Below are positions 1-64,000 of a DNA stretch of 64,000 nucleotides, piece after piece. Made by a program: the position numbers and the translations under genes. Under the pieces are notes generated by a model. It was given only the letters and a program-made list of their open reading frames with translations, was not told where the DNA came from and did not search any database. Positions within the stretch are counted from its first letter, which is position 1. The number at the start of each line of letters is the position of its first letter. The stretch spans positions 496,001-560,000 of the forward strand of contig NC_006048.2 of the NCBI RefSeq assembly GCF_000006445.2, read 5' to 3'. Origin of the DNA: Debaryomyces hansenii CBS767. Its lineage: Eukaryota > Ascomycota > Pichiomycetes > Serinales > Debaryomycetaceae.

Positions 1-1548
1 GATTTTGAATGTGCCTTGGTTATTCAGGCATACATTCATTTGCCAGAGTTTCAGGAAGCATTATCGACTATTATATTACCTACAATGTCAAAGTTATTGG
101 ACTTGTCTAATCAAATTGATAATGATGCAATTTCAGCAGTAATGCAGGAATGTGTTGAGAATTTCTCTGAGCAATTACAACCATTTGGAGTTGATTTAAT
201 GGCAAAATTGGTTGAGCAGTTTATGAGATTGGCAGTTGATATCAATGAAGCATCAAAAGTAGATGTGGACGAATTCGATGGAGAATATGAAGATCAGACA
301 GATAAAATTATGGCAGCAGTAGGCTTGTTAAATACAATGATTACAGTTCTTTTATCATTCGAAAATTCCCGGGAGATTTGTGCTAAATTGGAAGAAGTAT
401 TTTCTCCAGTTATTGAATTTGTCTTGATTAATAAGATAGATGATTTTTTAACTGAAGTAGGTGAATTGATGGAAAATTCAACCTTCCTTTCAAGATCTAT
501 TAGCCCAATTATGTGGAAGAATTTTACGTATCTTTACCAATCATTCACAGATGGTATAGCATTGATGTACACGGAAGAGTTAAGCCAGTGTTTACAGAAC
601 TTTTTGATTTATGGGCAAGAAGACCTTATGAAATCACCACAGTTAGTAGAAAATTTCTACAATATTTTCAACATTATAATCGAGAGTGAAGATGCACAAG
701 TAGGGTTCAACGACATCGTGCTTGCTTGTGAATTAGCTCAAACATTCATATTGATGTTGCAAACTCAGGCACAAGCGTACATTCCGAACTTGGTCAACAG
801 CGTCTTGAAGATCTCACAAAGCATGCAACAAGATGAACAGCACGTCAAGTCCAGTTCATTTAATATCACCATCCAGAACGTTATCATTGCAGCAATGGTG
901 CATGACTCAAATGCCACGTTAATGAACTTGCAAAACCATCACCAATTGGTACCATTTTTCGTTGAATGGTTCAAAACAATTTCCATTTTGAAACGTGTGT
1001 ATGACTTGAAGTTATCGACACTTGGATTGATCAGTTTAATGGATAACAACGAAGCGTTGAATCTTTTGGGTAACGATATAGTCGCTCAAATCGGGTCGAA
1101 GCTCGCCTCCATCATGAAGACGTTGCCCAAAGCGATCGAAAACTTGGAACACAAAAGAAAGAACTTCAGTGAGTCTGAGTTTACTTCGGACCAACCCTAC
1201 GACGATGCATGGGAAAACCACAATGACTACGACGATGACGACGATGATGTTACTGGTGCACAGGACCTCACCCACGAACCAGAAGCCAGCACTACCGAGT
1301 ACTTGGACTTTTTGCAGCAAGAAAACGTCAAGTTAAAGAACTCCGGTTTTTTCGACGAAGAAGACCTAGAATTGATAGAGGACCCTCTAGCTGCATCTCC
1401 ATTAGACAGTTTGAATGTATTCCAAATCTTCAAACAGTTCAGTCAAAGATTGCATGCCAACGATAATGCCAAATATAGCATAATCTTTGGCTCATTGGAC
1501 GTCTCGGATCAGAAGATATTCACAGATATATTTGAAGTGGTTAACTAG
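1..1548 (+). CDS. NMD5: Importin-beta family karyopherin (Nmd5/Sxm1, importin-7/8 type), C-terminal part
   Basis: The reading frame is open from base 1, so the N-terminus lies outside the window; about 515 residues of a protein that is normally about 950-1050 long are present. The segment is alpha-helical HEAT-repeat sequence. It carries the importin-7/8 signature region around positions 310-520 (AAVGLLNTMITVLLSFENS, then SPIMWKNF), which corresponds to 'AAMGILNT...VSPQMW' in the family. The tail holds an acidic run (NDYDDDDDD, about 1215-1250) typical of this group. Members carry cargo such as Hog1, TFIIS or ribosomal proteins into the nucleus with Ran-GTP. The choice of Nmd5 over its paralogue Sxm1 rests on the acidic tail and general similarity and is not certain. 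Confidence 0.72.
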   Translation, partial: DFECALVIQAYIHLPEFQEALSTIILPTMSKLLDLSNQIDNDAISAVMQECVENFSEQLQPFGVDLMAKLVEQFMRLAVDINEASKVDVDEFDGEYEDQTDKIMAAVGLLNTMITVLLSFENSREICAKLEEVFSPVIEFVLINKIDDFLTEVGELMENSTFLSRSISPIMWKNFTYLYQSFTDGIALMYTEELSQCLQNFLIYGQEDLMKSPQLVENFYNIFNIIIESEDAQVGFNDIVLACELAQTFILMLQTQAQAYIPNLVNSVLKISQSMQQDEQHVKSSSFNITIQNVIIAAMVHDSNATLMNLQNHHQLVPFFVEWFKTISILKRVYDLKLSTLGLISLMDNNEALNLLGNDIVAQIGSKLASIMKTLPKAIENLEHKRKNFSESEFTSDQPYDDAWENHNDYDDDDDDVTGAQDLTHEPEASTTEYLDFLQQENVKLKNSGFFDEEDLELIEDPLAASPLDSLNVFQIFKQFSQRLHANDNAKYSIIFGSLDVSDQKIFTDIFEVVN

Positions 1549-2243
1549 ACATCTTTTTGAGCACCATGTGTAACTAGAATCAGCAGATAAGGCATACATA
1601 GATGTATATTAGTTAGTCAGCTGTATATGAATAGCCCATGTATGTTTTAACTATGCTTCCGTGGCCACGCAAATAACCATTCTATTTTAAGTCACGCCGT
1701 AAGCGAGCAAGATATCTCCCATTAAGGACTAATATCACGATAGACAACGAAACTACCATCTTTGGGTTAGTCTATTCAGCCTGTTGCATATTCGGGCTCC
1801 AAGTAGTGAATCTGCTACCCTTCAAACGTTGGTCCCGCGCTCGGTCGCATATACCATGTCCCGTAAACGTGATCGACTGCGACCTTAAGCTCATTTTTCC
1901 ATCGTAATTCCGAAAGGAGAATCGTATTAGCTCAACATTAGCTGTTATCGGCCATATACCGGGTCTACTATATAACCTCTATAATATACATATAGATCGT
2001 AGTAGATATCATAGTATACGTAGCATATGGCAAAACATACCATGCGTAGTGTAGTATCCGCAGACTAAGACATATCAATAAAACTATCACATCATCGGTG
2101 CAATTATTTTCGTTATGGTCGTATTCACTACTCTTTAAGGTAGCCGTATAAAGGTCTCTGACTAATTTTATCCTTTCTGGTTTATTTACAGCTGTATTTG
2201 AAGTTATATATACTATTGTACTCTTTGTAACTAGTATTGCGTC

Positions 2244-2279
2244 TTGTAGCTACGATTGTAGCTACTATTGTAGATCTTA
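2244..2279. repeat. Three imperfect 12-bp tandem repeats
   Basis: Units TTGTAGCTACGA, TTGTAGCTACTA and TTGTAGATCTTA follow each other directly. The first two contain the palindrome GTAGCTAC. Function unknown; it lies about 540-580 bp before the start of the SurE-like gene. Confidence 0.7.
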
Positions 2280-2387
2280 TTCGATTATTGTATGGATGTT
2301 TTACCCGTTGCTAATTGTGCATGTCTATATGCATACGGTACATTGAGCCAATCGAACCCCTTTAGGCCGTTTGTCTCGGTCCTGATA

Positions 2388-2455
2388 CACGTGGACCGTT
2401 ATGAAAATTTGCAGCCAATTAGTCCTGCACCTTATTCGGAAATTGGAACCACGTT
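2388..2455. promoter_or_regulatory. CACGTGG and CACGTT elements (Pho4-type E-boxes)
   Basis: CACGTGG at 2388-2394 and CACGTT at 2450-2455 lie about 430 and 370 bp before the ATG at 2821. In yeasts the phosphate-starvation factor Pho4 binds CACGTG (strong) and CACGTT (weak), and a paired arrangement is typical of acid phosphatase promoters. Because the downstream protein belongs to a family that includes secreted acid phosphatases, phosphate control is a reasonable guess. Cbf1 also binds CACGTG. Confidence 0.4.
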
Positions 2456-2820
2456 TCGATGGGCTACTTCAGCATCCTATTATTCTAATTAGAGCGCCAT
2501 GTGGCTATTATTAGAGTTCCGATAAACAGTTAGTGGGAAGGTCAAAATAGATAGCATGTGGGTCAATGCATGTTATTGAACCATGTGGCTTAAGAGATGC
2601 AGTATGTTTTTCTCAAAGTTTTTACCCTTATATAAGTAGTAGAATGGGCCATAATTAAGAATTTTGTTCCAGCATACAAATATTGAAGAAATACCAGACG
2701 TATATATTTTTCAACACAGTCCATCAAACGATATACTGATTTGTGTTGAATAAGTATCTATTGGAACTAGAATAGTGTTAATATAGCGAAAGCATAAAAT
2801 ACAAACATAAAGAAACCCAT

Positions 2821-4173
2821 ATGTTGATCAAAACCTTATTAGTGATTGCATTGCAATTTGTTAACTTGACATTAGGATTGAATATCTTGATGTCGTCAAA
2901 AAATTCATGGGTGTCAAAAAACACCCGTCATTTGTACGCTGGATTAAAGGCCGAGGGTCATAACGTCAAATTGATAGCACCTTTGAATAATAATGGGCAT
3001 ATCACTGAGGCGGGTCTTGCCAGTGAGAACAACGGAGCTTCTAAAAGAGAACAAGGAGAGCAAGAAGAAAAACGCGAGATCGTCAACGGAGGAGATTTCG
3101 GACACTTGTTGCCGGTGCACCAGAAGTACTACAAAACGATAAAAAAGTTGAACAACTTGCCACGCGGGGCCAAGAATGTGATATTAAAGAAAGACTTGGA
3201 AAACTCTGACGGCGGGTCTACTGAAACGGTCAGAAACAACTACTTTGGACAAGATCCATTGGACGAATCAGTCTGGTACGTGAATGCATCGCCATTGGAG
3301 TCCTTATTGATTGCGTTTGACGTGCTTTTGCCTCAATTTGAACCCGACTTCAAGCCTGACTTGGTCGTCTTGGGTCCTGATGAAGGATTATCATTGACTC
3401 CTTCAACATCTAGCCATCAGCCATTATTCCACGAAAACCATCCAAACTCGGATAACGTATTGGATTCGATGATGCGTTTAACTATGTTGAAGAAATTCCC
3501 TGTCATTGGTGTATCTACCGGTGATGACCACCACATTTATTTCCAAGACGAAACCTTTTTCAACATCCAACAAAACGTCTTATCCAAGCAATTGTTGAAA
3601 AAGAACGTCTTTACCAAAAACATAAAATTCATTAATGCTAGAGTGATTGACTTGATTAACAAATTAACGACATCAGAGCAAGGAATATTACCAGAGAATG
3701 TGGCCTTGAATGTCAACTTTCCATCCATCAACCACGATGTCTCCCATTGTACTACATCATGGAAAAACAAAAACAACAATGACCCAACTTTTAAACAAGT
3801 TGTCTACGACAAAAAATACGATCACTCCAAGCATAATATATTACCAAAGTACGAATTGGTCAACGATACTATTCATATCGTTGGTGAATACAGAGTGAAG
3901 ATTGATGAAGATGCCGAACAACAGACCTTTGTTGATAAGAAATCTTATTACTATTCGCATATTCTGAGACGTTCCAGTTCCACAGATTCCACCACTGAAC
4001 CTAGCGGAGTTAGTCAAGACTACTCTGACAACGATGATATCAACCAAATCATGAGTAACATCGACGAATTAAATGTATTGAAGAACTGTGGTATCAGTGT
4101 CAGTGTCAATCACTTGATAAAAGGTCATGGATTGGGCAAAGATTTCTTTGATCTTGAATCGTTATTCAACTGA
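2821..4173 (+). CDS. Secreted SurE-fold protein (fungal acid phosphatase/survival-protein family), active site degenerate
   Basis: The 450-residue protein begins with a hydrophobic signal peptide (about residues 1-19, ending ..LTLG). A SurE-like fold follows: NILMSSKNSWVSKNTR, GHNVKLIAPL, a long insert, then DLVVLGPDEG and VIGVSTGDDHHIYFQDE. Secreted fungal relatives are annotated as acid phosphatases or 5'-nucleotidases. SurE enzymes bind a metal through two Asp residues (the 'NDD' after strand 1) and an Asn in 'GPNxG'. Here these positions read SKN and GPDEG, so the metal site seems lost or changed. Low-complexity inserts (around residues 75-130 and 380-410) set it apart from bacterial SurE. 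Probably a cell-wall or extracellular protein; catalysis is doubtful. Confidence 0.65.
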   Translation: MLIKTLLVIALQFVNLTLGLNILMSSKNSWVSKNTRHLYAGLKAEGHNVKLIAPLNNNGHITEAGLASENNGASKREQGEQEEKREIVNGGDFGHLLPVHQKYYKTIKKLNNLPRGAKNVILKKDLENSDGGSTETVRNNYFGQDPLDESVWYVNASPLESLLIAFDVLLPQFEPDFKPDLVVLGPDEGLSLTPSTSSHQPLFHENHPNSDNVLDSMMRLTMLKKFPVIGVSTGDDHHIYFQDETFFNIQQNVLSKQLLKKNVFTKNIKFINARVIDLINKLTTSEQGILPENVALNVNFPSINHDVSHCTTSWKNKNNNDPTFKQVVYDKKYDHSKHNILPKYELVNDTIHIVGEYRVKIDEDAEQQTFVDKKSYYYSHILRRSSSTDSTTEPSGVSQDYSDNDDINQIMSNIDELNVLKNCGISVSVNHLIKGHGLGKDFFDLESLFN

Positions 4174-4494
4174 GTCTCACCTGCATATTTTCATTCATAA
4201 TTCGCTGTTTATTTTTAATATGGGTTTTAAAACAGGCTTTTAGAACTCCTTTCGATAAACCTTCGATACCTTGTATAGTATAAACTTTAAATTAATCTTT
4301 AATAAAACATAGATAATAGATTAATCCATTGATAACCGATAACATGTCAGTATGGCTTGTAGATTTTGACTCACTTAGTCACGTGAAATTTACTGATAAC
4401 CATAGTTGATAACTGGATATGAAAAAGTGTAGGTTAAAAAAGAAAATTTATATATATATATAGAGTTAGACGACGATAGATCACTTAGCATACA
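4174..4494. other. Intergenic region with permease promoter
   Basis: Contains the 3' end of the upstream transcript (AT-rich, about 4200-4310) and the promoter of the permease gene, with Gcn4- and Cbf1-type sites at 4367-4385 and a short TA run (4451-4461). No gene seen. Confidence 0.6.
4367..4386. promoter_or_regulatory. Gcn4 site (TGACTCA) next to Cbf1 site (GTCACGTGA)
   Basis: TGACTCA at 4367-4373 is a complete Gcn4/AP-1 core. CACGTG at 4380-4385 within GTCACGTG matches the Cbf1 consensus RTCACRTG. They lie about 125 and 112 bp before the permease ATG. Paired amino-acid-control and sulphur-regulon sites are what one expects before a methionine transporter gene. Confidence 0.65.
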
Positions 4495-6165
4495 ATGGCG
4501 CCAACATTATTGCCAAAGGTGTCCATAGGGTCATCGACTTTTTCGAGAATGCCTTTGTTAGAAAGAAGAAAATATCATAAATTAGGGACATTATCATGTA
4601 TGTCTCTAATTGTGAATAAAATGATAGGTACGGGGATTTTCCTGACGCCAGCTATAATATTTCAATACTGTCAGGGGAACGTTGGATTATATTTGTTCTT
4701 ATGGTTGGTAGGAGGAATAATTATTTTCAGTGGATTAGTGATATTCTTGGAGTTTGCATTAAATTTACCATTCACAAATGGAGGAGAAAAGAACTACTTG
4801 TTAAGGGTGTTTCGTAAACCGAAGGGTCTAATGGGATGTATTTATTCCTTTCAAATGGTTTTACTAGGATTCAGTTCTGGTAATGCTTTTGCTTTTGGAA
4901 AATATGTATTATTCGCCGTGAATGGAGAGGAAATTAAAGAAGAGGAGTGGAGTGTTAAGATCATAGGGGTATTATGTATAAGTTTTTGCATTTTTTTACA
5001 TATAAAGTTTCCAAATCAAGGTACTTCATTATTTAATCTATTAGGAGTATTCAAGATATTCATATTGGTCCTAATTATTGCAATAGGTTTACTTGTCTCG
5101 GTTGATATAATAAAGTTACCTACCACTGTTGATAATTTCTCAAATTTGTTTGAATCTACGACCAAAAAAGATAATAACTATTATTCAATTTCGGTAGCTC
5201 TATTAGAAATCATCTATTCATTTAAGGGTTGGGAAAATGCTAATTACGTATTACTGGAAGTCTCAGATCCTTACCATGTTCTTACGATTGCTGCCCCATC
5301 CGCTGTTGTTATAACAACAATTTTATACTTTTTGGTTATTATATCCTATCTAATTGTGATTCCTAAACAAGAGTTATTAGATAGTGGGGTGTTGGTAGCA
5401 GGAATATTTTTCAATAAGGTTTTTGGCGAAAGCATCACATCAAGGATTTTACCAATTATAATTTCTTCTTCTAACCTTGGAAATGTAATGGTGGTATCAT
5501 TTGCTCATGCTCATGTTAATCAAGAGCTTGCGAGAAACAATTACTTACCTTTTTCCAAATATTTTGAAGATATAAATAATTCGTTATTATTGCATTGGTT
5601 TATTACTGTTATCATTATGGTTGCACCTCCATCATCAGAAATATATGAGTTTGTTGTTAATTTATATATATACCCTGGTACATGGATCAACTTGTTAATA
5701 ACAATTGGGTTAATTTATTTGCATTTGAATAGCAGAGGTGAGAAATGGGGAAAACACAATACTGGAAATGGATTAGAAACCAATTCAGCTAATAACAGTA
5801 TCTATGATGACAACGACAATTTAATTCTTCAATTGAATGATGACAGCTATACAGAATTTGACTCCTTAATATCAGTAGAAAATGATAATGATACGTCTAA
5901 GTTTTCTGCTCCTATTATATGCATTGTTATATTTTTATTCTCTAACATATTTTTAGCGGTGTTTCCATTCTTCCCACCACCATCAGATTCATCGTCATCT
6001 CAGCTGATAATACCGTACTGGTGCTTTCCTGTCGTAGGTACATCAGTTTTACTACTGGGTGTAGCTTGGTTTTACATCCGAAGATGGTTCCATACTTGGA
6101 GATACGACAAATATAAAATTGGTGAACCTAATGTTAAGTACGAGGATGATTATTCTACAAATTAA
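4495..6165 (+). CDS. MUP3: Methionine/L-type amino acid permease (Mup1/Mup3 family)
   Basis: A 556-residue polytopic membrane protein with about 12 hydrophobic segments. The first helix carries the APC-superfamily motif VNKMIGTGIFLTPAII, as in yeast Mup1/Mup3 and the LAT transporters. The substrate-site region of helix 6 (SFKGWENANYVLLEVSDP) matches the LAT family pattern, as in Mup1. A hydrophilic insert (about residues 418-470) separates the last helices. It probably imports methionine and related neutral amino acids at the plasma membrane. Assignment to Mup3 rather than Mup1 is by overall impression. The promoter holds adjoining Gcn4 and Cbf1 sites, which fits a methionine-responsive transporter. 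Confidence 0.72.
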   Translation: MAPTLLPKVSIGSSTFSRMPLLERRKYHKLGTLSCMSLIVNKMIGTGIFLTPAIIFQYCQGNVGLYLFLWLVGGIIIFSGLVIFLEFALNLPFTNGGEKNYLLRVFRKPKGLMGCIYSFQMVLLGFSSGNAFAFGKYVLFAVNGEEIKEEEWSVKIIGVLCISFCIFLHIKFPNQGTSLFNLLGVFKIFILVLIIAIGLLVSVDIIKLPTTVDNFSNLFESTTKKDNNYYSISVALLEIIYSFKGWENANYVLLEVSDPYHVLTIAAPSAVVITTILYFLVIISYLIVIPKQELLDSGVLVAGIFFNKVFGESITSRILPIIISSSNLGNVMVVSFAHAHVNQELARNNYLPFSKYFEDINNSLLLHWFITVIIMVAPPSSEIYEFVVNLYIYPGTWINLLITIGLIYLHLNSRGEKWGKHNTGNGLETNSANNSIYDDNDNLILQLNDDSYTEFDSLISVENDNDTSKFSAPIICIVIFLFSNIFLAVFPFFPPPSDSSSSQLIIPYWCFPVVGTSVLLLGVAWFYIRRWFHTWRYDKYKIGEPNVKYEDDYSTN

Positions 6166-6570
6166 ACAATTTTACCGATCCAAGTGTTCCAAACTAATAT
6201 ACATACTGCTATAGGTTTTCTGGGTCACTGCTGAATTAATAATAAGGATTTCACGTACTGACATACCTATATTCTTAGAACACATAGAAAAGTACAATAT
6301 GGGAGAGCAGATAAAAAGATTATTAATATATAAAGATCATTCAAAAGACATGGATGAAATGATATGCGCAGTATATATCATTGTAGAAATGTAAGCAACG
6401 ATTCAATAAATTGGTCCCCATATCTAAAGGAATTTTGCACCTAAAACTGGAGAACCGAGGATGAGATTTTTGAATCACGGAAAAATGATCAGTATAGATA
6501 TCTAAAAAATACTTTTACTACTTGATCTTAGCATATACCCAATCAATATAAAACTTAATAAGGAAAGAAA
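6166..6570. other. Intergenic region, nothing recognised
   Basis: About 400 bp of AT-rich DNA between two co-directional genes. It contains terminator and promoter sequence only; no RNA gene or conserved motif recognised. Confidence 0.5.
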
Positions 6571-7641
6571 ATGGATGAATCCAGTACATCGCTAAGTAGT
6601 TCTATGTCTATGTCTTCGTCGCAACCGAGGCAGCTAATTGAAAGTAACTATAAGTTGGCATTAAAGTTCTTTATGAACAAGAATTTTAGTAAATCCTATG
6701 AAATAATTAAAAAATTATATCAAAATAGCTTCGGGCAGTTCGCTAGTGACATTATAAGTGAACAATTGTTCATTAAGATTTTAAATTTGTACTTGACAGA
6801 GATAGGGTTGTTCATAGATAAGGCTAACCAAGATACGAATTTTAATTTGGAAAGAAATGAAAGACAAGAAGTAATTACAACTTTGACTCAAGATCAAATA
6901 TTAGACGAATTATACAAAATTTATAATGATGATATTAATGCAATACCCTCTGAAATATTGTACAACTTATTCCTTATCTACTACATTAATGGAGCTATAA
7001 TTACAAATGCGGGAAATTTGAAATTAAAATTCGACAAACTTTATTATCAATTCGACTATAGTTCAAGACTAGAAGATGTTTATTTGAAGAAGCTAATCGA
7101 CTTATACGTTTTCCAAGTCTTGCCAGACAACGAAAACTTTGATGATGCAAGCTCGATAGTCAGTGAAAACCCAATATTTCTGTCTCAAATTGAAGAATCA
7201 TTGAGCCGCTTGAGTAACATAAGAGTCACCAAAGTTAAGAAACAACAGGAAGAAGAGGAAAAAGAAAAAGAAAAACAACAGAAATTAAATGAGAAGAAAA
7301 AGCGTGAACAACAAAATCAAAAAGAGCTAAAGGATAGACAAAACCTCACTTATAAATCCTTAAACCAAATAAAACAATCTTCGGGAAAAGTAGACTCATC
7401 AAAGAAGGATGATGGAACTGCTAGAGAATCAAATAGTGGTTATGATATTGCTTCTTTAAGACAAAAGGTATTATATTCTTTGAACTTCTCGAAGAATTAC
7501 ATTAAAACCAATTCTCCTCTAATCTTGTTAATTATCTTATTACTATTCATTTCATCAAGGTATTTAAAGGTAAGAAAAATTAACGTTATGGAAAGATTGA
7601 AACTGACCCTACAAATGGCATTTAAAATTAGTTATTTATGA
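6571..7641 (+). CDS. Tail-anchored membrane protein, Pex15/Pex26-like
   Basis: A 356-residue protein with a helical TPR-like N-terminal part (residues about 20-190, e.g. ALKFFMNKNFSKSYEIIKKL). A charged Lys/Glu/Gln coiled-coil segment follows (about 220-265). A single hydrophobic helix (LILLIILLLFISS, about 314-328) is followed by a short basic, amphipathic tail. This architecture and a short match (KKLIDLYVFQV versus the Pex15 segment ELIEIFIFQV) suggest the peroxisomal anchor that recruits the Pex1/Pex6 ATPases for Pex5 recycling. Similarity is weak, so another tail-anchored protein of peroxisome, ER or mitochondrion is possible. It converges with RAD17, leaving only 19 bp between the stop codons. 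Confidence 0.5.
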   Translation: MDESSTSLSSSMSMSSSQPRQLIESNYKLALKFFMNKNFSKSYEIIKKLYQNSFGQFASDIISEQLFIKILNLYLTEIGLFIDKANQDTNFNLERNERQEVITTLTQDQILDELYKIYNDDINAIPSEILYNLFLIYYINGAIITNAGNLKLKFDKLYYQFDYSSRLEDVYLKKLIDLYVFQVLPDNENFDDASSIVSENPIFLSQIEESLSRLSNIRVTKVKKQQEEEEKEKEKQQKLNEKKKREQQNQKELKDRQNLTYKSLNQIKQSSGKVDSSKKDDGTARESNSGYDIASLRQKVLYSLNFSKNYIKTNSPLILLIILLLFISSRYLKVRKINVMERLKLTLQMAFKISYL

Positions 7642-7660
7642 TGTACATATGTATATAACT

Positions 7661-9163
7661 TCACAAAAAGAGTGGAATTTCAATAGCGCTACCAACGGTC
7701 TTGACATCCTTATCACTATCCTTAGCGGATTCTATTTCCTTTTTGCGCTTCTTATTATTTCCATTCTTATCTTCCTCATAAATCGTTTCATTAATTTGTA
7801 CATTATTGCTCGTAGCCAGCTTTGAATTATTACGGAACGAAGCATATGATAATATAGGTGGTTCATCTTTTTCGTTGCCAAGTTCTTCATATTCTTGAAT
7901 ATTTGTAGATTCGATATTAGGCATAGGAACCCTTTTAGGGTTTTTATCATTGTAATCCTTTATATATTCGTATGACTCGTCTTCAAAAATGTTGTTGAGG
8001 TGAAATCTTTCGAATTCTTCTGGTTCCTCGTTCTTATCAAATTTATCGACGATTGTCGTGGATTCTAGCATATTGAAAGTTATTAAAGTACCTGAGTAGT
8101 TTGTTAGTTGTGGATTTTTACAAAGTAATTGAATAGATAATATACCAGATAAATCTTTCATTATTTTGCATTTGATTGAAAGCTTCACTGCTTTGAAAAT
8201 CTTACTGAAATTACCAAAATTATAACAGGAAATCAATGAAGTGTTTATAGGTTTCATTTCGGAGTCATCATGATCCATACCGTATATATTCAATTTCTCT
8301 AGTATAGTTTTCTCATTTGGAAATATTAATTTCAGATGACCAATTGGCCCTTTAGATATGAAATTAAATTGTTTATCCAAATATAATGGACCAGATTTTC
8401 GGCTTTTCTTTGAATTTTGTCTATTTGAGCCTAACTGTCTCATTTCATTCGAAATAAACATGAACAAGTCAATAGTATTTATCTGCTGCAAATCTTTAAG
8501 TAGATTCGTAAATACGTCACTTTTCAATATTACTTCAAATTGAATTTCACTGTGATTAATGACTAGGTTATACTGTTCTTCTTCCTCTTCTTCTTGACTG
8601 TTGGATACATCATAGGGATACGTCATATCAAGGTAAAACGTCAAGAACTCTATCTTTTCACTCATTAAGCTATCTTCGAATTCTATAACCAAGGGATATC
8701 CTTCACCGTTGTATGTTATATAACACACTTGATTATCTACAGAACCATTAGCTGTTACTGTATTACCATTATTTGCTGTAGCCTTTGTTTTGCTTTTTGA
8801 CACGCTAGATGACGCTGCTGCAATAAATGCATCACTTATTAAGCTTATATCGACACCGAGTCTTAATTCTTCATTATTTTGCAGGGAACTGGTGTTATTT
8901 TCAGAATAAAAGTTATAAGTCCCAAATAAGGATGGATCAATAGATAACTGTACATTACATATATGGTTATATTCGGAGTATATTATTATACCATTTGTTG
9001 TTATTATCATCAACGCCTGGGAATTAATCGATGTTATCGATGAGAATACGTCTGCTAAATGTGATACTTGATTTGTTGATGCAGTAAACGTAAAAGGTGA
9101 ACTACTAACGCCATTTCCAGAAGTTCCTGAAGATTTCTGGAAGTCTAATGATTCATCGGACAT
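7661..9163 (-). CDS. RAD17: Checkpoint clamp subunit Rad17 (Rad1 homologue of the 9-1-1 complex)
   Basis: A 500-residue protein with the PCNA-like fold of the Rad1/Rec1 family. The start resembles yeast Rad17 (an early helix, then IITTNGIIIYSEYNHICNVQLSI, matching 'IDADGLSFVRENNHVIKIQL'). Other matching blocks are YITYNGEGYPLVIEFEDSL, FPNEKTILEKLNIYG and a C-terminal motif EIPLFL (DIPIFF in S. cerevisiae). With Ddc1 and Mec3 it forms the clamp loaded by Rad24-RFC at damaged DNA, leading to Mec1 activation. The C-terminal third is acidic and disordered, as in relatives. It is longer than the S. cerevisiae protein (about 400 aa) through inserts near residues 120-135 and 190-197. Confidence 0.88.
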   Translation of the reverse strand: MSDESLDFQKSSGTSGNGVSSSPFTFTASTNQVSHLADVFSSITSINSQALMIITTNGIIIYSEYNHICNVQLSIDPSLFGTYNFYSENNTSSLQNNEELRLGVDISLISDAFIAAASSSVSKSKTKATANNGNTVTANGSVDNQVCYITYNGEGYPLVIEFEDSLMSEKIEFLTFYLDMTYPYDVSNSQEEEEEEQYNLVINHSEIQFEVILKSDVFTNLLKDLQQINTIDLFMFISNEMRQLGSNRQNSKKSRKSGPLYLDKQFNFISKGPIGHLKLIFPNEKTILEKLNIYGMDHDDSEMKPINTSLISCYNFGNFSKIFKAVKLSIKCKIMKDLSGILSIQLLCKNPQLTNYSGTLITFNMLESTTIVDKFDKNEEPEEFERFHLNNIFEDESYEYIKDYNDKNPKRVPMPNIESTNIQEYEELGNEKDEPPILSYASFRNNSKLATSNNVQINETIYEEDKNGNNKKRKKEIESAKDSDKDVKTVGSAIEIPLFL

Positions 9164-9422
9164 CAGGCATATATCTTGAAAGGATCAATTAGTATATCAA
9201 AATGATAAATACAGTTCTTGAAATGTTGCCATTTTTTACAAAACTTTTGTGCGCTATCAATTTTAAATAATCTATATGTAAATATTCAAGTCAACAAGAG
9301 AAATCTTAGAAATAAAGAACCTGAAAGCCATTTACCTAGAGAAGTCATTAAACTCAATAATAGTGTAGATGAAAGAAATATACGATGAAATTAAATAATG
9401 GGAATGAATAAACTTGATATAT

Positions 9423-10481
9423 TCAATAAACAGAAATATAGTTGTCGATTCTATTCTTTTGGTTTTGAGCGATACATTCAGCAATCCATGTAATGTTTCT
9501 TATTTCTTGTTCTTTCGACCTTAACCAAGCCCAAATGGTAGATAAGGTGAATTGTTGGGTGAATGCATTTTTACAATATTGCATTTCGAGTAAGTAAAAC
9601 CAATCTTCCAAATTTTTGGAGCCTCCAGAGTTGGAATCTGGTGCTTCAGAAAACAAGTCTTTATATTCACCAATGGAATCGACGATAGCCTTCAATTGTT
9701 CTACGTCATCGATTTCGGATAATTTAGAATGATAGGTTGGGTATAATCTCCCGTAGCTTGGGAATAAAGATAGTTTGTTTTCAGCAGTCAAATCTGGGTT
9801 ATTTAACGAATTGAGTGAAATATTAATGACTCTCTTATCAGCTTCAAAATTCAACAAGTTCGTCATTATTTCTTTGTCTGGTGAAGTAAATTCGTCCTCG
9901 ATAAAGTTGACAAATGCTTCTAAGTAATTCTTGTACAAACGATTTCTTATAATTTCAATATTCAAATCATCCAAGTCATCAGCCGTAAGACAATCCTTGA
10001 AGAACGGCGCCAACGGCGTATCAATCAAGACTGTATTATACAAGCTTTCGATATCTGTTGCGATTGATAATGTAGGCAACGTATCAAACCATCCTAATGG
10101 ATGACATTTGGATAAGATCTCCGAACGGTCTCTTTCATGCAATGTTCCTGTGATCATCAATGATACATTATCTATCATATAGCCATAGCTGATAAAATCT
10201 AAAAATCTAATTAATTTACCTGATGCTTGTGATTTTAAATATTGGAATTGTTGGAACAATTTTTTGGACAAATTGTCTTGCATGATCGAAGTTGATAATG
10301 GTCCCGAATGAGATGCCAAAAAGTTACCATAGTCAGTAGCCGATAACTGTAATTTCAAGTCTTCTAAATTATCACATTGTGTTAAGTTAACATACTGATT
10401 ATTACCTAAAAGACCACTTCTGTAACCCCTCACTACTCCCTCAACATAACCATAATCAACGTTGAAAAATATTCCTTCCAT
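9423..10481 (-). CDS. VMA6: V-ATPase V0 subunit d
   Basis: 352 residues, the usual length of subunit d (about 345-351). The N-terminus MEGIFFNVDYGYVEGVVRGY is the hallmark of the family, followed by QCDNLEDLKLQLSATDYGNFL. The C-terminal helical part (NAFTQQFTLSTIWAWLRSKEQEIRNITWIAECI) is also characteristic. The protein sits on the cytosolic face of the V0 c-ring and couples the central stalk to proton transport in the vacuolar membrane. It is divergent with COG8, with 213 bp between the start codons. Confidence 0.96.
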   Translation of the reverse strand: MEGIFFNVDYGYVEGVVRGYRSGLLGNNQYVNLTQCDNLEDLKLQLSATDYGNFLASHSGPLSTSIMQDNLSKKLFQQFQYLKSQASGKLIRFLDFISYGYMIDNVSLMITGTLHERDRSEILSKCHPLGWFDTLPTLSIATDIESLYNTVLIDTPLAPFFKDCLTADDLDDLNIEIIRNRLYKNYLEAFVNFIEDEFTSPDKEIMTNLLNFEADKRVINISLNSLNNPDLTAENKLSLFPSYGRLYPTYHSKLSEIDDVEQLKAIVDSIGEYKDLFSEAPDSNSGGSKNLEDWFYLLEMQYCKNAFTQQFTLSTIWAWLRSKEQEIRNITWIAECIAQNQKNRIDNYISVY

Positions 10482-10694
10482 TCTATTTAATTGTTCTTAT
10501 TTAGTTCAAGTTCCTGACTGATCAATTCATCCACTAGCTTCAATGAAAAGGGTCAATTATTTTGACCTTGTCGTGTCCCAGACATAAACTGTAAAATTGA
10601 AGGTTTGCATGTTTGAATAGATTCACTAGATCAGTAGGATATACTGGATTAAAACCGGAGAAACAGATACAATAAAGACGCTATAACGACAAGA

Positions 10695-12020
10695 ATGTCA
10701 GGAATATTGTTGGACACACTCCTGGAGGATTTAGATCCAACTTTAGCGGAATTTCTTAAATCTAATTCCGAATTACGACAAATATCGGAGCAGTATTTGG
10801 TAGACTTATTGATTAATGATGATTTACTATGTACGGATACGTATACAACTACCAGTAAGAGTTCGAATACTGATGTTTCTAACGTAGAAGGTCAACCAAG
10901 GACCTTGACGGAGGAAATTGCAGAATTGGATCTGCAACAGAGAGAAATAAAAATGCAGCTAGCATCCATAACGAATAACAATAGAGATTTGATTATCGAT
11001 ATAAGCAAAGACTTGACTAGCATCCGAGAAGATGTCAATTCAGGGTTTGATAAAGAAATTAATTCGATGATAAAGATTTTGGATATGGAAAATTCTAATG
11101 GGGAGAAGTTTGAAATTCCAGAAAATGAAAGATTGAATAATACAATGATCACGTATAATTCGATATTATCGAACATTGATTCAGTTTTGGACTTACTTGA
11201 GCTTCCAACCCTCTGCAAAGTTTGTATATTACAAGGAAATTATCAGGAATCTTTAGAGATATCAATATTGGTCCAGACATTAGTCATTAGGTTCCCGAAT
11301 TTAAAAATATTCCAGAATATACATTATCAAGTAGAACAAGAGTTGAAACTAATGGTAAAAGGTCTAATCAAACTACTCAATACAAACTTGAAACAAAACA
11401 ATATATTAAAGATTTTCCAGATTTTGAATAAGCTCGATCTTTTGAATTATAATACTTCTTCTGCTATATCGTCTTCAGTAAATGTTACATCAAATAAGAA
11501 GTTGCAGAAGGACAAATTTTTAAAGATAGTATATCTTAATGCAAGATTCAAGTTCATTATAAATGAATTATCGAATTTGACTCCTTTACTAAAATTTAAT
11601 AAGCTAACATACTTGAAAAGATATATTGAAATTTATAGAGAGTTCATTTTTAACTCATTATCAATTTATCACGCAATTTTTAACTTCTCACCAGCATCCA
11701 ATGATATAGATATAAAACATGAAGAAGACAATTTGTTGATAAGTCAGTTTATCAAGAATTTGGCTTCCTTATTGGCCGAAGAATTAAAGAAATATTTACC
11801 TGAGCTTATTGCACCTAGCGAGAAGGATGATAATATTGACAAGCAGACGCAAAAAGACGGATTAATATTACAAATAATTTACCTTTGTCAATCATTGGCT
11901 AAGTATAATGTTGATTTCGAAAGCCTCATAACTTGGGAATTGTGTTATCGTAATAATTCAATACTTTCAGAGGAAGATTGGTTAAAGAATATGGCCAAAG
12001 TTAAGAAATTCAGAGCATAG
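10695..12020 (+). CDS. COG8: Conserved oligomeric Golgi complex subunit 8
   Basis: 441 residues with the Cog8/Dor1 pattern: an N-terminal region (EEIAELDLQQREIKMQLASI) leads into helical bundles, including LLELPTLCKVCILQGNYQESLEI, the best conserved part of the family. The last residues (WELCYRNNSILSEEDWLKNMAKVKKFRA) also fit the C-terminal region of yeast Cog8, although it is shorter than the animal proteins. Cog8 belongs to lobe B of the COG tether that supports retrograde vesicle traffic within the Golgi. A CTG codon at residue 10 would read Ser if this species belongs to the CTG clade. It converges with ULS1. Confidence 0.85.
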   Translation: MSGILLDTLLEDLDPTLAEFLKSNSELRQISEQYLVDLLINDDLLCTDTYTTTSKSSNTDVSNVEGQPRTLTEEIAELDLQQREIKMQLASITNNNRDLIIDISKDLTSIREDVNSGFDKEINSMIKILDMENSNGEKFEIPENERLNNTMITYNSILSNIDSVLDLLELPTLCKVCILQGNYQESLEISILVQTLVIRFPNLKIFQNIHYQVEQELKLMVKGLIKLLNTNLKQNNILKIFQILNKLDLLNYNTSSAISSSVNVTSNKKLQKDKFLKIVYLNARFKFIINELSNLTPLLKFNKLTYLKRYIEIYREFIFNSLSIYHAIFNFSPASNDIDIKHEEDNLLISQFIKNLASLLAEELKKYLPELIAPSEKDDNIDKQTQKDGLILQIIYLCQSLAKYNVDFESLITWELCYRNNSILSEEDWLKNMAKVKKFRA

Positions 12021-12136
12021 TATATTTTTTGTAGCGAAATCTAAATATTAGGTTTATTATACATATAAATAATAAAATAGGTAAGAATTGAATAGAAAGT
12101 GATAAAATAATAAATAGATATTACAGATCAAATGAA

Positions 12137-15100
12137 TTACCTCAATTCATTTAAACCAAATAAGAACCCCAACTCTTGTCTACCTAGCTTGCTAACAGAT
12201 TTCATTCCCTTTTCATCGAGTGCACCGCTAATTATTTCTTTCTTCTCGTTCTGTAAAGTCATGATACGCCCTTCAACGCTACCTTCTGTTAAGATCCTAT
12301 GTACACGAACATCTCTTTGCTGACCAATTCTATGAGCCCGATCCATTGCCTGTTCCTCAACATATGGATTCCAAAAAGGATCCATTATAATAACATGTGA
12401 CGCACAGGTTAAGGTCAAACCAACATTACCAGCTCTCAATGAAATCAATAAAACTTTAGTAGATCCTTGGTAAAATTGCTTAATAGTACTATTTTTTTCA
12501 TCAAGAGACATAGAACCATCATATCTCAAAAATGGGATTTTCTCATTAGCTAGAACAAGTTTCATCAAATCGAATAAACTTAAAAATTGTGAGAAAATGA
12601 TGATTTTTTCATCTGGATAATTTTCCAAGACATCTTTTATCAAATGCATGCACTTCTCCATTTTAGCAGATGGCGTGAATCCCTTATTCTCTTGTATCAA
12701 TTGACGTATCTTCTGCATGTTCGTTGTCTTACCATTAGAAGAATAGTTTATGTTATAAAATTCTGCAATTTTATCCCTATCATAGCCCTCCTGATGAATC
12801 ATATGGAACATGTTATAATCAATTAGCTCATTTTCCTTGATTGACTTTGAACACGAGAAACAAGACGCGAGTCGGTTTCCTTCAGAGCCATCTCCAGTTT
12901 CAAACCTTTCGAAAAAGTTTTCAATACAATTATTACATATCATATGGCCACAACCAGAAAACAAAACAATGCTTTCATAACCCAAGACATCATAGCAGAT
13001 AGGGCAAGTAAACAAATCTTCATCACTATTAGTATTAGATTCTCCCTCATTTTCGCCTTTTAGTAAATTCCCTTGATGTACCTCATTTCTAATTCTATTA
13101 ATGGTATCTTCGTCAAACTTCTGAATGTTGACATACATTGATTTCCAATCTCTGGTAATTAAGGTCTTGGTAGCCTCAGATTCCGCGGCCTTCATTCTCC
13201 CCATTTCAACTAAGAAACTGTGACAACAAGCTTGCCTTAATCTTAATAATAAAGTTAAAATACTAGATGTCGAACCTAACTTTTCACTTGCCAATAAAGT
13301 TTTAGCTTTTTTCTGAATTCCTTGTTCTAGTTCTCTGTAGTATGTTAATTCCTCATCCTCCATTTGAACTGTATCTTCCGTGACAAGCTTGTCGGGTAAA
13401 GACAAAATAGGCTTTCCATCTATCAAAGAGTTCTTCGAGCGTCTTAATAAAATGGCTCTCAATAACGCCCTTAACTTTTGCATACTCTTCTTCTTGTCAA
13501 AATCATCATATCCAGAAGATTTAGATCTAATGGGCAAAACTATATCACTTCGGAATTTGCTTTCATCATTATAAGGTTTGATTCTTAAAAATCTCAAAAT
13601 AGGATAAAGCTCTTCAACATTGTTTTGGATAGGTGTTCCTGATAGGCAAAAACGATGGATTCCCTTTATACAATACAGTGCTTTAGAAGCAATTGCACTT
13701 TTATTTTTTATATTCTGGGCTTCGTCTAGAATTATTCGATAGAAAACAGCATCAGTCGCAAAAAAAGGTGAAGTATAACTTGTTCCTCCCGCATCTAAAT
13801 CAGGGATCACATTTTGGTTCCGACTAAGACGAGCTTCCTCTAACGGACCTTGGTAATGTTTCTTCCATTCAGATGATAATGTACCATATGAGGTTAGAAC
13901 TACGTCATATTTTTTCAACGAATTGAATGTACGGAGATTTTTTTTCACTGAACCGTGATATATGGCTATTTTGATTTGAGCATTAGGTTTTATCTTAGAT
14001 TCTATTTCAGCTGCCCATTGTCTCAACAAAGACACTGGCGCTATTACCAAATTTGTTTTACGATTATCGTCATCTGATTTATGGGCCATAATTAATGCAA
14101 TCGTTTGCACGGTTTTTCCTAGACCCATATCGTCAGCCAAAATTCCACCTTTTGATTTAGATTCTTCCATTCTTAATAACCAGGCAAGACCCATTCTTTG
14201 GTGTTTTAATAACGTAATAGCCAATTCAGATGGAGTGAGTGATAATCCTTCTTCATCCAACTCCTCGTCGGGTCTTATATTATTTAATAAATTTTGGAGA
14301 TGCTGTTGATCATTATCCGAATATACATTGGCCGAAAAACCAGGTATATTTCCAAATGGATTATTCATTATTGATTCATTTTCATAATCTGAATTATTTC
14401 TACCAGAATTATTGTTAAGAACAAATGGATTATCGATAATATTAACACCATTTCTATGTTTTCCATAATTATGGATACGTGATTTGGCATCTCGTATAGA
14501 AACAGTTAGCCATGATAGTTTAGAAGCAATACCGCTTAGAGAGGTGGCGGTTGCATCCTTGCTACGCCTAAAATTATGATATTCAGCGCCTTTGAATGAA
14601 ATTTCATTTTTAAGAGACAAAATTGTATTCTCGTCTCTGTTTTCTTGGATCTCTTCTCTTTTTAAATGGCTTTGTAGCAAAGTTAGATGTTGCAATAATT
14701 CGTTAGCTTGTCTCAGACTTTTTGTAAAATCTGAGGTGAGTTGTTCATGTTTATATAGGAGCTCATCCTTTCGCCTTACATTCTCTTCTAGGGTTTCTTG
14801 TGCTCTTTGGAAGTTTAATTTTTCAACCTCCGGACCATCATCTTTCGTAAAATGTGGAACCGGAGCTGGGTTGTTATATGTAACATGCATTTCATTAGGA
14901 TTTACGGCTGGTACTGAATAGTATGGGCCAGTATTGGCTGGTGCCTCATAGTTTCCCATATCTCTGGATGACCTGTTTGCATTTCTTTCGAATGATGATG
15001 TCTTGAACTTTCCTATACGCGACGCTTCTTCAGCGTCCAATATCATAATATCTCCATCTGAATCCATATCTTCATCTTCGCTACTGAGAATGATTACATC

Positions 15101-15622
15101 CTCTTGTGGATCTGCTTGCCTGGATTGGTATTGAATTGTATTATTGTTAGGAATAGATTGTGGATCTGCTTGCATGTATTGGTTTTGGATTAAATTATTC
15201 TTCGGTATTGATTGAGGCTCTGATTGCCTGGGATGGTTTTGGATAGTAGTATTGCTCAGCACTGACCGTGGTCCAAATACTGTCCGGTCCAATACGGCAT
15301 TTGGAAGTGTCTTAGGATATAACTGGCGTTGTTGAATATGGTTTGAATTACCAATATGGCTTAAATCATTGCCTTGTTTTGACGGCGATCTAAACGGGCC
15401 GTTATTCAGGTACAAAGAGTCAAGTCTCTGTCGCTTAGGAGGCTGATTTATGTGTGTGGTGTTACTGTTGCTATTCGCTTGTCTCCAATCTTGGTTATTA
15501 CCTCTTTCATGTATTTCGTGCCCATTAATTTGAATATCCTTAAGTGAAACATTTTCATCCACTTCTTCGTCATCATCAGAAGAAAGATTTATTATATTCT
15601 GCGATGGCTCATCAGATGCCAT
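12137..15622 (-). CDS. ULS1: SWI2/SNF2 translocase and SUMO-targeted RING ubiquitin ligase Uls1
   Basis: 1161 residues. The N-terminal 200 residues are disordered and hold SUMO-interacting-type motifs (IINLSSDDDEE at residues 10-20 and VIILSSEDEDMD near 174). The Snf2 ATPase follows: Walker A ADDMGLGKT (about 495-505), DEAQ box (about 634), SGTPIQNN. A C3HC4 RING (CPICYDVL...CGHMICNNCIENFF, about 872-930) is inserted between the ATPase lobes, then the helicase C domain ends with MDPFWNPYVEEQAMDRAHRIGQ. This order is that of Rad5/Rad16/Uls1; the SUMO motifs and the lack of a HIRAN domain favour Uls1. It removes poly-SUMOylated proteins such as Top2 or Rap1 from DNA. Confidence 0.88.
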   Translation of the reverse strand: MASDEPSQNIINLSSDDDEEVDENVSLKDIQINGHEIHERGNNQDWRQANSNSNTTHINQPPKRQRLDSLYLNNGPFRSPSKQGNDLSHIGNSNHIQQRQLYPKTLPNAVLDRTVFGPRSVLSNTTIQNHPRQSEPQSIPKNNLIQNQYMQADPQSIPNNNTIQYQSRQADPQEDVIILSSEDEDMDSDGDIMILDAEEASRIGKFKTSSFERNANRSSRDMGNYEAPANTGPYYSVPAVNPNEMHVTYNNPAPVPHFTKDDGPEVEKLNFQRAQETLEENVRRKDELLYKHEQLTSDFTKSLRQANELLQHLTLLQSHLKREEIQENRDENTILSLKNEISFKGAEYHNFRRSKDATATSLSGIASKLSWLTVSIRDAKSRIHNYGKHRNGVNIIDNPFVLNNNSGRNNSDYENESIMNNPFGNIPGFSANVYSDNDQQHLQNLLNNIRPDEELDEEGLSLTPSELAITLLKHQRMGLAWLLRMEESKSKGGILADDMGLGKTVQTIALIMAHKSDDDNRKTNLVIAPVSLLRQWAAEIESKIKPNAQIKIAIYHGSVKKNLRTFNSLKKYDVVLTSYGTLSSEWKKHYQGPLEEARLSRNQNVIPDLDAGGTSYTSPFFATDAVFYRIILDEAQNIKNKSAIASKALYCIKGIHRFCLSGTPIQNNVEELYPILRFLRIKPYNDESKFRSDIVLPIRSKSSGYDDFDKKKSMQKLRALLRAILLRRSKNSLIDGKPILSLPDKLVTEDTVQMEDEELTYYRELEQGIQKKAKTLLASEKLGSTSSILTLLLRLRQACCHSFLVEMGRMKAAESEATKTLITRDWKSMYVNIQKFDEDTINRIRNEVHQGNLLKGENEGESNTNSDEDLFTCPICYDVLGYESIVLFSGCGHMICNNCIENFFERFETGDGSEGNRLASCFSCSKSIKENELIDYNMFHMIHQEGYDRDKIAEFYNINYSSNGKTTNMQKIRQLIQENKGFTPSAKMEKCMHLIKDVLENYPDEKIIIFSQFLSLFDLMKLVLANEKIPFLRYDGSMSLDEKNSTIKQFYQGSTKVLLISLRAGNVGLTLTCASHVIIMDPFWNPYVEEQAMDRAHRIGQQRDVRVHRILTEGSVEGRIMTLQNEKKEIISGALDEKGMKSVSKLGRQELGFLFGLNELR

Positions 15623-15861
15623 TATTATATATGGTTAGCACGCCTTATATTAAATACTTTATTTTGATTAAATTCTAAATTCTGATAGAGCGATTATCGC
15701 TAAAAAATCCGAGCGTTGTATTTACGATTAGTTCATCAGTATTTACACCTAATATTTATGTCGATTAAAGGGACAAATTTATACACGTTATAAGTTTATA
15801 TAGTACAAATGATTAAGAAGAGACTGGCTCTTATTATGTGCTACGAGTATTAAATAATATT

Positions 15862-16467
15862 TCAAAGATAATCACCATTTTCCTCAAGAATCTTATCTAA
15901 ACAAATTTCTAATTCTGTTACAAGTCTTTCATTATCTTCATCAAACGCTAATCCTCTTTGGTAATCCGCTCTAGCCGCTTCGTAATTACCCAAGAAGTAG
16001 TTGGCTACTCCTCTTCTCAAGAAGTTATCAGGTGTGCACATCATCATTCCAAGTAACATATCAGCGTCATTAAATGCACCTAAGTAGTTTTTAGTCTTTA
16101 AATAAGCATCCGCTCTACTCATAAGAAATAAGCTGAGCTCTTGCAAAGTGCCCTGGAATGCTTCGAATTTATGTCTTCTACATATCATGTCGATTCCAAT
16201 GGTAAATTGTTTAGCAGATTCTTGGAACTTTCCCTGCTTGAATGCCTGAACACCTCCTTCGTACAATTTTCTGATCATCTTTGTCATGTCCTTATTAAAA
16301 TTCTCCTGTGTTGGTGGTGCTGGTACATCGGCTCCATTAGCTATAAGCTCACTGGTCAACGTATTCAATTGATCAACTTCTAATTTGAGCGAAGGAACCA
16401 ACTTCTCTGCCTCATCTGGTAAAGATATCTTTTTGGTCTTAGCGTCGTATCCTAATGCTACGTTCAT
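15862..16467 (-). CDS. SEC72: Sec63 complex subunit Sec72
   Basis: 201 residues, close to the S. cerevisiae length of 193. After an N-terminal strand region (residues 1-50) come TPR-like repeats: YEGGVQAFKQGKFQESAKQFTIG, SRADAYLKTKNYLGAFNDADMLL and RRGVANYFLGNYEAARADYQRGL. Sec72 is a peripheral cytosolic subunit of the Sec62/63 complex at the ER that helps post-translational translocation and binds Ssb/Ssa-type Hsp70 tails. No transmembrane segment is present, as expected. Confidence 0.93.
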   Translation of the reverse strand: MNVALGYDAKTKKISLPDEAEKLVPSLKLEVDQLNTLTSELIANGADVPAPPTQENFNKDMTKMIRKLYEGGVQAFKQGKFQESAKQFTIGIDMICRRHKFEAFQGTLQELSLFLMSRADAYLKTKNYLGAFNDADMLLGMMMCTPDNFLRRGVANYFLGNYEAARADYQRGLAFDEDNERLVTELEICLDKILEENGDYL

Positions 16468-16837
16468 TTTGCCTTGAAGATGAAAACTGGACTAAAGAAG
16501 TATTTACTATAGCGGCTTTGTTTGATAATTTGACACGTAGAAATTGAATGATTATGTAATACTTGAATCTACAAAAAAGTTGCAATCCATTTGTGGCTGC
16601 AATATGGTTGAATATCTTCAAATACGTTCTAGTCCAAGCTTATTTGTTGTTACAGAAGTAAATAATATAGTGCATTAGTGAGATTAGTTTATTTTAGTAA
16701 TTTTGTTTGTAATTCTATGTTATAAATAATTGAATGAGAATATTAAAGACTCAACACTATTTTGAACATTAAAGTAAAACACATTTCTTGGTCCTAAAAT
16801 CTTGAGTTGATGTATAGACAAAAGGAAAGACATTGGA
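16468..16837. other. Divergent promoter between SEC72 and the unknown gene
   Basis: 370 bp of AT-rich DNA; no gene or clear transcription factor site recognised. Short open frames here are antisense or low-complexity. Confidence 0.5.
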
Positions 16838-18199
16838 ATGAATTTAGAACAGAAAGACATTGTTGTCAATGATATTAATTTTTCTTCATATGGTAAGGAT
16901 GAAGACCAGCAACAGGATGCAAAAACTGCGGAAGGGGACTCTGAACAAACGGAATACAAAACAGTGCCGAGTAGCATAACTCACAAATTCAAACCAAAGA
17001 AAAGAAGAATGGGAAATTTGATTTTGAAATCTAACTGCTTGGTTACGGATGAAAATCAAGACGGAAATGCTAGGGGAAGTGATGCAGAATACGAATATAC
17101 TAATAGGACGATTGGGAAAACCGTTTCGGGGATACTATCTAAGTTCTTTCATAGCAGGCGACCAGATTCATTTGGAGAAACTTCAGAAGAGCCAGGTAAC
17201 CCAGAATATCCAAATTTGAGGCTGCATGATGATTTAGGCGAGAGCAAAACCACAAGAAATAAGTTGTCTAGAGTTTTCGAGACATATCGAAAAAGAAATG
17301 GCTTACAAGGACAACCCAAAGATGAAGGATATTATAAGAGTAACTCTGAGGGCGAAAAAAGTTTTAATCGGTTCTTAAAATTGGAGCAGGCATTGGATGC
17401 AAAAAGGGATGAGAAGAATCTGAGATCAATGAATGACGAAACTGAGAGAGTTTCATATACCAGCAAAGATTTATCACTAGGCAGTACAGTGCTAAATAAT
17501 TCACAAGAGATATATACAGAAAATGGCTCTTTTGTCCATCCCGGGTCGAAAGGTAAAATCGATACCAAATTTATAATAAATGACTCCCCTAAAACAGAAT
17601 CAGCCGCGTTAGAAAACACTGTCTTCTCTCCCAATAGTCATAGGCCATCATTAAGGGATATACCAGGAATAGAGAACATTGAGGTATCAACTTCCGACCA
17701 AAATACTTGGAAACAATCTTATAGTACATTTAGAATGGCATTTAAAATAAAACCAGTTAAAAATATATTGAATGACAAGTCCTTAAAACCCCAAAATTCC
17801 CAATTCAAGAGTTTAGACGATGAAATAGATTCTCATTTATACTACCAATCTCGAACAAATTTACTATCTAAATGCTTTCCGAACAAAAATCATATCAACC
17901 AGAACAGTAAGAGAGAAAGTCAAAACGAAAACATCGATTTTGCACCCGAAATGGAAGAACCCGATAAGCTAATACCCTCTATTCCAACATCCCCCAATAG
18001 CTTATCAGACAACTTTACCGCAATTAAGGGAATTTTACAGCAAAAGTATAAATCCAGCTTTTCCAGAGATAAAAGTAAAAGGCAGAATCTTAGTGTTAAA
18101 TTTGTCTCACCTACTTTGTCACCGATAGAAATGACAAATAATGAAATGAACGATAATGGTCATAATAATACCGAGATTATTTCTCAAACTACAAGTTGA
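16838..18199 (+). CDS. Uncharacterised hydrophilic protein
   Basis: I do not recognise this 453-residue protein. It is rich in Ser, Asn, Lys and Glu, has no signal peptide or membrane segment, and looks mostly disordered. Short blocks that could be conserved are a basic patch (HKFKPKKRRMGNLILKSN, about 49-66), TVSGILSKFFHSRRP (about 94-108), LSRVFETYRKRNG (about 143-155) and, near the C-terminus, ILQQKYKSSFSRDKSKRQNL. The last has the look of a phosphorylation or docking site. The frame is long and codon use matches its neighbours, so it is very likely real. A nuclear or bud-neck regulatory protein is possible, but that is only an impression. Confidence 0.7.
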   Translation: MNLEQKDIVVNDINFSSYGKDEDQQQDAKTAEGDSEQTEYKTVPSSITHKFKPKKRRMGNLILKSNCLVTDENQDGNARGSDAEYEYTNRTIGKTVSGILSKFFHSRRPDSFGETSEEPGNPEYPNLRLHDDLGESKTTRNKLSRVFETYRKRNGLQGQPKDEGYYKSNSEGEKSFNRFLKLEQALDAKRDEKNLRSMNDETERVSYTSKDLSLGSTVLNNSQEIYTENGSFVHPGSKGKIDTKFIINDSPKTESAALENTVFSPNSHRPSLRDIPGIENIEVSTSDQNTWKQSYSTFRMAFKIKPVKNILNDKSLKPQNSQFKSLDDEIDSHLYYQSRTNLLSKCFPNKNHINQNSKRESQNENIDFAPEMEEPDKLIPSIPTSPNSLSDNFTAIKGILQQKYKSSFSRDKSKRQNLSVKFVSPTLSPIEMTNNEMNDNGHNNTEIISQTTS

Positions 18200-18387
18200 G
18201 AGGATGCAAAAGTAGTTTAAGTAAAGATTCTTGCCGTAATTTGAATGTCTCATTTAGTGGTATTGACTTCCACAAATCTAAATAGTCTATCTATTGTTAC
18301 TTAACTAGTGCGCTCTTCATACTATATTAGACCTTACTCTCAACTACGTTAACACTAATAGGTAACACCTATAGGTACAATTAAACA

Positions 18388-18396
18388 ATGACTCTT
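18388..18396 (+). promoter_or_regulatory. Gcn4-type site ATGACTCTT, copy 1
   Basis: ATGACTCTT contains the TGACTC core bound by Gcn4 and lies about 206 bp before the HIS5 start. HIS5 is a classic general-amino-acid-control target in yeast. Confidence 0.65.
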
Positions 18397-18505
18397 CATT
18401 TCTTATCAATTAACAAAAGTCTTTTAATAACTATGTATATTTCAATACGAATTCATCAACAAGATCTAAAGGTTACCCTTTATTATCTTTTTTTATGGTT
18501 TGTAG

Positions 18506-18528
18506 CACGTGCAACATATAAGAGTCAT
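18506..18528. promoter_or_regulatory. CACGTG and inverted Gcn4-type site, copy 2
   Basis: CACGTG at 18506-18511 (Cbf1-type E-box) is followed by AAGAGTCAT at 18520-18528. The latter is the exact reverse complement of the ATGACTCTT at 18388-18396. The Gcn4-type site is about 66 bp before the HIS5 start. Confidence 0.6.
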
Positions 18529-18593
18529 ATCGCTAGGATAAAAGAAGTCAAGTCGAATATTTCAATGAGAAGGCACATATTAGCATTATAACT

Positions 18594-19805
18594 ATGTTTG
18601 AATTGAAATCTCTTGTAAGACCAAATATCTTAACTCTTGAGCCTTATAGATGTGCCAGAGACGACTTTAAAACGGGCATTTTGCTCGATGCAAATGAAAA
18701 TACTCATGGTCCGGCTTTGAAAGATGTTTCCAATGAAGAAGAAACCTTAGAATTAAACAGATACCCAGATCCACATCAGATTGATTTGAAGGAACAAATT
18801 ATTGCTTTTCGTAATGAAAAACCAAACAAATTCTTGAAGGATTATAACCAGGATAAATTGACACCTGAGAATTTGTGCCTAGGTGTTGGATCAGATGAAA
18901 GCATTGATTTATTATTACGTTGCGTTTGCGTTCCAGGTAAGGATAAGTTATTGATCTGCCCTCCAACGTATGGAATGTACTCAATTTGTGCTACAGTTAA
19001 TGATGTGGCATTGACAAAAGTTCCATTGGAATATCCAAGCTTCCAGGTAGATATTGATGGTATTCTCAACAAGGTGACTAAGGATAGCTCAATTAAGTTA
19101 GCATACTTAACTTCGCCTGGTAATCCAACTGGTAAGTTATTGAAGGTATCGGATATAGTTCAATTGGTAGAATCTGCTGCTTCAAAGTGGAATGGTTTGA
19201 TTGTTGTAGATGAGGCATATATTGATTTCACTACATCTGAAGCAGATACCGCTAGTGAATCCATGACTACGTTGGTCAACCAATATCCAAACTTGGTAGT
19301 TTTACAAACATTATCCAAATCATTTGGCTTAGCGGGTATTAGATTGGGTATAACCTTTGCAAATCCAGAATTGTCTAAGTACTTGAACGCTATGAAGTAT
19401 CCTTACAACATTTCTTCGTTAACCGCAAACATTGCATTAAGAGCTACTTCGATTGACAGCGGATTGAAGATCATGTCTAAATATGTATTGTCTATAATCA
19501 CTCAGAGAAATCTTTTGATGGATGGGTTACAGAAAATAGATGGTGTAGGCAGAAGCATTGGTGGATTAGACTCAAACTTCGTTTTAGTTGAAATATTAGA
19601 CAAAAATAAGGAACCCTCGAATGAAACTGCGAAAGCCTTATATAATAAGCTAGCAGTATCCAACGAGGTTGTTGTCAGATTTAGAGGTAACGAATTGAAC
19701 TGTACTGGGGCTTTAAGAATCTCCGTGGGTACCGCAGACGAAAATAAAATTTTGCTTGAAAAATTACAGAAATGTTTACAAGAAGTCTATAACGAGTCAT
19801 CGTAG
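18594..19805 (+). CDS. HIS5: Histidinol-phosphate aminotransferase
   Basis: 403 residues, with the class-II aminotransferase fold and HisC family motifs: LLDANENTHGP (31-40 region), LNRYPDP, GVGSDESIDLLLRC, TSPGNPTG (about 173-180), VVDEAYIDF and the PLP-lysine segment LQTLSKSFGLAGIRLG with Lys242. It converts imidazole-acetol phosphate to histidinol phosphate using glutamate, in the cytosol. The ATG at 18594 gives the standard N-terminus (LVRPNILTLEPYRCARDDF). Two Gcn4-type sites lie upstream, which fits general amino acid control. Confidence 0.97.
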   Translation: MFELKSLVRPNILTLEPYRCARDDFKTGILLDANENTHGPALKDVSNEEETLELNRYPDPHQIDLKEQIIAFRNEKPNKFLKDYNQDKLTPENLCLGVGSDESIDLLLRCVCVPGKDKLLICPPTYGMYSICATVNDVALTKVPLEYPSFQVDIDGILNKVTKDSSIKLAYLTSPGNPTGKLLKVSDIVQLVESAASKWNGLIVVDEAYIDFTTSEADTASESMTTLVNQYPNLVVLQTLSKSFGLAGIRLGITFANPELSKYLNAMKYPYNISSLTANIALRATSIDSGLKIMSKYVLSIITQRNLLMDGLQKIDGVGRSIGGLDSNFVLVEILDKNKEPSNETAKALYNKLAVSNEVVVRFRGNELNCTGALRISVGTADENKILLEKLQKCLQEVYNESS

Positions 19806-20019
19806 TGTATTATCTGTGGTATATATATATATATACATATAAACAAGTAAAGTTGTAGTATAGGTGATCCATAGCGTAATTAATTGTATGATAAAATTTT
19901 TGCCGGGTAACATTTTCGATTCTATGAGAAATTCAATTTTTTTCACCGACTTAAACAAGTCCTGTAGTACTATAATACCAACTAGTTCGAAAAGAAGCTG
20001 AGGTTACGATATAGAAATA

Positions 20020-20754
20020 ATGGCTAAACAAAATTTCATTGGGCTTGTTATATCGCAAGGTAAAATGCTGAAAACCGTTAAGGTTAGAGTGCAAACCAAG
20101 GCATATGATACTAAAGTTCATAAAGAAGTCATTAAAAGAAAAGATTACTTGGTTCACGATGAAGGGAACCTTTGTAAAGAGGGAGATATAGTTAGAATCC
20201 AAGCTATTCCTAAGATATCTGCCAGAAAATATTTTGCTATTGCTGACATCAAAATTAACAAAGGTCAGCAATTTGCATTGTACGAATCATTGGCCAAAGA
20301 AAAGGTTGCGAAGGAAGCAACAGAAAAGATCGAGCAATTCTTGGAAAGAAGAAAAGAATACGAGAATACCATCGTCCAAGTTGAGGACTTGAAAACTTTG
20401 GATAAGTTGTCGAATACTTTCCAAAGTGATCCATCTGCAGACAGAGAGTTTCTCTTGAGCGAAATAAATGCCATTAAGGAGAAATACAACATTAAATCAT
20501 GGCCTTCGACTGAGCCGGTATTGAAATTAGAAGTTAATGAGGCTGCCAAGGACTTAACCATACTTCAAAACAGAGTGGATAATATTAAAATTATATTGGA
20601 AAAACTTATGAGTGAAGAATACGCATCTCACCGTCAACAAATATTATCCGACTTATCAAAGACACCGGTTGAAGAACTCAAGCCATTTACCCAAAAGAAT
20701 ATCTTAAGGAAGTTTATTTTAGATCCAAGAAATGAATGCCCGGTTACTTTATGA
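20020..20754 (+). CDS. MRPS17: Mitochondrial small ribosomal subunit protein uS17m
   Basis: 244 residues, like S. cerevisiae Mrps17 (237). The N-terminal 90 residues are the S17/OB-fold domain: MAKQNFIGLVISQGKMLKTV, then DYLVHDEGNLCKEGDIVRIQ, and FAIADIKINKGQQFALYES. A long helical, charged C-terminal extension specific to fungal mitochondria follows. It binds 12S/15S rRNA in the mitoribosome small subunit. The N-terminus itself serves as targeting sequence, as in the S. cerevisiae homologue. Confidence 0.94.
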   Translation: MAKQNFIGLVISQGKMLKTVKVRVQTKAYDTKVHKEVIKRKDYLVHDEGNLCKEGDIVRIQAIPKISARKYFAIADIKINKGQQFALYESLAKEKVAKEATEKIEQFLERRKEYENTIVQVEDLKTLDKLSNTFQSDPSADREFLLSEINAIKEKYNIKSWPSTEPVLKLEVNEAAKDLTILQNRVDNIKIILEKLMSEEYASHRQQILSDLSKTPVEELKPFTQKNILRKFILDPRNECPVTL

Positions 20755-21231
20755 AGCAAATTCCATTCGCAATCTATTCCAACCCTTTTCATATAAATTC
20801 ATTTATATAATCTGTATATAGCTTTCATTAAATTAATGTCATTAGAACTATGAGCTCGTCATTTCTATTGTATTTCAGGATAAAAGAACTTACTCAAGCA
20901 TTATCTAAGTTAAATTAATTCTACAGAATAAAGAAACTCTTTTTTAGATATACTCTTAGTATAAGTCTGCCCTAGAATATACCAGTAGACTATGGTCGCA
21001 TATATATGTATACCAATTCGTATAGTCCTATATTACCGTATTAAATATACTAATGGCTTGTAATTTGTATCCTGTGTATGATTTTAAGTAGATAAGAGAA
21101 ATCCAACGCGTACTATTTTAGAATGGATATGATACATAGATAAGCTCTTATGAATTTCTATTCAGCATTTGATAAAAAATTGAATACAATCAGCGGTTTT
21201 GAGTAGGAGGACTTCAATAGAATTAGGAAAT
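20755..21231. other. Intergenic region, nothing recognised
   Basis: About 480 bp of AT-rich DNA between MRPS17 and FUN26. I see no tRNA, snoRNA box pair or strong factor site. Confidence 0.5.
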
Positions 21232-22632
21232 ATGGTGTCAAATAGTCCTAGATACTCAGAAGAGTCAGCACGACCAGAACATCATGCAATGTATGATCCT
21301 ACAGTATTTCAGATTAATCGTAGATTCAGAATTAAATTATCCCAGTTGAAGTATTTCACATTCACAATAATAGGTATAGCATTATTATGGCCATGGAATT
21401 GTTTTTTATCTGCATCTGCATTTTATTCCGAACGGTTTGAACATTCACCACAGTTAGTTAGAATATACTCGTCGACAATGATGTCCGTATCGACGATAAC
21501 GTCGGCATTATACAATTATTACTTATCTCAAGTACAGGTGGGAGTGAATTACAACCATAGGGTTAATGTTGGGTTTTCTATGACAATTGGGGTTTTCATC
21601 ATTATGGCATTCTCATGCGTTTTGAATGTCTTCATTACGATGGACGACTACCTATTTTTTACAGGGTTGATGATTATGGTGTTCATATCTGCTGCTGCAA
21701 CGTGCCTAGCTCAGAATGGTACAATGGCTACCGTTAATGTCATGGGTAGTTTATATGCCAATGGGGTAATGGTTGGACAGGCAATTGCTGGTGTATTACC
21801 GTCAAGTGCATTAATTATATCAATATTAATCGTTGGAGACAAAAAAGCAGATGCAGACAAGGAGAACCAATACATGGATAAGAATTATGGAGTTTTCATT
21901 TACTACATCACAGCAAGTTTGATAGCTGTGCTTTCAATATCATTATTATATTTCACTAATCACTATAAGATAGAAAGTACTTACAAAACGTTAAATCATA
22001 TGGTCGAGGAACAACAGCCATTGAATAGCTCTGATGACGACTCGGAAGGAGAACCAGAGGTAACACAAAAAAAATACGTTCCATTTATGGTTTTATGGTC
22101 AAAATTGAAGTTAATTGTGCTGACTATTTTCTTAACTTTTGGCATAACCTTAATATTCCCAGTTTTTGCGTCTACTGTTGAATCAGTCCATAAGGATTCG
22201 GACCATACTTTATTACAGCGGAAAATATTCATTCCGTTCATTTATCTAGTGTGGAACTTAGGAGATTTTCTTGGACGTGTTTGCTGTGGTAAACCAAGAT
22301 TGGCGGTTCTTATCAAGAACCCTAAAGTTTTATTGATGTATTCAATAGCCAGATTAATTTTTATTCCGTTGTTCTTAACGTGTAATGTTAATTCTGCTTC
22401 CTCCGGAAAGTCCAATGCTATAATTAATTCAGATACATGGTATATAATGCTACAATTTTTGTTTGGTTTATCAAATGGACAGCTTTGTACCTCATGCTTT
22501 ATGATTGTGGGCAACAATTGTGACACAGATGACGAAAAAGAAGCTGCCGGAGGCTTTACCACAGTATTTTTAAGTGTAGGATTAGCATTTGGTAGTGTTT
22601 TTAGTTATTTGTTGGTCTTAATGATCAATTGA
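21232..22632 (+). CDS. FUN26: Equilibrative nucleoside transporter (Fun26)
   Basis: 466 residues from the first ATG at 21232; the frame is open a little further upstream but without an ATG. The ENT family signature is clear: LKYFTFTIIGIALLWPWNCFLSASAFY in helix 1, then about eleven helices. The conserved PWN motif is at about residues 55-57, and WNLGDFLGR sits in helix 8 or 9. A cytosolic Asp/Glu/Ser-rich loop (about 265-285) separates the halves. Fun26 exports nucleosides and nicotinamide riboside from the vacuole. Confidence 0.92.
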   Translation: MVSNSPRYSEESARPEHHAMYDPTVFQINRRFRIKLSQLKYFTFTIIGIALLWPWNCFLSASAFYSERFEHSPQLVRIYSSTMMSVSTITSALYNYYLSQVQVGVNYNHRVNVGFSMTIGVFIIMAFSCVLNVFITMDDYLFFTGLMIMVFISAAATCLAQNGTMATVNVMGSLYANGVMVGQAIAGVLPSSALIISILIVGDKKADADKENQYMDKNYGVFIYYITASLIAVLSISLLYFTNHYKIESTYKTLNHMVEEQQPLNSSDDDSEGEPEVTQKKYVPFMVLWSKLKLIVLTIFLTFGITLIFPVFASTVESVHKDSDHTLLQRKIFIPFIYLVWNLGDFLGRVCCGKPRLAVLIKNPKVLLMYSIARLIFIPLFLTCNVNSASSGKSNAIINSDTWYIMLQFLFGLSNGQLCTSCFMIVGNNCDTDDEKEAAGGFTTVFLSVGLAFGSVFSYLLVLMIN

Positions 22633-22767
22633 TACGATATATAGCGTTACATAGATGCAAATACTGAATTTGAGCAAATCACGATTTTTATGCGATTCAC
22701 ATCAAATACCAATAATTCGGAAACCTATACTTCATTCTTTTGAACTATACGTTTTGATCCGATAATA

Positions 22768-25551
22768 ATGTCATTTTGGGATAATAATAAAGACACTTTT
22801 CTTGCCGCTGGAAAAGCCACGGCTAAAGGAATTGGGACAGGTACTAAAGCTTTAGGAAAAGCAGGGTACAGAACATACAAGAATAGTCAAGGTGAAAGAA
22901 GGGGAGTTCCAGATAATGAAGCAGACAAAGCAGAAAGATCTAGTTATGAAACTAGGAATAACACAAATACAAGTGCTTATTCAGGTGCCTATTCAGGTTC
23001 AAATACAGGTTCAAATACAGGTTCAAATTCGGGAACAAGTTATTACCAGAGCCAACCTAGACATGTTGACGTCAATGCATATCCGCTCCCGCCTAAAAGG
23101 GTTGCGGGACCTGGAGAAGTAAGACCTTTGGGCCATCAGGATCAAGGTCAGCAACATCAGCAGATGCAACAACCTCAACAACATTATTCTCAAAATGCGC
23201 AGTATTCTCAGGCTCCATATCAACCTCAACAACCTCAATATCCTCAACAGCCTCAACAACCTCAATATCCTCAGCAGCCATATTCCCAAGATACACAATA
23301 TTCCCAGGCTCCATACCATCCGCAACAACAGATTCAACCACAACCACTTACAGAAGGAGAAAGACCAATTCCTACGCCCCCAACACAAGCGGGAACTCAA
23401 CCTCAATTTCAGCCCCAGCTTCAGCAATACCAAAATGGGCACATACAGCAATCCCATCCGGCAGAAACCCAGCAACCCACGTACCAAGTAGAACAGCAGC
23501 AACAATCATACCTGACCGAACCGCAACAACAACTTCAGCAGCCTATCTTCCAACCTCAACCACAACTGCAAGATCCCTACCAACAGTCTCCGGAAGCAAA
23601 TGATTCGAACCAGCGTCCACCAGCATATGATGATAGCCAATTGCAAAATACTCAGCAAGAACCTACGCAAGTAGATAGCGAACCTGTTAAGAAATCTTTA
23701 CCTGATCCTTCCCTGTTTGCGCCACCCCCAATTCATAAAAACAGAGGAGTTTCAGAACCATCGGATTCTGCATCTTATAAGAAGACCGGAGTTAGTGGAA
23801 AACCATCCCATGTTGGTAAACATGGAACTTCGACTACTCCAAAGCCCACCACTTTGGATATGGATCCTTCAAAAATAGGACAGCCTCCTCCCAAACCATA
23901 TAGAGAAAATTCCGAAACTACGCTTAACTCGGCTTCATCAAACGTTCGACAAACTCCACCATTGCCTACTCGTCAATCGAGTAACACAACCCAAAACCAG
24001 TTGCAAACTACGTCTACCCCTGTTCCTCCACCTCGGAGCAATACTGCGAGCGTAAATTCTACGTCTTCTCAAGCATCTAGTTTACCGGCTCCTCTACCAT
24101 TACCAGACAACACTGGTTCTGAGGGTTCTCAAAAGAAAGCGCCACCTCCGAAACCTATAAAGAAGCCCATGCAATTAACTTCTGATGGATCTTCGAGAAA
24201 CGCAGAACCCGATACACTTAAACAAGAACCAAAAAATTACATGCCTAACTTTGCAGAAGAAATTGCTTTACGAAAAAATACGAATAGTAGTTTAAGTGGT
24301 AAGGGTAATTTAAATTCAGAAGACTTTAATTCAGAATTGAATAGTAAATTAGAACCAGTTAATTTTGAAAACCATGCAAAACCGGAGCCCTCTGATGCCA
24401 CTCCTTCTTTGGTGAAGCCAAAGCCGAAGGTGATGCCTAAGCCAAAAATTGGTCCAAAGCCTTCTATTTCACCCAAACCAGAGACAAAAGGAAAGCCTAT
24501 AATTAAATCCAAATCTGAAATAAAGGCCAAACCTGATCTAAAACCGAAACCAATCATTGGAACCAAGCCTGTAACGGTATTCGGTTCTAAGAAAATTGGG
24601 AATGATATGCCCATTTCTGACTCGCCTAGTAATCTACATGTCAACAAATCTAACACTCCTCCACCACCAATTCCGAGACCTCGAAGTGCTGCATCTAATA
24701 CTTCCACTCCACCACCTCCACCTCCATCAAGGAATTACAGACGAGCTAAGGCAGCAGCTCCTCCAATTGAACTGGGCCCCCCAAATCTTGATTTACAGTT
24801 GTCAACAGGCTGGTTCGCAACCACCTCGGGGCCAATGGTATTACCTAAGGATTTGTCCGGTCTTAACTACAATACCTCTTATCTGTATGTTACTCGTGGT
24901 TCTGATAAATCCCATACTAGAAATATTAATTTAAGGCTACGTGATTTGGCTATAATCTCTTACGCCATTACCTGGCTGAATGATAATATCAACAATGCAA
25001 AAATGGAAGTCACTAAATTTATTCCATCTCCAATATCAAATAAAATACCGACCGTGGATGAATTAGTTGCTAACCAAAATAGGTTTGGCGAATACGTAGC
25101 TTCATGGAGTGAGAATAAAATGGGCCAGAAAGTTGGAACTGGAGAGTGCTGGGATCTTGCTCGTGATGCTTTGCTAAAGGGATGTGGAAAACATGCCTTT
25201 GTCTCAACTTATTATCACCATGGTTATCCTATAATTCTGCTTCAGGGTTCTGAAAATGGTGTTTCATACGTTGATGGAAAATCACCTTTAGATGAATTGA
25301 GAAGAGGTGATATTTTGCAATATACTTCATGTATATTTAAGGATAAAATTCGTGGATCGGTGAGCACTGTGGGTAATCCAGATCATACATCAGTGGTATT
25401 GGAAAATACGGGAGATAAATTGATAATAGCAGAACAGAACATTAATAATTTGAAGATAGTAAAGAAAACGGAAATTTGCCTTCAAAACTTAACCCAAGGT
25501 ATTGTGGTTGGATATAGACCGATGCCGGCTGGATGGGGAGGAAATTTGTAG
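22768..25551 (+). CDS. AIM3: Actin-patch protein Aim3 with C-terminal cysteine-protease-like domain
   Basis: 927 residues. The N-terminus MSFWDNNKDTFLAAGKATAKG..LGKAGYRTYK matches Aim3. Residues about 115-290 are Gln/Pro/Tyr-rich, and the middle is a series of Pro-rich and Lys-Pro stretches suited to SH3 binding (about 310-670). The last 260 residues form a folded domain shared with Bbc1: GECWDLARDALLKG with Cys794 and GNPDHTSVVLEN with His873, reminiscent of NlpC/P60 or CHAP peptidases. Aim3 is found at cortical actin patches with Rvs167. Whether the Cys/His pair is active is unknown. Confidence 0.88.
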   Translation: MSFWDNNKDTFLAAGKATAKGIGTGTKALGKAGYRTYKNSQGERRGVPDNEADKAERSSYETRNNTNTSAYSGAYSGSNTGSNTGSNSGTSYYQSQPRHVDVNAYPLPPKRVAGPGEVRPLGHQDQGQQHQQMQQPQQHYSQNAQYSQAPYQPQQPQYPQQPQQPQYPQQPYSQDTQYSQAPYHPQQQIQPQPLTEGERPIPTPPTQAGTQPQFQPQLQQYQNGHIQQSHPAETQQPTYQVEQQQQSYLTEPQQQLQQPIFQPQPQLQDPYQQSPEANDSNQRPPAYDDSQLQNTQQEPTQVDSEPVKKSLPDPSLFAPPPIHKNRGVSEPSDSASYKKTGVSGKPSHVGKHGTSTTPKPTTLDMDPSKIGQPPPKPYRENSETTLNSASSNVRQTPPLPTRQSSNTTQNQLQTTSTPVPPPRSNTASVNSTSSQASSLPAPLPLPDNTGSEGSQKKAPPPKPIKKPMQLTSDGSSRNAEPDTLKQEPKNYMPNFAEEIALRKNTNSSLSGKGNLNSEDFNSELNSKLEPVNFENHAKPEPSDATPSLVKPKPKVMPKPKIGPKPSISPKPETKGKPIIKSKSEIKAKPDLKPKPIIGTKPVTVFGSKKIGNDMPISDSPSNLHVNKSNTPPPPIPRPRSAASNTSTPPPPPPSRNYRRAKAAAPPIELGPPNLDLQLSTGWFATTSGPMVLPKDLSGLNYNTSYLYVTRGSDKSHTRNINLRLRDLAIISYAITWLNDNINNAKMEVTKFIPSPISNKIPTVDELVANQNRFGEYVASWSENKMGQKVGTGECWDLARDALLKGCGKHAFVSTYYHHGYPIILLQGSENGVSYVDGKSPLDELRRGDILQYTSCIFKDKIRGSVSTVGNPDHTSVVLENTGDKLIIAEQNINNLKIVKKTEICLQNLTQGIVVGYRPMPAGWGGNL

Positions 25552-25697
25552 TTATCTTGGAATATATCTGATCTATATAAAATTACATAGAAGAATCCAT
25601 TTTTTTGTCGCAACTCCAGTAAATTGAAGTAAAAATATTTTTGAAAATTTATAATCTAATACGTAGAATTTAATTTTCGATCTTATTTTGAACTAGG

Positions 25698-27464
25698 ATG
25701 ACCACTGAAGGACTAGTAGTTCCAGCATTGTCTACTCAACAAGATGATTCTACGTTTGAGTTTGATAAAGTTTGTTCCAAGACCGTTGTCAGAAGTCATT
25801 TGGGCCTTCCGAATGATGCAACCGATGATCAAGTCATAAAGAGAATTAGAGAATATTACAACATTAGTGAAATATGTAATTTTTTGAAGCAAAAAGTCGA
25901 AGGGCATGAACTTGACATGATCCCCAAATATAAACATGTTACGCTTCAGTTTCCAGATTCTTTGATTTGCGATTCTGCTTCTATTGTACATGAACTACAA
26001 AGAGAATTAGGACTTATGCCTCGCACCGAGGATTCTAGCGAAGTCAAGTGTTCTGCTGATAGTTGCTGTAAGACGGGTAAAGTTGAATCTCCTTTATCTC
26101 AAAAGCTTTGGATATTAGCAGATACATCATATTCATCATGCTGTATTGATGAAGTCGCAGCTGGCCATGTTAATAGTGATCTTGTTATACATTTTGGTGA
26201 TGCCTGTCTTAATGTTGTAGAATCATTGCCAGCAGCATATGTGTTTGGTAAGCCAAGCTTGAAACTTGATAGTGTGATTACTCAATTTAAGGAAATTTAT
26301 GCAAATAGAGATCTGAAAATATTGATTATGGCAGATGCGCCACATACACAGTCTTTGAATCAATTATACAATATTTTAAAACCTGAGTATCCAAATTTGG
26401 CTTACGCAGACTTGTACTTAAATCCATCGTCTAATGCAAGTATTATTGGCTACGACCCTTGCCCATCTCAAAGTTCGATTTTGAATGTCTTGAATAGAAC
26501 GATTATCGGGTTAGATAATGGCGATATAGATACTGATATTGATACTATTTTATTAGAGCATGATCTATTTCATATAGAGGTTCCTGCTGTTCCACGTTTA
26601 TTGCAGCTCACAACTAGATTTCAATCGGTCACTACGTTTGAACCAAAATCTGGATTGGCATCCCAAGGCCCATACCCTAAATTAATGCGTCGTTATAGAT
26701 ATATGCATATGGCTCGTTCAGCAGGTACTGTTGGTTTATTGGTGAATACTCTATCTTTGGCGAATACAAAAACTTTGATAAATAAAATAGGTCAGAAAAT
26801 TAAAGAGGCCGGGAAAAAGCATTACGTATTTGTGGTTGGAAAGCCTAACGTAGCGAAGTTGGCTAACTTTGAAAATATTGACATATGGTGTGTTTTAGGT
26901 TGCGACCACCAAGGGATTATTATAGATGAGAATAATGAATATTACAAGCCCATTGTTACTCCTTATGAATTATTGTTGGCATTAAATAAAGATCAGAATT
27001 GGAGTGGAAAATGGGTTACTGATTTCAATAAGGTACTAGAAGATATGAGTTTAGAAGACGAGAGAAACAAGCAAGAGATTAATGATGGAAGTGATAATAA
27101 TGAAGAAGATTCTGATGATGAAGCTCCAGAATTTAACCCTGTTACTGGCCAGTATGTTAGTACGTCTAAACCATTAAGAAAATTACACCATTTACAAATC
27201 TCTTCTCAGGAACAACACCCTGAATTAGATAATGAGGGATCTCAAGATTTAGTGAAGAAGTTTTCTAGTGCTGTTGCAATTAAGGATACCGTATCTACAT
27301 CTGCTATGCATTTACAAACGAGGCACTGGACCGGTTTAGGAAGTGATTTTCAGCAAAATGATAGTGACGAGGAAGCAAATAACGAAGATGGTGCCCTTGT
27401 TGAAGACGGTAGAGCAGGAATCGCAAGAGGTTACGATTATGATAGAGAAACAAAATTTCAATGA
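25698..27464 (+). CDS. DPH2: Diphthamide biosynthesis protein 2
   Basis: 588 residues, with the Dph1/Dph2 family blocks YKHVTLQFPDSLICDSASIVHEL, LADTSYSSCCIDEVAAGHVNSDLVIHFGDACL, KLMRRYRYMHMARSAGTVGLLVNTLSL and the C-terminal WTGLGSDFQQN. Dph2 pairs with the radical SAM-like [4Fe-4S] enzyme Dph1 to transfer a 3-amino-3-carboxypropyl group to the His of elongation factor 2, the first step of diphthamide formation. An acidic linker (about 455-480) is typical of fungal Dph2. Confidence 0.95.
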   Translation: MTTEGLVVPALSTQQDDSTFEFDKVCSKTVVRSHLGLPNDATDDQVIKRIREYYNISEICNFLKQKVEGHELDMIPKYKHVTLQFPDSLICDSASIVHELQRELGLMPRTEDSSEVKCSADSCCKTGKVESPLSQKLWILADTSYSSCCIDEVAAGHVNSDLVIHFGDACLNVVESLPAAYVFGKPSLKLDSVITQFKEIYANRDLKILIMADAPHTQSLNQLYNILKPEYPNLAYADLYLNPSSNASIIGYDPCPSQSSILNVLNRTIIGLDNGDIDTDIDTILLEHDLFHIEVPAVPRLLQLTTRFQSVTTFEPKSGLASQGPYPKLMRRYRYMHMARSAGTVGLLVNTLSLANTKTLINKIGQKIKEAGKKHYVFVVGKPNVAKLANFENIDIWCVLGCDHQGIIIDENNEYYKPIVTPYELLLALNKDQNWSGKWVTDFNKVLEDMSLEDERNKQEINDGSDNNEEDSDDEAPEFNPVTGQYVSTSKPLRKLHHLQISSQEQHPELDNEGSQDLVKKFSSAVAIKDTVSTSAMHLQTRHWTGLGSDFQQNDSDEEANNEDGALVEDGRAGIARGYDYDRETKFQ

Positions 27465-27477
27465 AATTGATTGCATG

Positions 27478-27558
27478 TTTTAGTATAATATAATATAATG
27501 TAATATAATATAAAATAATGTACTGTAGTATATTAAATAATATAGTATAATATAATAG
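27478..27558. repeat. TATAA-type low-complexity repeat
   Basis: About 80 bp of degenerate (A)TATAAT units with a few interruptions. It fills most of the 104 bp between the DPH2 stop and the TDA5 start, so the DPH2 terminator and TDA5 promoter must overlap it. Confidence 0.8.
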
Positions 27559-27568
27559 ACATTTAATA

Positions 27569-28736
27569 ATGCGTCTTTCTTCGCTGCAATTTATTTCACT
27601 GATAATGCGATTATCAAAAAGTGAAAAATTGAAATTAGAATGCTTGAATCATGAGATTGTTAGTTGCAATATGAATCTTGACAAATTCATTATTGGACTA
27701 TGGCGTTCAGCAAAATACTTTTTGGCCATAGTTTTATTTCTAAGGTATGTATGTTAGTTGTCTAGCTAAACTAATGGCATAAATCTAACTCAATTTTAGC
27801 ATATTCGATGGTTTTCATTGGAAATATAATGTCACTACGATACTTCTAGGTTTCTGCATATGTCTTCATGGGTTCAGTAAAAAGTACAAAATTCTCCCCA
27901 TATTTAAAGCAATCGATGAAATGGATATTGCATTAATTACTGGGGGATCTAGAGGGCTAGGACTTGAAATTGCCAAAGAATTAATACTTCAAAAGAAAAT
28001 AGGCAAAGTCATAATCTTGGATATAATTAGTCCTGAATTCCAATTTATTGATAAAGACTTGTCTAAAATAGAATATCATAAATGTGATGTGGGGAATAGA
28101 AGGGAACTTCAGTTTGTAATAGAGAAAGTCATAGAGAATTTGAACAACCAAAAAAAAAACATTAGCATATGCATTAATAATGCAGGTATAAGACACAACG
28201 AATCTTTATTGAGTTTATCTCAGGAAAAAATTGACTCTATTTTCAATGTCAATACTATGTCTCATATACTAGTTTTAAAGGCTATCTTAAAAAACCATGT
28301 GGAAGAAGTTATTCCTAGAGAACTTACGAATAATAATCTATTCATTGTTTCAGTATCATCTATATTAGGTACGCTTGCACCTAAGAATTTGTCTATCTAT
28401 TCTGCATCTAAGGCAGCCATAATTCAAATACATGAGGCTCTAACCCAGGAAGTATCACATTTGCCAATGATTAGGCTATTATTGGTGACTACGGGCCAAT
28501 TAACTACAAGCATGTTTGGTGATGTAATACCTCCAATGAAATTCCTTGCACCCGTAGTCAATCATATTGATTTAGCAAAAGACGTCGTATGTAAAATAGA
28601 AAAAGGTGAAAAGGGTGTGTTATGTGCTCCACTTTATGCAAACTTCTTGCCAATTGTTAAATGCTTGCCAATATTTATGCAAGACTACTGTAGATGGTTT
28701 TCAGGTATCGATACTCAGATTAAAGAAAATCAATGA
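27569..28736 (+). CDS. TDA5: Membrane-anchored short-chain dehydrogenase Tda5, spliced
   Basis: Two exons: 27569-27744 and 27800-28736. The 55-nt intron has GTATGT at 27745, a TCTAAC branch at 27784-27789 and TTTTAG at the end. Joining keeps frame (AG|C) and gives about 370 residues. The N-terminus holds two hydrophobic segments (WRSAKYFLAIVLFL; NVTTILLGFCICLHGF). The SDR fold follows: cofactor motif ITGGSRGLGLEIAK, INNAG, a catalytic Ser region and YSASK. S. cerevisiae TDA5 (YLR426W) is likewise an SDR with an intron and is next to MAG2, and the MAG2 homologue is two genes away here. Substrate unknown. The first ATG could instead be Met13. Confidence 0.8.
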
Positions 28737-28788
28737 GTTATACATGTAAATACTTTATTTATTAGATGGTATAATATACACCATATAT

Positions 28789-29392
28789 TCAATTACTCTT
28801 CTTGTTGATTTTATCCAATTCATTCTTAAGCAATCTAGTTAATTCGTCTTGTTTATAATATCCGAAAGCATCAAAAACTTTCATAAATTCAAAGCTAGTG
28901 ACAATGGCCAAACTCTCTTCATCATTAAATCTAATTTTCAAGTGGTATATTGGATCGTACTTATTTGTCCATGTCGCAACCAGTATCTTTTTATTGGAAT
29001 CGTCGTAACCAATGTACTTGACGTTCTTATACTTCTTTGTCGATGTCAAATAGAATAAAATTCCACTGATTAAAAAATAAAGAATTACCGAGAGTACTGT
29101 GACATTATAAGTTTTCTCGAATCCAAATTTTTTATCCACCACGTATAATAAACCAGCTATCACAACAGTCAGATATCCTAAAGCTAGCTTCGTATCTATT
29201 AAACTGAAGGATTGTGTATATCCCAATTCTGATAATGATGCATGTAAATTATCATCACACGTAGCACGTAATTGAACAATTGAGCTAATTCCGGTTAGTT
29301 TTTCATGATCCTAATTTAATCTACCAGGTAAAGTAGATCTATTAACAAACTTTGATAACATACTTCAAATTGGTCTTCTTGATGGCTGACAT
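28789..29392 (-). CDS. SPC2: Signal peptidase complex subunit Spc2, spliced
   Basis: Exon 1 is 29364-29392 (29 nt) and exon 2 is 28789-29284. The 79-nt intron (29285-29363) has GTATGT, an AACTAAC branch at 29294-29300 and ATTAG. The join yields 174 residues starting MSAIKKTNLNSIVQLRATCD, which aligns with the N-terminus of S. cerevisiae Spc2 (178 aa). Two transmembrane helices follow (ALGYLTVVIAGLLYVV; VTVLSVILYFLISGILFYL), then a cytosolic domain. Spc2 is an accessory ER subunit linking signal peptidase to the Sec61 translocon. Without the small exon the protein would lack an ATG and about 30 conserved residues. Confidence 0.9.
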
Positions 29393-29540
29393 CGTTTACT
29401 TATTAATTGATATAGTATGTCAAAAAGTGTATAGGCGACAGCTTAAGCATATTGATCGCAATATTGAGCGACATTTGAAAACGACATTTAGGTATAACGT
29501 ATATTTTAGAGTCACAACACTATATAAATGCATTGTAGAA

Positions 29541-31517
29541 TTACATTTGCCAATTAGAGTTAGATGAAAGAAGAACAAGTTTCTTTTTCTTCTTTTGTTT
29601 CCCTTTACCTTTCCCCTTATCGGTTTCTTGTCTATTAATTTCCTCTTTTGCTTTTCTGATCATCTCTGTAGCATCCCAATCGTCACTATCTGAATCACCG
29701 TTCATAATTTCAGCTTTTGGGATCTTAGTACCCCAAATGGTAGTTTGATATTCGCCTACAGAAGAATCGCTACTTATTTCATTGTTATGGCTAGGCTCCA
29801 AGACATTTTCTGAAGAAAGTGGCGGCAATTCACGATGATCAATAATGCTTAAACTTCCGAAGTTTCCACGTTCGATTTGAGAGTCGTAGTAATCGTTCAG
29901 TTCACTACTTCCATTGTTTTCCCGTTCAAAGAAATTCCTGGTTTTAATCTCCTCTTCGTTCATAGCTCTTTTCCTGTCCTTTTCCTCCTTACGGAACTTC
30001 TTGCTTGAATTTTTTGTTCTTTTAAGTAAGTCATTCTTATACATTTGCCAGGTCTCAGGACTAATGAATTCATTTTGCGACCAGTTACATTCCAAAAACC
30101 CAATAGTAGTTCCCAACGGTAGATGCGATAAATATTTATACTTTGTAATTGATGATTCAGGCGCCAATTCTTCGTACCTTATATTCTCTATCTTTGCCAC
30201 TATAGAAGATGGTAAATATGTGTAATTGTTATTATTATTTGTTTTCAATACCTTCATGTCTAATGGAGATAAAACGTAAGTCGACGACGCGTTGAATCCA
30301 GTTTGGTAATAAAAATACGAGTTTGACGAATCCAAATCTTTATTCTTAGAACGGTGATCACCTGCGTATTTTGAAGATTTTCCTTCTATATCTTCATAGT
30401 ATGCCTTCCATTTTGCAATATCTTCATCAATATTTTTAATTGCCAAGTTTGTGAACTTACCATCGTCATTATATAGCAACTTTTCTTCTTCGTATGCAGC
30501 TAAGATTGTTTGTTTTTCCAGTTCATACATATTAAGTAAATAATGTAAATCTCCTTTAAAAATTCTCAGGAATTGTCCAAAATCAGGCATATCCAGAATT
30601 GATTGGTTAACCCATGGAAAACTGTCAATTACCTCATGATATTCTTTGTGGCTACTAGGTAAAGCTAACACTTTATCATGCGGCCGTACCATTAAAGATA
30701 ATACGACTTCATCATTTACTTTTGGAACTTCAAACCTCTCATCTATATTATCAATCAATACGGGTTTAATCTCATTCTTACGTATAACAGAAAAACATAA
30801 CGGACAATCACGGTACTTTTCAACAACAGCTGTATTTTCCCTCTTTTTGAAAACAGGAACTTCACTCTCTAGTAACGACAATAGACATGTTAAACATAAA
30901 ATGTGACCACAAGATGTAATCATTCTAGGTGCTAGAGGCTCATCAGACAAACAAATCGGGCAAGAATTACCCTTTGGTACAACAATTCGCAAAATATCTT
31001 TCGTATCAATAGGCACATTGGGATCTAACTGTTGTGCTTTGTAATCATTTCTATAATCAACCACGAATTTGTAGTTTACATTAATGAACGACATACCTTT
31101 TAAATGTACTTTCGAGTAGAAATAATCCTTAGATTTATGTCCATGAGAATTTGCCGGTCTTGACAGGTTATTGCTGTTCCGTCGTTTGGATTTCAAATGA
31201 CGGCTTTGGTACTCCTTCAGATCTTTGTAAGACTGGAATTCCAACAAATGGTTAATAGAAATCTGATTTTTCCTATTCGTACCGTTAACGGGCTTACCAC
31301 TCTTAATTTGATTCTCTATCTTCTGTGAAAAATCATCATTCAATGTACCAAATTCTTTGCTATATTTCACTTTTTGATTAGGTTTTGGCTTATTCTGTTG
31401 GCTTTTTTTCTTTGACGTCGTCTCCTTAGACTTATCACTCGCGTATCCTCTATTGGGTACATTGGAATCATTCTTGGGAGTCAATGACATAATCAGATCT
31501 TTATTATTAATACTCAT
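29541..31517 (-). CDS. MAG2: RING protein Mag2 (RNF10 family)
   Basis: 658 residues. After a disordered basic N-terminus comes the block YFYSKVHLKGMSFINVNYKFVV typical of RNF10/Mag2. A C3HC4 RING follows, CPICLSDEPLAPRMITSCGHILC...CPLC (about 190-250). The middle contains the conserved HLPLGTTIGFLECNW block, and the end is Lys-rich (KGKGKGKQKKKKK). Family members ubiquitinate 40S ribosomal proteins uS3/uS5 in ribosome quality control; Mag2 acts in 18S non-functional rRNA decay. In S. cerevisiae MAG2 is adjacent to TDA5, so this is partial synteny with SPC2 between them. Confidence 0.85.
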   Translation of the reverse strand: MSINNKDLIMSLTPKNDSNVPNRGYASDKSKETTSKKKSQQNKPKPNQKVKYSKEFGTLNDDFSQKIENQIKSGKPVNGTNRKNQISINHLLEFQSYKDLKEYQSRHLKSKRRNSNNLSRPANSHGHKSKDYFYSKVHLKGMSFINVNYKFVVDYRNDYKAQQLDPNVPIDTKDILRIVVPKGNSCPICLSDEPLAPRMITSCGHILCLTCLLSLLESEVPVFKKRENTAVVEKYRDCPLCFSVIRKNEIKPVLIDNIDERFEVPKVNDEVVLSLMVRPHDKVLALPSSHKEYHEVIDSFPWVNQSILDMPDFGQFLRIFKGDLHYLLNMYELEKQTILAAYEEEKLLYNDDGKFTNLAIKNIDEDIAKWKAYYEDIEGKSSKYAGDHRSKNKDLDSSNSYFYYQTGFNASSTYVLSPLDMKVLKTNNNNNYTYLPSSIVAKIENIRYEELAPESSITKYKYLSHLPLGTTIGFLECNWSQNEFISPETWQMYKNDLLKRTKNSSKKFRKEEKDRKRAMNEEEIKTRNFFERENNGSSELNDYYDSQIERGNFGSLSIIDHRELPPLSSENVLEPSHNNEISSDSSVGEYQTTIWGTKIPKAEIMNGDSDSDDWDATEMIRKAKEEINRQETDKGKGKGKQKKKKKLVLLSSNSNWQM

Positions 31518-31846
31518 TGATGATGAGCCTATTCTCCATGTTAGGACGTCTAAGAAATGTAGGTATCCCGAGAATACAAAAATTGACTATTAAAGTAGTG
31601 GAAATAGATTATAGTTTCACTTCTTTCACGGAAACTTAAACCTATATCTCTCTTCCACAATCAACTAAGATCAGAAAGAATCCTTTGCTTATAGTGATCA
31701 CTAAATAAATCATTAAATGTTGCACGTGTTTTTATTTAACCGATACACGCTAAGAAATTCTGGAGTTATAGTAAGCATTGCCTAAACTAAGAATAGATCA
31801 AACATACCATAGCATAGTCTTTATTTAATAGGTTGAGGATATTACT
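31518..31846. other. Divergent promoter MAG2 / TRE-like gene
   Basis: 329 bp of AT-rich DNA with a CACGTG at 31723-31728. No gene recognised. Confidence 0.5.
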
Positions 31847-34363
31847 ATGAGTGAGAACCACCAGCTGTATGAGAGGGTAAGTTCAAATGAAACAGATATA
31901 CCTAGACAGCCGCCTAATTATGATGATTTGGAGTCTAATCTAGTAGATAGAACCGATAACGGAATAGAGCAGTTTGAGATAGAAGATGAAGATTTCGAAC
32001 AACCAAGAGAAAATGATGGGTTCATGGTACGGGCATCATTTATGACGAAGAAATTTGCAAGTAATTTTAGCGCTAGGGTAATGCATCCGGTAAGCAAAAT
32101 GATTGATCCTATATACGAAGGCTACAGTCATTTTAATCTCTTGTACGAGAAATCCATTTTAAAGTTGGGAAACCCACTAGTGGTAAAGCGTTTGTTATAT
32201 GTTTTTTTCATAATGATCGTCATTTTTTTAATAACAAAATATAACATTAGTGATGGTGTAAATGGTGTGAGTGGAGGAGCATTTTCTTCGGGTAAATTTT
32301 ATGACATAGACATGTTGGCAAATTCAGCCCGTGATTATATTGACGCTAAAGTCATGAAAGAGAACTTGGAATATTTGTCTTCGATGCCACATATAGCCGG
32401 TTCCAAGGGAGATTTGACATTAAGTAAATATGTGCAAAGCTATATGAAGGAGAATGGGATAAAGATGGTTGACTTCGAAGAATTGCAAAGTTTCACAAAC
32501 TATCCAGCTTTTGATAAGAAAAAAACCTACGTTAAGTTAGCGGATGATTCTTATGAAGCAACGTTATACGAGCAAGATAAGAAAGATATGGAATATTTGT
32601 CGTATAACCCTAACTCATTAAATACTAATGATGAGTATGAAAGTTTTTACATATATGGTAACTTCGGCACTCAAGAGGACCTTAAAAATTTAAGAGATCA
32701 TAATGTAAATTTGCAAGATTCAATACTTTTAATCAAGTACGGCGGTTCAATTCCGGATGCAAATAAAATCCAGATTGCACAACAACAAGGTGTGAAAGCT
32801 GTTATTTTCATTAGTTCAAAGTTCGATATAGGAACAGGTGATAATAAAGTAACGCATGATGATGTGATTCAGAAGGAAAATGTTGGTGTTAGTAGATTTA
32901 GTCCAGGGGACGTCTTAACACCTGGCTGGTCTTCTGAGGACGGCTATGTAACTAGATTACCATGGTTCAAGTCACAGACTACTCCTAAAATCCCTACAAT
33001 CCCGATCTCTTGGAAGGATGCTTCGCATTTTATTTCACAGTTGGGTGAAAATGGTGTAAAATTTGATGATGGCTTATATTCGGGCTCGAAGTCCTCTGAA
33101 GCCAAACATAAGATTAAATTACGGATTACGCATGATCAAAGACAAACAAATCAAATCTGGAATATTATTGGATCAATCCCGGGGAGGGAACAAGTAGAAA
33201 AAGGTATTATTATTGGAGCTAGTAGAGATTCAACATGTTTTGGTACGATGTCTACAAATACAGGTACCGTGATTTTACTTGAATTGATTAAAATTTTCAG
33301 TGCATTGCAAAGACAATATAACTGGTCTCCTGCGAGGTCAATATATTTTGCATCTTTTGATGCTTCCGAATACAATTTGGCTGGATCGACTGAATGGATC
33401 GAGAGTAGAAAGGAAACATTGAAAAAGGAAGGATATGCTTATATTGATTTAAGTGATGCGGTAGCTGGTGATGATTTACTGATTAAGTCACATCCGTTCT
33501 TACATAGCGTTATAAAAGATGCTTTGAAGAAGGTGAAGAGTGACAAGGATGACTCCAAGCATAGGCGTGATGACAATAGAATCAGTCTTTATGATCTTTA
33601 TACTCAGCAGAACAAAGGCAGTGATGATATTTCTAACAATTTAATTGACCAAAAAAATTACATTCCAATCATTAATTTGGCGAATATTCCATCATTAGAA
33701 ATTAAGTTCACTGGTTTAAATTATCCTGAAAACTCTTGTTATGACAATTTTGATAATTTTGAAAAATCTGGTGTTGATTCTTCGATGAGCAAGCACAAGC
33801 AACTAGTTGAATTATTATCCAAGATTGCATTAACTTTAGCAGAAGTACCTATTATTCCATATAATTTTGCTAACATGGCAAGTAAGTTGGTCAGTTATTC
33901 CGACGATTTGGAGAATTATGCTAATGCTAAGATAAATCAATATGAAAAGCAGGTCGTACCAATTATGCATTTTACAACTTTACGTAATTCAATAGATAGA
34001 TTAAAGACATCCGGTGTTAGGTTTGAAGAATGGTGCAAAGCATGGAAGCAATTTGTCAAGGAATCATCGGACATTGAGCCTTCCTTATTGGCAATGAATA
34101 GATGGAAGTGGAATGATAATATGATAGAACTAAATGAGAAATTTATTGTCAAATATGTAAAGCCACCCCGCCCAGGGTACGTTAATGTATTATTTGGAGT
34201 ACCATTCCTGGCTCCTGATAATGGCAATGAGGATTATGAGTGGAATACATTCCCTAGTGTTAGGGATTACCTTGAAGTAAATGATTTTGGTAGAGCACAG
34301 CATGAGATTGATCAGTTGGCAAATTTAATTGATTCTGCAGCACAACAATTTTTATTATTGTGA
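31847..34363 (+). CDS. TRE1: Transferrin-receptor-like membrane protein (Tre1/Tre2), pseudo-peptidase
   Basis: 838 residues, type II membrane topology. A PPNY motif (residues 22-25), a binding site for WW domains of Rsp5, sits in the cytosolic tail. One TM helix (about 114-135) is followed by a luminal part with a PA domain (about 240-330), an M28-like domain (about 430-560) and a TFR dimerisation domain (about 670-835). Zinc ligands of M28 enzymes are replaced: GASRDS in place of GGHRDS and ASFDASEYN in place of the Glu-Glu segment, as in the transferrin receptor. Tre1/Tre2 help Rsp5/Bsd2 send metal transporters such as Smf1 to the vacuole. Which of the two it equals cannot be decided. Confidence 0.83.
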   Translation: MSENHQLYERVSSNETDIPRQPPNYDDLESNLVDRTDNGIEQFEIEDEDFEQPRENDGFMVRASFMTKKFASNFSARVMHPVSKMIDPIYEGYSHFNLLYEKSILKLGNPLVVKRLLYVFFIMIVIFLITKYNISDGVNGVSGGAFSSGKFYDIDMLANSARDYIDAKVMKENLEYLSSMPHIAGSKGDLTLSKYVQSYMKENGIKMVDFEELQSFTNYPAFDKKKTYVKLADDSYEATLYEQDKKDMEYLSYNPNSLNTNDEYESFYIYGNFGTQEDLKNLRDHNVNLQDSILLIKYGGSIPDANKIQIAQQQGVKAVIFISSKFDIGTGDNKVTHDDVIQKENVGVSRFSPGDVLTPGWSSEDGYVTRLPWFKSQTTPKIPTIPISWKDASHFISQLGENGVKFDDGLYSGSKSSEAKHKIKLRITHDQRQTNQIWNIIGSIPGREQVEKGIIIGASRDSTCFGTMSTNTGTVILLELIKIFSALQRQYNWSPARSIYFASFDASEYNLAGSTEWIESRKETLKKEGYAYIDLSDAVAGDDLLIKSHPFLHSVIKDALKKVKSDKDDSKHRRDDNRISLYDLYTQQNKGSDDISNNLIDQKNYIPIINLANIPSLEIKFTGLNYPENSCYDNFDNFEKSGVDSSMSKHKQLVELLSKIALTLAEVPIIPYNFANMASKLVSYSDDLENYANAKINQYEKQVVPIMHFTTLRNSIDRLKTSGVRFEEWCKAWKQFVKESSDIEPSLLAMNRWKWNDNMIELNEKFIVKYVKPPRPGYVNVLFGVPFLAPDNGNEDYEWNTFPSVRDYLEVNDFGRAQHEIDQLANLIDSAAQQFLLL

Positions 34364-34565
34364 ATATTTATCAGCTAGTATGTCAACAAGAGCATGGTTA
34401 TAGAGGTAATATTTAGGGTTTATTAATTATCTTATATACATTTATATTAATATAAGCAATTATATGGACAATTCAATTCAGTAATTTTTTCAATAGGCCT
34501 TGAAAGAAAATGCAGCTCGACAAGTTAGCTCCTAAGTTTGAAAAAGTAGAGACTTTTCGAAATTT

Positions 34566-34655
34566 CTCTCGGTGGCCAAGCTGGCTAAGGCGCGAGACTG
34601 TAATGAGTACCTCTAAGTAATCTTGAGATCGGGTGTTCGACTCACCCCCGGGAGA
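34566..34655 (+). tRNA. tRNA-Tyr (GTA), with intron
   Basis: Acceptor CTCTCGG (34566-34572) pairs with CCGGGAG (34648-34654), discriminator A34655. Anticodon GTA is at 34600-34602. A 16-nt intron (34604-34619) follows A37, the eukaryotic nuclear position. The anticodon stem CGAGA/TCTTG and the TTCGACT loop are intact. Almost identical to S. cerevisiae tRNA-Tyr outside the intron. Confidence 0.96.
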
Positions 34656-34656
34656 A

Positions 34657-34664
34657 TTTTTTTT
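34657..34664 (+). terminator. Pol III terminator of tRNA-Tyr
   Basis: A run of eight T residues starts two bases after the tRNA 3' end. Confidence 0.85.
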
Positions 34665-34710
34665 AAATCCAAATCAAATCATATGAACGATCTAACTAAT
34701 ATATTATAGT

Positions 34711-35496
34711 CTATAATTCTACAAACTTTACTAAATCCTCTAAATAATAGTCGCGAGATCTACCTTCATCATCCAAATGTCTTACTGCTTTACATAATTC
34801 AATCAAATATTCCGAGTTTTCACCACTTGGACCCCGGCTAGTCCTGATCTTTTCTCCGGTTTTCTCTATATCTTCTGGTCCAACAAATGACACATTGTCT
34901 GTTGTGCCAATGTAAATCAAGGATTCAATGATATAGTCACCGTTCTTGTTTTTAGGTATATTCTGCATTACTTCTTTTGCGTTCTCAGAGTCGTCACATA
35001 CGTTCAATACGTGAAATGGCACCTTATGCGTAGTGTATCCGTTCTTCTCTCTAATGTCCAAATAGTCCTTCACTTTCGCTACATCATCCGGGCCCACGTA
35101 ATAGGCACATCCCCATACCTTCAAGTCGTCCTCCTCAAGTTTACTTATATTGTGTGTGATATCATGGATGTCTTCCTTACCTAAATCTGCGCTAGAATTG
35201 GTCCTGGACAACAAATCTGTTTCTTGGTACTTGTCACCAGCCTCGTACATGTGTATATCATTATGAAATTTACGATTCTTCTTCAAGTCATCCAACGATA
35301 CTAGTGTAACAACCCTTCCTGGTGCTTCTGGTGTACCCCGGTGATCCGATGAGCTTTGCCAGAATCTCCGGATAAACCCTTTCAAATACCCACTCACCTT
35401 AAATTGGTAGTAGGGAAGTGGTTTGAAAATTAGCGATCCGTATCCTATAACCCACATACCTTCCCCCGAAGGCTTCGGGATTTCATTATTCGTCAT
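34711..35496 (-). CDS. GCG1: Gamma-glutamylcyclotransferase (ChaC type)
   Basis: 261 residues, similar to S. cerevisiae Gcg1 (232). The substrate loop motif is MWVIGYGSLIFKP, followed by GFIRRFWQSSSDHRGTPEAPGRVVTL, both diagnostic of ChaC enzymes. The predicted catalytic Glu lies in DYLDIREKNGY (about 141-151). The enzyme splits glutathione to 5-oxoproline and Cys-Gly in the cytosol. An insertion of charged residues (about 88-115) is larger than in other members. Confidence 0.93.
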   Translation of the reverse strand: MTNNEIPKPSGEGMWVIGYGSLIFKPLPYYQFKVSGYLKGFIRRFWQSSSDHRGTPEAPGRVVTLVSLDDLKKNRKFHNDIHMYEAGDKYQETDLLSRTNSSADLGKEDIHDITHNISKLEEDDLKVWGCAYYVGPDDVAKVKDYLDIREKNGYTTHKVPFHVLNVCDDSENAKEVMQNIPKNKNGDYIIESLIYIGTTDNVSFVGPEDIEKTGEKIRTSRGPSGENSEYLIELCKAVRHLDDEGRSRDYYLEDLVKFVEL

Positions 35497-35931
35497 ATTG
35501 CTAGTATTATCGTCAGTTTAGTTTGTCCATAATCATTTACTCCAGTGCAAATGAAAAATAGTCTTCGATACATATTCGCGCACATAACCGGTACTTCTGA
35601 AATCCAGCCTAAAAGGTAATCTATATATGGCTAATAACAGCTTCAGGAATATATTTTTGCCATATACCATATACGGCAGTATGGCATCATAATATATAGG
35701 TATCGTCATACATGACGACGCAATCCATTTCATTTCATTTAGTCCTCTCCAATAAAGAAGAATACAACACAAAAAAAAATAAAAACAATCTTGGCAATTT
35801 TTTGTGTCATTTTTGACGGAGAACGTTATCTTTGACACTAATTGATATTATAAAGTAATTATTCTTTTAATAAAGTTCCTCTTTTTATATCTCATAATTT
35901 ATAGTGAGAAAAGCGAGAACATAGCATAAAT
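35497..35931. other. Divergent promoter GCG1 / NHA1
   Basis: 435 bp with a purine-rich A-tract (35769-35787, (A)9 and AAAAACAA). No gene or clear factor site recognised. Confidence 0.5.
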
Positions 35932-38862
35932 ATGACTTGGTCTCAGCTAGAGGTATGTGGATTTAAGAGAAAAGAGCAAGTTTTGACCTCCCAAAAACCT
36001 ATTTTTTTTTGGTTGGATGAGATGGTTTACAAGTGGGTTTTGATACTAACAATTTTTTAGCTAGAGAAAGCACATATTGCTTATGCTTGCATTGGTATAT
36101 TTTCTACCATTTTTTCATTAGTGTCTTTATTTGTTAAAGAGAGGTTATATATCGGAGAAGCAACGGTTGCTACCATCGCAGGTTTGATTTTGGGGCCGCA
36201 TTGTCTAGGGTGGTTTGAACCGGTAACTTGGGGAAACAGTGACTATATAACGCTAGAAATATGCCGAATAGTGTTGTGCATTCAAATTGTTGCGGTGGCA
36301 GTAGAATTACCACGAAAATATATGAAGAAGCATTGGTTATCGGTTGCAATATTTTTATTGCCTGTGATGACCTGTGGATGGCTTGTCGTTGGGTTGTTTA
36401 TTTGGGTATTAATACCGCATTTTAACTTCAGTTCGGCATTATTGGTTAGTGCATGTGTGACTGCTACTGATCCAGTGTTGGCAGCAGCTGTTGTTGGTAA
36501 GGGGAAATTTGCCGAGAGGGTTCCTGGTCATTTGAGAAATGTTTTATCGGCAGAATCAGGTTGTAATGATGGTATGGCATTTCCATTCATTTTCTTATCA
36601 TTGAACATCATCCTTCATCCTGGTAATGCTGGTGAAATTGTCAAAGATTGGTTTTTGCTCACCATTTTATGGGAATGCTTCTTCGGGGTTGCATTAGGTG
36701 TGATATTAGGTCTTCTCATGAGATATGCTGTAGCCTTCGCAGAAAAGAAAGGCTTAATTGATAGAGAGTCATTTTTGGCTGTCTTTGTCTTCTTGGCATT
36801 CAATTCGGCTGGTATTGGTTCGATGTTAGGTGTTGATGATTTATTGGTTTCATTTGCTGCCGGTACTGCGTTCGGCTGGAACGGTGATTTTGCAAAGAAA
36901 ACCGAGGAGTCGCATGTTTCAACTGTTATTGATTTGATATTGAATTTATCGTTCTTCGTTTATTTTGGTGCTATTGTACCTTGGCCTGAATTCAATAATG
37001 CTGCAATTGGTTTGAATGTTTGGAGATTAATTATTTTGGCATTAGTGATCATTTTCTTGAGACGTATGCCAGCAGTTCTTATATTGAAGCCTTTCACTCC
37101 TGATATCAAAAGTTGGAGAGAAGCATTATTCTGTGGACATTTTGGACCAATTGGTGTAGGTGCTATTTTTGCTGCAATCTTAGCTCGTAAGGATTTGGAG
37201 GCACATTTCACAAGCGAAGAAACACCTTTGGCACTTTTACCGGAGAATAATTTTCCACATTACCAATTACTCGCATGTATTTGGCCAATTGTTTGCTTCA
37301 TTGTCATTACTTCAATTATAGTTCATGGATCATCGGTGGCTGTTTTAACCTTAGGAAAGCGTCTTAATAGAATGGCTATCACTATGTCTTTTACTACTAC
37401 TAATACGCAAGATCAAGGTCCATCATGGATGTCACGTTTACAAAAATTGGATAAAGCATCAACTTCATTTTCTTTGCATAGAATTGATACCCAAGCACCA
37501 TCTACTGAAAAAGGTCATAAATTACAACAGTCTAACACTGTGGAAACTAGTGGTATTAAAGTCAGGCCAGCGGGTGGAGCAAAAAGGAGAAAGCATAAGA
37601 AGAAGAGAGACCCAAGATCAAGACTTAAGAAATCGTTATCAAGGGCTTCTGCGGATAGCGAGGCTGATGAGATAGTACCTTCTCAAAGACATAAACCCCA
37701 AGCCGAATTTTTGCAATTAGGCAGAACCCCCTCAACAGCGATCAGAACACCATCGGATGAAGAGTCAGAACCTGAATCAGCAGTTGGTATTGATAATTCA
37801 AAGGAAGATTTTGATGATAGCCCAGGCTCGTCGAATTCTATAGAAGTTGTCGCGAATGAAGATCAAGGTAGGATGGTTTTTGCTGTTCCTCCTTATGATT
37901 CACATGGGAGGGTTGAACAAGACGAAGACCAAGATAATGGTAAGGTTTCCTTTGCAAGAAACGCAATGGAGGGCCGTAAAAGTGTTCCATCAACTGCATT
38001 CCAAGAAGGTGAAAAGATTATTATTGAAGATCAAGCGGGTGAGATTATTGAAACTTTGCCTCTTAAATCTTTACAAGGTCAGCCTGAAAATGAAGATGAT
38101 TTAAGTATCCATTCAATGAATTCTCTAAGCCGTCAATTATCAAAATATTCTACAGCACAAAGTGACAGGACTTCTACAGAAACGTCGTTAAATACAAAAG
38201 AAAAGCCAAACTCGCCTCTAGGTAAATTGGCAAGATCATCATCCCTCAGTCTCGGGCGTAAAGGCAAGAGAAAGGGTTATTATAAGAAAAATGATCCTAA
38301 GCACCGTAAAGTATTTGCTCATCAAGTTGATAATTTTATAGTTATTGAGAATGCTGACGGTGATATTATCAGAAGATATAAGGTGAATCGTCATACCGCT
38401 AATAGGGCTAGATCTAATACTGGTAATTCGATGGTTGGCAAAGCATTAAATTTCGTCGGATTAAAGAAAAATAATCCAAAGAATAATGTAGATGCAAACG
38501 ATTTAGAGAAGAATGATATAGAAAATATTTTAATCCCTGAACATGATGATACAAATAATCCAAACCATCCATTAAAAAATCCAAAGTTTGAAAATGCAAT
38601 TGAATCTAAATTAACCAAAATTTTGTTAGACGACAGAAGTAAGAGCTCAAATTTTTTGAGTGTTGGTAATAAATCTGAAACTATACAAGAGGACTCTGAA
38701 AGGGGTGTTTCTGATGATGACTATGATACATCTAGTGGATCTGAAGAGACTGATGAGGATGAAGATCAAGTTTTGGAGGAAACTGACATTGAAAAGAAAA
38801 GAAGGTTGGCGGCCTTGGGTCAAATGCCAACTCATAGACGGAAAGAAGATGAGGAAGACTAA
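35932..38862 (+). CDS. NHA1: Plasma-membrane Na+/K+:H+ antiporter Nha1, spliced
   Basis: Exon 1 is 35932-35952 (21 nt, MTWSQLE) and exon 2 is 36061-38862. The 108-nt intron has GTATGT, a TACTAAC branch (36044-36050) and TTTTAG. The joined N-terminus [21 protein letters not shown] aligns residue for residue with yeast Nha1 (MAIWEQLEVSKAHVAYACVG). The protein has about 940 residues: 12-13 TM helices (to about residue 440) including [14 protein letters not shown] and [14 protein letters not shown] with the ion-binding ND/DP residues, then a long hydrophilic, acidic C-terminal tail. It exports Na+, K+ and Li+ in exchange for protons, and the tail is used for Hog1 and cell-cycle links. Confidence 0.95.
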
Positions 38863-39041
38863 ATATATGGATACATTTTGGACCAATAGCGGTGAACAGT
38901 TTCAAGACTATATATTGTTTTTAGTATTTGGTGTATTATTATAGGTTTAAGCAGTTTTTAAATAGTAAAGTTACATATTTATTCATTAATCAAACATTTT
39001 TTCTTTTGATCCGCAGAGTATAAACTAAATACAGTATAAGA

Positions 39042-40349
39042 TTAATGAGCGGCTTTTGGAGCATCGTTTAATTCCAGTAATGATTTTTCAATCGAATCAA
39101 CACCCTTTAATAAGTCAGCTTCAGATATAACTAAAGGTGGTGCCAATCTAATGATATGGTCGTGAGTCGGCTTAGCTAAAACACCATGGTCTTTCATCAA
39201 CAAGCAGAGATCCCAGGCAGTTCTACCGTTGGTTTTGGAGTCATCAATTACAATGGCACACAATAAACCTTTACCCCTAACTTCTGATATAACGCCGTTC
39301 GACTTAGCCTTTAATTCCTCTAATTTAGAACGTAATAACTCGCCTAATTTATTGGATCTGTCAACTAAGTTCTCGTCCTTGACGACTTGTAAAGCTGCAG
39401 TGGCCACTCTACATGCCAATGGGTTACCACCATAAGTGGAACCGTGCGAACCAGGCTCTAAGCACAACATGATCTTCTTGGAGGACAAGACCGCAGACAC
39501 TGGCATAACACCACCAGAGATTGCCTTACCTAACAAAATGACATCTGGTTTGACATTAGCAGAATGCTCATAGCATAACATTTTCCCGGTTCTAGCAACC
39601 CCGGTTTGGATTTCATCACAGATTAACAAGACATTGTGCTTCTTACATAAAGCTTGCACTTTTGTCAAATAACCTTCTGGTGGAACCACAATACCAGCCT
39701 CTCCTTGTATTGGTTCCAATAAAATTGCGGCAATCTTATCACCAGCATTGTTGAAGGCCTTTTCGACGTCTTCAATTTCCCCATATCTCAACAAGGTACC
39801 CTTTGGTTCGCCAGGAATTTGAGGGCCAACTCCTTGTAAATAAGGTCCAAACTTGGAGGTAGCTTCAGGATCGGTCGACATAGAAATAACCCCTAATGTT
39901 CTCCCATGGAAATTGTTGACGGCCGACAAGATAACAGCCTCGTCTTCAGGAATGCCCTTTTCAACGTAGCCCCATCTTCTGGCCAATTTCAACCCAGTTT
40001 CGACCGCTTCGGCCCCGGTGTTCATGGGCAAAACCATCTCGTAGTCGAAATACTCGGTGATGTACTTGGCAAACACCCCAAACACGTCAGACGAAAATGC
40101 TCTCGAACATAACGTCAATTTTGAAGCCTGGTCAACCAATGCTTCCACAATCTTAGGGTGACAGTGTCCTTGATTAACTGCCGAGTAAGCCGACAAAAAA
40201 TCGAGATATTCCTTCCCTTCTGGATCCCACACATGCGCACCCTTAGCCTTCGTGAATACTACTGGCAATGGGTGGTAATTGTGAGCTGAGTAATCAGTTT
40301 CGTACTTGACAGCAAGCTCTGATGATATGTTAAAGTTTGGACTTGTCAT
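39042..40349 (-). CDS. CAR2: Ornithine aminotransferase
   Basis: 435 residues, with the class-III aminotransferase signature. Blocks: [76 protein letters not shown] and the PLP-lysine [11 protein letters not shown] (Lys275). It converts ornithine to glutamate semialdehyde in arginine catabolism, in the cytosol in yeasts. No mitochondrial targeting peptide is seen. PRO3, the next enzyme on the route to proline, lies 10 kb away. Confidence 0.97.
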
Positions 40350-40752
40350 TTTTATCCTAGTTATTCTATTATTGACTAGGGGAGATTCTTTTTCAAACGT
40401 CCATGAAGTACCCAGTTTATATATATTTTGGATTTCTCGGCTTCAATTGCCCAATCAACCTGGGGCCCCTCCTATCGGTCTTTATTTCACTTTAGGGAAT
40501 CGTACCTATTTTTCGTGAGAAATGGTCTTGAATACACCCATTCAAAAGAGTATCCAACCGCGAAGGAATCATAAGGCTAGAGAATAGGCGGGTGTTTCCT
40601 AATTAGGAATAATTAGAAATAGAAGAAATGTGCGTGTATGTACCGCCAATATAGGCACCTTGAGAAGGATAGCCTAAGATGATCAACCTATATTGTTACT
40701 GAAGATAACTAATCACTATCGAATAGGTAGAGAAGAATTGAAATAAAAGAAA
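40350..40752. other. Divergent promoter CAR2 / RNR-regulator gene
   Basis: 403 bp without a gene. It holds a Swi4-type cell-cycle box (40510-40517) and a short GC-rich patch (40456-40474). Confidence 0.5.
40510..40517 (-). promoter_or_regulatory. SCB-type element CACGAAAA
   Basis: TTTTCGTG on the + strand reads CACGAAAA on the other, the Swi4 cell-cycle box consensus. It is about 236 bp before the start of the ribonucleotide-reductase regulator and about 160 bp before CAR2. Confidence 0.45.
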
Positions 40753-41337
40753 ATGGAGACAGCAGATTTTAAGAGAGCAGCAAACAAAGGTATCGAACCA
40801 CAACATGAGAACAGCGACATTGCTTCTTTATCGACGCTAGGGATGAGAATAAGGAAATCGGTCGCAGATGGTTATAACGTACCATCTAACAAGTATAATG
40901 GATATAATGCATATGACCGTATGGGATATACTAGTCATGGAGAATATGGGAGAGTTGAACCCAAGGCCATTGGAATATTCGGGGGTAACCAGGATGGAAG
41001 CAATATAGATTATGAACCGGCCAGAGTCCCATTACCTACCCATATGAGTCAACCACCGGCATTGACTAACGTTGGATCTACTATCGGAACATGTTCGAAT
41101 TTGTCTGAATGGGAAAACAATTATGCAAGCCATGCGCCGGCTATCAGCACATTGGGAGTCTTTGACCAGGGCGCAAAGGGAAAGAGAAAGTTCGACGACA
41201 TTGATGAGGATGCAGTTGCATACGGCAGCGGTGCTGGTGCTAGTCCTGGTGCGATCTCCACCAATACGACCTATGATATGGGTACAGAATATTACCGGGC
41301 AAAATATGGCGAGTTAAAGTTCGACGAAGACTTCTAA
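40753..41337 (+). CDS. Small ribonucleotide reductase regulator (HUG-domain, Dif1/Spd1/Sml1 type)
   Basis: 194 residues, mostly disordered. Residues 26-41 (LSTLGMRIRKSVADGY) match the HUG motif of the Dif1/Spd1 group, which controls ribonucleotide reductase by directing the small subunit to the nucleus or by inhibition. Two further short blocks are SEWENNYASHAPAI (about 118-131) and KRKFDDIDED (about 143-152). The last residues, LKFDEDF, resemble the C-terminal peptide by which R2 subunits dock on R1 (FTLDADF-type). It may act on R1 as well as R2. The motif match is short, but its position and context are convincing. Promoter with an SCB-type element. Confidence 0.65.
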   Translation: METADFKRAANKGIEPQHENSDIASLSTLGMRIRKSVADGYNVPSNKYNGYNAYDRMGYTSHGEYGRVEPKAIGIFGGNQDGSNIDYEPARVPLPTHMSQPPALTNVGSTIGTCSNLSEWENNYASHAPAISTLGVFDQGAKGKRKFDDIDEDAVAYGSGAGASPGAISTNTTYDMGTEYYRAKYGELKFDEDF

Positions 41338-41803
41338 AGCCTACATGCATCCCATTCAGTTCATTTTGTAAATTAAGTTGAAATACGTTATTTAGCTACG
41401 ATTATGTATATGTTGTTAACGGAGTGATATCCAATAGCCTATCGAAAATGATCATGTAGTCTCCAGAGAACTCTGAGAGTCCTTACACTCTAGCTTGAGT
41501 TTTTAAATAATTCCAATTACGCTAGATGTCAATAATGTTACTATCTTGATTAGTATATTATGGCTCTGTCGTAATAAGTCTTAGCAGATGCAGTTACCTC
41601 TACAGTATTAAACCTATGTGTTATATACAGGATGGATCTATTCCGCTGATTTAATGTAAAATTTGATACTGAATAGCAAATAACTGTTCCTCTATCTATT
41701 AATACACATATTTAAAAACGAAAGATAGTAGTATTGTTTACATTCTAAAAATATTTTTGAAGGGAGATATAGTTATGGGAAAAAAGCTTGCTATTTGGTG
41801 AAA
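41338..41803. other. Intergenic region, nothing recognised
   Basis: 466 bp, AT-rich; no RNA gene or factor site recognised. Confidence 0.5.
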
Positions 41804-43672
41804 ATGATGTTTAATAATATAGGGTATCATTTTTTACTACCCTTTAGAAATCTCACAGCTCAAGCAAGATTTCTACAAATAATAAGGCTTTTCACATGTA
41901 TTGCCGCATTAACATTTATCATCGCAACATTAATAGGCTCCCTTGCTAATAGGAATATATATATTGCAAGAATTAATTGTGCCCGTTTAGATGTTGCTCG
42001 TGGTTTATATAATAGTTTGAGGAGCTCCGTGTCTTTATCCTCAAGTATTCTTGGCGATTCAGAGGATAATGTGCTACCTGTTGATTCATCGTTAACTAAT
42101 TCCGAAATAGCAGTGCTAACCTCATATGCTGAAAATCAAGTTGCTGATGCTCCCCAATACATTGTTACCTCCTTATGGAGCTGGTGCTATGGTAATTATA
42201 ACATCACACAACACATGGACAGACATGGTGTTGTTCATATATCCAAGCATAACGATGTCCTTACTTGCTCAAAATCGACGAAGAGGTATATTTTTGATTA
42301 CAAGGATGAATTAGAATTGATAGGTTTACAGAGCATTTTAGCATACGCATACCAGTCTTCGGATTTGAATGATAAAAAATACGAAGAGACAATAGCCAAA
42401 AGAAATAATAAATACAAATTAGTTCCATCCGGCTTGATATTTGGAGCTAGTTCCCAGCTAGTTATATTAATATTCGGCTATATTTTATACAGTAATAGGG
42501 GCCCGGAGCAAAGCCTCAATAAAATTCCTGTTTTTGTGATGAATATTATAGCTTTAATATCTGTTGCATCATTTCTAAGTTTAGCTGTATCCAGTAGTCT
42601 TGTGACTAATTTATTGATCGAAATTAGAGGTGAAATTAAATCTAATTTGGGGGATTATGGAATTGCGTTACATTTTGGCGATATTTGGTTCCTGTTATTG
42701 TGGTTGTCTTTTACATTTTCATTACTTTCAAGTGTTTCTTGGACTTTCCCTCTATGGTGTGCCAATCCACGGGATTTTGATGAAGAGGAAGATTTTGATG
42801 ATTTCCCTTATGGATCTGATAATATAACTGACAACGAGGAAGCGGGAATGTCTGACTTGAGCGGCCTTAGACGTAATCCAAGTGTTTCAGATAAATATAA
42901 TAGATTCAACAAGACAAGCGCGAATATATCTAGTGGTGTTCAGTACAAAGCATCTGCGGATTTTGGTGCCAAAAATGATAATGATGTTGAAGAAAGAGAC
43001 TTTTCTGATGATGAGGACCATGAATACGAAACTGATTATGTCTATAATGATACGAGTAATAGAAAATACGATGCATATGGTGCTAGAAACGAAGACGAGT
43101 TACGAAAGCTTGGAGAAACATTGTCAAGAAAAATGTCCGTTCGCCGTCTAAACAGAAATCTTTCTAAGAAAAGCCGTAAGTCATACCTCCGTGATGCAAA
43201 TTACCCAATATTTGAAGATGAATCAAGTAACTTATTATATCACGACGTCAATATCAGTAACTCACAGTATCCAATGACCGATTCGATGGCTCACCATTAT
43301 AGAGAAGAGACCTTTGATGGCTACGTAAATAGTCACAAGCCAACTACAAGTGCCAGCACTATGTCTCTTGGAACGTCGAAAATCCTAACTAGTCATATTA
43401 ATAAAGTTAGAGAAGAGGGTAATAATACGCCTACTCGTAATGCATCAGATAAGTCTGTTGATAGAAGAAAGAATAATAAAGAACAAGATACAAATTTTAG
43501 GTCTAATTCACTACAAGAGAGACATTTCCAGCATAATACTAGGAACAATCCATTTTTACAGAGTGATACACTTGAATCATTAGAGAACAAAAGAAACTCT
43601 ACAGGTGATTCATTTTTGAATTTTGACGAAATGGAAATCCTAGACAACAACAATTATATAAATAGACTTTAA
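41804..43672 (+). CDS. Four-TM claudin-like membrane protein (Ecm7-like)
   Basis: 622 residues from the ATG at 41804 (an upstream in-frame stretch lacks ATG). TM1 (LFTCIAALTFIIATLIGSL, about 28-46) is followed by an extracytosolic loop of about 160 residues. The loop contains SLWSWCYGNYN and LTCSKSTKRYIFDYKDEL. Then come three helices (about 210-225, 243-265, 290-312) and a long disordered cytosolic tail rich in Ser, Asn and Asp. Such a W-x-W-C loop and topology fit the fungal PMP22/claudin group, of which Ecm7 (Ca2+ uptake during pheromone response) is one. The Ecm7 name is tentative. Confidence 0.55.
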   Translation: MMFNNIGYHFLLPFRNLTAQARFLQIIRLFTCIAALTFIIATLIGSLANRNIYIARINCARLDVARGLYNSLRSSVSLSSSILGDSEDNVLPVDSSLTNSEIAVLTSYAENQVADAPQYIVTSLWSWCYGNYNITQHMDRHGVVHISKHNDVLTCSKSTKRYIFDYKDELELIGLQSILAYAYQSSDLNDKKYEETIAKRNNKYKLVPSGLIFGASSQLVILIFGYILYSNRGPEQSLNKIPVFVMNIIALISVASFLSLAVSSSLVTNLLIEIRGEIKSNLGDYGIALHFGDIWFLLLWLSFTFSLLSSVSWTFPLWCANPRDFDEEEDFDDFPYGSDNITDNEEAGMSDLSGLRRNPSVSDKYNRFNKTSANISSGVQYKASADFGAKNDNDVEERDFSDDEDHEYETDYVYNDTSNRKYDAYGARNEDELRKLGETLSRKMSVRRLNRNLSKKSRKSYLRDANYPIFEDESSNLLYHDVNISNSQYPMTDSMAHHYREETFDGYVNSHKPTTSASTMSLGTSKILTSHINKVREEGNNTPTRNASDKSVDRRKNNKEQDTNFRSNSLQERHFQHNTRNNPFLQSDTLESLENKRNSTGDSFLNFDEMEILDNNNYINRL

Positions 43673-43881
43673 TCAAGACTAAGCCAATATTCACTCTTCA
43701 TCAGAATCCTTTGTAGTCTATTCTACAAAAACCGTTTTGAACAATAGTTCCTTCACATAGGATCATCAATATTTACATTCGGAATTTTTTGTGCGCTTTA
43801 ATTTGCATTAAATGTTTATGTTTGTGAGTTAAGACAGTTGATAAAAGCATACCTTACTTTATTACAGCCATAGATGCAAAT

Positions 43882-45132
43882 ATGATATACGATAGGTCCC
43901 AGGATTCAGAAAACTCTCATTCTAGTCTCTTTGACAGCTCCAATTCCACTTTGAATATCTCGGAGAAACAGATAGAACTTCAAGACTTTAACTTGGGCGA
44001 TTGTTTACCTGAAGCAGAGCATATGGACAAGGATGAAATATCTCCTTCATTCCGTTTAGGTCTACAAAATTACGAAGATACAGTAAATTCTTCATTGATG
44101 GGGCAATACTCGAACTCAAACGATGGCTTTCCTTCGGAAGAAGAGCCAATAGGCACTTTAAGTATGAGGACCGGAACCATGAATTTTGCCAAATCCATTT
44201 GGAGGATGTTTTGTATTGCAATTATATTGCAAGTGTTCTTAGGTTTTTCATATATGATGTTTCTTCCTCAATTCTCCCTTCAGTTTAGAGATGATTCGCC
44301 AGAAGCTCGAAGATTGTTGTCAAGTATCTCGGAAGGATTAAAAATGATATCTTACCTCGCCAAGGACTTAAGTGTGACTTTAAATGATAATAGCAATATC
44401 TTGAATGATATAAATTACATTGATACCATAGACACATTTTCAGACAATTATATTTATCAATTCAACGCAATTCAATACTGTAAATATAATACAGTTAACA
44501 CTACTACAGAATGCATATCTACGAATGGATTAGATATCTTTACTAGTCTAGTAACAGATATTGGTCTACAGTTAGGAAATGTATCCAAAGCAGAGGATCC
44601 CGGCAAGCTTGCGACGTCATTGGTGACTACTTATTCTAATTTGGTTGACTCGCTTGACGAAATGAGAGATAGTAACACAAGTCACACGTTTGCTTTGGCT
44701 CCTATAGACTTGAAAACTATCAAAATAGCTCACGGTCTCAAAAAGTCTCAGAAGTATGGGAAAATGATGTCATATTTAGCGTCACCTGTTAATTTCATGC
44801 ATCCTATAATATGGATGATACTCGGTTTATCATGTTTGGCATTGTCTGGTACAAGTAAATTTGCAATCTTTAATCAAAGGAATTTATTTGGTTATTCTAT
44901 CATTATATTGGTATTCTTGGTTCTTTGCTTCGGAATCACTCTCTTTAATTGGGCAGCTACTACATGGTACTTTTACCGGATTCATGGCCAGATGAATAAA
45001 GTGAATATAGCTCAATTCAAGTTGGGTACTGGGTTCATTATTCTAACATCGTGTGTTTCCCTTTATGCTGTATTATTGTACCAACTTACACAAATCTTAC
45101 GTAGCAAAAATAGCATATATAATTTTAGTTAA
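43882..45132 (+). CDS. SMA2: Spore membrane assembly protein Sma2
   Basis: 416 residues. The N-terminal 105 residues are hydrophilic and absent from S. cerevisiae Sma2 (369 aa). TM1 is about 112-132. The luminal loop has the family blocks LKMISYLAKDL, IQYCKYN with a second Cys (TECIS), LDIFTSLVTDIGLQLGNVS and LATSLVTTYSNLVDSL, all matching Sma2. Three more TM helices follow (about 310-325, 338-360, 378-398). Sma2 helps the prospore membrane extend during sporulation. A tiny upstream frame (ATG CAA ATA TGA) overlaps the start region. Confidence 0.8.
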   Translation: MIYDRSQDSENSHSSLFDSSNSTLNISEKQIELQDFNLGDCLPEAEHMDKDEISPSFRLGLQNYEDTVNSSLMGQYSNSNDGFPSEEEPIGTLSMRTGTMNFAKSIWRMFCIAIILQVFLGFSYMMFLPQFSLQFRDDSPEARRLLSSISEGLKMISYLAKDLSVTLNDNSNILNDINYIDTIDTFSDNYIYQFNAIQYCKYNTVNTTTECISTNGLDIFTSLVTDIGLQLGNVSKAEDPGKLATSLVTTYSNLVDSLDEMRDSNTSHTFALAPIDLKTIKIAHGLKKSQKYGKMMSYLASPVNFMHPIIWMILGLSCLALSGTSKFAIFNQRNLFGYSIIILVFLVLCFGITLFNWAATTWYFYRIHGQMNKVNIAQFKLGTGFIILTSCVSLYAVLLYQLTQILRSKNSIYNFS

Positions 45133-45485
45133 TATTACTATACTAGCTTTTTATTTCGTAGTGCGACTCAATTTTTTGCGGCCATTTGCTTTTCTAGTGG
45201 CTTCTCAAGCTAATACAATATTATAGTAACAATAAAGAAGATATAAAGAAGTTTTAATTCCTAATCTCCTATAAATTGGGGGATTTCATAGTGTTTGTAT
45301 AATTTTTTTATTTTTGTCAATTTTTTCAATTTGGTATAAATTTTGGATTTAATGCAATTATCGAAAAATATTATAAATTAGCTAATTAATTATAGTATAC
45401 TTTGTCATCTAAATTTACAAAATATTTTCCGTGCCTTTACAGTTCATTTATTTTTTTGTTATATAATAGTATTATTAAAACCTAC
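45133..45485. other. Convergent 3' region of SMA2 and MET17
   Basis: Very AT-rich terminator region (T-rich stretches at 45300-45330 and 45449-45461). No gene. Confidence 0.6.
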
Positions 45486-47171
<1,686 letters not shown>

Positions 47172-48026
47172 ATGACCAAAGAGTACAAACAGTGTAAGGG
47201 GATCACATCCAAAGGGATACAATGCAAAATAAATGCTCCTGATGGATATTGTCATTATCATATAGGGCAATGTGGAAAGGGGAAAAAAATAAATTCAAGC
47301 CCGGCGAACGTTAGATCAATCGATGGGAAAGGAAGAGAAATTATACACGGGAGTCCAATATCACGAGGTACAAGCCCCACAAAGCAGACAGAGAAAATTG
47401 GCTACATATATGTCTATACATTAACTCGATTATTGAGCAATAATGATAAGAATTGGTCTCTTAAAGTTAGGAACTTGCCTAACGTGTCCAGTAAACACAG
47501 AGATACTTGGGTTCCATTTAAGTCGGAAAAATCCCCTTACATGCTCATCAAAGTCGGAATGACTACGCAAACTGTACAGCGCCGGTTAAGACAATGGCAA
47601 GACAAATGCCACCATGAGTTGACGTGCTTGCATCCACAGAAAAAGATTGAATCGTCTAATAAACTTGATCTGATAATTCACAGATTTAAAGGCTTATCCA
47701 TAAAAAAGGAGCGGGGGAAATTTCGAACATACGATGGCGACCAATTCGGGTTTCTTTGTCCTAGGGGCGTAAATGTAGCCGAATCTGAGATTCATAAAAT
47801 GCTTATTGCGAAGTATGGAAGTGGAGACGTTTATTGCACTGGATGTAAAGAAAACTCGCCAATTGAAAATAGTTCAAAATTGAAAACACTTAAAGAAAGA
47901 CTACATACTAAGGATCCCTTTCGAAATGGGTATAATATTCATGTTGAATGGTTTTTAATACCCAAGAAAGATCTCGATACAGTTTATCAATTAATAGATA
48001 TGGTATGCTCTAAATACTACAACTAA
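47172..48026 (+). CDS. GIY-YIG-fold (T5orf172/DUF1766) protein with small Cys/His finger
   Basis: 284 residues from the ATG at 47172; the frame is open upstream without ATG. Residues 6-30 form a Cys/His motif (C-x3-T-x2-G-x2-C-x7-C-x2-H) of the kind often fused to nucleases. The T5orf172 domain begins with GYIYVYTLTRLL, has KVGMTTQTVQRRLRQWQ in place of the second GIY-YIG strand and helix, then VAESEIHKML, and ends with HVEWFLI. These are the GIY-YIG equivalents (Tyr, Gly, Arg, Glu). The domain occurs in phages and in a fungal family including S. pombe Mug113. It could cut or bind DNA; no biochemical role is known to me. Codon use looks native. Confidence 0.7.
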   Translation: MTKEYKQCKGITSKGIQCKINAPDGYCHYHIGQCGKGKKINSSPANVRSIDGKGREIIHGSPISRGTSPTKQTEKIGYIYVYTLTRLLSNNDKNWSLKVRNLPNVSSKHRDTWVPFKSEKSPYMLIKVGMTTQTVQRRLRQWQDKCHHELTCLHPQKKIESSNKLDLIIHRFKGLSIKKERGKFRTYDGDQFGFLCPRGVNVAESEIHKMLIAKYGSGDVYCTGCKENSPIENSSKLKTLKERLHTKDPFRNGYNIHVEWFLIPKKDLDTVYQLIDMVCSKYYN

Positions 48027-48120
48027 CTCGTATATAAAAAACTTTTATTTTAGAATAATACACTAACACTAACTATTTCGAAGTAAGAACTCAAACGTAA
48101 AAAAGATACCACGAAAGGAT

Positions 48121-49872
48121 CTAAGTGTTCATATAAGTAGATGGATCAACACCTTCTTCTGGGAACTCAGTAATTTTAACATCGAATCTAGATTGAATTT
48201 TTTCTAAGACTTCTTCGTCATCCTTGGTCGAAACTAATGAAACAGCTAAACCTTTAGTACCGAATCTACCAGCTCTACCAACTCTGTGTAAGTACTGGTC
48301 AGCTTCGTTTGGTAAATCGTAGTTAATGGCCAAGTTAATTCTTTCGATATCAATACCTCTACCAAAGACATCAGTAGAAACACAGATACGCTTGTTGAAT
48401 TCCTTGAAAGACTTGTATCTTTCAATTCTTTCCTCTTGTGGTAAACCGGAATGAACAGCAATAGATGGGAAATTAGAAGAACATAATAATTTGTTTAATT
48501 CATTAGCTCTCTGGGTAGATCTGACAAAGATAATGACTTGATTGAATTCTAAAGAATCTAACAAATCAGACAACTTTCTATTCTTTTCCTTTTCATCTAA
48601 CTTAATATAGTATTGCTGTAAACCGTGTAAGGTCAACTTAGCTTCATCATCAACATAAATTTCCAATGGGTTTTGCATAAATTTCTTACAAACTGGACGG
48701 ATTTCTTGAGATAAAGTAGCAGAGAACATCATAACTTGTTTTTGGTGAGGAGTGTTACGGAAAATGTCTTGAACGTCTCTTCTCATGTCAACAGCTTCCA
48801 AAACTTTGTCACATTCATCAATAACAAAAGACTTGATGTTGTTTAAACGAATGGACTTTTCGGTGACTAAAGCGTGTAATCTACCAGGAGTAGCAACGAC
48901 AATATGAGGACAAGTATCTTTGTTCTTCAATTTTTCTAAATCTCTGGTAATTGGGGTACCACCGTAGAAAACTTCAGTCTTAACATCTGGCATATATTTA
49001 GAAAAACGGGCATATTCGTTACGGATTTGGTAAGCCAATTCTCTAGTGTGACAGATAACCAAAGTAGAAATTTCACCTGGAACTGGGTCTAATTGCTGTA
49101 AGGTAGATAAAACGAAAACTGCAGTCTTACCTAAACCAGACTTGGCTTGACATAAAACGTCAGTACCTAAAATAGATTGTGGGATACAAACTTGTTGAAC
49201 TATAATAAATTTTGTTAGTTTAAATGCTTAAATACTCAAAGAATTTAAAATGGAATGATGATGCTAGACATGCAACGTTAAATTCGTTCTTCTTTGACCA
49301 AAGTATGGATAGCGTTGAGGCTGCTCTGATTATGCATCCTACCACTATTCATCGATTATTACTTTTTCTTGGGTTTACACTTTGCAACCCAATTTAGTCT
49401 TCTAACTGTTAGTTCAAAACACTAATCAGTCAATTTTTAGTTATATCATCCTTATCAATTAAGATAGCGATGCTAATGCTAGGAATCCGATACAAGTCAT
49501 ACATGGCTTCATTCGATTTTTTCAGCGCTAATAAATGCCCGAATCTAATGCATTACAATAGTGAAGAAGAATGCAATTTAACGTAAATGTCAACCATACC
49601 ACGCCATCTCATTTCTTTATTTAGATGAAAATCAATTACGAACCTTCTGAAGGATGTTCGAAACCACAGTCTCCAATGGCTCTCAATAATTCTGGTTTCA
49701 ATAAGAAATCTCTGAAACCAGTGGCATGAATACCAACATAAGAACCCTTTTTATCAGCTTCTTTGTCGTTGGCGCCTTCACCAGCAGCAGCACTTGGTGC
49801 TGTGGTGGTTGGGACGGCGATTTCTTCAGAATCCGAGTAGTCTAATAACTCTTCTTGTCCTTCGTGTGACAT
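48121..49872 (-). CDS. SUB2: DECD-box RNA helicase Sub2 (UAP56), spliced
   Basis: Exon 1 is 49644-49872 and exon 2 is 48121-49199; the intron is 444 nt (49200-49643). The join (GAA G|TT CAA) gives [17 protein letters not shown], exactly the family sequence, and a 435-residue protein (446 in S. cerevisiae). Motifs: Q motif region [15 protein letters not shown], Walker [29 protein letters not shown] and [10 protein letters not shown]. Sub2 loads Yra1 in TREX for mRNA export and also acts in splicing. The 5' splice site reads GTTCGT, which departs twice from GTATGT. The branch AACTAAC is at 49214-49220. Confidence 0.95.
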
Positions 49873-50108
49873 TATTTAGATTGATTTATTGATATATTAG
49901 TATCAATTAAACGTAACCGCTAAGTATTGTTAGTTGTTAATTGTTTAATTGTTGACTTTCGTGGCAGACTTGACGTGTACTTGTCAAATAAATAATTCGG
50001 TTATAACACTACTGATAATTCCTCAATGCATCCTGGAACTATCGATGTCAGTTAGAGAAGAAATAGTTGAACAGGCTAACGGTATTTTCACATAGGACAT
50101 ATTACAGA

Positions 50109-50534
50109 ATGTTAAGACTCAGTTTTTGTAAGATCCGTAGCATTTCCGCAAAAAGTGTTCCAATTTCCAGGAACATAGCATTCAGATACCTTGCAGCTGC
50201 TAAAAGACCTATCGTATACCAAAGAACATATGCGTCTTCCTCCAAGCCAGACGATGTACTGGAGGAGGCCCAAAGAGTTGGCAATCTTATCAATGTATTC
50301 AGACAAAATCCAGAAATAAGATCTTTATTGGATGACTTTCAAAATTTATTGGCTGAGAAAGGTCTTCAACCAGACGGCAAACAACCCACGATGTTTCAAA
50401 TGATGAAAATCTTGGCTGATAAGGACGTGAAGGCATCATTATTAAAGCTTAAAGAGGCGTTAGATGGGGCTAATATTCAACTTACGCAAGAGGATCTTAA
50501 TGCATTCATGAACCTCTATGGGTTGAAAAAATAG
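50109..50534 (+). CDS. Small mitochondrial protein of unknown function
   Basis: 141 residues from the ATG at 50109. The N-terminus is basic and amphipathic with no acidic residues for about 45 positions (MLRLSFCKIRSISAKSVPIS...RPIVYQRTYASSS), a clear mitochondrial presequence. The mature part is helical (NLINVFRQNPEIRSLLDDFQNLLAEKGL; MFQMMKILADKDVKASLLKLKEALDGA; LTQEDLNAFMNLYGLKK). I do not recognise the family. It is divergent with SUB2, with 236 bp between starts. Confidence 0.75.
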   Translation: MLRLSFCKIRSISAKSVPISRNIAFRYLAAAKRPIVYQRTYASSSKPDDVLEEAQRVGNLINVFRQNPEIRSLLDDFQNLLAEKGLQPDGKQPTMFQMMKILADKDVKASLLKLKEALDGANIQLTQEDLNAFMNLYGLKK

Positions 50535-50615
50535 TAACTACGGAAACAGGTATAGATTTGTATAGTCAATAGAATCCGTATATATTAGAGTATGGAGGAA
50601 AATATATGGATTGGG

Positions 50616-51443
50616 TTATTTCTTTTTAGCAAAGGAGGCGGAAATGTTGGCAGCTTCTTCAACGGCTCTTGCAATACCTCCTCTAACACCAGCATCTTCC
50701 ATTTTTAGTAAGCCACCAATTGTAGTTCCACCAGGAGTACAGATTTTACTTCTTAAAGCAGCAGGATGTTCACCAGTTTCTAAGACCATCTTTGCAGTAC
50801 CTTCCATAACTTTAGCGGCGGATTCCTTCGCAACAGCATATGGAAGCCCCATTCTAACACCACCATCAACCAATGCTTCCATAATCAACAAGCAGAAAGC
50901 AGGTCCAGAACCGACTAATGCAGTGGCCGCATCCATGTTCTTTTCTGGCAATTTCATGGCCTTTCCAACTGGATCAATCAACTTCATGACCAAATCAGAG
51001 TACTTAGACTCAGCTTCGTCCGAGAATGAAACAACAGCCATACCACAACCAAACTGAGCTGGAGTATTGGTCATAACCTTGGCAACATAAGGTGACATAA
51101 TGCTCAATTCTTCAATTGTGGTACCAGCTAATAACGAAATAATCAATTGATCACCACTTAACGAGCCTTTGACCTGTTCGTAAACATCCTTGAACATAAA
51201 TGGTTTACATCCCAAAATCACAATATCTGCTTTTGAAACAGCCTTATTGTTCGACTCTGACCCATATGAGGTTTCTATTACGTCGCTATCTAATTTTGAT
51301 TTTAATTCGGTCGACAGTTTTTCTGAATTGGTACAGCATATAATCTTTGATGGGTATGGCTCAAACTTGGCTTTGAGAATAGCTGAAGTAACAGCAGTAC
51401 CCATAACACCACATCCTAACACAGCAATAGTATAATCTTCCAT
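50616..51443 (-). CDS. PRO3: Pyrroline-5-carboxylate reductase
   Basis: 275 residues, with an NAD(P)-binding start YTIAVLGCGVMGTAVTSAIL and the family signature in the C-terminal part (MDAATALVGSGPAFCLLIMEALVDGGVRMGLPYAVA, then HPAALRSKICTPGGTTIGGL). It reduces pyrroline-5-carboxylate to proline in the cytosol, the last step of proline synthesis and also of arginine breakdown through CAR2. Confidence 0.97.
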   Translation of the reverse strand: MEDYTIAVLGCGVMGTAVTSAILKAKFEPYPSKIICCTNSEKLSTELKSKLDSDVIETSYGSESNNKAVSKADIVILGCKPFMFKDVYEQVKGSLSGDQLIISLLAGTTIEELSIMSPYVAKVMTNTPAQFGCGMAVVSFSDEAESKYSDLVMKLIDPVGKAMKLPEKNMDAATALVGSGPAFCLLIMEALVDGGVRMGLPYAVAKESAAKVMEGTAKMVLETGEHPAALRSKICTPGGTTIGGLLKMEDAGVRGGIARAVEEAANISASFAKKK

Positions 51444-52121
51444 ATTTGACTTTCAATTGTTCCAAACGTCAATAATTTAGAGAAGTACAATTTTCATTTC
51501 TATTATCACCAATTCTCATATTTCGATAGTCGCTTGCAAATTCCGTTTACGTCTCAGATACACATAATTTTTTATGCCTACAACGCTTTAAATATACGCT
51601 ACAACACCATACACACTTAAGACCACTATCTAGTTATCAACTTTATTGACATTAACCAATTTCATATGTTATTGGCTGAATTATAGAAGCATATTGAAAT
51701 TCAATAGGGGCACACAACGCACTCAGTACGCATTTACCGAATTTCTTGAACCTGGCGAAATGAAGATAATTCAATGTAGGTACTTTGTTTCATCTAAAGT
51801 TGCTGCATTAAGTAATTTGTTTATTCAGATATACGTATCACACACTGCATAAGCTATAGATTAGAGCTTCATTATTATTGTAATTTCGGATTTGAAGTTG
51901 CAGGATATAATCGAATTAAAAACTGTTCATTGCTTTATCAGGTTACAGTGCGATTACCGATATTATTAGACAGTTTTAGCTTTTCATAGGATTTGCAGTA
52001 AAACTACTGAAATTGACTAATAGTAGGAGAAAATACATCTCTAGAACATAGAGAAAATAAGGTCTTTTTTTTCTGTTGAAAAAAAATTGGAATTTGCTAA
52101 GAAAATTGTAATTTAAAGCCG
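51444..52121. other. Divergent promoter PRO3 / JHD2
   Basis: 678 bp. A 68-codon frame (51646-51852) lacks protein-like features. A run of A and T residues (52063-52087) precedes JHD2. No RNA gene recognised. Confidence 0.5.
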
Positions 52122-54662
52122 ATGACGTTCAATAAGGATTTGCTCGTACCATGCCCTATAGTGACTCCTACTATGGAAGAGTTTTCAGACCCTATCAAGT
52201 ACCTATCGAGTGAAGAGGTTGCGAAATTGGGATCGGAGTATGGGCTAATTAAAGTGGTACCTCCTAAAGGTTGGCAGCCAACATTTCTGATTTCGCCAGA
52301 GTTTAAATTTCACACTAGGTTACAGAAGTTAAGTGATCTTGGATTAACTACCAGAAGCAGAAAGTTTTTTATTGATAATATTAATCGTTTTATGAAGATG
52401 AGTCGTAAACGACAACTAAAATTGTATTTTAGAGTAGGGCTTAATGATGCAAAAGAATTTAGCCCAACGAGACTCAAAGTGTACTATTATGATCTACATG
52501 TAATGGTTGAAAAGATGGGAGGTTATGATAATATGAACGGAGATAAGTGGGCACAAATAAATGATCTTTTTGGTTTAAAAAAGGAATCTACCCATATTGA
52601 AGACGAATATTTAATCAACCTAAGATCTTATGCAAATTTTCTTTCGTATAACCAAAAAAACTATGACTTTCCTGAGAGTGATTCTGAGGACGATTACGAT
52701 AACTGCTTGATCTGTGGGAAGCATGATAATCCATCGCAAACTTTGCTATGCGATAATTGTGACAATCCATTTCATTTGTCTTGTCTAGAGCCTTCTCTAG
52801 AAACCGTGCCATCTGGTAGTTGGTATTGTGACAAATGCCTTATAGGAACAGGAGAGTATGGTTTTGAGGAACAGGTAGATTTGAAGTATTCGATACCCGA
52901 ATTTTATCAATTATGCAACGAATTTGAACGGAAATTCGAACATGAGTATAATAATGACGAGCCATTATCAGTGGACAAGATAGAGCAAAAATTCTGGGAG
53001 TTTATTGATGTAGAAAAATCGGACTTAGAGGTGAGGTACGGTGCAGATATACATAATTTAAAACCAGGAGAGATCAGTGGTTTTCCGATGGCCAATACAC
53101 CAGGAATATCTCCCGAGGATCCAGAAACGAAGTATTACATGAACCATCCCTGGAATTTAACCAAGCTACCATTTGCAGAAGGGTCATTGTTGAACTACAT
53201 AAATACATCAATATCCGGAATGACAGTCCCATGGATATATATCGGATCGTTACTTTCTACATTCTGCTGGCATGTTGAAGATCATTATACGTTGTCTGCT
53301 AACTACTGTCACTTAGGAGCAACGAAAAAGTGGTATGGAATACCGTCTTATGATGCTGATAAGTTCGAGAAGTTGATGAAAGATTCGGCTCCGGATTTGT
53401 TCCAAAAACAGCCTGATTTGTTGCATCAGTTAGTGACGCTATTGTCTCCAATGACGCTAGTAAAAAACGGAATCAAATGTGTCTATGCTGATCAACGCCC
53501 CAATGAATTTGTTATTACGTACCCCAGGGTTTACCATGCCGGATTCAATTGCGGCTTTAACTTCAATGAAGCGGTGAATTTCACGATGAATACGTGGCTT
53601 GGGTTCGGAGAGAAGTCAATTAGCGACTACAGGCTTATCAAAAAGGAAAATGTGTTTAATCATTATCAATTGGTGGAAAACATATTGAAAAAGATCAATA
53701 CCCAGGACGATATAAACCATACGAATCTTAGGTTGGCAGAAGCTAGCTTGAAATGCTTGCGGGAATTTGTCCAGACACAGTTGAAGTATATCAGCATGAT
53801 TGACATCAGTAAGTTTGAAGTCAAATTCGAACCCAAGTTGTTCAAGCAGCGGAAGTTCGAGGACGAGCAGAACGGTACTTTCGAGGCTACGTCGGAACAA
53901 GAAGACGAAGAGGACTTGTGCGACATCTGCAGGACCCACATATCATTCCAATATTGCATCATCAACAACAGAGATCGAAACTTATTCTCGACACATGGGG
54001 TCACTGGCGAGTCGCTCGCTCCTCCACATACCGTACCACCTATCACCCTGGTTAAGCACGAGCTGCAAGATTTCCCTAAGATTTCAATCCACCAGCTTCT
54101 CACGCCTGAATCGTCGCCCCATGAGCTCCTGGTGCCCCAGGCCACCCCCAAGACGGTGCACCGCATCTCCGACTCGTCGTCCTCCACCAGACTCTCGGCT
54201 CTCAGCGAAACATCCATCACCGACACAACATCAAACCCATTGCCAAAACTCAGCGAAGAACAGGAGTTCCAGAATCTTATTCGAGCCGCAAAACGATCAT
54301 CTTCGCCAGACTCCTCGCTTTGCAAGACTGGCAAGATTGACAAGACTGCCCCAAAGAGACGCAAGTCGTCACGTATAGAGTCGCTCTCCAAGAAGGCCCA
54401 TATCACCTCCTTCGCAGCCCGTACCTTGGCCGGTCCCCGTCGGGGCAAAATGTCCGTTGTCCAAAACAACTCCCGTTTCAAGCACCTCAACGACAAACCC
54501 CAGATCCGACTCTGTCTCGCGTGTCTCGTATCCTCGTGCCCGAAGTCCATCATTTCAATCCCTCTAGGCTCCGTAATGTTGTACGAGGTAGATCCATCCA
54601 CCATGCTTCAATTCATTTCCCAAACATCTCGCAAAATTGCCCTTCTCTCTACAAACATATAG
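52122..54662 (+). CDS. JHD2: KDM5-type histone H3K4 demethylase Jhd2
   Basis: 846 residues. JmjN is at the N-terminus (VPCPIVTPTMEEFSDPIKYL). A degenerate ARID-like helical domain follows (about 65-160, with VEKMGGYDNMNGDKWAQINDLFG). The PHD finger is CLICGKHDNPSQTLLCDNCD...HLSCL..WYCDKC (about 191-240). The JmjC domain (about 345-500) carries the iron ligands in FCWHVED (His and Glu) and VYHAGFNCGFN (His), and a C-terminal zinc-finger remnant has LCDICRTH and LCLACLVSSCP. Jhd2 removes H3K4 methyl marks in the nucleus. The last 750 bp are much richer in G+C and C-ending codons than the rest. Confidence 0.9.
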   Translation: MTFNKDLLVPCPIVTPTMEEFSDPIKYLSSEEVAKLGSEYGLIKVVPPKGWQPTFLISPEFKFHTRLQKLSDLGLTTRSRKFFIDNINRFMKMSRKRQLKLYFRVGLNDAKEFSPTRLKVYYYDLHVMVEKMGGYDNMNGDKWAQINDLFGLKKESTHIEDEYLINLRSYANFLSYNQKNYDFPESDSEDDYDNCLICGKHDNPSQTLLCDNCDNPFHLSCLEPSLETVPSGSWYCDKCLIGTGEYGFEEQVDLKYSIPEFYQLCNEFERKFEHEYNNDEPLSVDKIEQKFWEFIDVEKSDLEVRYGADIHNLKPGEISGFPMANTPGISPEDPETKYYMNHPWNLTKLPFAEGSLLNYINTSISGMTVPWIYIGSLLSTFCWHVEDHYTLSANYCHLGATKKWYGIPSYDADKFEKLMKDSAPDLFQKQPDLLHQLVTLLSPMTLVKNGIKCVYADQRPNEFVITYPRVYHAGFNCGFNFNEAVNFTMNTWLGFGEKSISDYRLIKKENVFNHYQLVENILKKINTQDDINHTNLRLAEASLKCLREFVQTQLKYISMIDISKFEVKFEPKLFKQRKFEDEQNGTFEATSEQEDEEDLCDICRTHISFQYCIINNRDRNLFSTHGVTGESLAPPHTVPPITLVKHELQDFPKISIHQLLTPESSPHELLVPQATPKTVHRISDSSSSTRLSALSETSITDTTSNPLPKLSEEQEFQNLIRAAKRSSSPDSSLCKTGKIDKTAPKRRKSSRIESLSKKAHITSFAARTLAGPRRGKMSVVQNNSRFKHLNDKPQIRLCLACLVSSCPKSIISIPLGSVMLYEVDPSTMLQFISQTSRKIALLSTNI

Positions 54663-54976
54663 TCTAGTCAATACATATTTTGCAGTAAATCCTAACTAAG
54701 AACGGTTCCGGCAACTTTTGCTTCCGACTGCATACAGTGCAAAATCGGACTTGAACCGGGTAACCCCATTTTTGGCCCAATAAAATTATCGTTTGGATCC
54801 GGAGTGCGATTCACTAGCAATACGGGACTTTGATTGGCGGGAGAGGTCGTCGAGGTAAAATGTGTGCCAACCGTCGGTGTTACCATATTAATTTGATTTT
54901 AATTCTCTAAATCTTTGTTTCTTATTTAAAGAATACTTGAATACGTTTAGTCTTTAAATTACCAAAGTTAATAACG
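54663..54976. other. ATP2 upstream region with CCAAT elements
   Basis: CCAAT at 54777-54781 and TGATTGGC (HAP-type, reverse CCAAT) at 54831-54838 lie 200 and 146 bp before the ATP2 start. HAP2/3/4/5 controls ATP2 in yeast. A perfect Pol III B-box-like GGTTCAAGTCC lies on the minus strand (54747-54757), but no tRNA can be folded around it. Confidence 0.55.
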
Positions 54977-56929
<1,953 letters not shown>

Positions 56930-57199
56930 GTCTAATTGCTCCAATGAAAGAAAATGATATATGACTTGAAGTTTAATTTATTTTGACATATTATTCAGTT
57001 TAGTTTTTGATAAAAATATTACGTTTATTTAGAATTGTAAATGCAAAAATTTATTATATTTTTCTAGTGTAGATAAAAGTTGCTTCTTTCGATTTTGAAA
57101 ACAACACGTCGCACCGACAAGTGCTCGGGAGCGGCAAATAAATGGAAAAGTGATCTTTTTGATATCTTTACTCTTTCAGATATACTACTACAGAATACT

Positions 57200-58612
57200 A
57201 TGTTTTCCTTAGCAAATGTACGTGTTGATTCGCATCGTAGTCAATTATCATGCCTCGGTTATTTATGGTTCAAATACTAACAAATATAGTCATTTTCCTT
57301 TCTTGATAGTGCCAGTATTAACTGGAAATCCATTATAGTAGGATTTACCGTTGGTCAGTTTTTATTTGAAAACTATTTAGATTACCGTCAGTACCAAGTC
57401 TTAAAGAGAACAACTCCTCCAGACACCTTAAAGGCCGAAGTTTCACAAGAAACATTCGATAAATCACAAGATTATTCCCGTGCTAAAGCTAAATTTGGCT
57501 TCCTTTCAGATTCGATTAACTTATTCCAAAATTTAGCTATCATCAAGTATGATTTGTTGCCAAAGTTTTGGAACATTGCTGGTACCTTAATGGCCAAGAG
57601 TTCTTTCATTCTTCCAAAATTTATGGGAGGTATCATTACGCAGTCATTATTTTTCTTATTTTCCACTCAGATTATTAGTACAATTGTTTCGCTTCCATTA
57701 TCTTATTATTCTAACTTTGTTTTAGAAGAGAAGTATGGATTCAACAAGCTTACTGTTGGGTTATGGCTTACCGATAAGGTCAAGGGCATTGCTTTAGGTA
57801 TTGCGCTCGGATCTCCTGTTGTTGCAGCTTTCTTGAAGATTATTGACTATTTTGGTGATTCTTTCATCTTGTATACCTGTGGATTCCTTTTTGTGGTTCA
57901 ATTGGTGGGTATGACTATTTTCCCAACTTTGATTCAACCATTGTTTAATAAGTTTACTACCTTAGATGAAGGCGAATTAAAAACTGCTATTGAAAACTTG
58001 GCATGTGAACAAAAATTCCCTTTGACCAAGTTGTATGTCATTGACGGTTCAAAAAGATCTTCCCATTCTAATGCTTATTTTACTGGTTTACCATGGAGTA
58101 AACAGATTGTTTTGTATGATACTTTGATCAAGCACTCAACCAAGGAAGAAACTGTCGCTGTCTTGGCTCATGAAATTGGCCATTGGAAATTGTCACACTT
58201 ACCACAAATGTTGGTCTTCTCCCAAGCTCATTTATTTTTAAGTTTCTCTATGTTTTCTGCTTTCATTCACAACAACTCTTTGTACTCTTCATTCGGATTT
58301 ACCTCTGTTCAACCAATTATGATTGGGTTTATGTTGTTTAACGATATTTTCCAACCAGTTGAATGTGTTGCACAATTTGGTATGAATTTATTATCAAGAA
58401 AGAACGAATATGAAGCAGATGCATACGCTAAGAAATGTGGCTACTCGGATGATTTGGCCAAGGCATTGATTAAATTATTGAGTGAAAACTTATCAACAAT
58501 GGATGCTGACTGGTTATATTCCTCGTACCATCATTCTCATCCAATTTTATCTGAAAGATTGCGTGCCATTAATTACGTTTCTAAAGAAAAAGTTGGTAAG
58601 AAAGATGAATGA
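57200..58612 (+). CDS. STE24: CAAX prenyl zinc-metalloprotease Ste24, spliced
   Basis: Exon 1 is 57200-57217 (18 nt, MFSLAN) and exon 2 is 57290-58612. The 72-nt intron has GTACGT, a TACTAAC branch (57275-57281) and ATATAG. The result is 446 residues (453 in S. cerevisiae). The joined N-terminus SFLDSASINWKSIIVGFTV aligns with yeast ILDHPNIPWKLIISGF. Motifs: YSRAKAKFGF, multiple TM helices, GSKRSSHSNAYFTGLP and the zinc site VLAHEIGHWK with a downstream Glu in RKNEYEADAYAK. Ste24 trims a-factor and prenylated proteins in the ER and inner nuclear membrane. This is the smallest exon I had to infer, but phase, branch point and homology agree. Confidence 0.93.
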
Positions 58613-58699
58613 ATTATGATTCGATTATAATAATATTTATTTCGTCATCTATCATACATATATATACTAAAAATATATCTTCTTGTTAACATAAACTCA

Positions 58700-59425
58700 T
58701 TAATATGTAGTACTTCTTTTGAATTTGTTATGTAATTCATAATACGCTGCTCTCATCTGAACATAACCTAAATGTATTTTACCTATTAAGTGATCAGCTA
58801 ACCGTCTATCACTATCTAATCTTGATAAATACGCTCCACATTCTTCACAAACCTGTAATTTTTGCTGAGATGACTGACCAACGTTTTCCGCAATATTCCT
58901 GGCGGATTCTGCAAGCTGGTCTCTTTCTTTGCATAAGTCATTCAATTTTACACTTTCAAATAAACATTTCAAAGTTTCATTTTCTTTAATTAAACAGTCG
59001 ATTTCTTGTGTCATTAAGCCTATTTTTGTATCCAAATTATCTAACTCCTTCGTCACCTTAGCGATTTTCTCTTTTTCTTCTGGGGTATGCTCCAAACGCT
59101 TCAAGGCTATTTCTATGTTTCGATCAATTTCATTTATATAAGTTTGTAGATGCTTATAGTATTCATATTCAAATTCGGGAAATGCCTCACCTTTCTTTCT
59201 AGTCCTGTACTCATATTCTAACTTGTGTTTCTCAAGATGTAATTTTGGGCATTTTCCTAGGTCTTGCTTCGTTCCAATGAATAAATCGTGTGGGCAAACT
59301 CCAACTAAAAAACTTTTGCACACCCTATGACTTGTCATTTCTGGATCTCTTCTCTTTACCGCTGGCGATATCAAGGCATCTTTACCCATCAATTGCTCTA
59401 CGAGCTTTCTTTGTTCTTCTGCCAT
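58700..59425 (-). CDS. LUC7: U1 snRNP protein Luc7
   Basis: 241 residues from the ATG at 59425 (MAEEQRKLVEQLMGKDAL), the same start motif as in S. cerevisiae; the upstream open frame has no ATG. Two zinc fingers are visible: CKSFLVGVCPHDLF...CPKLH (CCCH type) and CEECGAYLSRLDSDRRLADHLIGKIHLGY (C2H2 type, matrin-like), with a coiled coil between. Luc7 contacts the 5' splice site-U1 duplex and influences the choice of weak 5' sites, which matters here because non-consensus 5' sites (SUB2, STE24, GAS-type gene) are present in this window. Confidence 0.96.
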   Translation of the reverse strand: MAEEQRKLVEQLMGKDALISPAVKRRDPEMTSHRVCKSFLVGVCPHDLFIGTKQDLGKCPKLHLEKHKLEYEYRTRKKGEAFPEFEYEYYKHLQTYINEIDRNIEIALKRLEHTPEEKEKIAKVTKELDNLDTKIGLMTQEIDCLIKENETLKCLFESVKLNDLCKERDQLAESARNIAENVGQSSQQKLQVCEECGAYLSRLDSDRRLADHLIGKIHLGYVQMRAAYYELHNKFKRSTTY

Positions 59426-59979
59426 ATATTTCTGCCTATTATTATCGTCAGCTCCAATTTGCAAACTAAGATTGTAATTTTCATATTGGCCTTAATGCCT
59501 GGTCGTGTATACTACAGACCATTTACTTGCACTATCATTAACCCCGTAATGCTTTCAACCCTTGTGAAAATAGCTATATTCACCATTTCTAGCTTGAAAA
59601 CCACATATCTCACCATGGCTCAAGAAACCGCCTCGTATCATCTTGTGTAGTATGGAGTTGAAAAAAATAATTCTTGAGAACATGATCCCATGTGAGGATA
59701 CTTAACAATTGATATCTACAAGAAGGCTTATGTAGATAAACATAAGACGCACTATCAGATGAATGGTCAATGTCTCGGATATTATGTATTTAACTTGTTT
59801 AATTATCTTGACGATTAATTTGACAATAATTTGGCAACTAGGTCACTTATTCTCTGCATGTTCCAAAATTCGCACTTATCTAATAACTGGCTGGAATTAC
59901 GAAAGATAACCCAATATTTATTCTTCTTATATTTCTTTCAATTACAACGAAACGTATTATAAAGAACTCAGATGAAAAT
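59426..59979. other. Divergent promoter LUC7 / F-box gene
   Basis: About 550 bp with no convincing gene; open frames here are antisense to LUC7 or low complexity. No factor site recognised. Confidence 0.5.
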
Positions 59980-61434
59980 ATGAAGAAATATCAATTAATA
60001 GGACGTAAAAAAGTCTTCACTAAATCGAAAGCAAGTGTGAATTATCCAACAGCACATCTTTGCTCATTACCAGTTGAGATATTGATGGAGGTATTTAATT
60101 GCTTGGAAAATGACTTGAAAACGTTATTGAAGTTATCCTTGGTTTGTAATAAGTTTCATTTGATAATCAACAAGAATTTTCTTTACAATAATATAATAAT
60201 TACTAATCCCAGGAGGTTTTCTAAGTTTAGTCAAACTCACTTGCCTAGTGCATCTCATTCAATTACAAGAAGGTTTGGGTATAATGAACCGAGCAATAAC
60301 ATAAATTTGGTAAAATCCGTCCATTTCATAAATCCTCCTACCAGAAATTCAACCAACCGTAAGACAAAAATTGCGGGGACGTACGATGTGGAAAGTGTTC
60401 AAAGCACAGATGAAGAAGCCAGTTTCGATGAGTACATTCATTCATTTACAAATTTACTTAAAGAAGCATATGGACTAAAAACAATTACTATAAGTGAAAT
60501 ATCTCCAGAGTTTTCATTTCCCCATGATATACCGGGCGATTCATCCAGTGTATTTTCTAGTTTCAAGTCAAAAAGGCCGCCTAGAACCTTAGGCAAATTG
60601 GTACTAAAAGTACAGAGCGGCTGGTCAATACCTTTTAGAACCAGCCACATATCGTCGTTGTTTAATGTATATGGTGCGATAGATGAATTAGTCTTACATA
60701 ATTTTGTTCTTGATGATCTGAAATTGACTTCTTCATCGAAGATTGGTGGTATCAACAAATTGGTTTTATTCTCCTGTATCTACTCGAATAGTTTATCCAA
60801 GAAGGTGCCGAACCAGAAAAAAAGATGCCCAGACATTCTTGCCGAAGTTACAGAGTTAAGATTATTGAATATTCTATCAGGAAGTGACTTATCGGTTATT
60901 GATGTTATAAAGCAAAATGGCAAATTGTCGAAATTAACTTTAGATCTCGACTCTCAAGTATTCTACCTGATGACAAAAAATTCTAGCAATGAAAAGCAAT
61001 TCAATTTTGCTAGATATAATCTTTTTTTTAAATTACTTTGTTCGGGCCAAGGATTTTATGCCAATTTAACTGAATTAGAGCTAATAAATTTTGACCTTTT
61101 TGACAGTTTTAGACATAAACACAAAATAAAAGAGGAGGACGAAGATAATGATGACTGGGTTGCTCCTCTGACGGATACTTTTGAATCATTGTTGACTTAT
61201 TTATCAACTATCCAGAACCTTTCAATTGTATTGAAGGAAAGGCCGAAAAAAGTTCGTACTTGTATCAAATGTGGGTTTACGAAAAGTGAACAACCAGACA
61301 AGAAAATTCATTCATTGAATAATAGAGAATGGTCGATTTTGTTACATCCTTTATTGTCAGAAAACGAAGACTGTACAGTAAAGATATTCGATCATAAGGG
61401 TAATAGAGTCTTTGTAAGATCTAAATATATATGA
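59980..61434 (+). CDS. F-box protein, substrate adaptor of an SCF ubiquitin ligase
   Basis: 484 residues. An F-box lies at about 28-75 (LCSLPVEILMEVFNCLEN.LLKLSLVCNKFHLIINKNF), followed by irregular leucine-rich strands (TELRLLNIL, KLTLDLD, LTELELINFDLF) that resemble LRR repeats. An acidic loop (EEDEDNDD, about 385-392) and a CxxC pair (RTCIKCGF) come before the end. It should bind Skp1 through the F-box and choose substrates through the repeats. The closest S. cerevisiae relative is not clear to me. It converges with the GAS-type gene; only 6 bp separate the stop codons. Confidence 0.72.
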   Translation: MKKYQLIGRKKVFTKSKASVNYPTAHLCSLPVEILMEVFNCLENDLKTLLKLSLVCNKFHLIINKNFLYNNIIITNPRRFSKFSQTHLPSASHSITRRFGYNEPSNNINLVKSVHFINPPTRNSTNRKTKIAGTYDVESVQSTDEEASFDEYIHSFTNLLKEAYGLKTITISEISPEFSFPHDIPGDSSSVFSSFKSKRPPRTLGKLVLKVQSGWSIPFRTSHISSLFNVYGAIDELVLHNFVLDDLKLTSSSKIGGINKLVLFSCIYSNSLSKKVPNQKKRCPDILAEVTELRLLNILSGSDLSVIDVIKQNGKLSKLTLDLDSQVFYLMTKNSSNEKQFNFARYNLFFKLLCSGQGFYANLTELELINFDLFDSFRHKHKIKEEDEDNDDWVAPLTDTFESLLTYLSTIQNLSIVLKERPKKVRTCIKCGFTKSEQPDKKIHSLNNREWSILLHPLLSENEDCTVKIFDHKGNRVFVRSKYI

Positions 61435-61440
61435 GTATTA

Positions 61441-63204
61441 TTAAAGCCAAAGAGTAATTTCTAATACTATGAGATACACTAATAATTTACTTAGTAAATT
61501 GTGTATTGATGGGGAAGACCCAGCTGAAGAAATTGTTAGTATTCATTTGGTTCATAATATTCATTTGAAACCCTAGGTAAGTTCAAATGATAGTTTTGTC
61601 TTCAAGATGTGATAAAAAGTTATACTTACAGTTACGCTCTTTATCATTCTTATTATTCCTGACTATTTCTGCTCCTGACATATGATCGAAAATTATTTCC
61701 ATAGAATCGTCTACAGCATAGGGTTCTCCTTTATAATTTAAAATATTGTAACTGGATATCAAATCATCTTCATTAAGTTCAACATACTTACCTCGTTCAA
61801 CATCTATGTTAGAATACATAGGATCATTTGCAATTTTAGGAACAGTTTTATCTATATTCAAGTTTGAATAAGTTTTCTTACATTTCGGCAATGATGATTT
61901 TTGACTTCCTTTTAGGTTTCCGAGCGTATTCTGTATGAATTGGTAATTGTCGATAAGTGGGAGAGATTCAAATTGCGATTTTAATGCTATAAAGTCAGGT
62001 AGCACTTTTATATCACCATTATCCAATATGCTGACCAAGCCATAATTATTTGGTTCTTGAGAATATTCATATACTAATCCACCGCTAAATATTTTGTTCA
62101 TCTTTGATGAATATAATGTTTGTACTTCATCAAACCTTCTAGGAAGTACTTCATTGCACCCATATCTAATGGTTGGTTAGTATTGGTTCTTGTGAACTTG
62201 GAAAAAATTTACATACTCAGAGAGGAATACCGGCCGCGAAAAAGAACTATAATCATTGGCAAGAATATTATATCCACTGGTGTAGAATGTCTGTTCTCCA
62301 CACCATTGATATGAATTGACCCCATAAAAATCAACTGAATCTGTTACACTATCATCAACACATTCAAGATATTCTGAAAATGAAACTCGGTAATCTAAAT
62401 CATCAGCTGCTGAATATCCTACGGGTATTTGACGAGGTGAGTTATAATCAATATACTTTTTGAGATTCCGTATTACTGCTTTGACGTATGTGGGTGAATT
62501 CTAAAATCATATGTTAGTTGTCTATATGAGCTTGATTCATCATTTAAATGACTTTTATAAGTAATTTATAAAGAGTTCATTAATTTAGTTCTATCTACGT
62601 ACTTTGGCTGATATTTTATCATTGACGATTTCGTTCCCCGCGAAGAAACCAAGAGTATTATTGTAATATGAAAACTGTTCCACGACTTTATAGATATTTT
62701 TCAAATATTGCTCATTATATGTCTTCCATGGCTCATTTCTATTCAAGTGATGATTGGGCAAAGGTGAATTCACGTCAAGTACCAAATAAATGCCCGCTGC
62801 AGCCAACATTGACATACATATATCGTGGTTAAGATCTGCATTAATCGAATAAATACGAATGGTCTAATTTCTTGTTAGTATTCCTTATGTAGTCCTTTAG
62901 ACAAATAAATACATACGTTGATCCCCAAATCCTGAAGCATTATTATATCTCGAACACATTCTTTTGGATCCGATAAAGGGTCCTTAGTATCTGTAACTCC
63001 TGAAGAACCCCCTGGTTGGTAATCAACTCCTTTGATAAAAAACTGATTGGTTTGTTAGTTGAATTCCAGAACCAATAAACGTATAAAACATACCGGCTCC
63101 TGTGTAACGCTGTCAACGAAAGACTTTCCTCGTATTGTAATTGGGTGAATGAAGGCCTCTACAGACTTCAAAATTAAGCATGTAATAACAAGAAAGCATC
63201 TCAT
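61441..63204 (-). CDS. GAS4: GPI-anchored 1,3-beta-glucanosyltransferase of Gas2/Gas4 type, six exons
   Basis: Exons (5' to 3'): 63094-63204, 62917-63042, 62603-62863, 62217-62500, 61630-62165, 61441-61523. Introns of 51, 53, 102, 51 and 106 nt have GTATGT, GTATGT, GTACGT, GTATGT and GTAAGT, each with a CTAAC-type branch. Phases agree throughout; product 466 residues. Signal peptide (1-17), then GH72: FFIKGVDYQPGGSSG, INADLNHDICM, GFFAGNEIVND (acid/base Glu157), FLSEYGCNEV (nucleophile Glu261), GGLVYEYSQEPNNYGLV. The last exon supplies SGSSPSIHNLLSKLLV..., a GPI signal. No Cys-box domain. The GVDYQPGGSSG motif is that of sporulation-linked Gas2/Gas4, which elongate spore-wall glucan. Confidence 0.88.
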
Positions 63205-63514
63205 ATTGAATTATCTATTATGTTAAAGAGAAAGAAAGGTAAAGGCGGAAACCTAATATGCCTTTAAATAGGTGCAAAAACATGTACACAGAAGTGCAAC
63301 CTCAAAAGTTTTATCTTAATTAGTACAAAAATTATTCGAATAATATTTTAAACAACGATAGAATGAATACTACATAATGGATATCAGCATTTTTAAGCCT
63401 TGAAGTTTATATATGAATACTATAACCAATATATTATGAAACATTATTACCATTAAAAAAACCAAGTGTTTATCTTTGTATAAAAAATTAGATACTTTCA
63501 AAGTATAACAATCT
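63205..63514. other. GAS-type gene upstream region and tRNA leader
   Basis: 310 bp, very AT-rich. The part next to 63204 is the promoter of the minus-strand GAS-type gene; the part next to 63515 is the leader of the tRNA pair. No other gene. Confidence 0.5.
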
Positions 63515-63587
63515 GCCTGCGTAGCGTAATGGTTAACGCGTTTGACTTCTAATCAAAAGATTGCGGGTTCGACTCCCGCCGTGGGTT
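63515..63587 (+). tRNA. tRNA-Arg (TCT)
   Basis: Acceptor GCCTGCG (63515-63521) pairs with CGTGGGT (63580-63586). The anticodon TCT is at 63548-63550 in loop CTTCTAA with stem TTTGA/TCAAA. T arm GCGGG-TTCGACT-CCCGC. No intron. No T run follows before the next tRNA. Confidence 0.93.
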
Positions 63588-63594
63588 TGTATGT

Positions 63595-63685
63595 GCGGAT
63601 TTAGCTCAGTTGGGAGAGCGTCAGACTGAAGTCAACTTCAGTCCAGTTAATCTGAAGGTCCTGTGTTCGATCCACAGAATTCGCA
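63595..63685 (+). tRNA. tRNA-Phe (GAA), with intron
   Basis: Acceptor GCGGATT (63595-63601) pairs with AATTCGC (63678-63684), discriminator A63685. Anticodon GAA is at 63628-63630, and an 18-nt intron (63632-63649) follows G37. Anticodon stem TCAGA/TCTGA. Nearly identical to S. cerevisiae tRNA-Phe. It starts only 7 nt after tRNA-Arg. Confidence 0.96.
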
Positions 63686-63693
63686 TTTTTTTT
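63686..63693 (+). terminator. Pol III terminator of the tRNA pair
   Basis: Eight T residues directly after tRNA-Phe; the only T4 or longer run downstream of tRNA-Arg. Confidence 0.85.
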
Positions 63694-63885
63694 CTCTTCT
63701 AAGATTAGGAAGAAATAAAAAAGGTTTGTTAAGTATATATATAGGCGAAATCGATCAAAATATACAACAAGATAGTCGGTTAAATAAATGATAGCTGAGC
63801 TTAGATAACGAATAGTTTTATATTCATAGGCTATTCGATTAGCGGTGAAAAGATTAACTAACTAGGTAAAAATGTTATTATGCTA

Positions 63886-64000
63886 TTATATTTCAACGTA
63901 TTTCAGAACAGAGACCAAACCACTTTCTTTATTAGCCCAGCTAACATAATTGGGACTGTAGTGCAATACTTCACCATAGGCAGGGATTCTTTCATCCTCT
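63886..64000 (-). CDS. C-terminal end of an unidentified protein (5' part beyond the window)
   Basis: The minus strand is open from the window edge to a TAA at 63886-63888. It encodes 37 residues: EDERIPAYGEVLHYSPNYVS, then WANKESGLVSVLKYVEI. Sequence composition is protein-like. The family is not recognisable from so short a piece, and one CTG codon occurs near the end. Confidence 0.5.
   Translation of the reverse strand, partial: EDERIPAYGEVLHYSPNYVSWANKESGLVSVLKYVEI

Follow-up and report, generated by a model that had tools for sequence, protein, structure and literature searches.

A small ribonucleotide reductase regulator of Debaryomyces hansenii ends in a conserved module resembling the R2 tail

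The window, a stretch of 64,000 nucleotides of Debaryomyces hansenii DNA, carries on its plus strand an open reading frame of 194 amino acids (40753..41337) for a ribonucleotide reductase (RNR) regulator of the Dif1/Aer122c type. The product matches PF08591 (RNR_inhib) with 40.8 bits, where the cut-off is 23, the best stretch being residues 25–46, where the HUG motif lies; this agrees with the original prediction, made from the DNA letters, of a small HUG-motif protein at this position. No other PF08591 gene was detected in the D. hansenii genome (12.18 Mb, 8 contigs). We take D. hansenii to be a CUG-Ser yeast, a code that leaves the translation of the regulator unchanged because its reading frame contains no CTG codon. 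An ornithine aminotransferase gene (39042-40349, minus strand; TIGR01885, 674.5 bits) adjoins the regulator, as CAR2 presumably adjoins DIF1 in Saccharomyces cerevisiae, and a SUR7/PalI-family gene (41804-43672) lies on the other flank. The window also contains, at 36322-38862, a gene for a Nha1-type Na+/H+ antiporter (PF00999 and PF08619), which fits the salt tolerance of this yeast. Upstream of the regulator, 143 bp from its ATG, we observed the near-palindrome TTTCCTAATTAGGAA (window 40595-40609), an exact 15-mer found at only three places in the D. hansenii genome. We take it to resemble an Mcm1/early-cell-cycle-box element, and its location upstream of an inhibitor gene hints at expression in M/G1.

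Four conserved features follow one another along the protein. The HUG motif, SLSTLGMRIRKSVADGYNVPSN (residues 25–46; 40825..40890, plus strand), contains the Pfam match and is expected to bind R2. In the homologue alignment of this region, M31, R32, R34 and G40 are invariant and Y41 nearly so, and GMRIRKSVADGY agrees with the signature GMR(I/V)R(K/Q)(S/A)...GY described for HUG, the R2-binding element (PMC4245953). At the expected place after HUG sits the conserved block RVPLP...PP.L..GST...SNLSEW (residues 91–120; 41023..41112, plus strand), in which R91, P95, P101, P102, L104, S109 and W120 are invariant. This Sml-like region is expected to comprise a phosphodegron and the first half of the R1-binding region. 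As a second PF08591 stretch it is weak alone (E 8.77), and together with the neighbouring stretch it reaches 42.8 bits. A basic KRK patch comes next at residues 144–146 (41182..41190, plus strand), with K144 and R145 invariant in the alignment; nuclear import as its role would be a guess. The last feature, recognised both from column conservation and from the structural model, is a conserved C-terminal module, YRAKYGELKFDEDF (residues 181–194; 41293..41334, plus strand).

The AlphaFold2 model of the regulator is mostly disordered, with a mean pLDDT of 58 and a pTM of 0.18, and is unsuited to testing docking. It contains helices at residues 21–39, 116–126 (pLDDT about 60) and 178–185, the last of these a short helix in the C-terminal module after which the end of the chain is extended. 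Compared by description only, the order of HUG, Sml-like region and C-terminal module is the same as in Aer122c of Ashbya gossypii, whose architecture is given as Hug-Sml-R1B with R1B consisting of two subdomains (PMC5709847). S. cerevisiae Dif1, likewise compared by description only, has the same order of HUG and Sml-like region and presumably an ornithine aminotransferase neighbour too. Its R1B is described as inactive (PMC5709847), whereas the D. hansenii regulator keeps the terminal module. This module stands where the R1B domain is expected, toward the C terminus, and we infer that it represents the second half of R1B.

The module closes with a heptapeptide, LKFDEDF-COOH (residues 188–194; 41314..41334, plus strand), that is marked out by its sequence, its conservation and its comparison with R2. 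The translation of the reading frame ends in YYRAKYGELKFDEDF, and positions 41311-41337 read E-L-K-F-D-E-D-F-stop, bearing out the earlier claim that LKFDEDF is exactly C-terminal; the stop codon, TAA at 41335..41337 (plus strand), places the carboxylate of the terminal F194. The claim that this end shares a pattern with R2 tails stands as well. The organism's own Rnr2, which is 100% identical to DEHA2G04268p of strain CBS767, ends NSFSFDEDF, so that FSFDEDF in R2 faces LKFDEDF in the regulator and the last five residues, FDEDF, are identical. In our alignments the R2 endings on which the comparison had been based, FTFNEDF and FTLDADF, close the solved chains 1jk0_A (GAFTFNEDF) and 1h0n_A (NSFTLDADF), which we take to be the S. 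cerevisiae and mouse R2 proteins, respectively. The likeness to the R2 tail and to the peptide P7 (Ac-FTLDADF) consists of hydrophobic residues at positions 1 and 3, an aspartate or asparagine at 4, an acidic residue at 6 and a phenylalanine with its free carboxylate at 7.

A short acidic end could in principle arise anywhere, and the raw count of the pattern F-[DN]-[DE]-[DE]-F-stop in the 12.18-Mb genome is no evidence, because the three places at which it occurs (the regulator, RNR2 and a 146-aa ORF; none in the version with TGA) are to be set against two matches in a backwards control. The 146-aa ORF (L006 1501-1941, minus strand) ends NYFDDEF, with no hydrophobic residue at -7; by eye it is phosphorelay/Hpt-like, and its FDDEF end is probably a coincidence. 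These numbers, together with the FDDEF end of an unrelated ORF, are what one might cite for a chance likeness between two acidic C termini. The idea is scarcely credible and we reject it, since the tail is conserved across yeasts in homologues retrieved with a query that lacked it.

A first search with the regulator had returned 40 homologues. So that the tail itself could not bias the selection, we cut the 14 C-terminal residues from 13 sequences (the regulator, P0001, and 12 of the 40), aligned them and searched with the result, which gave 467 matches at E ≤ 10. The best 120 of the 467 comprise the 40 earlier homologues and 80 new ones, the latter including named members of Scheffersomyces, Candida, Spathaspora, Kuraishia, Pichia, Ogataea, Wickerhamomyces and Cyberlindnera; regulators of Saccharomycetaceae or filamentous fungi are absent from these 120 under those names. 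With P0001 added, the terminal residue is F in 103 of 121 proteins, and 81 of the 121 fit [LFM]x[FL][DNH]E[DE]F. Six proteins that by eye appear to be gene-model or assembly errors (P0029, P0171, P0179, P0191, P0194 and P0211) are kept in these counts; in P0194 an R2-like tail, and in P0191 an acidic-W end, is followed by extra residues. A non-redundant set at 70% identity, with the last 14 residues disregarded in the calculation, holds 84 proteins, among them P0191 and P0194, the other four having dropped out as redundant. It divides into 56 strict tails, 12 loose ones, 9 that end in W, 6 with some other F end and 1 that ends in V. The original prediction was to be given up if the terminal residues were unconserved among orthologues; the tail, strict or loose, is kept in 68 of the 84 non-redundant proteins.

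Within these 68 tails, F at -1 (68/68), E at -3 (63), F at -5 (67) and L at -7 (66) are nearly fixed at positions that were partly given by the selection. Outside the selection, G occupies -9 in 67 tails, Y occupies -10 in 47, and Y or F occupies -14 in 59, and no position from -20 to -40 of the same 68 regulators exceeds 0.82 bits. The tails follow the consensus [YF]xxx[YNH]GxLxF[ND]E[DE]F-COOH. As read from the alignment, the regulator closes with some 14 constrained residues that follow a drifting linker. The likeness to R2 is above chance on sequence grounds, one of the few genomic matches being the end of an RNR regulator and that end being kept across yeasts.

The tails of R2 proteins follow F-x-F-[DN]-[DE]-[DE]-F in all of the best 120 of 7995 matches. 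The fixed positions coincide in the two families, and -6 is variable in both. At -7 the families part, with L in 66 of 68 regulators as against F in 120 of 120 R2s (best 120 of 7995). On a matrix built from 104 unique yeast R2 12-mers, with the last seven positions used, LKFDEDF scores 16.1, compared with 11.2 for FTLDADF, 22.1 for FTFNEDF and 28.3 for the tail of the organism's own R2. No more than 3 of the 1260 possible arrangements of its letters, itself included, score as high or higher. A single non-terminal heptapeptide out of 63,628 in the fetched proteins reaches its score, and it is this very tail, lying inside P0194. Lower scores were obtained for other regulator tails (25 proteins scored), among them LKFNEEF at 8.1 and the W-ended ECVDNDW at -11.2. 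In 13 same-species pairs of regulator and R2, the number of identical residues among the last five is 5 in D. hansenii and 2–4 in the other 12, and letter-by-letter co-variation with R2 was not found in these pairs except for a D at -3 in both proteins of C. boidinii, a pair drawn from two different strain records. The regulator is a protein distinct from R2, and gene fusion with RNR2, or recent copying from it, was considered and rejected: the likeness is confined to the last seven residues, the preceding YG-x-L module is absent from R2s (best 120 of 7995), and the letters differ systematically, with L for F at -7 and mostly N for D at -4.

Among the deviant tails are ...LSFNEEV in Suhomyces tanzawaensis, ...LKFDDYSF in P0015 and P0025, and ...LRTDEEF in P0168. 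S. cerevisiae Sml1 ends in E-M-D-F, which fits the last four positions of the R2 tail without the L-x-F part, and to our knowledge S. cerevisiae Dif1 has no acidic-F end. In the W-ended sub-group (9 of 84), acidic residues and a W follow soon after a KR motif, as in KRRFECVDNDW, and replace the YGxLxFxExF module. Its named members are Wickerhamomyces mucosus and Cyberlindnera fabianii; W. anomalus is likewise W-ended and was dropped as redundant. P0039 and W. pijperi P0181, also of the KR-ended type, end in F. The sub-group possibly reflects a lineage-specific change of the R1-binding end.

In W. anomalus and C. fabianii, R2 is still F-ended, with a regulator that ends in acidic residues and W; this would suit a C-terminal region that binds R1 outside the R2 groove, by way of a helix or of the swinging C-terminal tail of R1, the resemblance to R2 being secondary. 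Zhang et al. in 2007 reportedly found that Sml1 competes with the R1 C-terminal domain, which would point the same way, and work by Chabes et al. from 1999 is said to bear, perhaps, on competition with R2. Action of Sml1 at the R1 C-terminal domain need not conflict with docking in the groove, however, because the groove is on the body of R1. Sml1 is an inhibitor that binds R1, as the D. hansenii regulator probably does, and, unlike the latter, is described as having no HUG motif (PMC4245953); the four mutations that abolish its binding to Rnr1 all fall in a helix of its C-terminal region, residues 61–80, outside the extreme tail (PMC6275026), and a helix is predicted in our regulator at 116–126. 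We would look for the counterpart of the Sml1 helix in the Sml-like region of the regulator and not in its tail. Binding away from the groove leaves unexplained why an F-[ND]-E-[DE]-F-COOH register is kept at the very end of 68 of 84 proteins (strict or loose), and we consider it distinctly unlikely.

The socket into which such a tail would fit can be traced in the organism's own R1. We detected one R2 gene and two R1 genes, L004 and L005, in the genome (RNR subunit genes L001, L004 and L005 on G000 C7), and a second, Rnr4-like R2 gene was not detected there. The mammalian tail peptide P7 was crystallised in yeast Rnr1 and inhibits yeast RNR at 31 uM (PMC3483043). Its F1 and L3 are seated in subsite 1, formed by V342, E343, Q386, W389, L393, M721, G722, T725 and F729, with F1 stacking on W389, and its D6 and F7, with the carboxylate, are seated in subsite 2, formed by S691, Q692, K693, I696, K723, S726, M727 and Y730 (PMC3483043). 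All 17 of these contact residues are identical to yeast Rnr1 in L004, as are 14 of 17 in L005, a diverged second R1 with the groove changes E343K, M721F and M727S. Judged by residue identity, the R2-peptide groove is therefore intact in the R1 encoded by L004. The match between the kept tail positions and the R2-tail contact positions speaks against a tail that serves some other partner, such as a C-degron, a chaperone or an import factor, as does the R1 binding known in the family (PMC4245953). Acidic-aromatic C termini can act as signals of that sort, as a matter of general knowledge, but we hold this explanation to be very improbable.

Taken with the conserved module, the intact groove makes it probable, in our judgement, that the regulator is an RNR inhibitor of the ancestral Hug-Sml-R1B type whose tail enters the R1 groove, where it competes with the tail of Rnr2, a competition that the original prediction had raised as a possibility. 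The tail would most likely belong to the region with which the family binds R1, and occupy the R2 socket; because it carries the chemistry of the R2 tail, competition for that socket is the simplest reading. In this mechanism LKFDEDF-COOH, within its 14-residue module, would act as a mimic of the R2 tail, with L188 and F190 entering the hydrophobic subsite 1 and D193 and F194, with the free carboxylate, entering the basic subsite 2. The tail would compete with that of Rnr2 on R1 while the HUG motif holds Rnr2, and checkpoint-driven phosphorylation of the Sml region, together with its degradation, would lift the inhibition. Against mimicry we count the L at -7 of the regulators, where subsite 1 stacks an F on W389 (PMC3483043), as well as the helix position of the Sml1 binding mutations, the W-ended sub-group, the other deviant ends and the loose letter match to R2 across the 13 pairs. 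R2 bound through HUG would raise the local concentration, which could offset the weaker binding of a peptide that bears L.

With a motif for R2 binding and an R2-like tail joined in one protein, a clamp is conceivable as well, in which the tail lies in the R1 groove and HUG on R2, giving a tethered, mis-arranged complex of R1, R2 and inhibitor, or a store that is released upon degradation. Spd1 of Schizosaccharomyces pombe offers a precedent as a single protein that is described as binding both R1 and R2 and as combining HUG with a stretch that resembles the last half of the domain through which Sml1 binds R1 (PMC4245953), and a published title has Spd1 and Spd2 modulating RNR architecture. 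The tail chemistry would be the same for bridging as for competition, and the evidence here does not separate the two; import of R2, the role of Dif1, would part R1 from R2. We regard the clamp as rather unlikely and prefer competition for the groove.

The family, with its two targets and its R1-binding region, is already known, R1 binding by that region being in print for Sml1 and Spd1 (family R1 binding: PMC4245953). Our literature search, whose scope did not extend to the original Sml1, Spd1 and Dif1 papers, returned no statement that the end of any of these three proteins mimics the R2 tail, and for that reason of scope we cannot claim priority; the end of the regulator as an R2-tail mimic may be new. 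A search of solved structures with the regulator gave only chorismate synthase (E 0.2), which is irrelevant, and neither this search nor a text search of the literature yielded a solved structure in which R1 is bound by an inhibitor of this kind.

If the end of the regulator does imitate the R2 tail, the P7 competition assay already in use, together with the groove residues already mapped, offers a direct test of the mechanism. The tail would then be a natural counterpart of the ligands aimed at this site of R1, namely P7 and TAS1553 (PMC9184620), and the regulator would illustrate how an ancestor with two hands came apart into Dif1, Sml1 and Hug1. More tentatively, the yeast Hug-Sml-R1B family as a whole might well operate by subunit mimicry, with HUG holding R2 and the R1B end replacing R2 on R1 in one disordered protein, and with the separate Dif1, Sml1 and Hug1 of baker's yeast as degenerate parts of that design.
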